64,000 bases of DNA from Rhodocollybia butyracea (lineage: Eukaryota > Basidiomycota > Agaricomycetes > Agaricales > Omphalotaceae), in contig JADNRY010000117.1 of NCBI GenBank assembly GCA_015501585.1, forward strand, positions 1 to 64,000. Direction: 5' to 3'. Each line of letters begins with the position of its first letter. The first letter of the stretch is position 1. The notes under the pieces are model-generated. The model made no database searches. It saw only the letters and a program-made list of their open reading frames with translations, and was not told the DNA's origin. Below, one piece after another: positions 1 to 64,000 of the stretch. Made by a program: the position numbers and the translations under genes.

Positions 1-176
1 ACCTTGCGGAGAGCAATACTTGGAATGACAAACATTCCCTCCTTGTAATCCACCTTGCAAAACTGTGGACGCAAAGTACAAATCTTGCTGGTTACCCCAC
101 TTGCGAACAAAGATTCTGGTAAGCATAAGGCATCTTCTGGTGACTTGGCGGAAAGGCATACAACATCACCTGGCAT
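1..176 (-). CDS. partial unknown ORF running off the left edge
   Basis: On the minus strand an ATG at 176-174 opens a frame of 58 codons without a stop that leaves the window at base 1. The peptide has a mixed, protein-like composition and begins MPGDVVCLSAK. No family was recognised. The plus-strand frame over the same bases is shorter and ends in low-complexity Phe/Leu. It is probably the start, or a 3' piece, of an element-encoded gene, given the repeats to its right. Confidence is low because it is cut by the window edge. Confidence 0.3.
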   Translation of the reverse strand, partial: MPGDVVCLSAKSPEDALCLPESLFASGVTSKICTLRPQFCKVDYKEGMFVIPSIALRK

Positions 177-354
177 GAAACACCAGCTCTGTTATGACCC
201 GGATCTAAATCCTATACACCCAATCTTTTTTCTTCTGTAACCAACTATGAACACTATCATTAATACTTCTACTTAACATTTTACATTCATTAGTTATTCA
301 ACACCATTTGGGTTAATGCTGCACACATTCTTCCAGAACACCAGAATGATCTTT

Positions 355-505
355 AACAGTCACTGCACAGTCTGCACAGTCATGACATCATTCTAGCTCC
401 ACAACTATGATGTCATCTTGCTACTCCACAATCATGATGTCATTCCACTGCTCCGCAGTTATGATATCACATCACTGCTCCACAGCTATGACATCATTGC
501 ATAGC
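355..505. promoter_or_regulatory. 27-bp phased array of ATGANRTCAT palindromes
   Basis: Five near-identical 10-bp palindromes of the form ATGACATCAT, ATGATGTCAT or ATGATATCAC lie at 382, 407, 434, 461 and 488, so spacing is 25, 27, 27 and 27 bp. Each is preceded by a CTCCACA or CTCCGCA word. These resemble CRE/ATF-type bZIP sites. Together with the TGASTCA sites and TATA box downstream, they look like the enhancer of an LTR or other element promoter (inference). Confidence 0.6.
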
Positions 506-518
506 CTCTTTACATCAA

Positions 519-653
519 TGACTCAATATCAGTCATTGCACAGCCAGATATCTGAGTCAACTACGGTTCCGCATACATGACTCAATATTAGTCATTGCAC
601 AGCATTACATAGTCAGACTGACTCATCCGCAGTATTTCCGCAGTTATGACTCA
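519..653. promoter_or_regulatory. five TGASTCA (AP-1/Gcn4-like) palindromes
   Basis: TGACTCA or TGAGTCA occurs at 519-525, 553-559, 578-584, 619-625 and 647-653. Several copies are followed by an ATATTAGTCATTGCACAG-like tail. TGASTCA is the known core of the Gcn4/AP-1 family of bZIP factors. The block lies directly upstream of a TATA box. Confidence 0.6.
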
Positions 654-699
654 AATCTAGTCATTCCGCAGCATTTCCTAACTAGTACACATTGCACAG

Positions 700-707
700 T
701 ATATAAG
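700..707 (+). promoter_or_regulatory. TATA box (TATATAAG)
   Basis: TATATAAG lies 47 bp after the last TGACTCA site and about 105 bp before the hairpin array. A transcript starting some 30 bp downstream would carry the hairpins in its leader. This is a consensus match only. Confidence 0.45.
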
Positions 708-808
708 TAGTCTAGATTTACCAATGTACGTTAGACATATTATTTTTCTTAAATCCAAACCCCCACTTGTTTGCTGTTATCACTTGTGTGAATCACCAGA
801 CCAACTCA

Positions 809-1256
809 TTGTATATTGTTGAGCTATCTCCAAGCTACAATACACATTTATACATCTTGTTGAGCTAACTCCAAGTTGTATCCACTAACATTCACCTGTT
901 GAGCTATCTCCTAGTGAATACTTCTTTAATTGCCACTTGTTGAGCTATCTCCGAGTTGCAACTTCCTATTACTTGTTGAGCTATCTCCAAGTATTAGACA
1001 TCACACTCACTATTACTTGTTGAGCTATCTCCGAGTACTAGACACCACACTCACTATTACTTGTTGAGCTATCTCCGAGTACTAGACACCACACTCACTA
1101 TTACTTGTTGAGCTATCTCCGAGTACTAGACACCACACTCACTACTACTTGTTGAGCCATCTCCGAGTACTAGTTCTGATTCATATTACTGCTTGTTGAG
1201 CTATCTCCGAGGGTAATCTTATTATTATTATTTGTCGAGCTATCTCCAAATAATAA
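809..1256 (+). repeat. array of 11 hairpins with a conserved loop and co-varying stems
   Basis: Eleven units share the core TTGAGCTATCTC (variants TTGAGCTAACTC, TTGAGCCATCTC, TCGAGCTATCTC). Units lie at 809-840, 850-881, 890-919, 930-961, 966-997, 1010-1041, 1054-1085, 1098-1129, 1142-1173, 1185-1217 and 1225-1256, repeating every 37-44 bp. The ~10-nt flanks differ between units but are complementary within each: TTGTATATTG with CAAGCTACAA, TTGCCACTTG with CGAGTTGCAA, and TTATTATTTG with CAAATAATAA (10 of 10 paired). Inside the core, GAG and CTC are invariant and could pair around a CTAT tetraloop. The central units are also near-identical tandem copies. This is a pattern of a structured RNA or DNA element, not of ordinary satellite drift. 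Confidence 0.85.
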
Positions 1257-1441
1257 CTTCTGTGAGTTTCGTATTACAAACTAGTTACTAACTTTACTTG
1301 AGCCTAGTTGTTTGAGTATATATTTTTTGCCTAGCGGTTTCAACGAACAGAAAGGCTTGCTCTATAATCTCATTAATTTTTCTTATCATTTTTACTGCTG
1401 AGTTACGTACTGTGAAGGTTTGGACGAGACTATTGATCGAG

Positions 1442-1977
1442 TCATAACAAGCTCTGGGGGAGTGGTATACCACCAAAGGAGAATGGAAGGATAGGCGCAG
1501 CCAGAGAAAAGATGCTGAACAGATTATTGGGAATTGCGGCTTCCTCTTCAGTCACCTGCTTCAATGTCCATGTGGAAAGATTGAAACCGCATTGGTAGGT
1601 TTCAAACAAAAAGTCAAACTGCTTCATCTTTGGATCGTGCAAACATGTCTGTGAATAGCAGAAAGCACACACATCAAACTCAGGAGCATCAATGCCAAAC
1701 ATTTCTGCATAAGAGCAAGCATCAGAGTGGGAAAATAATGCCAGTGCTAGAGGCAAATGTGGGGGGTAAAGGGTGTTCTTCCACTTGCAGATGCTGAATT
1801 GATCAGCACATCCAATGTTGCTGAAGGATCTGCTTTGCAAGTGTACTGGTGAGGTGGTAATACCCCCTTCCCAGCAGCCATTTCAGCACTCTGGGCCTTC
1901 AATTGCTCCCACTTCTCAACATCAGAGCAGAGCCAACACCGCTCCCAAAACAGCAAGAAAGTCATACCTCCTGCCAA
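1442..1977 (-). CDS. unknown minus-strand ORF, probably frameshifted
   Basis: Two minus-strand frames follow each other: 1977-1747 (protein-like, with KWEQLKAQSAEMAAGKG) and 1840-1442 (132 aa, with CAFCYSQTCLHDPKMKQF, a Cys/His-rich stretch). They look like one reading unit with a frame change near 1800. The family was not recognised. A plus-strand frame over 1855-2227 is also open, so strand assignment is uncertain. It sits between the hairpin array and the foldback fragment, so it is likely element debris. Confidence 0.3.
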
Positions 1978-2657
1978 CGCTCAAGCTGGACCTAATTGTC
2001 CCCATACTCAGCTGGTGCATCAACCACCCACCTCTGAAATCAACAAGAAGGATGAGCCGCAAGCTGCTATAAAAGCGGAGGTACCGGAGGATAACAAGTT
2101 GCTTGCGAGGGCAAAATCATTTGATGAGCCAAGTGCTAGCCGTGTACTTAACAAATTCAAATGGGAAATCCATGCAATTTGTTCTGAATACCTTGGAGAA
2201 TCTTGGGACCCAACTGGTTCATTGTAACCAGGCTCATCAAGGATACTGTGCAGTCATTGAGCTTGGGGCTCAGTTAATGACTGTTGAGACACGCCTTGGG
2301 AAGATGACATTGGGATTGGTGTCTTTGGCGCTCAACCAGGCAGCACAGATAGACAAGAAGACAGCGATGTCTTTCGCCAACAAAGTTCAGACTCAGTACC
2401 AGATCAATGAGGAGGTACCTGAAGGCTTGTTGTTTAGTGAGCGGGTTGAGCAGCTGGAGATGCTGGCGGCGGTCAGACAGTTTTGTCTGATGAGTTATGC
2501 ATGTATTTGCGAAGGGGAGAGGCTTCCTGATGTTCCGAAGCATCTTCTTGAATATAAGTTTTATGATCCGCCTGTTGCTCTTCCAGCCAGTGAAGTCCCT
2601 CCCTCGAAGCCAAAGCCAAAGCATCAGGAAAAGGCTAATGCACTCAAGCCAACTTGA
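1855..2657 (+). pseudogene. unknown ORF, frameshifted and cut by a foldback element
   Basis: A plus-strand frame is open from about 1855 and includes EINKKDEPQAAIKAEVPE and SRVLNKFKWEIHAICSEY. It stops at 2225-2227. The same protein-like character continues in another frame from about 2215 (HQGYCAVIELGAQL, then NKVQTQYQINEEVPEG) until the foldback terminus CATCAGGAAAAGG at 2622. This suggests one gene with a frameshift near 2215 that was then interrupted. No recognised domain; a Gag-like or element-accessory protein is possible. The overlap with a minus-strand frame at its left end is unresolved. Confidence 0.35.
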
Positions 2658-3460
2658 GTATATTTGCCAACTTGAGGCCAACTTGAGTATATTTGTCTAC
2701 TTGAGGTTGACCTGGGCAAACTTGAGTAGATTTGCTAACTTGAGGCTAACCTGGGTCAACTTGAGTAGATTTGTTAGCTTGAGATCAACCAGGGTCAACC
2801 TCAGTAGATTTGTCAACTTGAGGTTAACTTGAGATTAACTGAAGTCAACTTGAGCTTAACCTGGTATAAGGCATGTACTGAGTTCAACTGTAGAGTAGTA
2901 ATGCCCAAAGTTGCTATTTAAGTTGAACTTGAATGAGGTTTAGGTTTAAAAAAGATCAATTGTGTAGACAGAGGTCATTAGGTATCTAGACAAATTCTAT
3001 ACAACTGGGGGTAGTGTGGGATGGGACCAGGGTAGGAAAGTGCAAAGTCAGGAAGTGAATCAAGGAACATAGAGAGGCTCCCTAGAGACTGCAAATGTGC
3101 CCTACATTGAAAAAATTGAGAGAAAACCAAGGGAGAGATGGCAAAAACATCAAAAATCACCTAAGTGAGACTAGGAGGAGATGAACAAGATGGAAAGTGA
3201 CCAGAAAACGAGTGGAGGAGCATTGAGAGGGTCCTAATCGAATGTGAAAGGACCCTACCTCGGGAAAATTGAGTGAAAATTGAAGGAGTTATGGCAAAAA
3301 CATTGAAAAATGACGAGAGAGCAATGGAAAAGGTTGGAAATTGCTCTAGCGTGAGTGGGGCGATAGTGAGGGTGTACCTAGGGGATCTAAACGAGCCCTG
3401 TCCGAAAGAAATTGAATGAAAACTGATGGAATGGAACATGAGGTACTTGCGCTCTGGACT
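2622..3460 (+). mobile_element. 5' fragment of the foldback element found whole at 33032-37274
   Basis: It begins with CATCAGGAAAAGGCTAATG, the same terminus as at 33032. Tandem CAACTTGAGG-type repeats follow to about 2860. Next comes the same unique segment (ACTGAGTTCAACTGTAG, then AAAAAAGATCAATTGTGTAG), then about one and a half copies of the ~307-bp satellite dimer, with AAAATCACCTAAGTGAGAC and CCTAGGGGATCTAAACGAGCC. Similarity is lost near 3460, so the centre and right arm are missing. The left end interrupts an ORF. Confidence 0.8.
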
Positions 3461-3475
3461 CGTGGACATCTCTAC

Positions 3476-3840
3476 ATGACTTGGAGTCTAATTTGACAAC
3501 CCCGACTTTCAACTCTTTTCCTCAGGGTTAGGGATTGGTCCAACCCGGCCATTTCCCATTTTGATGTGACATATGGGCGCTCCGCATATAAGTGCCTGAA
3601 ATTTATTCACATCACTCCAGCCGGCGGGTGCTCCTTGACAAGTAGTAATTTTGTAACATGGGCCATTGTACACCCAGGCTACTTAGTCTCCAAAAAACCA
3701 AAAAAGGCAATAGTCGATTGGATGGTCAGCAAACCGGTAACTAGCGGTGATCATATGCCAATCAACTTACAACTTTGTATGATGATCTATTTTTTTTTTT
3801 GAAAGCCTCTGCTCTGGTACACTAGCAAACATTAAAGACA
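3476..3840. other. no gene seen
   Basis: Short frames only, with a T10 run near 3789-3799. Nothing recognisable. Confidence 0.4.
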
Positions 3841-3889
3841 CTTAGGCACATGTAATAAGTGCCAAAAACCCGGAATGCTTCCAGTTTTG

Positions 3890-4510
3890 GGTGCCAAAGA
3901 TGTAGACATTCAAAAACACCCTCTCCCAATCTGGAAGTATGTTTCCTCTATGAAACACACCAGATTCTGTATGGCCTTTTAAAAGGCACCCAATAGCTAT
4001 CCTAGAGGCCTTTGAAAAGGCCAGCGATAGTGCTTTGACCACCCCAAATATGGAAGTTACAAAAGACTTACTAAGCACTGTTTTGGGCACAAGGGCAACC
4101 CCTAATATTAGAGAGCTGTCCAAAACAGTGCCAAAACTGGCAAGTTAGGGGTTGGGGTTGAGAATATATTTGGGGTGCAGGGGCTTGCCCCTGCTGTTTT
4201 AAGGTTAGCTTTTGGTTAGGGGTTAGGGTTAGTATTTAGGGTTAGGGCTTTGCTTCCGGGTCAATGGCTAGGGTTAGGGTTAGGCAGACAGTGCCAATAG
4301 GTAGAGGTGACTGATAGGGGGGCAAGGGGGGTTGTCAGTTTTTTCTCAAAATGCCTCGTTCTTGAGGTATAGCCTGTTTATGATTTCTCCCTATGAGGAG
4401 GAGGGCTTCTTATTTAGGATGGTCAAAGCCCATTGCCTGTCTTTTAAAAGGCTTTACAGAATCAGCTGTGAAACATACTTCTGGATTGGGAGAGGGCATG
4501 TTCGACCTCA
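3890..4510. repeat. inverted repeat enclosing TTAGGG-rich sequence
   Basis: The left arm (about 3915-4000, with CCCTCTCCCAATCTGGAAGT and CCTTTTAAAAGGC) is the imperfect reverse complement of the right arm (about 4425-4500, with CTTTTAAAAGGCTTTACAG and TTCTGGATTGGGAGAGGGC). Between them, 4212-4288 holds several TTAGGG units interrupted by other bases. The arrangement suggests a decayed palindromic transposon that carries telomere-like repeats. Confidence 0.55.
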
Positions 4511-4663
4511 CAGAATTCAATTAAGGTGAAGATTATCAAAGTTCACGGCCCTTATTTGATATGGAGCGCCCAAATCTATCAGATCTTATGAGATCTTTTC
4601 TGTCACACATAAAATTGACTGGCCATACACACAGAGCAGTGCGGCCATTGACAACCTGATTGC

Positions 4664-4860
4664 TCAATAGCAAAGGGGTTGCTGGACTCTTCTACACTCC
4701 CCTACCCATCCCCTACCCATCCCAAAGCATACCCTATTCAACCCTAGGTCATGACCTAGGGCTCCTGGGTCACGACCAACCTGAGCTTGGTCATGATCTA
4801 ACCCCAAGGTCATGACCTGAGGCCAAAGGATAGGCCCAGGATTCTGGGTCTTTTTAGTCA
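4664..4860 (-). repeat. GGTCATGACC repeat family, copy 1
   Basis: Repeated palindromes GGTCATGACC and variants (GGGTCACGACC, GGTCATGATCT) occur at about 15-45 bp spacing. The end GGGTCTTTTTAGTCAGGTCAATGTAAC is the reverse complement, with small differences, of the start of the copy near 51350. The two are therefore copies of one repeat in opposite orientation. Confidence 0.6.
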
Positions 4861-6560
4861 GGTCAATGTAACAAAAGTGTAAGCTAACAAGACCTAGACA
4901 GTGATTGCCTAAAGTGTCCATAGCCTGACAGAAATCCTGCACTGTCTGTATGTTCAGAAACCAAATTTGTGCTCTTCACAGGAAAGCTGGTCTCCAACTG
5001 AGTGGTGGACATAGTGGTAAAGTCCCGCAACAAAAGAACTAGAGAACTAGTACTGACCCCGGATGAATCAATTTGTTTAGGGACCCCCAACAAGGCTCTA
5101 TTATTCTGTAATTGAACGGCTTGTTTTATCAACTTTCTCCTAAAGGTTTTCTCTGTGACATAGGTTTGACAACTTGCTTCTGTACTCTCCCACAGCTTAG
5201 CCTCGTTGTTGTCAAACGGAGATTTTATTAGCTAAGTAAAGTTGTGTTCCCCCATCTCAAACTTGCTCTTAGCTCCCAACCCAGATCCTTCCTACCAGCT
5301 CTAACACTCAGTATCTTTCAGCCAACCAAGGGTCTTTCATACACGCAACAGAAAATTTTGCTTCCAACCAGCTTGAATCCCCATCTGATTCCCGTCATTA
5401 CTTCTGTCCATTTGATGAACTCCGTCTGTCCTTCCATTCATCTAACCAACAACAAAAACCTCTCCCATCTTATTCAACTTGAGTACCGCCCATCTAACTG
5501 ACAACAATCTCCCTTCCCACCAAGTGAAAACCCACTGAATTTCCTTCTGAGTCTTTCATTTGACCAACAAAATTTTCCATTAGCCATCCAAAGACTCCTG
5601 ACTCACGATCCAGATATCCTTTACATTCCCCCCTCCCTGTCGAGGTGTTGAATATTATTTCAGTGTGGTAGTGATTTTTACAGCTGTGTAAAAATACCTG
5701 TAGATGTACTGTAAGTTGACCGTAAGAGACTGTATTTCAGGCCTCTTTACAGCTATGGTACAGAGTCACCATATCCCAACGTAAGTTACTGTAAAATCTA
5801 TGGTGCAGATCCCTGGACAGTAGCTTGAACTTAATCCTATGATGCTCAAAGTTCCACACTCATATCTTTGTTTGCTATAAAAGTCAATATGTATTTATGC
5901 AACCTTGAGGCTCTAGGTTTCCTGATATATCTACTGTCGCTACCAATATCCCACATCGCCAGAAGCACACTAGAAAACTCTTTCCATTTGTGCATTGGCG
6001 GCCATTGGAACTGGCTGAACGACTTGGTTTTAGTCTTGGCTCGCTTCCCCGTACCTGTCCAATGTTCTTCATATCAAGGACATTAAAAACTTTGTAGTGA
6101 AATCGGCAGAAGCAATGACTACTGCTAACATACAAGACTCTACATGACTTTACCTGCTGCATACCCGGGTTCATTATAATGAAAAGGATCTACACGTGTC
6201 CTCTATCCCTTAGACCCTACCTTGTGCATACTAAAATACCGAAACACAGAGATGTGTTTGTACGATTGGTAACACATTCCTTGTCCGTGGCGTGGCTCCA
6301 TCACTCAGAAAGGAACAGACCGGCAAACCCCTGTAAATGGCCCCTCTGCCGTCTAAGGCATCTATGCCACTTATACACAGAGCACAAATGTTATGCCCTC
6401 TTGGAGTGCAATTAAAGGTAACACTTCCTGGATATGGCGTGCAAGCTGACCCCAGGCCCCCATTAAAAGTGGATTTGGCCTCGCTACCCACACTGGATGT
6501 CCTGTGTAACACTGGCCCTCATCGGTAAATATGTCCATGATGTCCTCTCACTACGGGCCA
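4861..6560. other. no convincing gene
   Basis: A minus-strand frame at 5132-4884 (82 aa) and short plus frames at 5244-5501, 5868-6086 and 6179-6415 are present, without recognisable domains, splice structure or repeats. 5640-5820 is rich in TACAG/CTGTA words. Confidence 0.3.
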
Positions 6561-6562
6561 TT

Positions 6563-6706
6563 AGCATTTACAGTAACCCCCGTGCAGTCACCCTGCAGTC
6601 ACCTGCAGTCACCCAGAACAGTCACCCAGCAGTCACCCTATGGCTAAATGCAGTCACCCCAACAGTCACCTTAAGGCCAAATGCAGTCACCCTAGCAGTC
6701 GCCCAA
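6563..6706. repeat. CAGTCACC cluster 1
   Basis: About nine CAGTCACC or close words occur in 140 bp, including CCCTGCAGTCACCTGCAGTC and two longer units containing GGCTAAATGCAGTCACCC or GGCCAAATGCAGTCACCC. It belongs to the same repeat family as the block at 7137-7400. Confidence 0.7.
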
Positions 6707-7136
6707 TTAATTATATATGTAACATGAAAAACAGCAATGTATCCTGTATCCTGTGTACTAAGTGTACCCAACTGTAGTTATTCCTAATGTCCAGCCTCTG
6801 GACAAAATATTTAATCCAGACTCTGCATACTTAGTGTTTCATCACTCTTTACACTTTTTCACCTGATCCTTTTCCTATCCATATGTTGGAGATATTGACA
6901 TCAGCCAAGCAATTGGTTTGCTTGCCGAAGTTTATCCTACCGATATTTCTCCTGTGGAGCTTATATGTTTTACCCTATGTTTTGTGATATATTTCTCCGT
7001 ATGTTTATGTTTAACTCAAGTTTAACTATGATCAATGTTTACACTGAGCATTCTAAGGTGATACTAAGTGCACACCATGATTTAGCTATTTAGTCCATTT
7101 TTCAGAAATAACAATCACCTTTGAGCCATCTACCCA

Positions 7137-7400
7137 TTTACAGTCACCCTGCAGTCACCTTTGAGGCATTTTACAGTCACCCATCAGTCACCTTTGGTAT
7201 GTTTACAGTCACCGACAGTCACCTTTGGTATGTTTACAGTCACTCAGCAGTCACCTTTGATGTATTTACAGTCACCCTGAAGTCACCTTTGGAATATTTA
7301 CAGTCACCCAGCAGTCACCCTTGAGGTATTTGCAGTCACCCAGCAGTCACTTTTGAGATATTTGCAGTCACCCTGCAATCACCTTTGAGACACCAACAGT
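7137..7400. repeat. CAGTCACC tandem array, 32-bp period
   Basis: Eight units start CAGTCAC at 7141, 7174, 7206, 7237, 7269, 7301, 7333 and 7365, so the period is 31-33 bp. The unit is approximately TTTACAGTCACC, then CNGCAGTCACC, then TTTGAGGTA. A further small cluster of GCAGTCATC/CACC lies at 7600-7650. Confidence 0.8.
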
Positions 7401-8090
7401 AGTCTTTGAGACTGCATTGTAACAAAATACTACAGAAGAGCAAGTCTGATATTAAATTTGGACTGTCCACAGGTCCCAGTTGCAGGAATATTGCAAATCA
7501 GAGTTTAAGGTCACATGAAATGTTAAGTTGGGTCAAATACTTAATAAATGTACAGTCTAATGCAACAAAGTGCAGTAAGATTCATCAAATTTACTATCAC
7601 CTCGCAGTCATCTTGCAGTCATCTGCAGTCACCCGCAGTCATCAGCAAAACCTAAGACCTATGGAACCTCAGTGACCAGGCCTCCCAGATGTGATTGGTT
7701 TTGGGAATCTGGATCCCTAGAAATCATTCTAAGTCTAAATAGATACCTCAATGGAAATAGTCATTCTCAATGGATGAATTTGCCCAGTTTGGAAATCATG
7801 GAAACTTTCATCCGCTCTGGAGCTCATGTACTTGATTTCCAGAATGGACAAAAGTTTCCATGATTTCCAAATTGGAAACCTTACTCCATACTTCCCATAT
7901 TGGACCGCCATATCCAGCTCTCCCATAATGACATCTCCTTGCCAGAGGCCTCACGATGGCAAACAGATCCCAAATAATTATTTCTCATTCAGATTGTACA
8001 CAAATCATGTAGCAACGGGACATCAAATATATAAACATTGGCGATAATGTGGGACATGACATTGAATAAAGGAAGGCATTCGAGTATCAT
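7401..8090. other. no gene seen
   Basis: Contains a short CAGTCATC cluster (7600-7650). 7690-7920 has repeated TTGGAAATCATGGAAA-like words in both orientations. No supported coding sequence. Confidence 0.35.
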
Positions 8091-8099
8091 CAAAGAGAG

Positions 8100-9440
8100 G
8101 TGCACATTAAAGAGGTATCAGCCTGGAAGATTACATGCGCGCAAAGGAAGCATGGGAATGGTAAAACATTGAACACAAGAAGGACGGCGAACCAAGAAAC
8201 GAACGAATTTAGGTAAGAATGTATGCCATTCCCAAAGAACGAGGGCTAAAGATGAACTTACACTCCATCGCGAAGGAAGATTTACCTTGGCAGCATACAT
8301 GAGCAACGAATGACAGCAAAAGTAAGAGACTCACAACGTTGCCTCCGACCTCCACGCCCCTCTCGTTCAGAACTCCAGCTTCATGTTTTGTAGCATTCGG
8401 GCCCAGTCTTCCACCAGATCGGTTGCTCTCGAGCTAGACTAGCGTTCAAGAGAGAAAACATCTGGTGAAGTAAAGACAGCGGGGTTACGGTGCATCGACC
8501 AGGCCTGAGTAGCGAATCTAGCAACAACAACGGTCCTGAAGGAAGCTCAAAGCCCAGCAGATCAAAACCTGCGTTGACGGCCTCGGTTTGTGTAAAGATT
8601 TTGAGGGACGAGATGTCGAGAGGACCGGGAGCGGCAGGGTATACTGGAGACCCAGAATACCAATAATTAGTAGGAGTCGTCAACGCAGAATGCAATGAAA
8701 TGAACCTTCCTTGATGAACACGTTGAGATACAGGACATATCGTAGTGGCGAGACAGTTTCCAAAGGAGATATGATGCAGAAACGGACGAGCCAGTAATCC
8801 TGAGGCGAGAAAAGGTGCGGTGATGCATGAACGAAAGTTTGAATGACTTACATGTGACCGATCGCCTCGGAAATGATGTCGTTATTAGGCATTGTCTGTC
8901 CAGTAGAAGAATAAGTACTTCAAGAGAAGGCGGTGGAGTAGAGAGATGGTATCCGCAGATTCGTCAACCGCCCACGAGTTCATCTCAGGAGCTGGCATGA
9001 GCTTGGTAAACCCGTTTGTTCAGGCTAGAAGTGTACCGGGAATTTGCACGGTTGGCAGAAGTATAGTGCAGAGCGTAGCCTTTGCAGATCATAGCATGAG
9101 AAATAGAGAGCAGTCATGGTGCAGAAAATGAATATGTAATCGCGCATATACCCGAGACAAACGTACCTGTACTCATCGTTGTTCCTGAAAAACACATAAA
9201 AAAACGCGTCAGATTTGAACGCGCCATTTCAAAAGCATAGTAAACGCACGTAAGTAGTACCACAGCAACTGAGCTAGATTTTTCAAGAAGTTGGTGGATG
9301 AATATTGTTCGACGCAAACAATGTGGATTGATCCCAAAGTCAGAAGCCATCGCATACCAAGGACCAGGGATATCGATGACTAGATGCAGGATGTTACAGA
9401 GGGATCTGAGAACGGCGTAGGTCACTATGCGGCAATAGGG
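8100..9440 (-). pseudogene. decayed cytochrome P450 monooxygenase
   Basis: Minus-strand pieces in several frames follow the order of a fungal E-class P450. An N-terminal IPGPWYAMASDF piece lies near 9370. An I-helix region has DIISEAIGHM (8890-8860), an intron with GTAAGT and TCAG ends, then ITGSSVSASYLLW in the next exon. A K-helix-like YLNVFIKE is followed by YPAAPGPL (near 8630). FDLLGFELPSG and AWSMHRNPAVF (near 8490) precede the heme loop. P450s are heme enzymes that hydroxylate small molecules, usually in the ER membrane. Here frames change several times, stops interrupt them, and no FxxGxxxCxG heme-Cys motif is legible below 8345. It is therefore non-functional. It is the clearest host-type gene relic in the left third. 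Confidence 0.7.
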
Positions 9441-9442
9441 AT

Positions 9443-9615
9443 CCGCACCGTAACCGTATAATACGGTTGACGGTACGGTTACGGGGGTAGCCGTAACCGT
9501 ACCGTATAGCTTCTCAGCATCAACTTTACGGTACGGCTTTGGTACGGCATTGATACCGTATTGACCCGTAAAAGACGGCCGTGTACGGCTACGATACGGC
9601 CGTACTTTATACGTT
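9443..9615. repeat. CCGTA/TACGG-dense patch
   Basis: Within about 170 bp the words CCGTA and TACGG, and longer forms such as CCGTAACCGTA and GGTACGG, recur on both strands, many forming short palindromes. The density is unlike its surroundings. It lies at the 5' end of the P450 relic. Confidence 0.65.
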
Positions 9616-10028
9616 TCAACGATAGCCTCTCCCACCTTTAACGCAGTAATCCACTAAAAGCATAGCTTCACGCTACAGTACGGGTATTCTACGAGGTGTG
9701 TAAGTATTAGTAAGTAGCTTGGTAAGTAAATCAGTAAGCCACATCGGAGGAATATCGGTGCCGGATTGACATGACATCATTGTCGGATCGGCAACTTCAT
9801 GATACTCATCTCTTATCTAGGGATGGAAATGGAAAAGGGCATGCTTGAGCTTGGAAACAGGTAGTGTATCCTTGCTTTATAAAGGACCCGAGTACTTCGA
9901 TCTTCTCCCCAATTTCATCTCACTTGGCAATGACGGCGCTGCCTTTGGCACGAAAGCACATTCTCAAAGGTACATCTTACTCTCATTAATTGTGTTAATA
10001 CTTTTACTATCGCTTCATGCAGCTCACA

Positions 10029-10745
10029 ATGGACGTGAAACCCGTGGTGTTCTACAGCCAAGCTCTGGACATTTGTCGTTCACTTGGTTCTTTTTCTCTG
10101 CTTGCTCGATGTTTCTTCTACCTTTACCGGTAACACTCTGGAGCATATCTATGTACTCTCATCCTAGTGGTCCTAGCATGGTGTGCTCACTATATGTGTA
10201 CTGGGCAATTGCATGCCTTGGCCTGTGTATGTGAAATTTCCTCATTTTTTAAGTAGAAACTAACACTTCAATCAGTGAATTGGCTATGCCCTCAAGCTTT
10301 GAATATAGTACGCTATCAGACATTCAAAATTCCGTGGACTTTTCGCCGTGACCACGCCTCCCACATGCGTATTGATCGATTGGCAAAAGTGTACATTCAG
10401 GCTCATGAGACCGGGATACCTTGGCACAACAGTTCAAAATTCTCCATCTTTATTAATCTTGCTTCAATTAATACCATTTCGCTTGGTATGTTTGTGAACT
10501 GTCTGCCAACGCACCTGGGCTCAGATGAAGTAATTTGTATAGTTGTTACTCCAGAGACCACCGTCCACGATATCAGGGAGGCCCTGGGCCATCGCGGTCA
10601 CTCACGATGTCAAGAACATGGTAATGTATATTTGTTGGGGGTTCGGCAACCCTTGCAAAGTTCCAGTACTATGAAACAGCTCAAAGTCCAAGCGCTCAGC
10701 CATTTTATTATTGCACCACGGATTTTGGGAGGTGTCCCTTGTAAG
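10029..10745 (+). CDS. possible upstream exons of the hAT gene or a separate spliced ORF
   Basis: An ATG at 10029 opens 33 codons (MDVKPVVFYSQALDIC...) ending at a GTAACA donor at 10130. Open sequence resumes at 10275-10739 (with RDHASHMRIDRLAKVYIQAH) and ends at a GTAAGT donor at 10740. An intron-like segment also lies at 9970-10022 (GTACAT to TGCAG). The domain is unrecognised. Its position immediately before hAT exons and the matching intron style suggest it is the N-terminal part of the same transcription unit, but frame continuity could not be proven by eye. Confidence 0.35.
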
Positions 10746-10789
10746 TGAAACAGTTTATTCCTTCATAATTAATTTAACCTTCTCAAATA

Positions 10790-13150
10790 GCACTTGCCGA
10801 AACCAATGGCTGGGAACAGTGTGCAGAAAACCCTGATGGATCCCTCAAGGATGCCGCCGACATTGATTTTGGAACAGATCCAGGCGCCAATGACAATCCA
10901 GCAGGTGCAGGTTCTGGTCACTTGTTACTAAATTGTGCTTATTCCTCATATTTTTAGGGCCTTCTACACGTCAACCTCGCGGGAAGGATAAACGTATGCA
11001 TGAAGCAATCCTCATGGAGCAGGAGACAGAGGGGAGTCCCAAACCACGCAAGCGCAAATCTGGGAGGCGGCAAGGTACCAAGTCTAATGGTAAACAGAAA
11101 GCTGGGACTGTTTCTGACCCCGACGATCATGTATATTTGGAATCTGAGACAGAAACCGAAATAGATAGTGATGGGAACGCTGAGATTACACTTGAGGAGG
11201 TATGATGCTTTTTATTATTTATCCCTGATGAAGTCTTTACATTTACTCAGCTTGCGGATGGTCTTCCAAGTAGAACAATACCTGAGGGGACCGCGCGGGG
11301 TAGAAAAAAGCATCCTAAACGCAAGAAACAGCGAACAAATAATGAAGAACCCTCATCCGCTATTCCAGAGGTGGTAGCAAGTAGTTCAAGCAAGGAAATC
11401 AGCCAGAAGTCACCGAAGAAGGTTTGTGATTTTTTTTTTTATGTATCTGTAGTTAGTGTTAATATATTAGCAGCAACGGAATCCCATATGGCATTTCTTT
11501 CAACAGGTACCTGCTCCATCATCGAGAGTCATCCAAGAGGAGGGTGATAAGCACTACCGCTGCGGTCACGGAGAGTCGACCAAAGTTTTACGAGTTTCCA
11601 AGGCAATGAAATACTCGACAAATGGTAAAGTAGTCTGGATTTTACATGTTCTGGAGATTGATACATGTAACCTCAGGTCTGACCACTCACTTGAAGGATT
11701 TTGTACCCGATATGTATAGGTTTTGGTCCATACTGTACAGTCGAAAGTCAGCGCCATCTGCAGAGGAGATTGAAGTTGCTGAGGGGAGAAAAGTATTCAG
11801 TGATCGTCCTGAGCTCTTGAAGTATCTTGACTCCATTACTTCTTCTGTTGAAAGGCAACAGACTCTTCAGGAAGCATTCAGGCATGCCGCAGATAGCAAA
11901 CTTGTAAGTCCATCAATTGATTTTACGCCATAAGGGGGATGTACAATACTCATGGATGATACTATATTTCTAGGGCAACTGGGATCAAGCAAAGTTTGAG
12001 AAGCTCCTAATTGAGTGGCTTGTCAGCTGTGACCAGCCATTTCAAGAAGTGGAGCGAGCTGAGTTCCGTGCCCTTCTTGATTATGTACATTACCGCTCAA
12101 CACCGCTCAATATTCCATCTGCGGATACTGTTCACCGTCGAATCATGAAAAAAGGGCAAGACATGGAGAAAGAACTCCTTGAATTTTTCAAGGTAAGATT
12201 CCGGCCGTGAAAAATACATACATCCATCCCACCAGACTCATATAGAACCTCGAATGCAAAGTATCACTATCCCTAGATGCATGGACATCGTCAAACGGGT
12301 ATGCCTTTATTGCATTGATTGCCCACTATGTCACAAACGATGGTAAGCTTGGTAAGTACAAGGTTTTACTAGACGGTCCGACCGTCCATCTACTCCGGCT
12401 TATCAGTTCCAGAGGAAATCCTTATTGACTTTCATGAGCTTGTGGGGGAACACTCAGGTAGTAATATGGCTGGTGTAGTATGGGCTACACTTGAAAAATT
12501 CAATCTTGTTGGCCGGGTAATGATATTGCTTTTCTCTGGTGTAATTTACTAACCGCGAGTTGAATAGATTCTTGCATTTATGATGGATAATGCCTCCAAT
12601 AATGATACATTGGTGGATGAAATTGAGCGCAAGTGTCATGCTAAAAATATTCCATTCAATGCAACACATTCTCGCCTTCGTTGCATGCCGCACACTGTTC
12701 ATCTGGCGGTTCTCAAAGTAAGTATTTAAGATCTTTGAAACATCCTCTGACTCTGCCTTTGCTTCTCAGCTTTTGGAGGCCATCGGTGCGGTTGAAAAAG
12801 ACAGCAAGAAGAGTACTGAGCCGTACCAGGATGCAGTAACCTCTGTCCCGGGTGATGCGGACCTTGACGCAGCTGCGGCAGCCGTCGACGACCTTGAAAA
12901 TGACGATCCAAAACTTGCGGGTTGCTCAGGTATCAAAGCCAGTGTTTACAAGGTTTGCCAAGTTTGGCTACATTTATCCACATTTTAATCATGTTTTAGC
13001 TGCGCAAAATTGTACGCTCGGTTCGTTCCAGTCCACAGCGGCGCCAACACTGGTATCAAATCATCATGCCCACTGATGAAATCAATGTTGGCATCCATAT
13101 GCTTATTCTCGATGTCAAAACACGATGGTCATCAACACATCAGCTTATAG
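10790..13150 (+). pseudogene. BED/hAT-family transposase, multi-exon, C-terminally truncated
   Basis: About ten short exons are separated by GT-AG introns of roughly 50-90 bp. In order: a basic, acidic low-complexity N-terminus; a BED-like segment (YRCGHGESTK to GLTTHLKDF, 11560-11710); a helical region; the first RNase H-fold Asp in SLDAWTSSNGYAF (Asp codon 12276-12278); MDNASNNDTLVDEIE with the second Asp (12586-12588); RLRCMPHTVHLAV; an acidic linker; and the conserved hAT stretch ending DVKTRWSSTHQL (to about 13145). hAT transposases cut and paste DNA as dimers using a DDE site. The third acidic residue and the C-terminal dimerisation region should follow but the sequence becomes non-coding at 13150. 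The element is therefore dead. No terminal inverted repeats or 8-bp duplication were found. Confidence 0.8.
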
Positions 13151-13389
13151 ATAGTTCTGTCCAATCTGGGTGCCATTGACAGACTTTCCAGATTGAGCAA
13201 CCTTTTCCATATTCTTCCTGATTGGATGAAATTTTCCAAAGTGGAAAAAAAAAAATCCATACTGATCAGCCTTTTCCAAACTCTGCCAAAGTGAGGAAAT
13301 CTCTACACAATGGTCACTTATGGAAGCTGTCTGGTCATTTTCAGGAATATGTACATGAGGCCCACGAGTTGTGCCTTTTGCTGATGGTC

Positions 13390-13394
13390 ACCGT
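13390..13394. repeat. target-site duplication of copia1, left (ACCGT)
   Basis: ACCGT precedes the 5' LTR and is repeated at 18835-18839 directly after the 3' LTR. A 5-bp duplication is the normal footprint of Ty1/copia integrases. Confidence 0.85.
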
Positions 13395-13667
13395 TGTTGG
13401 AATATACAAGCGGAGTCATATTCAGACTCATGCTTAGTCATTCCGAGTCATATCGAGTCATACAGACTCATGTTGGTAGTAATGGAGGAAAGTCATTACA
13501 AGTCATGACTCTAGTCAATATGAGTCATTTCTAGTCAGTAACTTATATAGTAGAATATTCTCATGTATCAAATGTTAGTATAAATACAGGCTCAGAGAAC
13601 CTATTCTCTATCGCTAAGAGCACTTTTTCCCCCACCAATATTTAGTTAAGCTTATCACCTTTCAATA
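13395..13667 (+). repeat. copia1 5' LTR
   Basis: It starts TGTTGGAATATAC and ends CACCTTTCAATA. The U3 part holds at least seven GAGTCAT/GACTCAT words, including one perfect TGAGTCA at 13521-13527. A TATA box TATAAATA lies at 13579-13586. The end is CAATA rather than CA, giving imperfect TGTTG/CAATA terminal repeats. Confidence 0.92.
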
Positions 13668-13680
13668 GGTTATGGGCCCC
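13668..13680 (+). promoter_or_regulatory. copia1 primer-binding site for half tRNA-iMet
   Basis: GGTTATGGGCCCC abuts the LTR. It matches 11 of 12 bases of the complement of the initiator-tRNA anticodon stem-loop (GGTTATGAGCCC, from general knowledge of tRNA-iMet). Drosophila copia and Ty5 are known to prime with such an internal half-tRNA. The second copia element has the same motif (60627). Confidence 0.75.
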
Positions 13681-13797
13681 GACCTTAACTAAATAATACA
13701 ACAACATTTATCCTTGACAATACAACTTTGATCAACAATCTGTCCACCAACGATAAGCTCTAGAAATTCCCAAAACTCTGAATTATAACATACGAAA

Positions 13798-16700
13798 ATG
13801 TCGTCAGCAAACTCCAGTAACTCCAAACTCGGTGATTACTTTTTACGGCTACCCAAGCTTAATGCCGATGGGTCCAATTGGGTCATTTATAAGGATCGAT
13901 TCATATTTGCAGCAGAGGCTGCTGGTCTTGAGGATTATATCCCTGAGTCCAGCAAACCACCTACTAAGCCTTCTGTAGCTGATCCAAATGCTGGGCCAAC
14001 TTCATCTGAGAAAACTGCCATTGAGGCTTGGGAGAAGCAGATGAAAACATGGAATTCAGAGTCAGCAATACTGAAGCAGGGTATAGCAAGCACTATACCT
14101 GATTCATTATTTTTGAAGGTTAAAGGAGAGAAGACTGTTGGAGCAATGTGGAAGAAATTAGTTGATGAACATCAGGGAAAGTCAAGAATGATGGTAGTGG
14201 ACTTACGGCGTAAGCTTCAGAATGAACGCTGTGAGAGCGATGAAGATGTGCGGGATTACATAACCCGTGTAATTACTATTAGGGAGGATCTAGTCTCTAT
14301 GAATGCAGACCCTGGTGATGACAACTTTGTTGCAATTATTATGTCTGCACTTCCTCCATCATATGATCCATACCTGGCAGCACTCACTGCAACTGCAACA
14401 CTTGTAAACCAACAACTCAGTGTGGATACCTATATTAGAGGTATCTTGGATGAATCTGACCGCCGGAAACTTGGAAACCGGAACTCCAAAAGTGGAGCAA
14501 AGGAAGCAGCATATAATGCTGGACCTTCAAAGAAGTTTGGAAACAAGAAGTCAGTTAAATGCTATAACTGTGGAAAGACAGGGCATATGAAGAAGGATTG
14601 CTTTGCTGAGGGAGGTGGAAAGGCTGGTCAATGGCCTAAACACTGGAAAGGCAAAGGCAAATCAACTCAAGCAAACACAGCCACCACCAACAATGAAGAT
14701 TTTGCATGGTATGCACATGCACTCTCAGATGATGTATGGGAATTAAAAGTTCAGGAGAATATATCAGGTTATCAAGAACCTAAAAATGAGATTGATGAAC
14801 AACTGGAAGGGTTGGGAGCCATCTATGTGAATGATGAGTTCTTGTGGGACTCCAATAATGAGTCCAATAGATCCAGTGTTCAGTCAATAAAAGAGTTTGA
14901 ACTTCCCCATGACAGTGACTCTGATGATGGTAATTCAATGCCAGACCTTCAGAGTGTGTCTACATCATTGGATGCCCCAGACAACTGGAGAACAGAAGAG
15001 ATTTGGGATGATGAAGCCTGGTTCAGCGATATTGATGAACTCGAAGTTCCGGACCTACAAGAGGTAGAAGACTTGGATAATGAGGAAGGACCCCTGGAAA
15101 CCTCCTCAAATGGACCTATTTTAGTGGAACTCAGCATTCCAGACCCAGATGCTATACAAGGACAGCAATTACAAGACATTGATTATGAAGAAATCAATGT
15201 GGATGATTTTGGAAAGGCATACACTAGGTATAACAGTATTTTTCTTGCAAATGCTGACAAGATTCCGGATGGTGTCACAGAGCTTTATGACTCAGGTGCA
15301 TCATGCCACATGTCCCCATATAGGGATAAATTTATCAACTTCACCTCTATTGCACCAAAAAGTATTAGATCTGCTGATAGTGGAACATTTGATGCAATTG
15401 GGAGAGGTGATATGCACGTTACCATACCTGGAAAGAAGAAAACAACTACAGTCCTAATTAAGGATGTGTTGTATGCACCAAAGTTGAGTGTGACACTCAT
15501 CTCAATAAGCCGGATTACTGCAGCAGGATGTTCCATAATGTTTCGGGACAATTTTTGCCGAATATATGGCAAAGGAGACAAAGTATTGGGTCAAATCAAC
15601 AGTACAAATGGATTGTATCAGGTCACCTACAAACCTGATAATGTGTATGGAATGGCTGCAAGACCTGAAAAAGTGACTGTGAATGAATTACACCGCCGAC
15701 TTGGTCATATTGCACCGGAAGCTTGCCGAAAAATGCTAAAGGATGGCCTGATTGAGGGCATCGAACTGGATGAATCAGAACCAGTCAAGTCATGTGACAC
15801 CTGTGAATATGCCAAGAAGACACGCAAACCAATTAACAAGGAGCGGGAGCTTGACCGAGCAGCAAAGATTGGAGATTTAGTACACTCAGATGTATGGGGA
15901 CCAGCCCCAGTACAAACTCCAAGCCACAAGAGGTATTATTGCACTTTTACAGATGATCATTCAAGATGGTCAACAGCATATATTCTTGCAACCAAGGATG
16001 AAACTTATGATGCTTTCAAACAATTTTGTGCATGGTTCTGGACTCAGAAGGAGATACGCATAAAGGTGTTAAGCTCAGACAGAGGCGGTGAATACCTGAG
16101 CAATTTATTCAGCCAATATCTGGCTGAAGAAGGGATTCAACGGAATCTCACTGTTCATGATACACCAGAGCACAATGGAGTGTCTGAAAGATTGAACAGG
16201 ACCCTACTGGAACGCATTAGGGCTATGCTATATGCCAGTGGATTACCCAAGAATTTATGGGGTGAGGCATTGAAGCATGCAATCTGGCTGAAGAACAGGA
16301 GTGGGACAAAGGCACTCGGAAATACAACTCCATATGAGGTAATGTTTGGTGAGAAACCAAATTTATCCAACATTAGGGAGTGGGGAGCAAAGGTTTGGGT
16401 CCATAATGACCGTGATAGCAAGTCAAAACTTGATGCGCGGGCACGGATTGGACATTGGCTTGGATTTGATCTTGTATCCAGTGGTCATAGAATTTATTGG
16501 CCTGAGACCAAGACAATATCAGTAGAAAGGAGTATAAAATTTGACAAGGATGCACCAACATTTGTTCCAGGTGGAATTAGGCATGAGGAGGAGGATGAAG
16601 GATTCATGCCAAATCCCATTGAACTGGAAACATTACAGATTCCAAATCCAGTACCTACACCAACAAAGCCATCTGTAGCACCCACAGGTCCAATTACACC

Positions 16701-17697
16701 AACTATCCCCAAACCTGTGTTACCAAGAAATAATCATCTTGGAACATTAAACTCAGAACTCAGTCACCAGAATATTATAGAAGGTTCTCGCAGAAGGACA
16801 ACAACAAGGAAAATACAGGATCTACTTACTGGAGAAGGACACACAGATAGCCGACCATCAGCACCACTTGTAACCCCGGGCATTCAACTTCCAACTACAA
16901 TTCCAGAGAATGAACCTGGTGAACAGGCACAAGACATCCAAATTGAATTTGGGCTGGCAGCAGCAGCAATTGAAGCCAAAGGTCTTGAGCCCTCCTATGA
17001 GGAGGCTAAGACCAGAGTTGACTGGCCCAAATGGAAAGAAGCCAGAGATACAGAATTAAAAACATTGTTAGATGCAGGAACTTGGGAAATTGTACCAAGA
17101 CCTGACAATCAAAATGTTGTTGACTGTAAATGGGCTTTGAAGATCAAAATGAAGAATGGTCTTGTTGATAAATATAAGGCTAGGTTAGTTGCCAAGGGCT
17201 TCACACAAGTAGAAGGAGTGGATTTCTTTGAGACTTTTGCACCAGTTGCAAAGTTGGCATCATTGAGATCAATCCTTGCGATTGCAGCAAGGAATGATTG
17301 GGACATAGAAGTTTTTGATTTTCATGGTGCATTTCTTAATGCCACTTTCGAAGATAATGAAGAAATATTTATGGAACAACCTCCGGACATTGAACTTGCA
17401 GACAGAAACAAATATGTTCTCAAGCTCAAGAAAACTTTATATGGACTTCGGCAATCAAGCCGGAAATGGTATGAGATGCTAACCAGCAGTCTCGGGAAAC
17501 TTGGATTTTCTCCTCTTGAGAAAGATCATGCAGTTTTCAAGAAAATTATTGGAGATAACATTATTATTCTTGCTATCCATGTTGATGATGTTACAATCAC
17601 TGGAAGCTCACCAACTCTTATTCAGGAAACCAAAGTTGAAATATCCAAGGAATATGAGGTTACCTTCCTAGGACTATTGATTGGTTACTGGGAATGA
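13798..17697 (+). CDS. copia1 Gag-Pol (Gag, protease, integrase, start of RT)
   Basis: The 1299-codon frame begins MSSANSSNSKL. A UBN2-type Gag region spans roughly residues 20-235, with a CCHC zinc knuckle CYNCGKTGHMKKDC at 255-268. An unusually acidic spacer (about 300-480) precedes the aspartic protease DSGA (Asp498). The GAG-pre-integrase HHCC has His632, His637, Cys666 and Cys669. The integrase DD(35)E is Asp698, Asp761, Glu797. RT follows with FDFHGAFLN and HVDD (Asp1263-Asp1264). The frame ends at 17695-17697, beyond which RT and RNase H continue in another frame. The polyprotein makes virus-like particles and copies element RNA into DNA. Confidence 0.95.
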   Translation: MSSANSSNSKLGDYFLRLPKLNADGSNWVIYKDRFIFAAEAAGLEDYIPESSKPPTKPSVADPNAGPTSSEKTAIEAWEKQMKTWNSESAILKQGIASTIPDSLFLKVKGEKTVGAMWKKLVDEHQGKSRMMVVDLRRKLQNERCESDEDVRDYITRVITIREDLVSMNADPGDDNFVAIIMSALPPSYDPYLAALTATATLVNQQLSVDTYIRGILDESDRRKLGNRNSKSGAKEAAYNAGPSKKFGNKKSVKCYNCGKTGHMKKDCFAEGGGKAGQWPKHWKGKGKSTQANTATTNNEDFAWYAHALSDDVWELKVQENISGYQEPKNEIDEQLEGLGAIYVNDEFLWDSNNESNRSSVQSIKEFELPHDSDSDDGNSMPDLQSVSTSLDAPDNWRTEEIWDDEAWFSDIDELEVPDLQEVEDLDNEEGPLETSSNGPILVELSIPDPDAIQGQQLQDIDYEEINVDDFGKAYTRYNSIFLANADKIPDGVTELYDSGASCHMSPYRDKFINFTSIAPKSIRSADSGTFDAIGRGDMHVTIPGKKKTTTVLIKDVLYAPKLSVTLISISRITAAGCSIMFRDNFCRIYGKGDKVLGQINSTNGLYQVTYKPDNVYGMAARPEKVTVNELHRRLGHIAPEACRKMLKDGLIEGIELDESEPVKSCDTCEYAKKTRKPINKERELDRAAKIGDLVHSDVWGPAPVQTPSHKRYYCTFTDDHSRWSTAYILATKDETYDAFKQFCAWFWTQKEIRIKVLSSDRGGEYLSNLFSQYLAEEGIQRNLTVHDTPEHNGVSERLNRTLLERIRAMLYASGLPKNLWGEALKHAIWLKNRSGTKALGNTTPYEVMFGEKPNLSNIREWGAKVWVHNDRDSKSKLDARARIGHWLGFDLVSSGHRIYWPETKTISVERSIKFDKDAPTFVPGGIRHEEEDEGFMPNPIELETLQIPNPVPTPTKPSVAPTGPITPTIPKPVLPRNNHLGTLNSELSHQNIIEGSRRRTTTRKIQDLLTGEGHTDSRPSAPLVTPGIQLPTTIPENEPGEQAQDIQIEFGLAAAAIEAKGLEPSYEEAKTRVDWPKWKEARDTELKTLLDAGTWEIVPRPDNQNVVDCKWALKIKMKNGLVDKYKARLVAKGFTQVEGVDFFETFAPVAKLASLRSILAIAARNDWDIEVFDFHGAFLNATFEDNEEIFMEQPPDIELADRNKYVLKLKKTLYGLRQSSRKWYEMLTSSLGKLGFSPLEKDHAVFKKIIGDNIIILAIHVDDVTITGSSPTLIQETKVEISKEYEVTFLGLLIGYWE
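17673..17697 (+). other. frameshift joining the two copia1 pol frames
   Basis: The upstream frame (codon starts at positions 1 modulo 3) leads to TGA at 17695. From about 17673 the conserved RT sequence DWLLGM continues in the frame one base back. This is a net loss of one base. No slippery heptamer is visible, so a mutation or an assembly indel is more likely than programmed shifting. Confidence 0.75.
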
Positions 17698-18554
17698 AAG
17701 TAACAAGGGACCGGGCCAACCGCACCATCTCACTCTCACAGGAAGCCTTTATTGAATCAGCATTGAAGGAGATGAACATGGCTGATTGTAAGCCATTAGC
17801 CATGCCTATGGATCCAAATGTGCATTTGTCAAAGGATCAATGTCCAACTGATCCCATCGAAATTGCAGAAATGGCACATTTGCCCTTCCGCAAAGGAACA
17901 GGAAAAATTAATTGGGTGTCCATTGGGACACGCCCAGATTTATCTTATGCGGTTTCAGATATCTCCCAATATCTTGGAAATCCAGGACATGTGCATTGGG
18001 AAGCACTGAAGCGTCTTTTCCGGTATTTACAGGGAACAAAGCATTGGAAATTAGTCTTTGGAGGGCCAGACAGAACACATGGCCTAGAAGGATACTCTGA
18101 TGCAGACGGAATGTCACACGAGACACGCAGAGCAGTTTCAGGCTATGCATTTTTATTGGATGGTGGTGCCATCTCATGGAGTTCCAAGAAACAAGAACTT
18201 GTCACTCTGTCTACCACTGAGGCAGAATATGTGGCACTCACGCATGCAGCTAAGGAAGCTCAGTGGCTGCGCCAATTCCTGGAAGAATTATTTGGTCCCA
18301 TCAATGAACCATTCACACTCTATGGTGACAATCAATCTGCAATTGCACTTGCACATTCTCAAGCAGGTCAATTCCATGCGCGCACCAAGCATATTGATAT
18401 CAGATACCATTTCATACGCTACTGCATTGAAAATGGTAGTATTCAGTTACTTTATTGTCCCACTGAGGACATGGTTGCTGACGCCTTAACCAAGGCATTA
18501 CCAAGCTCGAAAGCAAAACATTTTGCAATGAGTCTTGGACTATCTCCCGCTTGA
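17694..18554 (+). CDS. copia1 Pol 3' part: end of RT and RNase H
   Basis: The 286-codon frame overlaps the first by four bases. It carries the RT connection (LPFRKGTGKINW, RPDLSYAVSDIS) and a copia-type RNase H with its acidic residues in EGYSDADG, STTEAEYVAL, GDNQSAIAL and KHIDIRYHF. The ADALTKAL motif near the C-terminus is typical of this family. The TGA stop lies inside the polypurine tract. The annotated ATG is probably not a true start; the protein should be part of the upstream polyprotein. Confidence 0.93.
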   Translation: MKVTRDRANRTISLSQEAFIESALKEMNMADCKPLAMPMDPNVHLSKDQCPTDPIEIAEMAHLPFRKGTGKINWVSIGTRPDLSYAVSDISQYLGNPGHVHWEALKRLFRYLQGTKHWKLVFGGPDRTHGLEGYSDADGMSHETRRAVSGYAFLLDGGAISWSSKKQELVTLSTTEAEYVALTHAAKEAQWLRQFLEELFGPINEPFTLYGDNQSAIALAHSQAGQFHARTKHIDIRYHFIRYCIENGSIQLLYCPTEDMVADALTKALPSSKAKHFAMSLGLSPA

Positions 18555-18561
18555 GGAGGAG
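18551..18561 (+). promoter_or_regulatory. copia1 polypurine tract
   Basis: TTGAGGAGGAG directly precedes the 3' LTR and overlaps the pol stop codon. It primes plus-strand DNA in LTR elements. Confidence 0.8.
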
Positions 18562-18834
18562 TGTTGGAATATACAAGCGGAGTCATATTCAGACTCATGC
18601 TTAGTCATTCCGAGTCATATCGAGTCATACAGACTCATGTTGGTAGTAATGGAGGAAAGTCATTACAAGTCATGACTCTAGTCAATATGAGTCATTTCTA
18701 GTCAGTAACTTATATAGTAGAATATTCTCATGTATCAAATGTTAGTATAAATACAGGCTCAGAGAACCTATTCTCTATCGCTAAGAGCACTTTTTCCCCC
18801 ACCAATATTTAGTTAAGCTTATCACCTTTCAATA
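18562..18834 (+). repeat. copia1 3' LTR
   Basis: 273 bp, apparently identical to 13395-13667, with TATAAATA at 18746-18753. It is followed by the ACCGT duplication at 18835-18839. Confidence 0.92.
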
Positions 18835-18839
18835 ACCGT

Positions 18840-19524
18840 TACTGCGGGGGTGACTGTAAATGTTCTATGCCCACTCTCACTACTATATACAGGTACAGAG
18901 ATATGGGTGCGTGACACGGGGCTATATAGCCTACAGGACACAAATGTTGTCTAGAATACTGTTCCATTTTCTTATGGCACACTTATATTGTACGGGTGAC
19001 AATGGTTTATGAGAAAACAAGATTATATTAATACAGCATCTCAGTAGCAACATTTCCATATCATGACTCATGTCTAACATCAGTGTTGTGCATCCGGAAG
19101 TGTGGGATTTCTGTTAGGGAATCCGATGAGTGTCCAATCAGGCGGTCAGTCCTGGGATCCAACACAAGTAGTTAGTGCGGTTGAACAAGGTATTAGATAC
19201 CTCGCAAACGCATGAGTACTACGGTACTACATGCAAGCTTATATACTGTACATACTGTATAGTATTGCTAATACAATGAGTAAGTACACGCACATATGAA
19301 CATACCGATCCGGCTAACTAATCTCCGGAGTTGCCACATGATATCGGCAATATACAACAGGAAGAACCCGGAAGAACTGCTGGCCTCTAAACACAGCAGC
19401 ATTGAGGTTAGATGTCTGCAGTACATATCCCAGATGCGCTACGTAGCCCGGCTGTTTCTAACTGGGACCCCGCCGGCTAAGCCTACCTCAGGCTACCTAC
19501 CAACAAGTGGAATATCATAAGCGC
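18840..19524. other. no gene seen
   Basis: Starts with GGGGGTGACTGTAAATG, the reverse complement of a CAGTCACC-family unit, so copia1 lies in such a repeat. Otherwise only short frames. Confidence 0.4.
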
Positions 19525-20042
19525 TGACTCAAGCATCTGTTTGACCATCAAGGTCATTGCCGCCGTCAAGTCCTTCAAGGTCTTGGCTGGCAGTGTTGTT
19601 GTTGCCTTGTGCCTCTCACATGGCCCTAGCAGGTTGGCAAATGGCTACATACTAGGGTAGTTAAAAAATAGTAAATAAGATACCAATAAAACATACCTGC
19701 GTCTTTTGCTTGTTGAGCCTTTTGCTGAAGCACCAAAGCCTTGAGGTCAATCCCGTTCTTCTTGGCAGGAGCTTTGGCCCCAGGTGCATTGGCACCAACT
19801 ACCTGCGCCGCCACTCGAGTCCTAGTTTTCAGTCCAGAATTGTTGGCAGCGGCAGCAACAGAAGCTCATGTTGCCTTGACAGCTAAGAAAGTTGAGAAAA
19901 AGAACATGTAAAAAAAATTAGCCAACAGGAAAGAGCAACAATACTAAGACACTCACTTGGAGTAATGGTGACAGTAGAAGCTAAGACAGGGACAAATAAG
20001 CAGGTGAAATATATATACACTAGAAGGAACATACCAGGCATT
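19525..20042 (-). pseudogene. spliced Ala-rich hypothetical gene with one in-frame stop
   Basis: The minus-strand start is an ATG at 20042. A seven-base first exon ends at a GTATGT donor. Exon pieces then read STVTITP, a segment with ASVAAAANNSGLKTRTR and PAKKNGIDLKALVLQQKAQ (19870-19696), and an acidic Asn/Gly/Asp-rich tail (QDLEGLDGGNDLDGQTDA) ending at TGA near 19527. Introns have GT-AG ends and about 50-90 bp. One TGA interrupts the third exon before ASVAAAA. A TATA sequence GTATAAAAGG lies about 95 bp upstream (20131-20145). Function unknown. The layout resembles the antisense gene at 38.3-39.6 kb. Confidence 0.5.
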
Positions 20043-20265
20043 TTGGTTTGGTTTGAGGACAAGAAGTGAGTGTAAAAAAGAGTGAGTGGAAGCAGAAAAG
20101 AAAAGAGAAAGATCAAAAAGTCCAGGGTCGCAGACACACCTTTTATACGCCACTTTTTGGCACCTTGATTGGTATCAGTATCATGCCTGAATTGAGTGGA
20201 ACCGCGAAATAAGTAGATTAAAACAAATTATAAAAAATGCATACTAAATATGGGCAGCACTATCT

Positions 20266-20799
20266 CTACCCATCCTGGATGGTCCGCTTAGACATGGGGC
20301 TTTCCGAGCAAGACCATCCCCTCATGACTTGGAAGAAGGCGTGAAGAGCTGCCTGACGCACGCATGAATCTGGGTGACCAAAGGCAGGGGGCCCATTGCT
20401 AAAGAGAGCGTCTTCTATGATTAAGTTCCTGTCATCATGCATGGATTGTCGTATTTGTTTTCCAACTCTCCATCTTTGTGTTGGGGGTACAAGCATATAC
20501 ATGAACCGTTCCAACAGAAGGAACTCCTGCTTGAAGTAGATGTCAAAAATCTCCTGGAGTATTGCCCTCTGTACATCATCTGGAAGATGTCCCGTGTAGA
20601 TTATCCCCTCCCAGTGTGAAGATGCTTGACCAAGATTGGTGAGATCAACAGACTCATAAAGGACCTTTAGCTCCAGGGATCCATCTTCAAAGAAAAAGAA
20701 CTTAAAAAATAACTGCCCATGTGCGCAGCAACATTGTTCATCTCTGTGCACAGCTCCAGCTTCATCCGGAAAAACACTTTTTTGCCAGGGAAGACCCAA
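20266..20799 (-). CDS. hypothetical protein, 177 aa
   Basis: A single minus-strand frame with good protein character, for example HLPDDVQRAILQEIFDIYF and FGHPDSCVRQAALHAFFQV. No domain recognised, no introns needed. The true 5' end is uncertain because repetitive CCTAGG-rich DNA begins immediately upstream. It lies downstream, in the same orientation, of the Ser/Gly-rich ORF at 21.4-22.2 kb. Confidence 0.4.
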   Translation of the reverse strand: MGLPWQKSVFPDEAGAVHRDEQCCCAHGQLFFKFFFFEDGSLELKVLYESVDLTNLGQASSHWEGIIYTGHLPDDVQRAILQEIFDIYFKQEFLLLERFMYMLVPPTQRWRVGKQIRQSMHDDRNLIIEDALFSNGPPAFGHPDSCVRQAALHAFFQVMRGWSCSESPMSKRTIQDG

Positions 20800-21300
20800 A
20801 CCTTCCTAAGGTGTCCCCAGGTGCCCCTGGTAGCCTAGGTGCTCTATGGTCTCTAGGCTTCCTAAAGATATGTGCCCAATCCTCAAGCTCCTCAATTTCC
20901 TGGGAAACCATGGAGACCCCAGGTGCAGTCAATGATCTCCTTTGCACCTCCTTCAGAATTCTTTCAGGGCAGTTTGTAGCTACCAACTGGTGCTCTCTGG
21001 TAGTACCAGCACCATCCAATGGAGCCCAAGCTTCTCCTGGATAGCTCTTTGAAAATCTTTTGGGGAATGTTCTAGCACTCTGTGAGCAACTGGTGTTTAC
21101 CACAGAGCTCACTGGCTTTTCCCTCAGCTGTGTTAGCGGTGTCCTGGGGTATCCTGATATTGTCCTAGGGAATCCTAATGCTGTCCTAGGATATCCTAGC
21201 GCTGTCCTGGGATCCTGGGATATCCTAGCACTGTCCTGGGATAACACACAGGATATACCAGGGCGGAGCTCAGGCAGAACCACTGGGGTTTTATAAATTG
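20800..21300. repeat. TCCTAGG-rich repeat, related to 55230-55410
   Basis: Units such as TATCCTAGTGCTGTCCTGGG recur. The stretch from AACTGGTGTTTACCACAGAG through GTGTTAGCGGTGTCCTGGGG (about 21075-21155) recurs near 55235-55310. These are two copies of one repeat family. Confidence 0.7.
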
Positions 21301-21447
21301 ACATTGGTTCTATGTACTCCAGTAGTAAATTCAATAGAAATGAGCAAAAAGCAAATATAAAAGGCAGATAATAAAGCGACGAGATGAGGCAGACAGCAGA
21401 TGAATGAACAGCAGGTACGAAAAGCGCAGACATCTCAGGCATCAACA

Positions 21448-22205
21448 TCACCTATTTCCAGGCTGCACCCTGGATCTCAACATTCTCCCCCCCGGGGTCA
21501 CCCTGGTAGTGCTGTCTGTCCTCGCTTTGGGCTTCACCCCTTTGCGCGCACCTCGCCCCCTCGGGTTCCCCTTCTTGCTTGCACTCTTATCCGCAGCCAC
21601 CTCATCGCCATCATCATCAAGCTCTACAAACTGGGGCGGCACGTCCGAACCCGCTGCCTCCGCCTCCGCCTTACTCCCAGTATCCAGCTTCCTGCTGTTG
21701 TCTCCAGCATCATCTGACGCCTCCATGTGCCGCTCGCCGACCTCTGCTCCGCTGCTGTTGAACGCCGCTTTGTAGGCGCTAAGTGGCTTCTTGTCGCTGG
21801 TTGACCCAGCGTAGGTCCGGCGGTCACGACTGCTGCTAGGCCCCTCGCCGCCACCATGGAGCCCTTCTTCAAACCTTTCGCCGTTGGATCCTTTGTCGCT
21901 ACTGGGCCCTTCGCCGCTGTTGGGCCCTTCGTCACTGTTGGCTCCTTTGTCGCTACTGGGTCCTTTGTTGCCGTTGGATCTTTCATCGCTGCTGGCCCGG
22001 TCACCGCTGCTGGGTCCTTCTTCGAGCTCCTCTCTGTCATCGCTGAGCCTTTTGTCGCTGCTGGATCCCTCATCAGCCCCCTCGCCGCTGCATTCGGACT
22101 CTTTGCTCGACTCCTCGCCCCATCATCGCTGGAGGAGCCTGTGTCAGACCCCTTGCCGCGCCTTTTTCACTGTTCGAAACCTTTCTGGCAGGCTTTTCCT
22201 TCTCC
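21448..22205 (-). pseudogene. Ser/Gly/Asp low-complexity ORF with internal repeats
   Basis: Minus-strand frames read KAEKEKPARKVSNSEK, then a Ser-Gly-Asp region with tandem GPSSDKGSNGE-type units (about 22070-21870), then SSGAEVGERHMEASDDAG and a basic tail (SASKKGNPRGRGARKGVKPK). The frame changes near 22140. It resembles a disordered, nuclear or element-associated protein. A LINE poly(A) tail abuts its upstream end at 22212, so its 5' part may have been displaced. Function unknown. Confidence 0.4.
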
Positions 22206-22211
22206 GCCTTC

Positions 22212-24626
22212 TTTTTTTTTTTTTTTGTGGAGAGTAATATCTCCCTTCAGTGTGCTGACAAGGTCATACACCGTCGGGCCTCTGTAATGTTTGGCTTGTG
22301 CCAACCTTCTAAATCTTTCACCTGGAGAAATGCTGTTACGCACATACACCCAGTGGGTGTTCTCGTGTGGGACTCGAAATTGTGCTACGCCGCCGCTCCT
22401 ACAACCGTTCCAACTTACCATAGCATAAGACATAATCATAACCATACTCATAACTCCTCAACCGACACCAGCACAAATACCCACTAAAACTCCAGCTCTC
22501 TTACACCAGTCTTCTGGGAGAGAATCCTGACCTTTGAGCACATTCTGCCAGGTCTTCATTACCAAGGTGCAGCTGAGGGCCTTACCTCCAAATTTTCTTG
22601 AGTTTGTCAGTAAGCAGTCTAAGTTCAGCCTCGAGTTTATGGTAAAAACCCATCGGTTTGTCACTTCCGGTACTGATGGGCTTGGTGTCCCATTTATTAC
22701 CCGCGCATTTCTCAGTTTCCATATCAGGTGTGCGGATTCTGAGACGATGATGCGGTAGAGTCTCGACTCCCCCTTGAGGGTCTTGTTTCCTTTCTTGAAG
22801 GATGCCAGCCCACAGGCCAGGATTTCTCCTATGCCTGGTTTCTTCCAAACAGATTTATTTCGTTCCCATAGTTTCTCACACAATTCCCATATCTCCTGCT
22901 GGCCTGGGACCTGACATTCGGTCAGTATGTGTTCCATTGATTCCTCACAGTTGCAGTGTTGACATGTTCCTTTATATTCGTGACCTGGTATGTTTCTCCA
23001 CCTCCTGCCCAATTTGTACGCAGAGTGCATTGTCATGTACTGGAAATGTCGAGCAGATTGTGAGAAGTCTTTGTGTCTTAGTCCCTGCCAGATCTTTTCA
23101 TTGGTGAAGTTCCGGCCGCCGGTTAGGTGGGTTGCGGCATCTCTTGTTTTTTCTAGGTTTAATTCCGTCTCTGGACGGTCTGCTGGGTCTGTATACCCGG
23201 GTTCCTCCATTCGGATTTGGCGGATATTCTTGTATGCGATGGCCTGTGTTATTTTATTCAGCCGCACACCAGAGACACGCAGCAGTCTTGGGATAGTGAG
23301 GTCAATCATGTCTTCCACTGCCTTCTTGCGGCCTTCGTTAGCAAGTTCATCTGCTCTCTCATTTCCTTCAATTCCTGCATGGGCCTTGACCCATTTGATA
23401 TTTGTTAAGGCTGTCCTTGTCCGAAGGGCGGCAATAGTTGCTTGAATTTCCTGGCTATTCTTCACATCTGTGAAGCCTGTGTCTTCCCACTTCTGCATGT
23501 TCAAGGTTAGTCCTTCAACCATTGTTTTAGAGTCGCTCGCTATGGTAACCTCAGTTGCTTTGGGTAGTTTGTGGGTTGCTTCTTTGATACCGATGATCTC
23601 GCCTGTTTGGTTTGATTGTACCAGTACTCCAGGTATGCGGATTGCAGCATTGTACATGCTATTTTCTGCCACAAAGATCCCTGCTCCTGCAGATGCATCC
23701 TGGTCTCCATTTTTCATACATGAGCCATCAGTGTAGACGGTTATTGGTTCTAGGGGGCCGTTGGCATCCCATTCAGTTACACGTACGGAGTTGCACTTGT
23801 TTCCCTCAGTGAATACTCTAAACGCATCCGCTAATGTCCCCGTTGTAGTAATCCTAAAGTCAAATGTGTGTGCGTTTTCATTGGGTTGGTTTGGCAGTTC
23901 CGCTGGTTCCACATCCTCAGGCAGGTGTGAGAGTGGATTCCATTTGGCTGGTAGTGTGTTGAGCAGTTGTTTTGCTCTTGTGAAGCACTGATGGGGGTTC
24001 TCGCACTCTGTATTCTCCCGGATTTCCTTGCAGGCGGTGCACCTGCAATTCCTACGTTGTCCATGTCGGGTTGTTGTCAGTTTTCTAGCTAGTATTTCAG
24101 CTTCCCCAACTGTCTGGACCTGATGGTTTTTCTTCAGGCAACTGCTTGCAGTCCCTTTGTTCAGGCGGCGGATTTCCATGGACTCAATATGATACCAGAT
24201 AGGCATCTGTCTTATAATGTCTCGGGAGAAGGCTAGTCCTTCAAGGCGTATTCCATACTTCTTTGCTACATTGATCATGTTGCGTAGATCTTGTGGGAGT
24301 TTTGATGTGGCTGTCTTCCACGATTGTAGGAAAATGTTAATTCGGTTGTAATCCTCTACATTTTCCTCCATCTGGGGGATGTGATGAGCCATTAGGGCAT
24401 TTGCAACCAGGGCCCATGTTGGGCGGTTTTTGCTGAGATCTAGATACGATTTAAGCCAGGTTATGGTGATTGCCTCATTCCGGTCTATAAGGTTCAGTAG
24501 GCCTTTTCCGCCTTGTTCTATGGGCGCCTGCAGGGTTTCTTTGTTTATTGTAACATGTGTCTTCCCTGCCCATATGAAGTCTTTGATTCGTTTTTCCAGC
24601 TTAGCCTCAATTTCTTTTGGCATACC
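22212..24626 (-). mobile_element. Tad/R1-like LINE, 3' half with poly(A) tail
   Basis: Minus-strand ORF2 C-terminal half, about 230 bp of 3' UTR, and an A15 tail (T15 on the plus strand at 22212-22226). The upstream end stops exactly at the chromovirus LTR (24627) inside the ORF. The RT catalytic core and the 5' half are missing from the window. The tail abuts a Ser/Gly-rich ORF, apparently the insertion site. No target duplication was established. Confidence 0.8.
22458..24623 (-). CDS. LINE ORF2 C-terminal part: RT thumb, RNase H, zinc motif
   Basis: The 721-residue frame opens within the RT thumb region (KRIKDFIWAGK, then PIEQGGKGLLNL). A Cys/His cluster CRCTACKE follows. RNase H acidic residues lie in ITVYTDGSCMKNG, the Glu of EIIGIKEATH, TIASDSKTMVEGL, and KAHAGIEGNERADELA. 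The C-terminal zinc-binding motif is CQHCNCEESMEHILTEC. These are hallmarks of Tad/I/R1-group LINEs, which nick DNA and reverse-transcribe in place. The first Met is internal; the natural frame continues upstream but is cut at the LTR junction. No internal stop is present, so it decayed little before truncation. Confidence 0.9.
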   Translation of the reverse strand: MPKEIEAKLEKRIKDFIWAGKTHVTINKETLQAPIEQGGKGLLNLIDRNEAITITWLKSYLDLSKNRPTWALVANALMAHHIPQMEENVEDYNRINIFLQSWKTATSKLPQDLRNMINVAKKYGIRLEGLAFSRDIIRQMPIWYHIESMEIRRLNKGTASSCLKKNHQVQTVGEAEILARKLTTTRHGQRRNCRCTACKEIRENTECENPHQCFTRAKQLLNTLPAKWNPLSHLPEDVEPAELPNQPNENAHTFDFRITTTGTLADAFRVFTEGNKCNSVRVTEWDANGPLEPITVYTDGSCMKNGDQDASAGAGIFVAENSMYNAAIRIPGVLVQSNQTGEIIGIKEATHKLPKATEVTIASDSKTMVEGLTLNMQKWEDTGFTDVKNSQEIQATIAALRTRTALTNIKWVKAHAGIEGNERADELANEGRKKAVEDMIDLTIPRLLRVSGVRLNKITQAIAYKNIRQIRMEEPGYTDPADRPETELNLEKTRDAATHLTGGRNFTNEKIWQGLRHKDFSQSARHFQYMTMHSAYKLGRRWRNIPGHEYKGTCQHCNCEESMEHILTECQVPGQQEIWELCEKLWERNKSVWKKPGIGEILACGLASFKKGNKTLKGESRLYRIIVSESAHLIWKLRNARVINGTPSPSVPEVTNRWVFTINSRLNLDCLLTNSRKFGGKALSCTLVMKTWQNVLKGQDSLPEDWCKRAGVLVGICAGVG

Positions 24627-25320
24627 TGTAAGGTATCAAACCACTTGGCAACAATAATAATAGAAGAGACACTGCTAAAAACTATTAAAGAACCATGATT
24701 GCATGATTGCTATACTGTAATTATACTACTTGTTATTTTATTGTAGCCTCAAGTGTTGCCTGACATTCTGAATGACTCAAAATGACTCAACAGTCCGGAT
24801 CACTGGAAACATGTGGCTACTTAAATGACTTGCACTGAGTCATTGCCATACTTATTCAGGAAAGCTTACCTGTACAAACCACGGGTTGCCTTGAGGTTAA
24901 CACATGTACTTATACTTATATATTTAATTACTTAATGGTTTCCCATGTAAAAGACTATAAAAAGGGGGGGAAATACCGATACACCCTTTTTCTTTAGTCT
25001 CTATATTTTGTAACCCAGTACCTACAAGAATTACACTTGTTATCTCGATTCTTTGTGTGAACAACACCTGAGGAATTATCTACTGAGTGAATACAGCAAG
25101 ACTCACTTTAATATCAAGGATATTGAAGGTACGTATTCCCGACGCTTATTGTCACCAATACCCGTATAGTGCACACCAACTCTATACAAAGATACCCCCA
25201 AAACACCGTAACATTTAGGTTCTTGTAAGCATTATCTACCGAGCAGCCCCTGAATCTGTTAGATCGGAAGTATTAGCTAAATACGACTGGTTAACAAGCC
25301 TCTTTGTTCGAGACTTGACA
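24627..25320 (+). repeat. chromovirus 5' LTR
   Basis: Starts TGTAAGGTATC and ends GAGACTTGACA. Contains TGACTCA at 24773 and 24783, TGAGTCA at 24836, and a TATA box at 24956. Relative to the 3' LTR it has an extra GCATGATT, an extra six bases in a TACTTA stretch, and one more G in a G run. Confidence 0.9.
24956..25007 (+). promoter_or_regulatory. chromovirus TATA box and predicted RNA start
   Basis: TATAAAAAG at 24956 is followed 36 bp later by CTTTAGTCTCTATATT (24992-25007). That sequence is the exact complement of the primer site after the LTR, which places the RNA 5' end at or next to 24992 under the Tf1 self-priming model. Confidence 0.7.
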
Positions 25321-25321
25321 T

Positions 25322-25337
25322 AATATAGAGACTAAAG
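25322..25337 (+). promoter_or_regulatory. self-complementary primer-binding site
   Basis: AATATAGAGACTAAAG, one base after the LTR, is a perfect 16-nt reverse complement of CTTTAGTCTCTATATT in the LTR (24992-25007; 40729-40744 in the 3' LTR). Tf1/sushi elements are known to prime with the folded-back 5' end of their own mRNA rather than a tRNA. No tRNA 3'-end complement is seen here. Confidence 0.8.
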
Positions 25338-25350
25338 CTGTGACTAGAAA

Positions 25351-26982
25351 ATGTCTACTAGAACTGTTACTGGTGCGAGTACTACTAACGAGCGAAATAC
25401 CACAGATACCCAAGCTTCTTTTTACACTTGTACCCCTGGTTCAAATTGTCTTATGGCAAATGATAGTAATTCTATTAACAATTCTAACCAAGCACCCAGT
25501 CAACCTTCTTTTCCAGAGGGAGGAAGAACACTAGGTGCTATGCCCGGTAATGTATACCCAAATACTCCGTCACATGTTCCGAGACGTCCCGCATCTACCC
25601 CTGTGGCTCGTCCTAATAATCCAATGCAGTCTAATTGGACACCTTCACCTGTGAGACCAACAACTAACTTGGCAACTGAGGGATGGCATTATGCTAGCAC
25701 TCATGGTCCAAGATCACCGTTGGATATGGGTCCAAGTAGATTGGATAGATTGACAGAAGAGTTGGAAGGGTATGGTGAGCTACCAGAGCACAGCGGTAGC
25801 CCAAATTTATTTTATCACACATCAGCTGAACAACAGTCCGTGACTCCATTACCAAGTCGAACAGGAGACTCAGAACATTTTCCGTCTCTTAACTCAATAG
25901 TGGGACCCACTATGAGGAGGCAGGAAACTCCGGAAACTCCTTCAAACCGATTCACATGGTATCGCGATCAGTTTAGAGCTATTGTGGGCGAAAGTCCATT
26001 AAGAACACCACACCCACAAGTAACTAACAGAGAAAATATACCCCAAGTTTTAACGGTACCATCAACAGAACCTGCTACAGTAATTGGACCGTCGATTTTA
26101 ACTCAACCTGCTCCTACGCATGCAATGCAAGGGAATAGTTGGACAAATTATCAGACACCTCCACCAAATTACCATAGAAGGGCATCTGTACAGAGTAGTG
26201 ACCAAGTTGAAATTGCACGGGTTCATCGAGATCAGTTAGTTGCTTTAGGTGAAAGTTGTAGGGAATTACTTTATCGAATTGGAATATCATCACAGAATGG
26301 TGACGATTCAGTAGAAGGGTGGATCCGTAGATTTTTATTAATCACCACTGCAAATCCCAACAACTTAGACTCTGAAGTTGCATTAGCATTAGAAAGGAGG
26401 GGAATTAGGGATGAGGTTATAAGACTTACGGAATATGCTAACCGCCCTGAATTACGAGGGTTTTATGAGCTACCAGGTAGCCCAAGGACAAATTCTCATT
26501 CTAGTTCCGGGGGTAGCCGTTCACAACAGGTTCAACCTGTACTAAATCCCCCCTTATCTGAGCAACCTAGGTCAGAGTCTGTAAGTACAGGAATTGACGA
26601 GATAGTATATCCTATAATAAGGAGAAGTACTGGATCTGATTCGGTACGTACAGCAGTAAGTGAAATCTTAGGTACCTATTTCGGAAATCCGGATCGTGTA
26701 CATCAATCCGCAGAAAATCTTGAATCCGTACAATTAGCGGTAAGTGATATTCTCGAATCATACTTGGCAAACCCAGACCGCAGATTCCCGGCGCACACTG
26801 TCACTTTTTCAGATTCTTCTATGCACTCAAATGATAGGAGAACTGAGAATAGGGAATCTAGGGAAGTAGTTGTAGTGGAACCTCAGAATAGAAGAGTACT
26901 AGGGACCCAAAACACAAGTGGAATAGGAAGGGGCAGGAATGTAGCTGCTCACTTCCAACCCCATTTAATAGGGCTCCTATAG
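25351..26982 (+). CDS. chromovirus Gag N-terminal region, low complexity
   Basis: 543 codons from MSTRTVTGAST. Rich in Ser, Pro, Thr and Asn. It includes a duplicated motif, DSVRTAVSEILGTYFGNPDR and VQLAVSDILESYLANPDR. No zinc finger. It lies directly after the primer site, so it is the first element ORF. The length of sequence before the capsid domain (28.5 kb) is unusual for a chromovirus Gag. The frame ends at 26982 and related low-complexity coding continues in other frames. Confidence 0.7.
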   Translation: MSTRTVTGASTTNERNTTDTQASFYTCTPGSNCLMANDSNSINNSNQAPSQPSFPEGGRTLGAMPGNVYPNTPSHVPRRPASTPVARPNNPMQSNWTPSPVRPTTNLATEGWHYASTHGPRSPLDMGPSRLDRLTEELEGYGELPEHSGSPNLFYHTSAEQQSVTPLPSRTGDSEHFPSLNSIVGPTMRRQETPETPSNRFTWYRDQFRAIVGESPLRTPHPQVTNRENIPQVLTVPSTEPATVIGPSILTQPAPTHAMQGNSWTNYQTPPPNYHRRASVQSSDQVEIARVHRDQLVALGESCRELLYRIGISSQNGDDSVEGWIRRFLLITTANPNNLDSEVALALERRGIRDEVIRLTEYANRPELRGFYELPGSPRTNSHSSSGGSRSQQVQPVLNPPLSEQPRSESVSTGIDEIVYPIIRRSTGSDSVRTAVSEILGTYFGNPDRVHQSAENLESVQLAVSDILESYLANPDRRFPAHTVTFSDSSMHSNDRRTENRESREVVVVEPQNRRVLGTQNTSGIGRGRNVAAHFQPHLIGLL

Positions 26983-28497
26983 TAATATCTTCTGACTCCA
27001 TGACATCTCACTCCACTGGGGAACCATTTAGTTCTCACTCAAATTCCATTATTGGACCATCACAAGGGGTAAGTATGGATGTTCCAGTAGTGCTTGTACC
27101 CAGGTATCATGACCTTGAGACAAGAGAACAAGATACTCATGGTAACACTCCTTATGCTATTGTGGATCCAGTCCACGCTATGAGCAACAGGAAACCCAAC
27201 CAGCCTCAGATTTAAGTTCAGCTGGGAGAGTACAACAACTCAATGAGTGGCAGAGGCGTGATGCCGAGGCTCAATGGGCTGTTGGTGATCCCCAGAAAGA
27301 GGAATTCTAAGGCAAGGGGGACATCAATATGTTGATAGAAGTGGAATGTGGATGAATAATAGTGCTAGAAGAGGGGGAGGAAGAAATGGTGGTCATACAC
27401 CACCAGAGTCCCACCTCAAAGTGCCATAAGTACGCCTGCATCTAGTTGGCAAGGTATTGGTACAAGACCCCTTCATCAAAGTTGGGGAAATGCAAGGGAA
27501 GGAGGAGGCGGCACACCACCTCCCCCTAATGATGGATTTTCCTTGACCTCTGAATCTTCTGCTGATAGGCGTAGGGGAAGGAGTAACCATGTCCCTGTCT
27601 CAAATCAAATTCATCAAAATGAATTACAGACAGCAGGGATTGTTCCACCACCCCTCCGCCCCACCTAATGAGACTGATTATATGTCAGCTTCTAACTCTT
27701 CAGATAGAAGGGGAAGGGCCCATACTTATGGTCTCACACCACATGTCAATGTGGAAATTGATGGGAATGGTACACGAAGGTTGGTGGCCGCTGGAAATTC
27801 CCGGCAACCTGTACTGGAGCCAAGTGGAATTAATCCACCGCCCCCACACCTCGTGGGCCAGGCACTCCAGAGTATGCATCCCCAGAATTTCCGGGACAAC
27901 CCAATCCACATAACCATGGAAGTATGAGGAATATGCAGACCTCAGGAGTAACCAGCAGTAGGAACAGATCCCAATTTAATGATACAAGAGCTGTAGGTCA
28001 AGAAGGTGAGTCATGGGAAGAAGAGATAGGAACAACAGAGGTGGAATTTAATTCCACTTATGTTGGGTATGGTGGGAGAATGCCAAGAGCGCCCTAGGGG
28101 CCAACCCTTACCTCAATGCTCAAGCTGGACCTGGGCCATCAACACTACAATTTAGGAGTAGTTATCCTAACATTCCTGGAAAAGGAAAAAACATTGTGAG
28201 AAACACTCAAATGATGCAAAGTAGTGGTGATGGTGGACCTCCTGATCAACCCAATGATCCTCCAAGTGGGATCTATGGAGATTCAGGGGATGAGGGCCAG
28301 AACCAAGAGGGTCACTTACCGGACCGTAATAATTTCGAGAATGGGGAAAATCATAATGGAGGGGAAGGAGGAGGTCAATATAATGGACCTCCTGATGGAC
28401 CCCCAGGAGGACCCCAGGAGGTTATTATGGCTATGGAAGGGATGGGCGTGATGGGCGTGATGGAAGAGATGGAAGAGATGCACGAGATGCATGTGAA
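26983..28497 (+). pseudogene. chromovirus Gag middle region, repeatedly frameshifted
   Basis: Gly/Pro/Asn/Ser-rich coding texture continues (27000-27215, 27589-27927, 28196-28450) but the frame changes several times and stops occur between pieces. It connects the N-terminal Gag with the capsid domain. No domains recognised. Confidence 0.5.
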
Positions 28498-29145
28498 ATG
28501 GAAAATGAGCAAAGGCGAAGAGAGAGTGAGAGAGATAGAGAGCTCACACGTACACTCAATTATGAGTCAAAACTTGATATTGCAAAGCCGGAACAATTTT
28601 CGGGTACTAACCGTGCAAAATGGAGGCCGTTTGTGGATAAGTGCTTGACAATGTTCAAGGCAAAACCCACAATATATGCTGCTGATAAATCTAAAGTAAT
28701 GTTTGCAACTTCTTACCTTATTGATTCTACGTATACGTTTTACCAGAATTTAATGCGGCGGGAGGAGCAAGGCAACAATGTGCCAGAACTTCTATTCTGG
28801 GATCATTTTGTATTAGCCTTTAGTAAACGATTTGGTTTATATGATGAAGTATTAACGGCACAATCCAAATTGGACAAGACATACCAACGCACAAATGAAA
28901 CCTTTGGAGATTATATCATACGGTTTGAGGAGTTCAGCACTAAATGTGAATACAATGATGCTGCCATGAGATTCCGCTTAATAAAGCAGATCAGATCAGA
29001 TCTTCGCGAGAAACTGACCAACAGAAGTGGAGGTCTACCAAACACTTATGAAGAACTGACAGATCACTTGATGGCAGTGGACAATGTTAGAGAATCCTTT
29101 ACAGATATGGGTCTCTCTGTGGATCCACTTTCCAAGAAGGAATGA
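28498..29145 (+). CDS. chromovirus capsid (retrotransposon Gag domain)
   Basis: The 215-codon frame contains the Gag capsid pattern: KPEQFSGTNRAKWRPFVDKC, then FWDHFVLAFSKRFGLYD, then KLDKTYQRTNETFGDYIIRF. It then reads RFRLIKQIRSDLREKL. This protein assembles the particle around element RNA. The methionine is arbitrary, since the acidic/charged sequence before it is also coding. The frame stops at 29145 shortly before the nucleocapsid region. Confidence 0.85.
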   Translation: MENEQRRRESERDRELTRTLNYESKLDIAKPEQFSGTNRAKWRPFVDKCLTMFKAKPTIYAADKSKVMFATSYLIDSTYTFYQNLMRREEQGNNVPELLFWDHFVLAFSKRFGLYDEVLTAQSKLDKTYQRTNETFGDYIIRFEEFSTKCEYNDAAMRFRLIKQIRSDLREKLTNRSGGLPNTYEELTDHLMAVDNVRESFTDMGLSVDPLSKKE

Positions 29146-29670
29146 CCAAATGGTAAGCACTAACTCAGGTAATACCACTCATCCTACAGGTCAGGGGTCA
29201 GGATCTCGGAATGCTGGACCTAGCCCTGGGAACCGGAGCGGAAATTATCAGAGGATAATCAGGCTACCGGACGGCGTGCAATGTCAGAGGAAATAAGTAC
29301 AAGTGAGGAGATAAGTGAGGAGGTAGTAAGGGGAGTGAAAGAAGAATTGAAACCAAGGAGTGAATATCCTAGGGTTCCAACTGAAGTATGGAATCAGCGT
29401 TGGAAAGATGGTGTATGCGCACTATGTGAAAGCCCGGAACATAAAATATTTTGACCATGTCAATGATCTCCGAGGTGGAAAAAATAGAAATGGGGCTATA
29501 GGCAGAGCCGCATTCATCGACTATGACAATGATGACCAAGACCCCGAAAATCTATTTGTAGAAATTGAAGGGTTTGACCACCCAATTCATATCTCTGATC
29601 CAGTATTAAATGGGCCAGTAGGAGATGAAACTGGCGAAAATTCTGGAGGTTCGGGAAACTGAACACCGAC
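29146..29670 (+). pseudogene. chromovirus nucleocapsid region, broken
   Basis: Three frames are used in turn. CALCESPEHKIF near 29416 looks like the first half of a zinc knuckle (C-x2-C-x4-H) and is followed at once by a frame change, so the fourth ligand cannot be assigned. An acidic stretch follows (YDNDDQDPENLFVEIEG). Confidence 0.55.
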
Positions 29671-30222
29671 TTGCCAGAGCCTCGGGAGCTTACAAGTCGG
29701 AGTGATTCCAATGATCCCGAATTTTTGAGAGCCAATAGGGTGGAAAGTGTTGTAATTAATTCCCGATCCGAGGATGCTTTTATTTTACCAGTAAAAATTG
29801 AACAGATACACTCACCTTTTTATTTCGCCTTGATAGACTCAGGAGCATCAAGAGCATTCATAGATATAGCCTTAGCAAACAGCCACCCAGAAAAAATGGA
29901 ACAGTTGGGAATTCCAATCCCTCTGAAGCTGTTTGATGGGGAATATACCTCTGCAGGTAATATCACACATAAATTCAAAACTAACATTGTATTAGAGAAT
30001 GGAGAGGTACAACATGTTACCTTTTTAGTAACTAAGCTTCATCCAGACACTCCCATTGTGCTTGGGCTGCCATGGTTGCGAGAATGGAATCCTTTAATTG
30101 ACTGGAAGAACCTAAAAATATCTTTTGAAAAAGGAGTTCAACTTTCAGGAGCCAGAGTGAAGGACATACCTGAGGGTAATACCCTAAGGTACAACACCCC
30201 GGACAAAGGAAAAATTCCGTAA
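29671..30222 (+). CDS. chromovirus aspartic protease
   Basis: 183 codons. The catalytic motif is FALIDSGASRAFID (DSGA), and the second conserved strand is PIVLGLPWLREWNPLIDW, typical of Ty3/gypsy retropepsins. It matures Gag and Pol. The frame stops at 30222. The Lys/Glu-rich linker from 30223 to 30838 is open only in fragments. Confidence 0.88.
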   Translation: MPEPRELTSRSDSNDPEFLRANRVESVVINSRSEDAFILPVKIEQIHSPFYFALIDSGASRAFIDIALANSHPEKMEQLGIPIPLKLFDGEYTSAGNITHKFKTNIVLENGEVQHVTFLVTKLHPDTPIVLGLPWLREWNPLIDWKNLKISFEKGVQLSGARVKDIPEGNTLRYNTPDKGKIP

Positions 30223-30838
30223 GTATGGATCAGTTCCAACAATAGAAGAAGTGGAAGATGAAGAGATAACAAAAGAGAAAAGAAAGAAAAAATTAACACT
30301 GGAGGAACCACTTCTGTTGAGAGAAGAGGAGGTAGAGAGGTACAGACAACAAGGACAAAGACAGAAGGAAGGTACCGAAAAAATAAGCAAAAGCACAGAG
30401 AAAATCAACAAGGTACCAGTACATCCGAAACCCAACAGAAAACTCCACATAAAAAAGAACAGAAAGTAAAAGGAGAAAAAAATAAGGTACCAATAGATAC
30501 AACTCCAAAAAAGGAGGAGGCAAAAGGTAAAATAAATCCCAAAAAAGGTAAGCATCAAGGTAAGAAGGACAGGTGGGCAAATACAGAAGGAGGGAGGAAG
30601 ATTGGCCTGGTGGGAGCCACTACCTTTTGCAAAACTTGCACAATCTGGCTGTGAAACCTTCACATTGCATCTCAAACCAGATGGAACCATCTATGAAGAA
30701 GAGCTAATGTTGAAGGAGGAACAAGCAAGACAAGCAGAAGCGGAGGAGGCAAAGCCTAAGCAGGAGAGGAGGAGAAGAGATATACCCTACCTAACAGGGT
30801 AGAAGCTGGGTCAAAAGACCAAGAGTCTTTGGAGAAAT

Positions 30839-31548
30839 TTGTTCCAAAACAATATCATGAGTTTGCAAAAACATTTGCAGCAGGAGAGGCAAAAGACATT
30901 GCCACAGCATAGACCCTATGATATGCACATTGAAACAGAAAATGACCAGCTCCACCCCAGGAAATTATATAACATGTCGCAGACTGAATTACACTCACTC
31001 AAGGAATATATTGATGATATGCTGGATAAAGGATTTATTAGGGCATCAAGTTCACCAATTGGAGCTCCTGTATTGTTTGCAAAAAAGAAAGATGGGAGTT
31101 TACGGTTGTGTGTCGACTATAGGGCATTGAATAAACTCACAAAGAAAAACCGATATCCATTACCCTTGATTGGGAACCTTATTGATCAACTTGGAAAGGC
31201 AAAAATATTCACCAAGTTAGATCTCAGGGTCGGATATAACAATATACGGATAGCAGAAAACCATGAATGGAAAACTGCCTTCCGTACTCGTATGGTTCTT
31301 ATGAGTATTTAGTCATGCCGTTTGGATTAACTAATGCACCTGCAAATTTCCAATACTTCATGAACGATATATTCAGAGACATGGTGGACAACTTTGTGGT
31401 AGTTTATCTTGATGATATACTGATATTCTCAAACAATGAGAAGGACCATGAAGAACATGTAAGACAAGTACTGCAAAGATTAGAAGAGCATGACTTACAT
31501 GTCAAACCTGAAAAGTGTGATTTTCATCAGACATCAGTAGAGTACTAG
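30839..31548 (+). pseudogene. chromovirus reverse transcriptase, frameshifted
   Basis: The RT begins near 30839. Conserved blocks are [55 protein letters not shown] and [14 protein letters not shown]. After a frame change near 31285 come [16 protein letters not shown] and the catalytic YLDD (31405-31416). It then breaks again near 31546. Net one-base changes at both points disable the enzyme. Confidence 0.92.
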
Positions 31549-32658
31549 GTATGATTGTTTCACCCAAAGGGATTTCTATGGATCCAAAGAAGGTTGAAGC
31601 TATTCAAAGTTGGCCAACTCCAGAAAACATGAAAGACTTACAATCATTTTTGGGTTTGCTAATTTCTATCGGAGATTCATAGACAATTTCTCAGGAATTG
31701 TGAAGCTCTCACTAAATTACTTGGAAAGGACGTTAAATGGGAATGGTCCAATCGGTGTGCCTCAGTATTTGAGTTATTGAAGAAGGCATTCACAGAAGCA
31801 CCAATTTTACGACACTTTGATCCGGAACTACCGATCATTGTAGAGTCGGATGCTTCTGATTTTGCAGTTGCTTCAATTATATCTCAAATTGACCCGATTT
31901 TGAATGAGATCCATCCTGTAGCATTCTTTGCACGTAGTATGATTGCAGCAGAATTAAATTACGACATCTATGACAAAGAGATGTTAGCAATTGTTGAGTC
32001 TTTCAAACAATGGAGGGCATACCTAGAAGGATCCAAGTACAAGGTAGAAGTATACTCTGATCATAACAATCTACAGTGGTTCACTACCACCAAACAATTG
32101 ACGCGCCGACAATCTCGTTGGTCTGAGTTCTTATCAGGATTTGATTTCCAAATTAACTACCGGCCCGGTAGACTTGGCGTGAAACCAGATGCATTGACAC
32201 GGAGATCGGATGTATATCCCAAGAAAGGGGAAGTAGAGAAAGCAAACAGTATGAATAATAAAGTATTCATCCGACCAGAACAACTGCTGAATGCTTCCCT
32301 TGTCATGAATGAGGAGGCTGACCTGAACAAAATCCGTAGGTCCAAAAAAGACTATTTTTGGAATAAGTTTGTGGAGATTGCCAAGTCAGATGACCCCGGA
32401 GTATGGAAGTACGAAGATCAACTTCTATTAAGGAATGGTCTAGTGTATGTACCTGATGATGGGAGTCTCCGAATGGAAATTATGAAAGCCCATCATGACC
32501 ACAAACTAAGGGGACATCCTGGTATCCGTAAAACCATCAGTCAAATTCAAAGGACTTATTTCTGGCCAAGGATGGGACGTGATGTTAAAAGGTATGTGAA
32601 CAGTTGCCATGAATGTATGAGGGCCAAAAGCTCTCGGCAGCACGACTTGGATTTTTAA
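31549..32658 (+). CDS. chromovirus RT connection, RNase H and integrase zinc domain
   Basis: Bases 31549-31776 carry the RT thumb and connection in more than one frame. From 31777 an open frame of 293 codons has RNase H residues in VESDASDFAVASI, DKEMLAIVESFKQW and VYSDHNNLQWF. RWSEFLSGFDFQINYRPGR follows, then the integrase HHCC domain (HHDHKLRGHPGIRKT to CHECMRAK). The frame ends just before the integrase core. Confidence 0.9.
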
Positions 32659-33034
32659 AACACCTACCTATTGGAGAAAGACCATGGTCCTCAATATCTG
32701 TGGATCACATTGTAGAATTACCAGAATCAAATGGTTTCAATGCAATAATGGTTGTAGTCTGTAGGTTAACCAAGCAATCCATCTTTGTGCCCTGTCATAC
32801 CACAGACACAGCAGTGGATTTATCCAAGTTGTTCATTAAGTATGTATTCTCTAAACATGGACTACCAATGGATATTGTGTCAGATCGAGGAACCCTGTTT
32901 GTTTCCAAGTTCTGGAAGGCACTGTGTGAACTGTTAGATGTAAAGCAGAGCTTTTCCACAGCCTACCATCCCCAAACAGATGGTCAAACTGAAAGAACCA
33001 ACCAGACTCTGGAACAATACCTGAGGATGTTCAT
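32613..33034 (+). CDS. chromovirus integrase catalytic core, 5' part
   Basis: Core motifs are SISVDHIVELPESNGF (first Asp), MDIVSDRGTLFVSKFW (second Asp) and YHPQTDGQTERTNQTLEQY (Glu). The reading continues into LRMF at 33021-33032, where the foldback element interrupts it. It resumes at 37272-37283 with MFVNYDQDDWEEWLPLAEF. Confidence 0.92.
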
Positions 33035-36000
33035 CAGGAAAAGGCTAATAGACTCAAGCTCAACTTGAGCCAACTTGAGGCCAACTTCAGTATATTTGCC
33101 AACTTGAGGCCAACCTGAGTATATTTTGTCAACTTGAGGTTGACATGGGCCAACTTGAGTATATTTGTCAACTTGAGGTTGACCTGGGCCAACTTGAGTA
33201 GATTTGCCAACTTGAGGCTAACTGGGTCAACTTGAGTAGATTTGTTAGCTTTGAGATCAACCAGGGTCAACCTCAGTAGATTTGTCAACTTGAGGTTAAC
33301 TTGAGATTAACTGAAGTCAACTTGAGCTTAACCTGGTATAAGGCATGTACTGAGTTCAACTGTAGAGTAGTAATGCCCAAAGTTGCTATTTAAGTTGAAC
33401 TTGAATGAGGTTTAGGTTTAAAAAAGATCAATTGTGTAGACAGAGGTCAATTAGGTATCTAGACAAATTCTATACAACTGGGGGTAGTGTGGGATGGACC
33501 AGGGTAGGAAAGTGCAAAGACAGGAAGTGAATAAAGGAACATAGAGAGGCTCCCTAGAGACTGTGAATGTGCCCTACATTTAAAATGAGAGAAAACCAAG
33601 GGAGAGATGGCAAAAACATCAAAAATCACCTAAGTGAGACTGACCAGGGGGAGATGACCCAGATGGAAAGTGACCAGGAAGTGAGTAGAGGAGCATAGAG
33701 AGGTCCTAAGCGAATGTGAATGGGCCCTACTCGGAAAAATTGAATGAAAATTGAATGAGTTATGGCAAAAACATTGAAAATCACCTATATGATGAGAGAG
33801 TGATGGAAAAAGTTGGGAATTGCTCTAGCGTGAGTAAGGCGATAGTGAGGGGGTACCTAGGGGATCTAAACGAGCCATGGACAAAAGAAATGAATGGAAA
33901 CTGATGGAAATATGGCAAAAACAGCGAAAATCACCTAAGTGAGACTGACCAGGGGGAGATGACAAGATGGAAAGTGACCAGGAAGTGAGTGAGGAGCATG
34001 GAGAGGGTCCTAAGCGAATGTGAACGGGCCCTACCTCGGAAAAATTGAGTGAAAATTGAAGGAGTTATGGCAAAAACATTGAAAATCACCTATATGATGA
34101 GAGAGAGATGGAAAAAGTTGGGAATTGCTCTAGCGTGAGTAAGGCGAAGTGAGGGGGTACCTAGGGGATCTAAACGAGCCCTGGACGAAAGAAATTGAAT
34201 GAGAAACTGAGGGAAATATGGCAAAACAGCGAAAATCACCTAAGTGAGACTGACCAGGGGGAGATGACCAAGATGAAAGGTGATCAGAAGTGAGTGGAGG
34301 AGCATGGAGAGGGTCCTAAGCGAATGTGAACGGGCCTACCTCGGAAAAATTGAGTGAGAATTGAAGGAGTTATGGCAAAAACATTGAAAATCACCTATAT
34401 GACGAGAGAGAGATGGAAAAAGTTGGGAATTGCTCTAGCGTGAGTACAGCGACAGTGAGGGGGTACCTAGGGGATCTAAACGAGCCCTGGACGAAAGAAA
34501 TTGAATGAGAACTGAGGGAAATATGGCAAAAACAGCGAAAATCACCTAAGTGAGACTGACCAGGGGGAGATGACCAAGATGAAAGGTGATCAAGAAGTGA
34601 GTAGAGGAGCATGGAGAGGGTCCTAAGCGAATGTGAACGGGCCCTACCTCGGAAAAATTGAGTGAAAATTGAAGAAGTTATGGCAAAAACATTGAAAATC
34701 ACCTATATGATGAGAGAGAGATGGAAAAAGTTGGGAATTGCTCTAGCGTGAGTAAGGCGATAGTGAGGGGTACCTAGGGGATCTAAACGAGCTCTGGACG
34801 AAAGAAATCGAATGGAAACTGATGGAAATATGGCAAAAACAGCGAAAATCACTTAAGTGAGAATGAACTGAGGAGTGCTGAACAACATGGGGAACTGATT
34901 CATATGAGATCAAAGCAGCATAGAGAATGTCTTTAGGCAATGTGAGTGAGCCCTACTTTGAAGAAATTGCATGAAAAACTGCAGGAGATATAATAAGAAG
35001 ACAAAAAAAAATGCCTAAGTCTGATGGTCATGTGTTAACTTATGACAAATCATTCAACTTGCATGTTCTCGCTCCTCCACCATCGTCTCTGGGATTCCCT
35101 GCTGTGTTGCCAACAAATCCATCCACCATTAGTCTTTCTTTATTACCCATTTGTTTTGTTTATTTTCTCACTGTAAAAACTGTCTTTCTCGAGAGGCCGA
35201 GCTTGGACATGGTTAAGATAGCACAGTTACAGGCAGCTGCCACCTTTCTCGAGGTTCTTTGGAACTGGTCATGATAGAGTGTTGCATTTTTACTCCTTCT
35301 TACTGTTCCTCTCTGCCTCTTTAATCTTATCTCAGCAACTCCCCATACTGTCTGTTCCACTTAGGTGAGTTTTGGTGTTCTTGTCATATCTCCTTCAGTT
35401 TTCACTCAATTTCTTCGATGTAGAGCTCGTTTAGATCCCCTAGGGACCCTCTCCCCACCGCTTCAATATTGTTTGAAATAGCTCCCCATCGTGGTTACTG
35501 TCCCCAGGTCAGTCTCACTTAGGTGATTTTCGCTGTTTTTGCCATAATTCCATCAGTTCTTATTCAATTTCTTTCGTCCAGGGCTCGTTTAGATCCCCTA
35601 GGTACCCCCTCACTGTCGCCTGTACTCACGCTAGAGCAATTCCCAACTTTTTCCATCTCTCTCTCGTCATATAGGTGATTTTCAATGTTTTTGCCATAAC
35701 TCCTTCAATTCTCACTCAATTTTTCCGAGGTAGGGCCCGTTCACATTCGCTTAGGACCCTCTCCATGCTCCTTCACTCACTTCTTGGTCACTTTCCATCT
35801 TGTTCATCTCCCCCTGGTCAGTCTCACTTAGGTGATTTTCGCTGTATTTGCCATATTTGCATCAGTTTCCATTCGATTTCTTTTGTCCAGGGCTCGTTTA
35901 GATCCCCTAGGTACCCCCTCACTATCGCCTTACTCACGCTAGAGCAATTCCCAACTTTTTCCATCACTCTCTCATCATATAGGTGATTTTCAATGTTTTT

Positions 36001-37274
36001 GCCATAACTCTTCAATTCTCACTCAATTTTTCCGAGGTAGGGCCCGTTCACATTCGCTTAGGACCCTCTCCATGCTCCTTCACTCACTTCCTGGTCACTT
36101 TCCATCTTGTTCATCTCCCCCTGGTCAGTCTCACTTAGGTGATTTTCGCTGTATTTGCCATATTTCCATCAGTTTCCATTCGATTTCTTTCGTCCAGGGC
36201 TCGTTTAGATCCCCTAGGTACCCCCTCACTGTCGCTGTACTCACGCTAGAGCAATTCCCAACTTTTTCCATCTCTCTCTCATCATATAGGTGATTTTCAA
36301 TGTTTTTGCCATAACTCCTTCAATTTTCACTCAATTTTTCCGAGGTAGGGCCCGTTCACATTCGCTTAGGACCCTCTCTATGCTCCTCTACTCACTTCTT
36401 GATCACCTTTCATCTTGGTCATCTCCCCCTGGTCAGTCTCACTTAGGTGATTTTCGCTGTTTTTGCCATATTTCCCTCAGTTCTCATTCAATTCCTTTCG
36501 TCCAGGGCTCGTTTAGATCCCCTAGGTACCCCCTCACTGTCGCTGTACTCACGCTAGAGCAATTCCCAACTTTTTCCATCTCTCTCTCGTCATATAGGTG
36601 ATTTTCAATGTTTTTGCCATAACTCCTTCAATTTTCACTCAATTTTTCCGAGGTAGGGCCCATTCACATTCACTTAGGACCCTCTCCATGCTCTCCACTC
36701 ACTTCTTGGTCACTTTCCATCTTGGTCATCTCACCCTGGTCAGTCTCATTTAGGTGGTTTTTCCTGTTTTTTGCCATATTCCCCTCAGTTTTCATTCCAT
36801 TTCTTTGTTATAGGGCTCGTTTAGATTCCCTAGGTACCCCCTTACTATTGCTGTACTCACACTAAACTTTGCTATTATCTTATGTTATTATCATTTATTT
36901 TGTACTTTGTTTGTATACAAATTACATCATTTGAACACTTAGTTGTTGTGACTTGAATGTTCTTGAAGTAATATGTTGCCTACTCACAGGTGGCTTGAGA
37001 TTGACTTGGGACTACTCTAGCTGAGTTCAGGCTGACTTGAGACTGACTTGAGTTGCCTTGAAGTTGCTCAAGTTACCCAAGTTGGCTTGAAGTTGGCTTG
37101 AAGCTGGTTTGAAGTTGGTTTGAAGTTGGCTTCAGTGGATTGAAATAGATCAACCTTGCATTGAGTGCTGTATGGCCCCCAATGACCATTGGGGGCCATA
37201 CAGCCCTCAGGCTGGCTGAAGGGTCATCCAGGTTGGCTCAACTCTCCTTGAGTAAAGGGGGTATTTTCCTGATG
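33032..37274. mobile_element. 4.24-kb foldback (giant palindrome) element
   Basis: It interrupts integrase. Ends are CATCAGGAAAA and TTTTCCTGATG, flanked by TT on both sides (alternatively a 6-bp GATGTT duplication). Subterminal zones are tandem CTTGAG/CAACTTGAGG repeats (33050-33360; about 36960-37250). Then come two long inverted arms (about 33600-34990 and 35400-36870), each a tandem array of a ~307-bp unit: CCTAGGGGATCTAAACGAGC at about 33853, 34159, 34464 and 34772, and its complement at about 35589, 35896, 36205, 36512 and 36818. Each unit is two ~154-bp half-units. The centre (34990-35400) is unique and encodes nothing clear. It is non-autonomous. Confidence 0.85.
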
Positions 37275-38051
37275 TTTGTAAACTATGATCAAGATGATTG
37301 GGAGGAGTGGTTACCTCTAGCAGAGTTTGTGTATAACAATAGCCCAAGTGATGCCACTGGTATATCACCATTCTTTGCAAATAAGGGGTTCCATCCTCGT
37401 CTAACCATTTCTTTAAAAAATGTACCAAACCATGCTGCTCACCTAAAGGCAAAGGATATGAATAGCATCAACGAATATTTAAAAAGAGAAATTACACGAT
37501 CCAATGAGCAGTATGCTAAATACTCAAACCGAAAAAGAAGGGGGATACCGGAGGAGAAATTTCAAGTAGGTATGGAGGTGTGGCTGAACTTAAAAAATGT
37601 AGAAACCAAGAGGCCAGCGAAAAAATTAGACCACAAGAGATTTGGTCCATTTAAAATCTCTGAGAGGGTCTCGTCACATGCATATAGGCTAGAGTTACCT
37701 CCAACAATGCAAGGAATACATGATGTATTCCACATTGACTTACTCACTCCACATCCAAAGGAATATTATGCAAGTAGAAACCCACCTCCGCCTCCTCCAA
37801 TCGAAGTAGATGGCCTTGATGAAAATTACGAGGTGGAATGTATTCTCAACAGTAGAAGAAGGTATGGGAAATTGAAGTACTTGGTGAAATGGAAAGGGTA
37901 TGGACCCGAACATAACACCTGGGAACCGATTGTGAACATGGTAAATTCACAGGAAGCAGTTGAAGAGTTCCATAACCGAAACCCAAACAAACCAACACTT
38001 AGGGATGGAGAATGGGAGCAGGAGTCCCAACACAAGCCTTGGGAAGGCTAG
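37272..38051 (+). CDS. chromovirus integrase C-terminus and chromodomain
   Basis: The frame resumes with NYDQDDWEEWLPLAEF. Next are the GPY/F region (AKKLDHKRFGPFKI, SHAYRLELP) and HDVFHIDLL. A chromodomain spans about 37827-37985 (YEVECILNSRRRYGKLKYLV, then WKGYGPEHNTWEP). Chromodomains guide chromovirus integrases to modified histone tails, usually heterochromatin. The aromatic residues expected to cage methyl-lysine appear retained. Stop at 38049-38051. Confidence 0.93.
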   Translation: MFVNYDQDDWEEWLPLAEFVYNNSPSDATGISPFFANKGFHPRLTISLKNVPNHAAHLKAKDMNSINEYLKREITRSNEQYAKYSNRKRRGIPEEKFQVGMEVWLNLKNVETKRPAKKLDHKRFGPFKISERVSSHAYRLELPPTMQGIHDVFHIDLLTPHPKEYYASRNPPPPPPIEVDGLDENYEVECILNSRRRYGKLKYLVKWKGYGPEHNTWEPIVNMVNSQEAVEEFHNRNPNKPTLRDGEWEQESQHKPWEG

Positions 38052-38256
38052 AGATATGAAAGGGGAGAACAACATATATTGACACTGTTTCGCAGAAACA
38101 TACAAAAATAATTACACAAAAAATCAAAACAAGGTTGGTGGGACTACTAGATCGATCAGTAGACCCTTATGAGCAAAAGCCTAGCAGTGCAATATCAGAA
38201 AAATAGCATAAAAAGAAAGAAAAAACGAAAAGACACACATTAAAAAATACATAAGC

Positions 38257-39583
38257 TCATCCTTGAGCTCTATCATTACCCTGTCCATCTACTACTGGCG
38301 CGGTAAGTGCTATATACATACTTCCAGGGGCAACAGCCTTAAAACAACTCCCTGCTCGCTCCCATGGTCCGTATTTAATCTCATAATGGGACACCGCCGA
38401 AGCTTGGTCCACAATTGTGCAAAGTGTTGGCAGATGGTCATGAATAACATCCCCTCGAAGTTGGAATGCATCATGAATGATGTCAACAATCTTTCCCAAT
38501 TCAGTATGCAACCAGAAACGAAGGCGGCCCCCAGGGCTATTAGCATCACCTACTAAGGTCGACGCTACTTCTCTCTGGATAGCATAGATGCTCTTCCCAA
38601 CCGAGTGGACAAACGGCCCCAGAATCACTGCGGTGTTGAACAATAACCGCTTTAGCAAAGTCCTCACGAGAAAATCGAACCTTAGTGGGAGGAATTGGGG
38701 GAGGACCCAGGGCAACGAGATTAGCACCAGTAGCAGGAGTATTCAACCTCCCCTTAGAGTCTGTGAAGTAACTATGAGCAAACTAGAATTCAAGAACAAG
38801 AGTAGGAGTATAAGTACCTAATTCATCGATTTTTCCTGACCTGTAAAGACGAGGATCCGCAGTAGGATAGACACCAGGCCGGAAACGGGAAGTGCGAGCA
38901 TCAGCTAGCCGTTCCTTACGATTTGGGAGACGTTTATTGCGAGACACCTGTGGAACGGGCGCAGAAAGGAGTAGAGTCATGTGCCTATGGGAAACGGTCC
39001 TAATTTAACGCATACAAGCACTCAAAAAATCGAATTACTTACTGCTTCATCTTCTCACACTCCCTAAGGGCCTGATCTCGCTCAGCAGTTACTTGTGCAA
39101 GTTGGCTAAAAGTCGTTAGACTAATACAGTGGAGAACAATTGAATCACATACTCTATGAGAATAGCATTAGTCACTTGTGACTCCTGGTACTCTTTCTCT
39201 GTCTCGTCTCCATTGATCTCTTGCAGGAGGATGTGCCTAGACCTACATTAAGTGGGGAAATAGCTGGATTAGCAAAAGACTTACGCGTTCAACGCCGCTT
39301 CTTTCTCGGCGAGCTCGTTTCGCTGACCCGTCAATGACTTGACCTCCTGAGCCAGTTGAACAGTCTGGACAGTTTGAGCCAAGGCTGCAGTACAGAATTC
39401 TCCAATGTTCCTGCAAAAAATAATGTTAGCTTAGTTGATGACAGATTAAGACAATACTTACGTCGCAAGTTGAAGGAATTCTGCTCGGATTTGATGAGAC
39501 ATCTCAGGAAAGTCCATCTCGGAAGGGACTCCATAGTCGTTCAGAACGCTGGGCATGTCCGCATCAGATGGGCGAGAAGACAT
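38257..39583 (-). CDS. spliced antisense gene inside the chromovirus, unknown function
   Basis: Start ATG at 39583. Exon 1 is 39583-39462 (MSSRPSDADMPSVLNDYG). Exon 2 is 39410-39285 (ends LTGQRNELAEKEAALNA). A third exon follows (RHILLQEINGDETEKEYQES), then QLAQVTAERDQALRECEKMK. After another intron come QVSRNKRLPNRKERLADA and LGPPPIPPTKVRFSREDF, and last a segment to 38257 including GPFVHSVGKSIYAIQREV. Introns are GT-AG, about 50 bp. A one-base frame change near 38640 separates the last two segments. The middle is heptad-like. A TATA sequence GTATAAAAGG lies at about 39816-39826. It lies between pol and the 3' LTR, where some gypsy elements carry extra or antisense ORFs. Function and origin unknown. 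Confidence 0.6.
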
Positions 39584-39883
39584 ATCTTCTTCCTTTTTTG
39601 ATGACTTGCTCTGGCATAAGATTCCTTGCAGGTCCAGTCGACGTGAAGTTATCGAGGCCAGGGACAGACATAGATTCCTCAAACTCCGAAGTAGAAGGGG
39701 CAAGAACGCCAGCAGCAAGATGAGTGTGACGATTGTACACAAAATGCATGAGTAAAGAGATAAGAGAAAAAGTGGCTGGAGAAGAGCGTTAAAAAATCGG
39801 GCGATGCCCCAGAGTCCTTTTATACGATGGATCCTAATTAAATCGACCATATTATCGATGCTGACGAGCTTATGGTGCAATCG

Positions 39884-40378
39884 CAGCTCGCTTGGGAGAA
39901 ATATATGCTTAATCCTCCCAGCAGACCCAATGACCGTACTACTAACAATATATTCAAGTACACCGAGTTTTCAAGCGAAAATCGATAGGCAAAGTGTATA
40001 GAATATTGACAGGATCATGGGGGAAGCAGCCGTTGATAAAGATCTAGTGAATGCATATGAAGAAACGAGGTGCGGGAGCAGAACAGACATGCTGAAGCCA
40101 AGAATTTGTCGATTCAGGGTACACTAGATATGCGACAGACCTCAAATGGAATGAGATAAGTCTGCTAACTCTAGAGCGAGAGTTGTGACACATTTACACA
40201 GTGCTACGCGACCGCCCCGCACCCCTAGGGCACCCTAGAAAACGACAAGACATGGAGCGGCGCTGGAAACAGGAAATTGGCGCCAAATCATTTGTTGATG
40301 GCCGGACTTTGAAAATCAAATTGAGCGAGAGAATCGAACCATGGACTTCGAGGGCTCAGTCTTTAGAAGGGGAGCTTC
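39884..40378. other. 3' non-coding region of the chromovirus
   Basis: No supported ORF. It ends in a purine-rich AGAAGGGGAG (about 40365-40374) next to the 3' LTR, which would serve as polypurine tract. Confidence 0.5.
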
Positions 40379-41057
40379 TGTAAGGTATCAAACCACTTGG
40401 CAACAATAATAATAGAAGAGACACTGCTAAAAACTATTAAAGAACCATGATTGCTATACTGTAATTATACTACTTGTTATTTTATTGTAGCCTCAAGTGT
40501 TGCCTGACATTCTGAATGACTCAAAATGACTCAACAGTCCGGATCACTGGAAACATGTGGCTACTTAAATGACTTGCACTGAGTCATTGCCATACTTATT
40601 CAGGAAAGCTTACCTGTACAAACCACGGGTTGCCTTGAGGTTAACACATGTACTTATATATTTAATTACTTAATGGTTTCCCATGTAAAAGACTATAAAA
40701 AGGGGGGAAATACCGATACACCCTTTTTCTTTAGTCTCTATATTTTGTAACCCAGTACCTACAAGAATTACACTTGTTATCTCGATTCTTTGTGTGAACA
40801 ACACCTGAGGAATTATCTACTGAGTGAATACAGCAAGACTCACTTTAATATCAAGGATATTGAAGGTACGTATTCCCGACGCTTATTGTCACCAATACCC
40901 GTATAGTGCACACCAACTCTATACAAAGATACCCCCAAAACACCGTAACATTTAGGTTCTTGTAAGCATTATCTACCAAGCAGCCCCCGAATCTGTTAGA
41001 TCGGAAGTATTAGCTAAATACGACTGGTTAACAAGCCTCTTTGTTCGAGACTTGACA
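40379..41057 (+). repeat. chromovirus 3' LTR
   Basis: 679 bp, TGTAAGG to CTTGACA, nearly identical to 24627-25320 apart from three indels and two substitutions near its end. It abuts the truncated KDZ transposase. Confidence 0.9.
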
Positions 41058-43080
41058 CTGGGGCAGTTGAGAGAGCGACCGGACCATAGAGTTGGGGGTG
41101 GCGACTATTTCTTGTCACAAGAAGAGACAGAGGTCTGGGCAGAAGAGAACTGGGAGGACATTGAGAGGGATCCGGTTCCTGATACGCCTGTAGCTGGGAT
41201 CATGCAGCAGCTTTGGGAGGAAGGTCGATGTGAGGAACGCTGGAATAATATGAAGGAGAAGAATACCGCTCGTTCAGTAGGGAGGTTTTACGAGTGGGGC
41301 TGGTTCGTCTTACTCTGCAGGCATATGATGCTTCTCCTAGCCTGTGATATGATTCGAAGCGGCAAACAGTAAGTTTTCAAGCCTGACGTTACAAACTAAG
41401 CGGATTTACTCGATTTTATAGGAGCAAGTATCCTCTGGCATGCATGCATCGCTACATGTCAGCAGAGAAGGCTCAACGCGAAAGCCAAGGCGAGGAGAGT
41501 CCTGACGGGATGTTGGCTGGAGCATACGACTGCGGCTGCAAGTTTGGAAAGACCGTCCGAAGGAGTCCGCTACAACCCCTTGCCATCTTCGCAATGTTCT
41601 TGCCGGTAATTGGGACTATGCACGGCTATGCGCATGAGCGGCTCTGCCAGCTGATCTTCTTATTGCTTTATATTGCTGGTGCTGGGCTCGAAGATGGAGA
41701 GATGTGCGAGCGGTACTTTAGCATCATGAATGCCCTCGCCGCTGTTACTCGTCACATGTCTGTTTTCCACCGACGCAAGCAATTGCAGAGGTTGCCCGTG
41801 CACATGACAATCTCGAAACCTACGCCAAACTCAGCACATTCATATATAACAACTATCGACAGGCGCTGGATATACTGGCCACCAAGGCCTTGTTAGCAAA
41901 GAACATGCAGAGGGTGAATATTCGCTCATCAAACTTTCGGGAATGGCTCGAGGAGGAAGGGGAGTACTTGAAGAGCTTAACCCGAACGCCGCCAGTTGAG
42001 ACGTTAGAAATGGAGTATTACTTAAAACTCAAGTCGTTGGCAGAGTGTAAAGCGCGACTTGAAGCGGCTCGTTTGGTGTGGGTCAACTACAGACCGTCTG
42101 AACGCAACAAAACAAACACTCTTGAGACGAAGCATCAAAATGAACAGGAGAATGAGCATAAGCTCATTGCGGACATCCAAGCTTTGGAAGGAAAGCTCAG
42201 CATCTCCTCTCGTTGGAAAGCGGACTCTGAGGAGTGGAACGAGGCGAAGAAAAAGGTCAAAGAAGCAGATTATCAAAAGGCGTTGGACAAGCTTGAGGGC
42301 TTACTTGTAGCTCGGGTTTTTGAGATGTCGCGACTAAACATTGCAGGAACTGGTGTGTTTCATTTGTGACTTTTACTTACTTGGTTACTGATGGTAAAGG
42401 TAGGATATAAAATGCGGAAACATCTTGCAAATGCTCTAAAGACCCGTTCGAAATTGATCCAATCTGCAATTGAGTCTTACAACACAGCAGCTGCAGCTTT
42501 ATCTCCTCCTCGTCAGTCGGTATCTTGGGAAGAAGTCATAAGTTTCACTTACCTCTCTGAGTTTGACCTTCTACGTGACACCCGAAGCGATGTACAGGAA
42601 CGGAAGTGGGCAACTCCTTCAAACCGTCTCCTCATGCAGCAGTTTTTCAAGCTTGTTGGGGCTGAAGATGAAATCAATCGGCTTCATATGGAGATTCAGC
42701 GATTATTGACATATATGAGAGATGAGGAAGAGCTGATAGATTCTGTGGCAAAGAATCTGGAGGAGTCGGACCCTGCTCTCAGCATCCATATCCGCTTGCA
42801 TTGGCAGGAGCGTGGGAGGTTTAACGATGCGCATCGACAGCGCCTCCATGCAATCAGGAGACTCCCAGGCTTTGACCCAAGCAATGGAAAGCACTTCAGA
42901 TGCGGAACGGCAGTTGGAAAGGCTGGACGATCGGAATGGGTGACAGAGCAGGTGATAATGGAGAATGAAGACTCAGGTACTTCTGGTGGAGACATAGATG
43001 ATGATTTGGTGCAGTGGGAGGATTCAGAGGCAGTTGACGAGACAGCAGAGCTTATTATGCACATCAGCGCCGACCCTTAG
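41058..43080 (+). pseudogene. KDZ-family transposase, N-terminally truncated
   Basis: Three exons. The first (41058-41368) runs from the LTR junction and contains VGRFYEWGWFVLLCRHMMLL. Intron 41369-41421. The second has YPLACMHRYM, the KDZ signature YDCGCKFGKTVRRSP, HGYAHERLCQLIFLLLY and GAGLEDGEMCERYFSIMNAL, then a coiled-coil region. Intron 42353-42403. The third (42404-43080) has LRLHWQERGRFNDAHRQR-like sequence and an acidic tail. KDZ (Kyakuja-Dileera-Zisupton) transposases are DDE enzymes abundant in mushrooms. The frame shifts by one base near 41779, after SVFHRRK, and the N-terminus with the zinc cluster is lost at the LTR. It is therefore inactive. Confidence 0.85.
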
Positions 43081-43263
43081 GGGCTTAAATCGAACGTATA
43101 CAAGCCCCGTACATATTCTCTGTGTTTTACATCTTGAACATACAGCTAACATACAGCTAGAGGTGTGGGAAAGTCTTTCTAGGCTCTCTATTGTAGTGAA
43201 ACGAAGAAATATACAATTTCAGTTATATATTTAATGACCTTTAGCTATAGTGCCACCAAAGGT

Positions 43264-43324
43264 CTTAACCCTACCTACTAGACCCATTAGTGTTTGATTA
43301 ATGGGTCTAACAGGTAGGGTTAAG
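43264..43324. repeat. 61-bp hairpin downstream of KDZ
   Basis: CTTAACCCTACCT, two unlike bases, then AGACCCATTA is mirrored by TTAATGGGTCT and AGGTAGGGTTAAG, with a short loop. About 24 of 26 positions pair. It could be a tiny palindromic element or a terminator-like hairpin. Confidence 0.6.
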
Positions 43325-44136
43325 GGGGTATAGCAGGTGCCTATTTGTCGTGTTCACTGGTGTTCCTAAGGACTTTGCCCATAGGGCGCGTTATATTTTT
43401 GCATTCTTCGAAATATAGACTCGTTTTTAATAAATCTACTTGGCACAAAACATCTAAACGTCATGAGGCTATGGAGTCTACCAAAGTTTCCAGTGGTACA
43501 CCGTTTGAAGCTAGGAGATAAGAGGGTACTCTTCGGGCGGAAACCTAAAATTTCACTGCCCATTCAATGCCCATCTATTTTTTTTGGTTCGACTTGTTTA
43601 ACTGTGATAGGTTTGATGCCCCCAGCAACTTGGTGAGTTGGACTGCTGCACGGTGCACTAGATGTTGAAGAGGTCATCTCTTGTTTTGACCGTTGGAGAA
43701 GAAACGAGGGACACGCCGAGAGAATGCAACCAAAAATGTACCGAGTGTAAACTTTATCCTCGATATAGTCAGCCCAACTCCGCTACCAACAAGACAGTCT
43801 CTCACAGTATATGGTACTCCTTGCATACGTATCCTACTCTCCCTCCCCAAAAACAATTGCCGTGCGCAGCTGCATATCTGCCACTTCCCTTCCACATTGC
43901 GCACTGAACCAATATCCATGTCCCAACACTCTAATTGCATTCCACGTCATTTATTCAATCATCGTCATTGTCGCCCGATTTCTGCGTTAGATGGAACTGG
44001 AATAATCTACATTACCAGAGAACGAGTGGGCTAGGTGATTTTGCCATGCGGCTGGTGCGTGGTGCGTGGTGCGTGCACATGTAGATTACAGAGTAACTTT
44101 TGACTCTAAACTGAGGAAGAAATATGTATTCCTAAG
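43325..44136. other. no gene seen
   Basis: Short frames only. GGTGCGT is repeated three times near 44055-44075. Confidence 0.35.
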
Positions 44137-44472
44137 TTGAACAAGTCAATAAGAGTAAAATATGTCCATTGTACTACTAGAAAATTGGTAAGAATAACTT
44201 CGAACAATGAAGTGGACTTGGTACTCAGTACTCTCAGTAACCACGCTAATAGCATGCACCACGCATGGACTGCATGGCAAAGTGTATGTGCCGTGAGAGC
44301 GAGTGATGGCCAACGGCTGTTGGATACTGAAGATTGGCATGACAATCTGGCCTGTAGGTTGAAGGAACATTGGCGGAATTGCCCCAATCCAAATCCTCAA
44401 TTGTGGTGGTTCAAGGGCATTGGATTCAGACGGCGTATCAGTGCATGTACTATCAGGTTTTTTTCTTTGTAG
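44137..44472 (+). CDS. hypothetical ORF, 111 aa
   Basis: The plus frame has protein-like composition (AWTAWQSVCAVRASDGQRLL, then CRLKEHWRNCPNPNPQLWW). A minus-strand frame of 119 aa overlaps it. No homology recognised; it may be an internal exon or chance. Confidence 0.2.
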   Translation: MNKSIRVKYVHCTTRKLVRITSNNEVDLVLSTLSNHANSMHHAWTAWQSVCAVRASDGQRLLDTEDWHDNLACRLKEHWRNCPNPNPQLWWFKGIGFRRRISACTIRFFSL

Positions 44473-44699
44473 ATCTAACGAGCTTGTGCAGAGGCATTGT
44501 TTCACCTAAATGTTGAGGCCATTTCTGTCAATAGGCCTCAGACTTTTGTAGGTTTTCGTTTCCTATCTGCGGCATTCCATTCACCTTGCTCCAGGCCACT
44601 GACGACACGTCAAACTTTTTACGCTTACGCCTCACCAGATCTCAACTGAGCTGCTCCCACTCTTTGCGCATCTTTCCTAAATCTAAATTGATGTTTTTT

Positions 44700-45735
44700 G
44701 TACTTGAAAAATTGCTGTATTATTGGTGCTATAGAACGCTTTGGCTGTTATTTGGGTATTTACGTGTAGGCATGCGAAAGGTGCTATAAAACAACCAAAC
44801 AAAAACACTACCGCACCTAACCAGACTATCAATATGTAAGGGAGCGAGGGCGGGTTGTCAGAGATTCCCCAAGGGAAAGTCTTGTAATATCAGATGTATG
44901 CATGCGACTGCTCCAGGTTCAAGACTGTAGCGCTAACGTGGGTAACTAAGCTTAGACAACTCTTAGAACTAAGTCAAAAGAAGCCTAGTTGGGGTGTACA
45001 AGTGTACAAGGGAACCAGGTGTGTATGTCCAAATCAATTAATCCAAAACCAAAACCAATACAATGAAACTAAGATTCTCCTAGGCAAACTCTGGCTCTAG
45101 CTAGAATAGTAATCTCGAGGTTTGTCAACAACCCTAGGCAAACTCTGGCACTAGCTGCTGTGATGCCGTAAAGTCCTCGACCAAACTCTGGGCCAAGCTA
45201 CAATATTGTAAGTGAACTTAATCACTACAACAGGAAAAGTCGTTTTTGCCTAGGTGACCCCAGAGTGGCCTAAGGCAAACTAGGTGACCTATGAATCCTA
45301 TGGCATCCCAGGAATTTGGGCTTGTCCCTTGCCAGTCAAGGCTCTTGAGGATTCCCCAGGTTATCCTAGGGTATCCTAGGAAACCCCAGGGAAACTCCAG
45401 GACAACTTTGGGAACACCTGGGCAAGCCTGGGCAAACCTAGGCTTGCCGTGGGTCTGCCTAGGATGCCCTAGGGAATCCTCAAGAGCCTTGACTGGCAAG
45501 GGACGAGCCCAAATTCCTAGGATGCCATAGGATTCATAGGTCACCTAGTTTGCTTTAGGCCACTCTGGGGTCACCTAGGCAAAAATGGCAAATGGCTTTT
45601 CCTGATGTAGGAACTTGTACCACAATCTTAGTGGCTCGTCTAACTTTGTGAAGAAGTCAACTAAGGAACCCTCACTCTGGAGCCAAATAATCCCTTACTA
45701 GAAGCTGTCCCCTCTAAGGAAGCAACTAGATTTGA
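44700..45735 (+). repeat. repeated segment also present at 55040-55990
   Basis: Shared landmarks in the same order are GCTATAAAACAACC, CTAACCAGACTATCAAT, GTCAGAGATTCCCC, GGCAAACTCTGGCTC, CCAAACTCTGGG and AAGGAACCCTCACT. The last is CCCCTCTAAGGAAGCAACTA. The copy near 45 kb is interrupted by a MITE at 45223-45610. The family is unidentified; it could be a non-coding retroelement part. Confidence 0.7.
45223..45610. mobile_element. palindromic MITE with CAGGAAAAG termini
   Basis: The left end CACTACAACAGGAAAAGTCG and right end GGCTTTTCCTGATGTAG are inverted. About 150 bp of each arm (GCCTAGGTGACCCCAGAGTG, ATGAATCCTATGGCATCC) are complementary. It interrupts the repeated segment whose counterpart near 55840 lacks it. 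The start CACTAC suggests a CACTA-like family, but the right end is TGTAGGAA, not TGTAGTG, and no clear duplication is present. Confidence 0.75.
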
Positions 45736-45736
45736 G

Positions 45737-47455
45737 TTGATCTGGAGTTTGAGAGAACTCTACACACTTAAATTCGATCAAGATATAAATGGGCTTTGCG
45801 AAGCACATGAAGTTTATTACTTTCTTAAGATAACCAAGTCGGGAGGCGTCACGCTACTGATACCGTGGGACGTTCTACAGAGCACTGGTCTTAGCAGTCA
45901 AGTTGAGGGCAAGAAACTTGTCTTATTGAATAAATATGTCTGGCTTATATACTGAGTAGAGAGAGTTTAATATGGAAAATAGATGAAACAGATACAGAGA
46001 GAGACGGAAAGAGAGTGGAACAGAGGAATCTGGCTCGGAAAGGAAACTCCAGCCTATATATGGTACACACAATAAAGAAATAGTCCATTCTTGGGTATAT
46101 ATCAGAGGTAAAATATGATTTCATGAGGATTAACATAGTTTTAAAGTGTTTTGATCCGAGCGAGGTTTCTCCAATTACTCCACAATTCTCTGGGGTCAGG
46201 AGTACCTTTACGCTTCATGATCACTTGCCACCCGGTTTCCCTTGGGTGAGTTTCATTCTATTCCTCGGATAGTTCTGTCCATCCTGAGTGTGATTAACAT
46301 TCTCTCGAGAAGGCCAGTTGTCTAGCTTTCCAACGACACCACTTATGATAGTCTCGAGCAACTGTGCTGAGTATTTACAAGTGATTCCTGATAGTCGGCT
46401 TTAACGGATAAGACCTTCTGTGTATGATTTCTAAGATCAAATGTTTCGATTTGCCAAGGCTATCCCAGTACATAGCTTTCCGTAGGACCGCTAAGCATGT
46501 TTCTACCGTCCTCACGGTTACGACCAGTGCTGCAAACAGACCTCTACGGTTTCCTCGGGATTGTTCTGGTCCATTGTTACGGACTGTAAGTCCACATCTT
46601 AACATAGCTCGTTGGGGGTCTTAGTGCAAGGGATGCCTTCCCTCAAGTAATGCGTTGGCTTAGTACTTATCCCGCTTTGAGATGTCCTGTAGTTTAGAGA
46701 GTATACACTCTTGGGTATAACTAGATTGACGATCTAGTGTTACATCTCCAGGCAGCCCAGGTATCCTCGCTAGCTACGCTTGTGGGCGTACCTTCACGGC
46801 TTGCTGAGTATTATTGTTAAGTTCTTTGCCTCGGCAACAGCTATCACGCTCGGGCTCTGTATAACTCTCTTATTGCATTGTATAATGCGTTCAAAATGTC
46901 AAAATGTATGGTTACACGCCTTGGGCCAATTTTAGGCCTAATACTGTTAACTGTGTATATGAAATTAATCACTGTTTTTGTTTTGAAAACTGCTTTATTT
47001 ACATTGTACAATATTGTATAACTGTATATCATAGCTACAGTATTACAGGTTAATCATGGTTTATAAATTGTCAATACTACTATAGTGCTTTCTTTTTTTT
47101 AAGTCCGGATTGCCGAAATGGATCATGATCAGTCAGCTTGCATGCCCTTATTCTATTTTGCACCTGGATTCTTACCGCCGTGTCCAAACTCAACTCTAGG
47201 ATGCCTTTATTGCTGCAAATAGAGTCTGAATGACTGGGAAGGCCCAACTTCTCTCGCCTCTTCATCTCTTTTTCGAATCTTTCTTGACGACACTGACTCT
47301 GACAGCATTATATACGGCAAGCCTCAAATCCACCTTCGGCACTACACTGGGCCGAGAAAGATACTGGAAATAGTCGGGTCGATTCGTGCCCCTTGGCTCA
47401 AACCCTTTGGCGTATGCTGAGCTCATAGAGCAGCTTCATATGATCCCGAGGGTCT
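45737..47455. other. no supported gene
   Basis: A 72-codon plus frame (45737-45955) and short frames only. 46380-46860 has no recognisable repeat or coding signal; a solo LTR or decayed element is possible but unproven. Confidence 0.3.
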
Positions 47456-48082
47456 GTGGCTCCATGCTTCTTGCATATCATGCGCTCGATTTTGGAATTT
47501 TTATCTAGGCTCTGTATCTCAACTTCAATCCAGGTTCACCGTCCTCTTGCGTTCTTTTTTCCGGCCCCAGTTCTATGCTGTATGGTTAAGAGCATGGCGT
47601 ATGTTTGGGCCCATAGCTTATTCACAGCGGCTCTGTACTTCCTCTCCATGTAAGTAGGTTTTCTAGTTCTTCCTGACTCTCGTGATCAACCGCTGACGCT
47701 GAAGAGCTGCAGGCTCGACGAAGATGTGCAATCCGATGATGACACGCCTCGTGTCAATCATGGAAAAGCTATCTCTTTGTTTGTCTGCCCTATATATTTA
47801 CCAGCATCTGTAATTCCACTCACTCTCTTTTGGGTTCTATGAAAACTGACGTGTTTCTTCAGGTGTTTCTCTCCCTTCCCATCGACTTGGACGCCATTGT
47901 CGATAACTTTGCTATTTTCATTGTTCCTCTTTCTGCTCTTTGTCTCGAAACCTGGGTAAGCATGCAATATCTTTGAGTCTGTGGCACTCTTTAACATGCC
48001 ATAGCTTGCTATATACGTCGCCATCGTTGTTACAGTGATGGTCGTCGCCCTTTTCCGTAGAAGTCGTGCTCATATGGAATAG
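47456..48082 (+). CDS. spliced small membrane protein, unknown family
   Basis: Exons: up to 47649 (hydrophobic, APVLCCMVKSMAYVWAH), 47713-47809 (LDEDVQSDDDTPRVNHGKAI then LFVCPIYLPAS), 47863-47955 (VFLSLPIDLDAIVDNFAIFI, PLSALCLETW) and 48005-48082 (LAIYVAIVVTVMVVALFRRS, ending HME and TAG). Introns 47650-47712, 47810-47862 and 47956-48004 have GT-AG ends, and the last three exons keep phase exactly. The product has two or more membrane segments and ends with a basic RRSR cytosolic-type tail. The 5' end is uncertain; another frame is also open there. It looks like a host gene, perhaps truncated at its N-terminus. Confidence 0.55.
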
Positions 48083-50569
48083 TAGGAAAGAACGGTGTCA
48101 GTTCTCAGGAAAGGTCACAATCGCACTGGCTCAAATTAAGTAGCTATTCCTGACCAAAGAACATGACATTTCTGTAGCATTAGTACTGCTTGAATATCAG
48201 TTGGCTGCTCTGCCTTCAAAACTGGAACATGTCAGCTTTGAGCATTGATCCCAGTATTAAACGCCTCTGGTTAGGCTGAATGCGGTAAAGTATTGATACA
48301 GGCTTTCCACTGGCTCAACTCAAGTAGTGATCGAATGGACACCCAAGTGTTGAGCACAGGCTTTGAATGGGCATTGAAAAACTCAATTCCGGTAGCAATG
48401 TTGACACAAAGTTGCCAATTGTTATTTGGCTACTCAATCCGTCCCTTGCTTTCCTCCTTTCTCAAAGTCAGTGTGGCGCATGTGCAAGCAGTGTGAACGT
48501 GGCAAGCTAATTCCTTTGATATCGTCGATCGATGCCATGGTACAATTAATGGAAGAGCTCTGTCCCTCTCTGCAAGCTATCTATGCGAACAAAGAATTGG
48601 AAAGTGAGCTTATGCGTCAGCTTTGAATTTGAGCATTGATATCTCAACTTTAATTATGTGGTAAAGCATTGAGATGTCCAAGCAATGGGCGAGCACCCTT
48701 TCTCAGCCCTCAAGTTGCCTGTTCAGCAACCAGTGAAAGCCCATTCAATGCCCACTCATTGCCCATTGCTTTTTGCGGCCGAAATATAAAACATATTTCA
48801 AAGGAGATAGATATTGAAATATGGAACCTTTTTCCCAGGAAATATCATATATATTTTGGCAGCAATTGGAGGCGAAAAAGATAATCTGATCCAGCAGAAA
48901 TATTGGCCGCAATATGACTTCTTTCTCAGAGGAAATTTAAGAGATGTAACTACAGTAAAATATGAGTATTTACAACATATATTTCAGCGGAGATAGGGAG
49001 CGTAATATATGATCTTTTTCCGCATATATTACTGGAGAAATATATGTAATTTTCCTTAGGAGATATGAACTGAAATAGGGTTTGAAATATATGATATTTC
49101 TCTATCCCTTTTTCGGCAGACATATACCCAGGTGCTGGCAGTGAGACAGAACATGTCAACCAGTCGCTCAAGTACTACTTGCGCGTTATTACTCTAGTAT
49201 GAGCTCCACTATTGCAATGATGCAATTGTATGAACCTGTACTGTTTATTTGTGCGAGGTCTCATTGACTTGTCAAAGGTGATCCTCCTTTGAATTGTGAC
49301 TGACTAGCTTTGTGCTAGGACAAGTCTTATTCCACCAGTTATGAACAATAAATAGTTCTGTTTCTAGATCTTACTTCCTAGAAACCAAGAAGGGCCAAGT
49401 GCCAATTCCAACAATGGGACCAAGTGTCCAAACAGTAGGCCAAGCGCCTTTCAACAATGGGACCAAATGTCCAAATACTGAGTCAACAATATGACTCAGT
49501 GTCATACCTCTCACAATAGAGAAGCAGGCAACAACTTTAGTTTTTCTAGATTTAGATCCACTGATGTAACTGAGCAGAGAGAACTGTAAACTAGATTCAG
49601 CTTTCACTAAAGTCTAGAGTGTTCTTCAGAGCAACACACAACGAGGATACCAAGTCCATGAGGAACCAACCTCTAGTAATACAACCCCAACAATGCTAAG
49701 TAGAATTCCCACATGCATTGAGGAGTAGAGTGAGGAGAGAGACAGATGTAAGTCCAACTCAAACCTGGGGAATGCACATCAGATTGTGCCCCCTTTTATA
49801 CTATTTTAGATGTGATTATTTATAGATGATGTGTACAGTAAGCAAGAGAGATTGAGATGAGTAATGAAAGTAGCCTTAGTAAGTATGTACAGGATATATG
49901 AGTAATCATGTTTGTTGATTTATAATGAGCTTTGGAGAGTATCAGTCATCATTTCAAGTATGATCAGTAAGCCTTTCAGATTTGTATGATTCAGCAGACT
50001 TAATGCTGACTGAAGTCATATATATAAGCCAATCATTTATGTCCATGAACATTATCTAGCAAATAGCCAAGTATGTCTCTATTGAACTAGCACCTCCACT
50101 TGTGAACTTTGTGTGCGTGAATGAAGTTCCCTTGAGTATGCATCAAGTAAGTCTAGCCTCATATTGAGTGATCACCTGTAAGTGCCCTGACTCTTAATGC
50201 CTCAGACCATGAGCAAGATCTTGTTCTATTAGAGAAATAGACCGAAACGAGTATGTGGTACGAGGATAAGAGTAGACTAATTATGTAATATCGGCGCTAA
50301 CGGCAATGAACGTGCCGTAGGTGTTACATCACCAGTATTTTCTAGGTTATGCACTCGCATAGGACTTGGGTTAGAGTACAAAGTGTGGCAAATACTTATA
50401 CCATCCACAATGCACTCAGTGGGTACAATAGACTTCCTATCAGCTTTAGTTAACAGTGTGGGACTCACTATAGCCCTTGGTATCCAATGTACAATACAGA
50501 TAAGCTTGGAATAGCAATATCTAGCTTATACAGGCCTAGCTAGTAAACCAGCGTATCAGCGTATATTGT
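48083..50569. other. repeat-like DNA without supported genes
   Basis: 48240-48780 holds GGCATTGAA/CAATGCCC words in both orientations. 48780-49130 is AT-rich with recurring GAAATAT and ATATTTC words, a texture also seen at 51060-51290. 49390-49480 repeats GACCAAGTGTCC/GGCCAAG words. An imperfect palindrome at 50285-50325 contains ACGGCAATGAACGTGCCGT between TGTAA and TTACA. No ORF above chance quality. Confidence 0.35.
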
Positions 50570-51100
50570 GCTTATGACCAAAACAACTGGAAGGATCTAC
50601 TCCCGCTCGCGGAGTTTGTATACAACAACTCCCCTCACACGGCAACAGGAGTCTCACCATTTTTTGCCAACAAAGGATATCACCTGAAGCTCACTATCGA
50701 TTTAGTACAGGAGGGGGTATCTGCAACGGAAGCCAACACTTTTGCACAGGATCTAGCGGAACTTCATAGATCCCTACAGAAGCACATTGCCAACGCAAAT
50801 GAGGACTACAAACACTACGCCAACCGGAAACAAAGGGAAGCACCAGACTGGAAGAAAGGCAACAAAGTTTGGTTAAACATGGAAAATATCTGCACAAGGA
50901 GACCAACAAAGAAACTCGACCACAAATGGATGGGACCATACACCATCCTCGAAAGTATTGGATCTCACACATACCGACTAGATCTCCCGGGTGATCTCTG
51001 ATGCATCCACAACTTCTTCCATGTCAACCGATTAAAACCCCACCACTCTGATCCATTCACTGCCAGTATCTCAGCATATTACCTCCAAAAAAGGGATAGA
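50570..51100 (+). pseudogene. Ty3/gypsy integrase C-terminal fragment
   Basis: Reads AYDQNNWKDLLPLAEFVYNN, then HTATGVSPFFANKGYH, KQREAPDWKKGNKVWLNMEN, KKLDHKWMGPYTILESIGSH and FFHVNRLKPHH. It has one in-frame stop after DLPGDL. It aligns region by region with 37275-37760 of the chromovirus but is clearly divergent, so it comes from a different element. No LTR was identified beside it. Confidence 0.85.
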
Positions 51101-51339
51101 AGTATAATATATTTTTCTCCTGAGTTTTAACAAATTTTTCCAGTGAAAAAGAGTGAATATTGCCCCAGAAATAGGCACGGGAAAATAAGTACTTTTTCAG
51201 CGGCTATTTCGCCCGAAATAGGGCGTTAAATATGCCATCAATTTCGGCCGATTTATTAGTAATTTTTTGTTATATTTTTCCTATGTAATCTCTTTGATAT
51301 TTCCACTTCAGGCAACCACATATCTGGTCTTATTAGTCT

Positions 51340-51910
51340 ACACTTTGGTTACATTGACCTTACTAAAAAGACCCAAAAACCTAGGCAAAACCCGGGCAGC
51401 TAGGTCATGACCTTGGGATTTAGGTCATGACCTGGGAATTAGGTCATGACCTAAAAAATTGGTCATGACCTAGGTCAGGTTGGTCTTTTCCTGGGGTTGG
51501 TAGGTCATGGCCTGGGGTGAGATAGGATATGGCCTAGGTGGGGCAGGGCATGGTCTAGGTGAGGGAGGGTATGGTCTAGGAGGAGGAGGGTATAGTCTGG
51601 GAGGAGGAGGGTATGGTCTAGGAGGGGGAGATATAGTCTAAGAGGTGTAGGGTGAGAGTGGAGGATGGTGAGATAGAGAATATAAACAAGAATGAAATAT
51701 CATAGAATAATGACTTGAAATTTTTAGAAACATATTGGGATTTTTTACATATCTGTAGATTATGACAAGATTAAGCTAAGTCACAGTGCCCTGTTCTGGG
51801 TGGTCAGGGAAGCATGGGACTTACCTGACCTAGCTGATTCAGGTCATGACCTACTTTTTAGGTCATGACCTACCTGGCCTATAGCCTAGGTCATGATCTA
51901 GACCAATTTA
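51340..51910 (+). repeat. GGTCATGACC repeat family, copy 2
   Basis: AGGTCATGACCT occurs at least five times, plus degenerate forms, first in 51405-51480 and again near 51840-51870. A run of GGTATGGTCTAGGAGGGGGAG-like units (51520-51650) lies between. The start (GTTACATTGACCTTACTAAA) matches the inverted copy at 4664-4860. Confidence 0.65.
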
Positions 51911-51943
51911 AAAATTACTAAATTAGCAAATTTTCCAATTTTT

Positions 51944-52474
51944 GCAGTGGATGAGGTCCAAGCTGTTTTTATTACCAAATAAGGCAATTTTCAAACACCT
52001 TAACCGGTTTTATGTTTTTTAATAGAGTTAGATACATTTGGAAATTTTTATAATTTACTATATTAGGCAATTTTATTTCAATAGACTTTTATTTCTTAAT
52101 TAGGCAATTTCAAAACTTTTGCAGTGGATGAGGCCAAAGCTGTTTCCATTGCCTAATTGAGAAGTGACAAATTTGCAGTGGATGAGGTCAAAGCCAATTT
52201 CATTACTTATTTGAAAAATGACAAATCTTTTGCAGTGGATGAGGTCAAAGCTGTTTTCACTACCTAATTAAGAAATGACAAAACTGAACACACAAACTAT
52301 GTACACTCTTTCCCTAAGAACAATAGCTTGTGGTAAACATCTAGACCTTTTGTTTATACACAGAATAGGTTGCTCACCTAAAATGAAGCCAATCCTGTGG
52401 TGGGAAGGGGCTGGATTGCAAAATATTTTTTGGATAACCTTTGGTTGTAGTGGATGAGGCCAAAGCTGTATGCC
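51944..52474 (+). repeat. GCAGTGGATGAGGNCAAAGC interspersed repeats
   Basis: The word TGGATGAGG(T/C)C(A/C)AAGCTGT recurs at 51944, 52121, 52175, 52232 and 52446, usually followed by TTACCTAATTNAGAA-like sequence. The spacing is irregular. The last unit abuts the long inverted repeat. Confidence 0.65.
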
Positions 52475-53535
52475 CATAAAAGGAAATCAATGAAAAGTGT
52501 TGAGTCTAAAGATTGCTTGATATAACATGCAGATTGGCATGGATAAGGGTGATCCTTTTCATCCCCTGATACCCTGATATGTTGTCTACCCTTTCTGAGT
52601 CTCAGATATATTTAGATGGCCCCTGGGAGATCAGTCTTTATTGATCTTTGAACTTTCTCATCAAAAACCCTGATTTTTTCGAAATCAGAGGATAAGTACA
52701 GAGCATCCAGGCCAGGGTGGGCCACAGGCTTCTAGGACATTGTACCCTGGTATAATAGGTACATTTAGACGACTTAGGAGTAGCTTATACTATGCTGGGG
52801 GAGTGGGTAGTCATAGATCTCTGTATATGTATGCATAAATTCGCTTTTTTGACCATCAAATCATTAATAGAGGCAGCTGTAGGCAGGGGATTGCAGAGAA
52901 ACTCGAGGAATAGTGTACCAGGACTTGATAAAGCATTTCTATAGCAAAATATTCTAACTATCTGAGGTTCAAGATGTGATGATAAGTTTGACACAAGTAT
53001 CAGACACTTAAGAACCCAGGACTACTGGTACATCAAGATAAGGGAAGGGGGTGTCAGGGAAAGGTTCTGATATCAATTTATGTACTCCTAGCATGCTATA
53101 TGCCAAGCTAGACAGTCTTCTCTTGCCTACAGCTCCCACTATTAATGATTTAACAGGCAAAAAAGCGAAATGTATGCCTAATTAGACACATATCACTTAT
53201 TACTCACTCCCCAGCATAGTATAAGCTACTCCTGAGTCGTCTAAATGTACCTATTATACCAGGGTACAATGTCCTAGAAGCCTGTAGCCCACCCTGGCCT
53301 GGATGCTCTGATACTTATCCTCTGATTTCGAAAAAATCAGGGTTTTTGATGAGAAAGTTCAAAGATTAATAAAGACTGATCTCCCAGGAGCCATCTAAAT
53401 ATATCTGAGACTCAGAAAGGTTAGACAACATATCAGGGTATCAGGGGATGAAAAGGATCACCCTTATCCATGCCAATCTGCATGTTATGTCAAGCAATCT
53501 TTAGACTCAACACTTTTCATTGATTTCCTTTTATG
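52475..53535. mobile_element. 1.06-kb element with ~328-bp terminal inverted repeats
   Basis: The left arm 52475-52802 (CATAAAAGGAAATCAATG to TAGTATAAGCTAC-complement) and right arm 53208-53535 are near-perfect inverted copies with a few substitutions. The 400-bp centre encodes nothing obvious. Such long arms are typical of non-autonomous foldback or MITE-like DNA transposons. No clear target duplication. Confidence 0.8.
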
Positions 53536-53545
53536 AGCATCTTGG

Positions 53546-53809
53546 ATGAATGCTGTAGCTGGATCAAGTGGTGAAGTATTGGTTGCAAGTCTTCCCAGAA
53601 GACTACCTGGCAGACCAGCCATATCCTGAATTCCCGTTGAGTTGCAGGCTTAAGGTCTCACAACTTTTGGTGTCCAGCAAGTTCTATGTTGAGTGCCTCC
53701 ATCAGCAATGGACTCTGAAATCGCTTCATGATTCACCCAAGCTGATTGTTGAGCGGAATGATATTATGCAAAAGAATGGGTTCCACCTGTCTTTTACCTT
53801 CGTTGCTTG
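53546..53809 (+). CDS. ORF fragment, possibly C-terminus of an F-box-type protein
   Basis: Reads VKYWLQVFPEDYLADQ, SCRLKVSQLLVSSKFYV and KLIVERNDIMQKNGFH, then stops. It lies on the same strand upstream of the F-box-like gene and is cut on the left by the inverted-repeat element. The link to F-box proteins is a guess from position and style. Confidence 0.3.
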
Positions 53810-54178
53810 ACAGTTTTGATGGTGAATGAGTGATTTCGATGTTGTTACAGTAGTAAATTCAATGTACATGGTGCAGTAGTGATTTTGGTCTACTTGTTAC
53901 AGTCTTAAAATACATAAACATACTTACTTGTTAGAGTCTTTTAGAAAGTACAACAATGGGATTACGATACAATGCGGCAAACCATGAGTGCTATAATTGA
54001 GCGCTAAATATTGAGCCTCATGTTCGCATTTTATGACTCCGTACAGGGCGCTAAGCCATATTTCCCATCTTCTCAACTCTCAACGTTCTTTTTCAAGTGT
54101 TTCCTATTCTCCCTTCTGCTTTCGAACCGTTTTTCACCATCCACTGTCTTTGATTCATCCTTCATTTCCTAGTCACTC

Positions 54179-55070
54179 ATGATTTGCACCGAAGACATTG
54201 CTGACGAGCTCTTTGAGCACATCTTAAAATTTATTGGTGTTTCTATTGCTCATACAACTATTCTTTGCTTCATGTGAGCCTCTAGACAATTTTATTGTCT
54301 TGGTCTCCCACATCTTTATACCTCGCTGGAGAAGTGAGTTTAGTACGATGAACTGTGCCTGGAACAGCAAAGTCCATGTCTACCAACAACATGTCCAATT
54401 CCTCCACCTTGGTCCCATGAAAGTAGACAATAATCCTTTCCATAACTCCTTCAGACTTGCTTGGCAGCCCCTTCAGAAATTTGTCACTTCATTACCAAAG
54501 CTGCAGAAACTCGGTTTGTATTGTCTAATGCTCAATGCGGAGTTCTATACGTTTGCATCAAATCTATCGCATACCATCGCTGTTGATATCCATCGTTGTT
54601 TGGTATTGCGTAAACATCTGAACAGTGCCACTTCTCTTCAGTTCCATTGATGTGACATTGGAGACATCTATTGGACCACTTCAGCTCCAGACCCGAGTTA
54701 AGGAGGTATTATTGTTCACAAGATAATGATGTGATGCAATAATTTGACTCGTGTCAGTTTACCTGTTGATTATGCATGCTGTAATTTTGTACATGCGCAG
54801 GGGCAAGTTGGAATCGCTTGGCCCTCATCTATCCGTGACTTAGTGTTGCAGCTGGCCTTGGAGGCAGACTGGGCCAATGAATCAACTTTCCATCTCTCCA
54901 GGGTATTCCCTACCATATCTTGTCTCCTAGTGATCACCAGTCCCTTGACTTCGTTGACCCTTCAAGGGCATCTCCCTGACTATGATGGGTTGAGTACTGG
55001 GTTACATGTCACGGAGCTGAGGTGTCCTCCGACTTTCATGGTAATTGGCTTGGTTTGTGCTGGTATGTGA
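54179..55070 (+). pseudogene. F-box-like gene with an in-frame stop
   Basis: ATG at 54179. The N-terminus DIADELFEHILKFIG then TTILCFM is followed by TGA at 54275-54277, and in the same frame by SRQFYCLGLPHLYTSLE, the usual fungal F-box continuation. A 35-bp GT-AG intron-like gap follows. Next come QFLHLGPMKVDNN, FVTSLPKLQKLGLYCLML and a leucine-rich region; after another intron-like break, SSIRDLVLQLALEADWA and SPLTSLTLQGHLPDYDG. F-box proteins recruit substrates to SCF ubiquitin ligases. The 3' end runs into the repeated segment at about 55050, so it is probably truncated. Confidence 0.6.
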
Positions 55071-55990
55071 AAGGCGCTATAAAACAACCTAACAAATACA
55101 AGACTGTGCCTAACCAGACTATCAATTTGTTTAAAGGGAGCAAGGCTGGATTGTCAAAGATTCCCCAAAGAAAGTTAAGATATTGAATGTAAGATGCTAC
55201 ACCTGCCGGTGAAACAACTGAACTAGCATAGTCTGTGAGCAGTTGGTGTTTACCACAGAGCTCACTGGCTTTTTCCCTAGGCTGTGTTAGCGGTGTCCTG
55301 GGGCATCCTAGTACTGTCCTGGGATATCCTAGTGCTGTCCTGGGATATCCTAGTACTCTTCTAGGGAATCCTAGTACTGTCCTGTGATATCCTAGTGCTA
55401 ATTGATCTAGTTTGTACTGGTCTTTGAAATGCATTACAAAACAACTGTAACAACTAATGAACAATACCGCACTAAAACAGACTATCAAATTTAGGAGCAA
55501 GGTTGAGTTGTCAGAGATTCCTCCAGGATAACAATAAGATTGGATTAAGCTAGCTAACACAAACTCCAGTACTGAGTATAAGGCTAGCATGGTGACTATA
55601 TTGATTAAGCTCTGCAGACAGAGCTAGCTCAACTAAGTCAAAGTGTGAATGTGTGTGTGTGTGTATGTATGAAACAGGGATGCAAACAAACGAAGCAAGA
55701 ATACTCCCAGGCAAACTCTGGCTCTGGCTAGTTGTTGGGCTACAATGCTTTGAAACACTCCTGGGCAAACTCTGGCTCCAGCTAGCAAATTGCTGTAAAG
55801 TCCCTAACCAAACTCTGGGTTAAGCTACTAAACTGAAGGTAATACCAAATTACCAGGAACTCATACCACACTCTTAGTGGGTTGCTAACTTTTCAGCTAG
55901 CTAAGGAACCCTCACTGTGGAGACAAAGAATCCCTTACTAGAAACCGTCCCCTCTAAGGAAGCAACTAGATTTAACTTGGTTATCATTAC
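55040..55990 (+). repeat. second copy of the 44700-45735 segment plus TCCTAGG repeat
   Basis: Contains the landmark words listed for the first copy, without the MITE. 55230-55410 additionally carries the TCCTAGG-rich repeat found at 20.8-21.3 kb. A TG microsatellite lies at 55646-55666. The motif AAAACAACNNAACAAANNC is itself repeated at 55080 and 55438. Confidence 0.65.
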
Positions 55991-56102
55991 ACACTTAAAG
56001 TCCTAATCAGAAACTCAAGTGGGCACAAGGTTCAGTGGCAAAGTATCAGTTCTCTATTAAAGTAGCTAGATGTCTATGCTGTTCAAGTTGCACAAAAATT
56101 AG

Positions 56103-56330
56103 GCCCCCCGTAAACTTTCAGCTGCCCGGAAAACTTTAAAATGCCTCCCCCCGTAAACTTTGGTCTTCCCGGAAAACTTCAAAATGTGCCCCGTAAAATT
56201 TTGAATTGCCCGGAAAACTTTGAAAAGTTCCCCCGTAAACTTTGAATTTTCCGGAAAACTTGAAAGGTCCCCCCGTAAACTTTGAATTTCTCGCAAAACT
56301 TAAAAGGTTCCCTCTTGAAATGTCAAGTAG
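56103..56330. repeat. five ~42-bp repeats with internal TTTTCCGGAAAA palindromes
   Basis: Units start CCGTAAACTTT at about 56107, 56152, 56191 (CCGTAAAATTT), 56234 and 56273. The unit is approximately CCGTAAACTTTGAATTT, then CCGGAAAACTT, then NAAAGGTCCCC. Each unit can fold around CCGG, and GAATTTTCC/GGAAAACTT arms differ slightly between units. Confidence 0.7.
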
Positions 56331-57942
56331 AATTACATCACCTGACGTAATCCTTTGCTTACATGCCAAAAACGGTGAACTCTGTTTGGGCCGGATCACC
56401 GGAAAATAAAGCCAAGTCACATGACGGCTGAAATGCGCACAACACGCGCTACACCTCTCTACACCGCAATCCTTCTACAGCCTCAGAGAATGCCAGAGGA
56501 TCAAAAACCACAAGTTTTGTATATGTGTTCTGAAGGATCTTAAAGAGTTGAAACAGAATGGGGAGAGTGTTGATGGTGCGTTATTTTTGAATCACTTTGA
56601 ACAGAGCTGAGCTCAAGGGCAGTTAAGGATGCCTAGTAACTAGTTATTCATTTGTCTATTTTTGCACTTGGGACTGCCCAAAAATCCTATACAACACTTA
56701 CTGTTGACTCTGGCAGCTGATATTTGGATTTACATGAGCCTATCCCAGAAAGCTTCACACCAGACCCACATGATCTGCAATGTCTCAAAGAACAAGATTA
56801 TGCACCAGCACACTACCTTCTTCAGCCAACAACTCCAGGGCCCATTCATGCTTGTACAGTGACATGGAAAGTATTTGTGTATCGCTGCCAGTGATGTGTG
56901 TGCTTGCATGCACATTGTAATTTAATACTGATATCTCCTGCAGCATGCAGTCACTGTCTCATGGGGCCTGGAAGGTCATCTTTGTTGCAACTTGCCTTCC
57001 ACATTCAGATTATGATACAACCCACTTGCCTGCCCTAATAAAGACACAAGGAAAGGCAGAAAACTCCGCCAATTTATTCTTCCTCACCCTCAGTGCAAAG
57101 CCGCACAAACCGAATATTTGCAGCTATTGTCAACCCAGTCTATGCTTGGGTGTTTGTTGACTTTGTTAGCTAATCTCCTGAGCTGCCTCATTGGCAAATA
57201 TACAATAGTACTTTGGTGCTCCCGGTACTTAACAATAAACATACTGACAACCGCACTATTTGTTGGTACTAATGGGTGATGAGTCCCTCACTTTCAGTTT
57301 GTACAAGCACTGCCATGTAGTGCTAGCTAGTGGCCTAGTGCAGCTAGCTAACCCCCTTACTACCTAGGGCTACACAGTACATTATGAAATGTGTTCCTGA
57401 AGGGATGTAGCCTTATATATCCATAAACCTGCAATGTACTTTCAGAGCTTTGTCCAGGGTCCTGTCCCGTAGGGTCCTTCCCATTTTAGGCAAAGATCAT
57501 TTACCATTGAGCAAGTTCCATCCCTGAGGTTAAACCTCAATTCTGATTGCTCAATGCCAAATGGGCACAAAATTACAAAGAAAATAATCTTATTGCATAT
57601 ACTTATGTACTTAGACATTAGTGAAGTAAGAACTCGAGGGACAGTAAGCTACAGTATGTAGGATGTGATCAAATGTATGTGCTGGTGCTGCTACTAAGTG
57701 CTAGAAAGCAGGAAAGTTTCTATGTATAGAGTGATGAGTTGAGCCTGGAAAGTTAAAGGATAGGCAAAAAAGAGACAAGTCCAAGGACAAGTCAAACTTG
57801 GTGAACCTTGGGGGTTTAAGTACATTACGGAGAGCGCCCTGCAGCCCTACTATGGGTGTAGCCTCTGAGCAAAACAATACCAGGTGCGGGAAGAGATCTT
57901 GAAATCAGTGAATACAATTACCCTGAAGGTATGAGCCAAATA
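56331..57942. other. no supported gene
   Basis: Frames at 56662-56862 and 56945-57160 lack recognisable features. No strong repeats seen. Confidence 0.3.
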
Positions 57943-58235
57943 CATCAGGAAAAGTACATAATGCCCAGGCAAACCTAGAATATCCTGAGGCAACCCAGGA
58001 ATTATCCAAATTCCTAGGCTGCCTCAATGTCTCTCAAAGGCTCTGGTTGACCCCAGTCACCAGGGAAACCCAGGTTTGAGGCCATATCCTGGTGTCCTCA
58101 GTCATCTTTGAGTTGTCCTGAGGTGGCCCTGTGTTGCCCTGGGTTGCCCTGGCTGTCCCTGAGTCTCCCTGAGGTTGGGTTGTCCTCAGGCTGACCTGGG
58201 CTGCCCTGGCTATCCCTGAGTGTCCCTGAGGTTAC
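57943..58235 (+). mobile_element. MITE-like fragment with CATCAGGAAAAG terminus
   Basis: CATCAGGAAAAGTACATAATG at 57943 is followed by CCCAGGCAAACCTAG and many CCCTGGGTTGCCCTGG/TCCCTGAG words, a texture like the 45.2-kb MITE. No right-hand CTTTTCCTGATG was found, so it is probably truncated or decayed. Confidence 0.45.
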
Positions 58236-58269
58236 AATTATAAAATCACTAAGAAGTTGACAGTCTGAA

Positions 58270-58390
58270 GTATGACTCATTTGTGAAGAGTGACTCCTTT
58301 TGACTGGAGTCATTTTCAGTGAAGTCAAAAATGTAAAGTCAAAAATGACTCCACCTGACTGGAGTCATTTTTGACATATAAATACAAGGC
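58270..58390 (+). promoter_or_regulatory. LTR-like promoter with GACTC/GAGTC array and TATA box
   Basis: TATGACTCATT, AGTGACTCC, GGAGTCATT, ATGACTCC and GGAGTCATT occur within 100 bp and are followed by TATAAATAC at 58377. The composition matches the copia1 and chromovirus LTR promoters. No element body was assigned to it. Confidence 0.45.
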
Positions 58391-58424
58391 TCATTTTCGG
58401 CTCATTTTCGCCATCTCCTCCCTT

Positions 58425-59862
58425 CATCAGCAGTTTCACAACCCTCCCACTTCCCACAAATGGGTGTGTGGCTACAAGGCACATGCGTAAACCCACACTA
58501 GTAATTTTTGACCTCCCACACCTCCCACCAACCTCCCACATCATACTACCCCCACGTTGGTCTACAATGCTCCTAGTAGTAATAGCGATTTTGGTATCTA
58601 GTCATTCACATTCACATACATGTACGAGGAGTAAAGCATATTTATTTGTGACATAATAGCAACAGCCTGAAGTAGTAATACGAGACATAATATGAGAACC
58701 CATGCCCTCTACTACCAACGAAAGACACCATCTGAAAACGTCGTCTTGAAGTGAGAGATTGAGATAATCGCTGCGATGCAACACTGAACAGGAAGAAAAT
58801 GTGGAATTAGTAGAGGCACCGAAAAAAATTCAATGCGACGAACCTAGTTGGACATGGCGTTATCATGTTTATAGCCGTCGAACTCAACATGTTACACCAT
58901 TGCTGCCAAAATCTGCGCCGTCACTCTTCTGGGAGAAATGTTCAATGTTCCAAAGCCATATCTCATTCATCTGAAATTGACTGTTAGTATAAATACAATA
59001 CAAAAACTCATAGTACTCTCTCACCAAAGAATACTCGTCGAGGGCAATTTGCAAACCGAGACGGTAAACCGTTGTGCAACACTGGAGTGAAGGGAGTAAA
59101 TTTTTTGGGAATGAACCTGGTCACGACATTCGCAGTTGAAGTTATATCATAGAAGGCAAGGTTTTGCCCTGGAAGACATTAGCATTAAATCTCGAGACAG
59201 ATAAAACACACACCTCGGAGGCCCCTCTATAGCCAAGAATTACCAGTTCATTGAGAATTCCACCCGCCAAGCTCCAATAGCGCAAAAGTCTCGATACCGC
59301 TAACAAGTGCCATGTAAAAGATGCTGAAATCCAAGGAGCTTGAAGAGAAAAAGCAAGCTTTGGCGACAAGTCGGAGTTGAAGTACAAGAAAATGATTATA
59401 TAAGTACTGTACAGTAGGCACGTGATGGTCAGACTTAGCGCTTTATGCGCTTGCAAGTTGTACAATTTGTGCTTCTGTTAAAACTGAAGTGCTGTCATCA
59501 ATCTTAACTATATAATTAAATGTTCGAAGCAGTGACTAAGTAAATGTTAATTGCTTAGGTTGTTGTTTTGTTTGAAACTGTCATAAGGTCACATAAGGTC
59601 ATTCACATAGTAAGTCTAGTAGATAAGTATTATCACTGCACACTAAACACAAATGCAGCCTTGAATCTCAGGAGCCACTCCATATTAATGCCACAAACTT
59701 CACAATCAGAGTTGAACACATCCCATTTTCGGAGTTGTGGTGGATGTGGATGAGAGTGGAACCCATGGGGATGTGGGAGCTCTGTGGGATTACTGTGGGG
59801 CAAAAGTACCCCACACCTCCCACACCTTCTACGCCCCCCACAGGGTTGTGAAACTGCTGATG
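58425..59862. mobile_element. 1.44-kb element with 21-bp perfect terminal inverted repeats
   Basis: CATCAGCAGTTTCACAACCC (58425) is inverted at 59842-59862, with TT on both outer sides (possible 2-bp duplication). Subterminal zones are rich in CCTCCCAC/GTGGGAGG. Inside, the minus strand carries an open stretch at 59465-59142 (PWISASFTWHLLAVSRLLRYW) followed by GT-AG bounded segments (one ends CCAG near 59177, another near 59067). This suggests a spliced gene of unknown function, but no transposase motif is seen. Confidence 0.55.
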
Positions 59863-59879
59863 TTTACCCCAGACTCAAA

Positions 59880-60250
59880 AATAAGTTTCATTCATATCTC
59901 CACCAGTTTTTGCTCAATTTTGATGATATAGGACGCGTTCAGAATCGTTTATGAGTCGTCTCTATACTATATAAGTTTTATGTCATCATTTTGTATTTTT
60001 GTTACTACCACCTCCTCCTCACCCAAGCCCTAAAGTGAGTTTTGCTCATATCTCCATCATTTCTGACTCGATTGTTCCGTTTTAGGTCGCGTTTAGAATC
60101 GTCGATGGTCATATCCATGCTTCGTAAGTCCCAGGGCATCATTTTGTATTTTTGTTACTACCTCCTCCTCCTCACCCAAGCCCTAAAGTGAGTTTTACTC
60201 ATATTTCCATCAATTCTGACTCGATTTTTCCGTTTTAGGGCGCGTTTAGA
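59880..60250 (+). repeat. 153-bp tandem repeat, about 2.5 units
   Basis: AAGTGAGTTTTGCTCATATCTCC at 60033 recurs at 60186 (153 bp later), and a diverged copy starts near 59880 (about 151 bp before). The ATATCTCCATCA, CTCGATTTTTCCGTTTTAGG and CGCGTTTAGAA blocks parallel the half-unit of the foldback element (CATAACTCCTTCAATTTTCA, CAATTTTTCCGAGGTAGGGC). The two satellites therefore seem distantly related. Confidence 0.65.
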
Positions 60251-60364
60251 AAGCCATAGTATCCAAGTTGGTGGCTTAAACTCTGTCTGAGATGGCGGCT
60301 TAAATTCTGTCTGAGATGGCATCAACTTACTAGAGCTTACTAGGTGAACTATGGCACTAGGCGG

Positions 60365-60626
60365 TGTTAAAAGTCGATGATCTTATCTTGTTATGTCATC
60401 TATATGTTCGTGGATTCATGCCATAACGAAACCAGAATATTTTCTGCTTTCATTACGTTACTTACATACGTCCCATGTGACACATTCTTTTAATTGTATT
60501 TTACATACATTGACACCTCAGCGTCGTTCTACCACTGTCGCTGAGGTTAGTACTCACATTCTTTATTTCTTGTACTTATTACTGACTATGTACCTAGAAC
60601 TCTCTTTTATTTCAATAGTTTCAATA
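60365..60626 (+). repeat. probable copia2 5' LTR
   Basis: TGTTAAAAGTCG to GTTTCAATA. The ends resemble copia1 (TGTTGG to TTTCAATA) and the primer site follows directly. No second copy is in the window, so the left boundary is inferred from TGTT. Confidence 0.5.
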
Positions 60627-60639
60627 GGTTATGTGCCCC
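60627..60639 (+). promoter_or_regulatory. copia2 half-tRNA-iMet primer-binding site
   Basis: GGTTATGTGCCCC matches the copia1 site at 12 of 13 bases and the complement of the initiator-tRNA anticodon arm at 11 of 12. Confidence 0.7.
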
Positions 60640-60743
60640 GGTAGCCTGTACTGAATTAACAAAGCTTCTCTACTGCGCACAAGACCTTCATTTCACTCTC
60701 TCACACTCGTTCATTCACCTACACATCCCATACATCCGTCCAC

Positions 60744-61446
60744 ATGTCCCCTGCATATGCCACATCATCAGATTCCATTCAAATCCCTACCCACCTATTC
60801 TTGATGGGTCGGCCCTATTTCTGGCAAGCTCCAGAGGGCTATGGTCTGGAGATTCTGCAGTGGAGAGATGTCTGTCTATCCTAAACCTTCCGATCCTCGT
60901 CCATTGCCTAATGACGCCTCTGCCGTTGACTGGGCTGCTGTTAGACGTGATCACAGGGAGGATATGCGATCCTATGAGGAATCAATTACTCGTAATGACA
61001 AGGCTATTGGGATCATCAAAGAGCACCTTGTGACGGAGCAGCTTCTTCTCATTCAATGAAAAGCTCACATCCGCCAAGGACGTCTGGACTAAGCTTAAGG
61101 AAGCTCATGCTGGCACCACCGCTGGTCTTGAAGCCTTCTATATCAAGCGTGGTATGATGGATAAACGGTATGAACATGGTGATAACATGCAGGATCACAT
61201 TAACTTCTATGCTCTCGAGAACAAGAAGCTCTCTGACACTGACGCTTTTGGAGACCAGTTCCTTGCGGAACTTATGCTCACTTCTCTTCCTCGTACTGTC
61301 GATGACTCTCCTAACACTTGGGAGACGTTTACCATTGTCACTCTTGCTGCCGTTACTGAAACAAACAAGCTCACCTCTTCTTTTGTCACCTCCCGCCTCA
61401 TTGCGGAGTATCGATGTCTCACTTCCGGTGATGATTCTTCCAACAT
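60744..61446 (+). pseudogene. copia2 Gag, 5' part, frameshifted
   Basis: Starts MSPAYATSSDSIQIPTH, then moves to the frame with GEMSVYPKPSDPRPLPND, ending at a stop at 61057-61059. It resumes in another frame as AKDVWTKLKEAHAGTT, FYIKRGMMDKRYEHGDNM and LMLTSLPRTVDDSP. This is the UBN2/Gag pattern of copia elements. It is interrupted at 61446 by a MITE and continues at 61691. Confidence 0.8.
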
Positions 61447-61692
61447 CAGGAAAAGTCATATGAACTCAACGGAACTTGAGCAAAGGTTGAACCATTTTGT
61501 TTGGCTCAAGTCGGCTTAAGCTGACTTGAGTTGACCTGGAGCCAACTTGAGATTGGTGAGGTTTGTGAAGTTGGTCCCAAGTTGGCTCCAGGTCAACTCA
61601 AGTCAGCTCAAGTCAGCTTAAGCCGACTTGAGCCAAACAAAATGGTTCAACCTTTGCTCAAGTTCTGTTGAGTACATATGACTTTTCCTGAT
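61445..61692. mobile_element. 246-bp palindromic MITE inside copia2 gag
   Basis: Ends CATCAGGAAAAGTCATATG and CATATGACTTTTCCTGATG. Arms of about 110 bp are near-perfect inverted copies (GGTTGAACCATTTTGTTTGG, CAAGTCGGCTTAAGC). Interpreting the outer AT as a 2-bp target duplication (61445-61446 and 61691-61692) keeps the Gag reading frame across the site. The interior is CTTGAG-rich like the foldback element's subterminal zone. Confidence 0.85.
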
Positions 61693-62368
61693 GGAGGCGG
61701 CTAACGCTGCCGCTGTTAGAGGGAAATCTAAACCAAAGAAGAAACCCCAGAAAGGTCCGCTCTGTTCCTACTGTCACAAAGGTCCTCACCTTGTTGAAGA
61801 CTGTAACCACAAGAAGCGAGATGAGGAAGCATCCCGCCGCACTGCGTCCGCTCCTAGAAGCAGTGGGAGATCTACTAGGAAGCCTACTGCCGCTGCCACC
61901 CAACACTCTGATAGCGATAGCTCATCGGATGAGGAGGTCAGTGCAAAAGTCGCTTCCACCTACTCAGAATTTCCCTCTGTCCATCATTCAAGTTCTGATT
62001 CTGTCCATGTCTTTATCTCCACTGATGTTGCTACCTTCCTTGCCAAGACAAGCAACGACGAGAGTTACATTGACTCTGGGTGCTCTCGCCACCTAAGTCC
62101 ACGTCGTGACTGGTTTGAAGATATTTCGTACACCAAACTCGACAAAACCGTCCCCATTCATCTTGGAGATGCGTCTACCATTTACGCTGTTGGTAAGGGT
62201 TCTCTTCAGTACCTCATGGATACGCCGGATGGAATCATCACTGGTTTTTTACCCAATACACTACACGTCCCGGATCTCGCCGCCACTCTGATTTCTGTCT
62301 CTCAGCTCACGGACAAGCGCAAACACACCATTCTCTTTGATGGAGAGGAGTGCTTTGTCAAAGCTTGA
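61691..62368 (+). CDS. copia2 Gag zinc knuckle and protease
   Basis: 226 codons from MEAANAAAVRGKSK. The CCHC knuckle is CSYCHKGPHLVEDC (from 61763). A Ser/Asp-rich linker follows, then the protease YIDSGCSRHLSP. The frame ends at a TGA (62366) directly before the GAG-pre-integrase region. The apparent ATG lies at the MITE edge and is internal to Gag. Confidence 0.85.
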   Translation: MEAANAAAVRGKSKPKKKPQKGPLCSYCHKGPHLVEDCNHKKRDEEASRRTASAPRSSGRSTRKPTAAATQHSDSDSSSDEEVSAKVASTYSEFPSVHHSSSDSVHVFISTDVATFLAKTSNDESYIDSGCSRHLSPRRDWFEDISYTKLDKTVPIHLGDASTIYAVGKGSLQYLMDTPDGIITGFLPNTLHVPDLAATLISVSQLTDKRKHTILFDGEECFVKA

Positions 62369-64000
62369 AGCTCTGGCCGGTGCATTGCATCTGGTCACAA
62401 GACGAAAGGAGTTCTTTACCTTCTTCACGCCTGTCTGCTGAAATCCCAAGAGTACGCAAATCTTGCTACCACATCCCGCTATATCGACATTAATCATGCT
62501 CACTGCTGCCTAGGTCATCTTGGTCAAGAAAACATAAAATGTCTGATTGCAAAAGGCATGGTAATGGGCATTGATGAAGTGGGAGGTTGAATAGAGTTCT
62601 GCGAGTCATGTACAGCCGGTAAACAGCATGTATTTCCGTTCCCATCATCCAATAAAAGGGCTTGTCGGAAACTAGATTTAGTTCACTCTGATGTTTGCGG
62701 TCCATTACCCAACTCTATCAATGGTGGCTATAGGTATTTCATCACCTTCATAGATGATAACACCCACCACTGCTGGGTTTATTTCCTCCATCACAAATCG
62801 GAGGCGTACCGATGCTTCTGCGAGTGGAAGGCTATGGTAGAGCTCGAGACTGGGCTTAAGCTCAAGGTTTTTTGTACAGATAACAGTGGAGTATATACCT
62901 CTGATCAGTTCGAGGATTATCTCCGTAACCTTGGTATTATCCATGAAACCACAGTCCCTCACACCCCACAGCAGAATGGCATTGCTGAACGCTTCAACCG
63001 CACTATCGTTGAGTGTGCCAGATGCATGATGCATGATGCTAAATTTACTGCTGGGTTTTGGGTCTTCGCCGTCATTATTGCTGTCTATCTCATTAACCGC
63101 TCACCTACCTCACGGCTTCCTAATTCTACTCCACATGAAGCTTGGTCTGGCGTAAAGCCTTCACTCAAGGAACTCAAACCTTTTGGCTGTCCCGCCTATG
63201 CTCATATCCCCAAATCGAAGCATACAAAGCTTGACTTTAAAACTTGTAAGTGCATCTTTCTTGGTTACGAAGAGCACACCAAGGGTTACCTTCTGTGGGA
63301 TCCGAAGAAGCAAAAAACTTTCGTTTCACGAGACATCATTTTTGATGAATGTCCTCACCCTCCTGGCCCGCCTTTACCCATTCCGGATCTTTCGCAGATC
63401 CTTTACAATGGTGAGGTGCCTGGAGATGGCCTACCTGGCTTTTCTCGAGTGGGAGATGCGTGGGAAGATAACTCTCCCCCTGTGACTCCAGCGGTTCCGC
63501 ATCCTCCTGCTCCATCTTCTGAGGTTGATTCTGAGGATAACGTCGGTGACTCTCGCCCATACTCCCCTGATATTCCTCCCCCCAATGACCCTCCACCGGC
63601 TCCACCTGCTCGCCATTGTCGTACAGAACTTGAACTTCTTGGGCCTGTTCCAGAAGTAGATGGTCCACGTGCTTGTCACCTACCTGCCTGCTTCCGTGAA
63701 GAACCTGACATTGCACCAGATCCTCCAGAACCTGCACCAGGTGATAGACCAGATGTTGCAGAAGGTGTCGCCATGGCCTTTGTGGCCACTGTCCATGCTC
63801 AGGGAGCCTCAGAGCCCCGCACTCTGCGCCCCTGACTCCGCCTCTTGGCTGAAAGCTGTAGACAAAGAGCTCAAGTCTCTCATTGATATGGGAACTTTTG
63901 AGTTTATTGACAATTTGCCTAAAGGTCGCCATGCTATTAGCTCCAAGCTTGTCTTTAAGATTAAGCGCCTCCCTGACGGGACCATTGAGCGGTACAAGGG
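62369..64000 (+). pseudogene. copia2 integrase and N-terminal RT, partial
   Basis: GAG-pre-integrase residues lie in HAHCCLGHLG and CESCTAGK, with a stop at 62588-62590. The integrase core has HSDVCGP (Asp), FCTDNSGVYTS (Asp) and TPQQNGIAERFNR (Glu). The longest frame (62834-63835) continues through KPFGCPAYAHIPKSK and LGYEEHTKGYLLWDP, then a long Pro-rich linker. After a frame change near 63830 the RT starts (SWLKAVDKELKSLIDMGTFE, KLVFKIKRLPDGTIERYKG) and leaves the window. Confidence 0.88.

Follow-up and report, generated by a model that had tools for sequence, protein, structure and literature searches.

A Tf1-like, probably self-primed Ty3/gypsy family of Rhodocollybia butyracea carries an array of covarying hairpins in its putative leader RNA, a possible binding site for Gag

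Near the start of a 64,000-nucleotide stretch of the Rhodocollybia butyracea genome (assembly GCA_015501585.1, contig JADNRY010000117.1, positions 1 to 64,000, forward strand; hereafter the window) lie eleven tandem hairpins that share a nearly fixed core. To what do these hairpins belong, and what might read them? An earlier reading, made from the letters of the window without database searches (the sequence-only reading), had proposed selection for structure, either as a packaging, translation or protein-binding array in a leader RNA or as a hairpin-DNA recombination substrate. To our knowledge, RNA selection by Ty3/gypsy elements is poorly known. We followed the array through the genome, searched as 95.6 Mb in 1,381 contigs.

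The eleven units with their nearly fixed core were confirmed (Table 1). The core TTGAGCTATCTC, starting at 819, 860, 899, 940, 976, 1020, 1064, 1108, 1152, 1196 and 1235, is exact in eight units and carries one change in the other three (TTGAGCTAACTC, TTGAGCCATCTC and TCGAGCTATCTC). At up to two mismatches the window holds 24 core matches against 6.0 expected, a number reached in 0 of 100 shuffles, and genome-wide the exact core occurs 1,949 times, its reversed control 6 times. Five of the eleven units (976-1152) are near-duplicates on a 44-nt period, so that only about 7-9 units are independent. We assembled 109 arrays of 2-13 units each, a set in which locus ends clip some arrays, the two LTRs of an element count separately and haplotype pairs of one place are possible; the usual order was u1-u2-u3-u4-u5-(u6)n-u9-u10-u11, with n = 0 to 5. 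Among their 1,006 units, found by demanding a core within four changes and hence biased to conserved units, nine of the twelve core positions (1, 3-6, 8 and 10-12) held one letter in at least 98.9% of cases, and the variable ones were 2 (T/C), 7 (T/C) and 9 (T/A). GAG and CTC, described earlier as invariant, are so in the window and nearly so in these 1,006 units.

Table 1. Features of the array-bearing LTR in the window
Feature	Position	Strand	Basis or remark
Left target-site duplication copy AGCTC	185..189	.	5 bp; from sequence
Solo LTR, start TGTTATGAC, end GTCATAACA	190..1449	+	sequence; paired LTRs in L039, L050, L055-L058
U3, 27-bp repeats at 375-498, TGACTCA/TGACATCA-like sites	190..731	+	sequence
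TATA box TATATAAG	700..707	+	sequence
ATG-free leader (R-U5)	732..1448	+	0 ATG, ~10 expected from dinucleotides
Putative RNA 5' end and self-primer AGACATATTATT	733..744	+	11/12 complementary to L039 PBS
Array of 11 hairpins, order u1-u2-u3-u4-u5-u6-u6-u6-u9-u10-u11	807..1258	+	
Hairpin u1	809..840	+	
Hairpin u2, core TTGAGCTAACTC	850..881	+	
Hairpin u3	889..920	+	
Hairpin u4	930..961	+	
Hairpins u5, u6 x3, u9 on 44-nt period	966..1173	+	u6 number is the mostly variable part among copies
Hairpin u10, stem bulged	1186..1217	+	
Hairpin u11, core TCGAGCTATCTC, stem 10 bp	1225..1256	+	
Right target-site duplication copy AGCTC	1450..1454	.	from sequence

We then compared the arms of the units. The sequence-only reading had them pairing at 7-10 of 10 positions; they are complementary, but the range for ungapped 10-nt arms is 6-10, with unit 10 scoring 6 because of the bulge in its stem. 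In a gapless alignment of nine unit types, 88.9% of cells were paired, compared with 77.7 ± 2.0% in shuffles and 33-50% (at most 49.6%) in slid-alignment controls. Fourteen cells had changed on both sides (4.5 in shuffles), and the covariation score of 0.344 (0.147 in shuffles) was equalled by 0 of 500 shuffles, these values being based on nine paralogous units of which u5, u6 and u9 are close to one another. Real units thus exceed shuffled ones in covariation, as had been anticipated. The nine distinct units paired their own arms at 8.4 of 10 positions, versus 6.8 for swapped arms (permutation P ~1e-4; P = 9e-4 when restricted to seven dissimilar units), and own arms also beat swapped arms by folding energy (P = 3e-5, eight unit types). 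Arms that mutate without compensation would have spoken against selected structure: change is compensated between unit types, whereas within a unit type compensatory change is scarce and variation among copies mostly one-sided. Copies of one type are too alike for strong covariation. Arm transitions within unit types kept a wobble pair in 17 cases and broke the pair in 7 (P 0.06), and those present in at least two copies kept it in 8 and broke it in 1 (P 0.04), the events in both counts being non-independent; five transversions broke arm pairs, one of them (in u1) in 36 copies.

GAG and CTC had been suggested to close a CTAT tetraloop. For most units RNAfold prefers an alternative GA:UC loop register over GAG:CUC. 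However, an A at core position 9 would disrupt the alternative's A4-U9 pair, and all 106 u2 copies as well as six u9 copies have an A there, which favours the GAG:CUC register. The pattern of core variation agrees with a UY bulge, a GAG:CUC stem on top of it and a CYAW tetraloop closed by that stem. The near-identical 44-nt units are able to pair mutually. We discarded kissing-loop dimerisation via AGCU, since the sequence is AGCC in u9 and in many copies of u10. Rfam covariance models gave no match in window positions 150-1600 at E values up to 1. Folding of the whole array yielded a z-score of -3.1 on the sense strand (1 of 100 shuffles as good) versus -1.3 on the antisense strand (13 of 100). 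In absolute folding energy the antisense strand is more stable than the sense strand, and the summed unit hairpins come to -70.5 kcal/mol (sense) versus -66.9 kcal/mol (antisense); the strand asymmetry is clear in z-scores and modest unit by unit. In unit stems, G.U cells number five versus two A.C cells.

The array lies within an LTR. Family A, as we call its multicopy, recently active Ty3/gypsy family, resembles Tf1 and shows TG...CA paired LTRs and short target-site duplications, as expected of an LTR retrotransposon. Neither a PBS nor an internal region follows position 1449, so the window copy is a solo LTR. The sequence-only reading had placed a bZIP-site promoter block and a TATA box before the array; the TATA box is indeed upstream, but the reading missed that the promoter is the U3 of an LTR and the whole block an LTR. 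We take the TGACTCA/TGACATCA-like sites of this U3 to be bZIP sites. In the six full elements (L039, L050 and L055-L058) the paired LTRs differ at 0-3 places, and four (L039, L055, L056 and L057; not L050 and L058) have matching 5-bp flanks. LTR searches of the genome used positions 190-1448 as query, one base shorter than the LTR, and a first look returned 377 candidates, 40 of which were scored. Of 27 examined LTRs whose two flanks both lie beyond any element, 26 carried matching 5-bp direct repeats; L017 did not. Copy counts may be inflated by haplotype pairs such as L016 and L023, LTR copies on separate contigs with almost identical flanks, like two haplotypes of one locus.

Next to the array we found the parts of a predicted self-priming leader. 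The TATA box lies 33 nt before the putative RNA start, and the RNA probably starts near 733, which would place the array in the leader before gag. L039 has its own primer, AGACGTATTATT, which pairs at 12/12 positions with AATAATACGTCT, directly 3' of the 5' LTR, and the same PBS occurs in the other full copies. The LTR-end-plus-PBS pattern has 71 matches in the genome at up to two mismatches (54 exact; reversed control 0), of which 13 are a separate internal site. This sequence, GTCATAAAATAATAATACATC, resembles the LTR end plus PBS and has 13 exact places; in the capsid-less subfamily it precedes the 3' LTR by ~0.6 kb, as at L056 4562 (one base different) and L059 7510. The array thus sits between the self-primer and the PBS site, a placement that the sequence-only reading had missed. 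The primer-PBS layout is that of self-primed Tf1-group elements (PMC4600332). A predicted 5' RNA end complementary to the PBS, the hallmark of the Tf1/sushi group, was found in L039 (12/12), in a related element on contig C1149 (12/12) and in a chromovirus of the window (16/16). The primer-PBS duplex of L039 has a pair probability of ~0.16, and forcing it costs ~2 kcal/mol.

The same leader is depleted of ATG. The last ATG upstream of it is at 724. The 107 leaders that we collected, including overlapping loci and LTR pairs, reduce to 87 distinct ones, of which 72 have no ATG; the mean per distinct leader is 0.22, versus 2.1-16.4 for the five other A/T/G triplets, and the ATG mean in 28 distinct U3 stretches is 13.6. 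Because its units are repeats, the array portion adds no independent support; ATG is nevertheless also missing from the remaining 265 nt of the window leader, where the other triplets occur 1-7 times. No ATG precedes that of gag in the leaders of L039 (702 nt) and C1149 (555 nt). In L050, L055 and L056 an ATG stands four bases before the gag ATG (ATGAATG), 3' of the LTR, and opens a 7-codon frame; it is absent in L039 and L057.

What do the full copies encode? L057 has a Gag ORF of 1138 aa with a Retrotrans_gag domain and a CCHC knuckle. The ORFs of L050 and L055 (749 aa) and L056 (733 aa) are Gag relatives; that of L056 has no Pfam match and shows a CCHC motif by eye. Such ORFs align with the Gag query in its C-terminal part alone and thus lack the capsid portion. 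The capsid-less gag ORF stays open in several copies, with frames of 746-749 aa. RT matches adjoin family gags at six loci (C481, C1012, C1185, C591, C611 and, interrupted by 12 stops, C1223), family A pol being known from search matches only, and the array of C481 (L114), the sole RT locus whose array was read, gave nine matches of model R1. Family A therefore has pol-bearing, gag-only and capsid-less members, and the array is common to gag-only, capsid-less and (in the one read) pol-bearing copies. Gag relatives in public proteins come mainly from Dendrothele bispora (8/9), in keeping with an agaric host. Family A has two gag lineages at dS ~0.5, while their leader segments differ by 0-3.3% in seven aligned LTRs, gaps uncounted; dN/dS between them is ~0.5 at that dS, which is not decisive. 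L039 is a mosaic joined near the RNA start: in positions 385-1636 its U3 is 31% different from other copies and its leader with the array 0-3.3% (gaps uncounted). Strand transfer between two RNAs would produce such a switch, suggesting that different family members are packaged together. An internal deletion was seen in L048 (1216-1515), where the PBS region runs directly into u10-u11 and another LTR end.

Through a Gag relative at 45% identity we reached a second lineage, lineage B, on C1149 (L139 and L140), with a gag ORF of 1314 aa and long ORFs in which RT, integrase and chromodomain motifs were seen by eye. Used as query, its RT region matched family A RTs at 75-77% in five loci; at C1223, which is decayed, the figure was 57%. 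The 555-nt leader starts with AGACTTCTTATT, 12/12 complementary to its own PBS, and contains seven hairpins built as stem-TG-AGY...UUC-CA-stem, except that UAC replaces UUC in the first. The loop motif GAGY...YUCC is similar to that of family A and stands at the same leader place. These hairpins also covary (87.5% paired versus 77.0% shuffled; covariation score matched by 0 of 500 shuffles), and the leader folds at z -3.75 on the sense and -1.80 on the antisense strand, absolute energy being lower on the antisense strand. The pattern ACTGAGYNN{0,3}TTCCAGT had 82 genome matches versus 8 in the control, 80 of the 82 within 100 bases of another; a looser pattern, TGAGYNN{0,3}TTCCA, was dropped as largely background (3,092 versus 1,747 for its reversed control). 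L141, a related copy outside the training of model R2, gave four sense-strand R2 matches of 19-38 bits; it has one leader ATG, and one of its loops, GAGCUAUUCC, is close to family A GAGCUAUCUCC. Models R1 and R2 gave no convincing cross-match on each other's lineages, and even with E values as high as 10 allowed, R1 misses the C1149 hairpins. The case for homology between the arrays therefore rests on their shared place and one short motif. On these grounds a common origin of the two arrays is likely.

Other elements are predicted to prime themselves without such an array. The window chromovirus (24627-41057; LTRs 24627-25320 and 40379-41057) is Tf1-like and encodes gag, protease, RT, RNase H, integrase, SH3_Tf2-1 and a chromodomain (Chromo E 4.2e-17; in lineage B a chromodomain is apparent by eye in an L139 ORF). 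Its 16/16 primer and PBS, ~330 nt apart, bound an ATG-free leader with no such array. L142 (C506), a close relative, has the same 16/16 primer-PBS pair and an ATG-free leader, again with no array; the best sense match of model R2 there was 8.4 bits (E 3.1). The array is therefore unnecessary for self-priming in general, and predicted self-priming and ATG-free leaders are more widespread than the array. In a further lineage, C463 (L143), we saw no array, and around the gag start no primer-PBS pair of at least 10 bases was conspicuous.

The structure and place of the array are well supported; the RNA start and the ligand we infer. Between-unit covariation, the asymmetry of fold z-scores, the spacing of the TATA box from the putative 5' end, the ATG-free leader and the array of a related lineage argue for selection for structure in a leader RNA. 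Within the earlier proposal of a packaging, translation or protein-binding array, the leader and structure part holds and the choice of function is a judgement, in which we favour packaging. Stems that drift while the loop stays fixed, repeated over many copies, point to a ligand recognising the loop. Gag is the only long ORF of gag-only members and has a CCHC knuckle, and the capsid-less ORF retains the C-terminal knuckle region. With the L039 mosaic, these features lead us to favour, tentatively and a little short of even confidence, an array in the R-U5 leader of a Tf1-like self-primed Ty3/gypsy element that serves as a multivalent binding site for Gag and marks the RNA for packaging. Each unit would form, in RNA, a lower stem of variable sequence and, above a UY bulge of two bases, a near-invariant GAG:CUC upper stem with a CYAW tetraloop, and about ten such hairpins together would make the multivalent site. 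The putative ligand is the CCHC nucleocapsid part of the element's own Gag, and the array would mark the genomic RNA for particle packaging, where its 5' end would prime reverse transcription. The compact hairpins may also draw the self-primer toward the PBS and may leave a leader that ribosomes can scan.

Alternatively, the hairpins might compact the ~390-720 nt between self-primer and PBS, or be recognised by RT/RNase H at primer cutting. Lineages A and B do both have the array between primer and PBS, and Lin and Levin reportedly found in 1997 and 1998 that Tf1 needs structure around its primer; but mere compaction needs no fixed loop, the window chromovirus and L142 hold a 16/16 primer-PBS pair over ~330 nt without an array, and the forced duplex of L039 comes at an energy cost, so that we consider such a scaffold rather unlikely. 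Of the same low likelihood is a role in which the hairpins recruit a host protein (for export, stability or translation) or time scanning to the gag start. The long ATG-free leaders of L039 and C1149 agree with it, but a long hairpin run is expected to slow scanning, and ATG depletion does not need the array, since the leaders of the window chromovirus and L142 show it with no array present. Acting in DNA, the palindromic units could be protein-binding or cruciform sites (an enhancer, a silencing site or a recombination substrate). They are imperfect palindromes inside a promoter-bearing LTR, the u6 number differs among copies and antisense hairpins are almost as stable as sense ones. Yet fold z-scores and wobble pairs lean toward sense RNA, the array is 3' of the TATA box and within the ATG-free leader, and the arms vary while staying paired, which a plain DNA site would not require; we judge this improbable, and for the recombination substrate named by the sequence-only reading no support was found. 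Slightly less probable still is a functionless tandem repeat spread by slippage from an ancestral hairpin that left its palindromes, for although the 44-nt units expand and contract and the copies are young, the units covary between types, the core is fixed on diverged arms, most of the 109 arrays keep the same unit order and a related lineage has a second covarying array.

We compared the Gag-binding array with known systems. Like Tf1/sushi self-primed elements (chromoviruses), family A combines a predicted 5' RNA end complementary to a PBS after the 5' LTR with Gag and RT, and the window relative has a Tf2-1-like SH3 and a chromodomain; unlike them, the ~390-720-nt primer-PBS leader contains 4-13 same-loop hairpins, and some members of family A code only for Gag or lack its capsid part. 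The packaging signals (psi) of retroviruses are stem-loops in the 5' leader before gag. Going by the letters and the putative RNA start, the array has that place in the genomic RNA leader, but here some ten near-identical loops stand in tandem and Gag binding is putative. TR-GAG elements are plant LTR elements coding only Gag, as L057 (1138 aa) does; here the elements are fungal, the leader array is common with pol-bearing relatives and a capsid-less version is also present. MS2-type coat-protein hairpins have a short upper stem above a bulge and a tetraloop with partly fixed letters; the units resemble that design, with another sequence, a natural tandem array and a putative ligand. For several chromoviruses, PMC3601003 mentions priming by a 5' hairpin as well as stem-loops within long R regions, and PMC2864245 reports no evidence of self-priming for the Tcn1-like SM-Tcn1. 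Among the matches listed in the open-licence literature, whose titles and abstract starts were available, no such hairpin array is described. Viral contigs (IMG/VR) had 19 stretches with one 16-base match each and no array, taken as chance.

If Gag binds the array, it would be a natural multivalent RNA handle. Hairpin number may even act as a dial in packaging competition between pol-bearing elements and gag-only or capsid-less parasites that keep the same array, an idea that we consider less likely than not. The recognition unit is seemingly written about ten times, with drifting stems and a fixed loop, which makes the putative RNA-protein contact directly testable, and because hairpin number varies naturally on a near-constant leader, the way in which non-autonomous elements exploit autonomous ones can be tested too. 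The window holds other tandem repeats: those at 6583-7390, built on CAGTCACC, are unrelated to the hairpin array, and the integrase of the window chromovirus is split by an insert (~33069-37132) with 305/308-bp tandem arrays, at 33599-34866 and 35502-36864, whose units look like mutual reverse complements.
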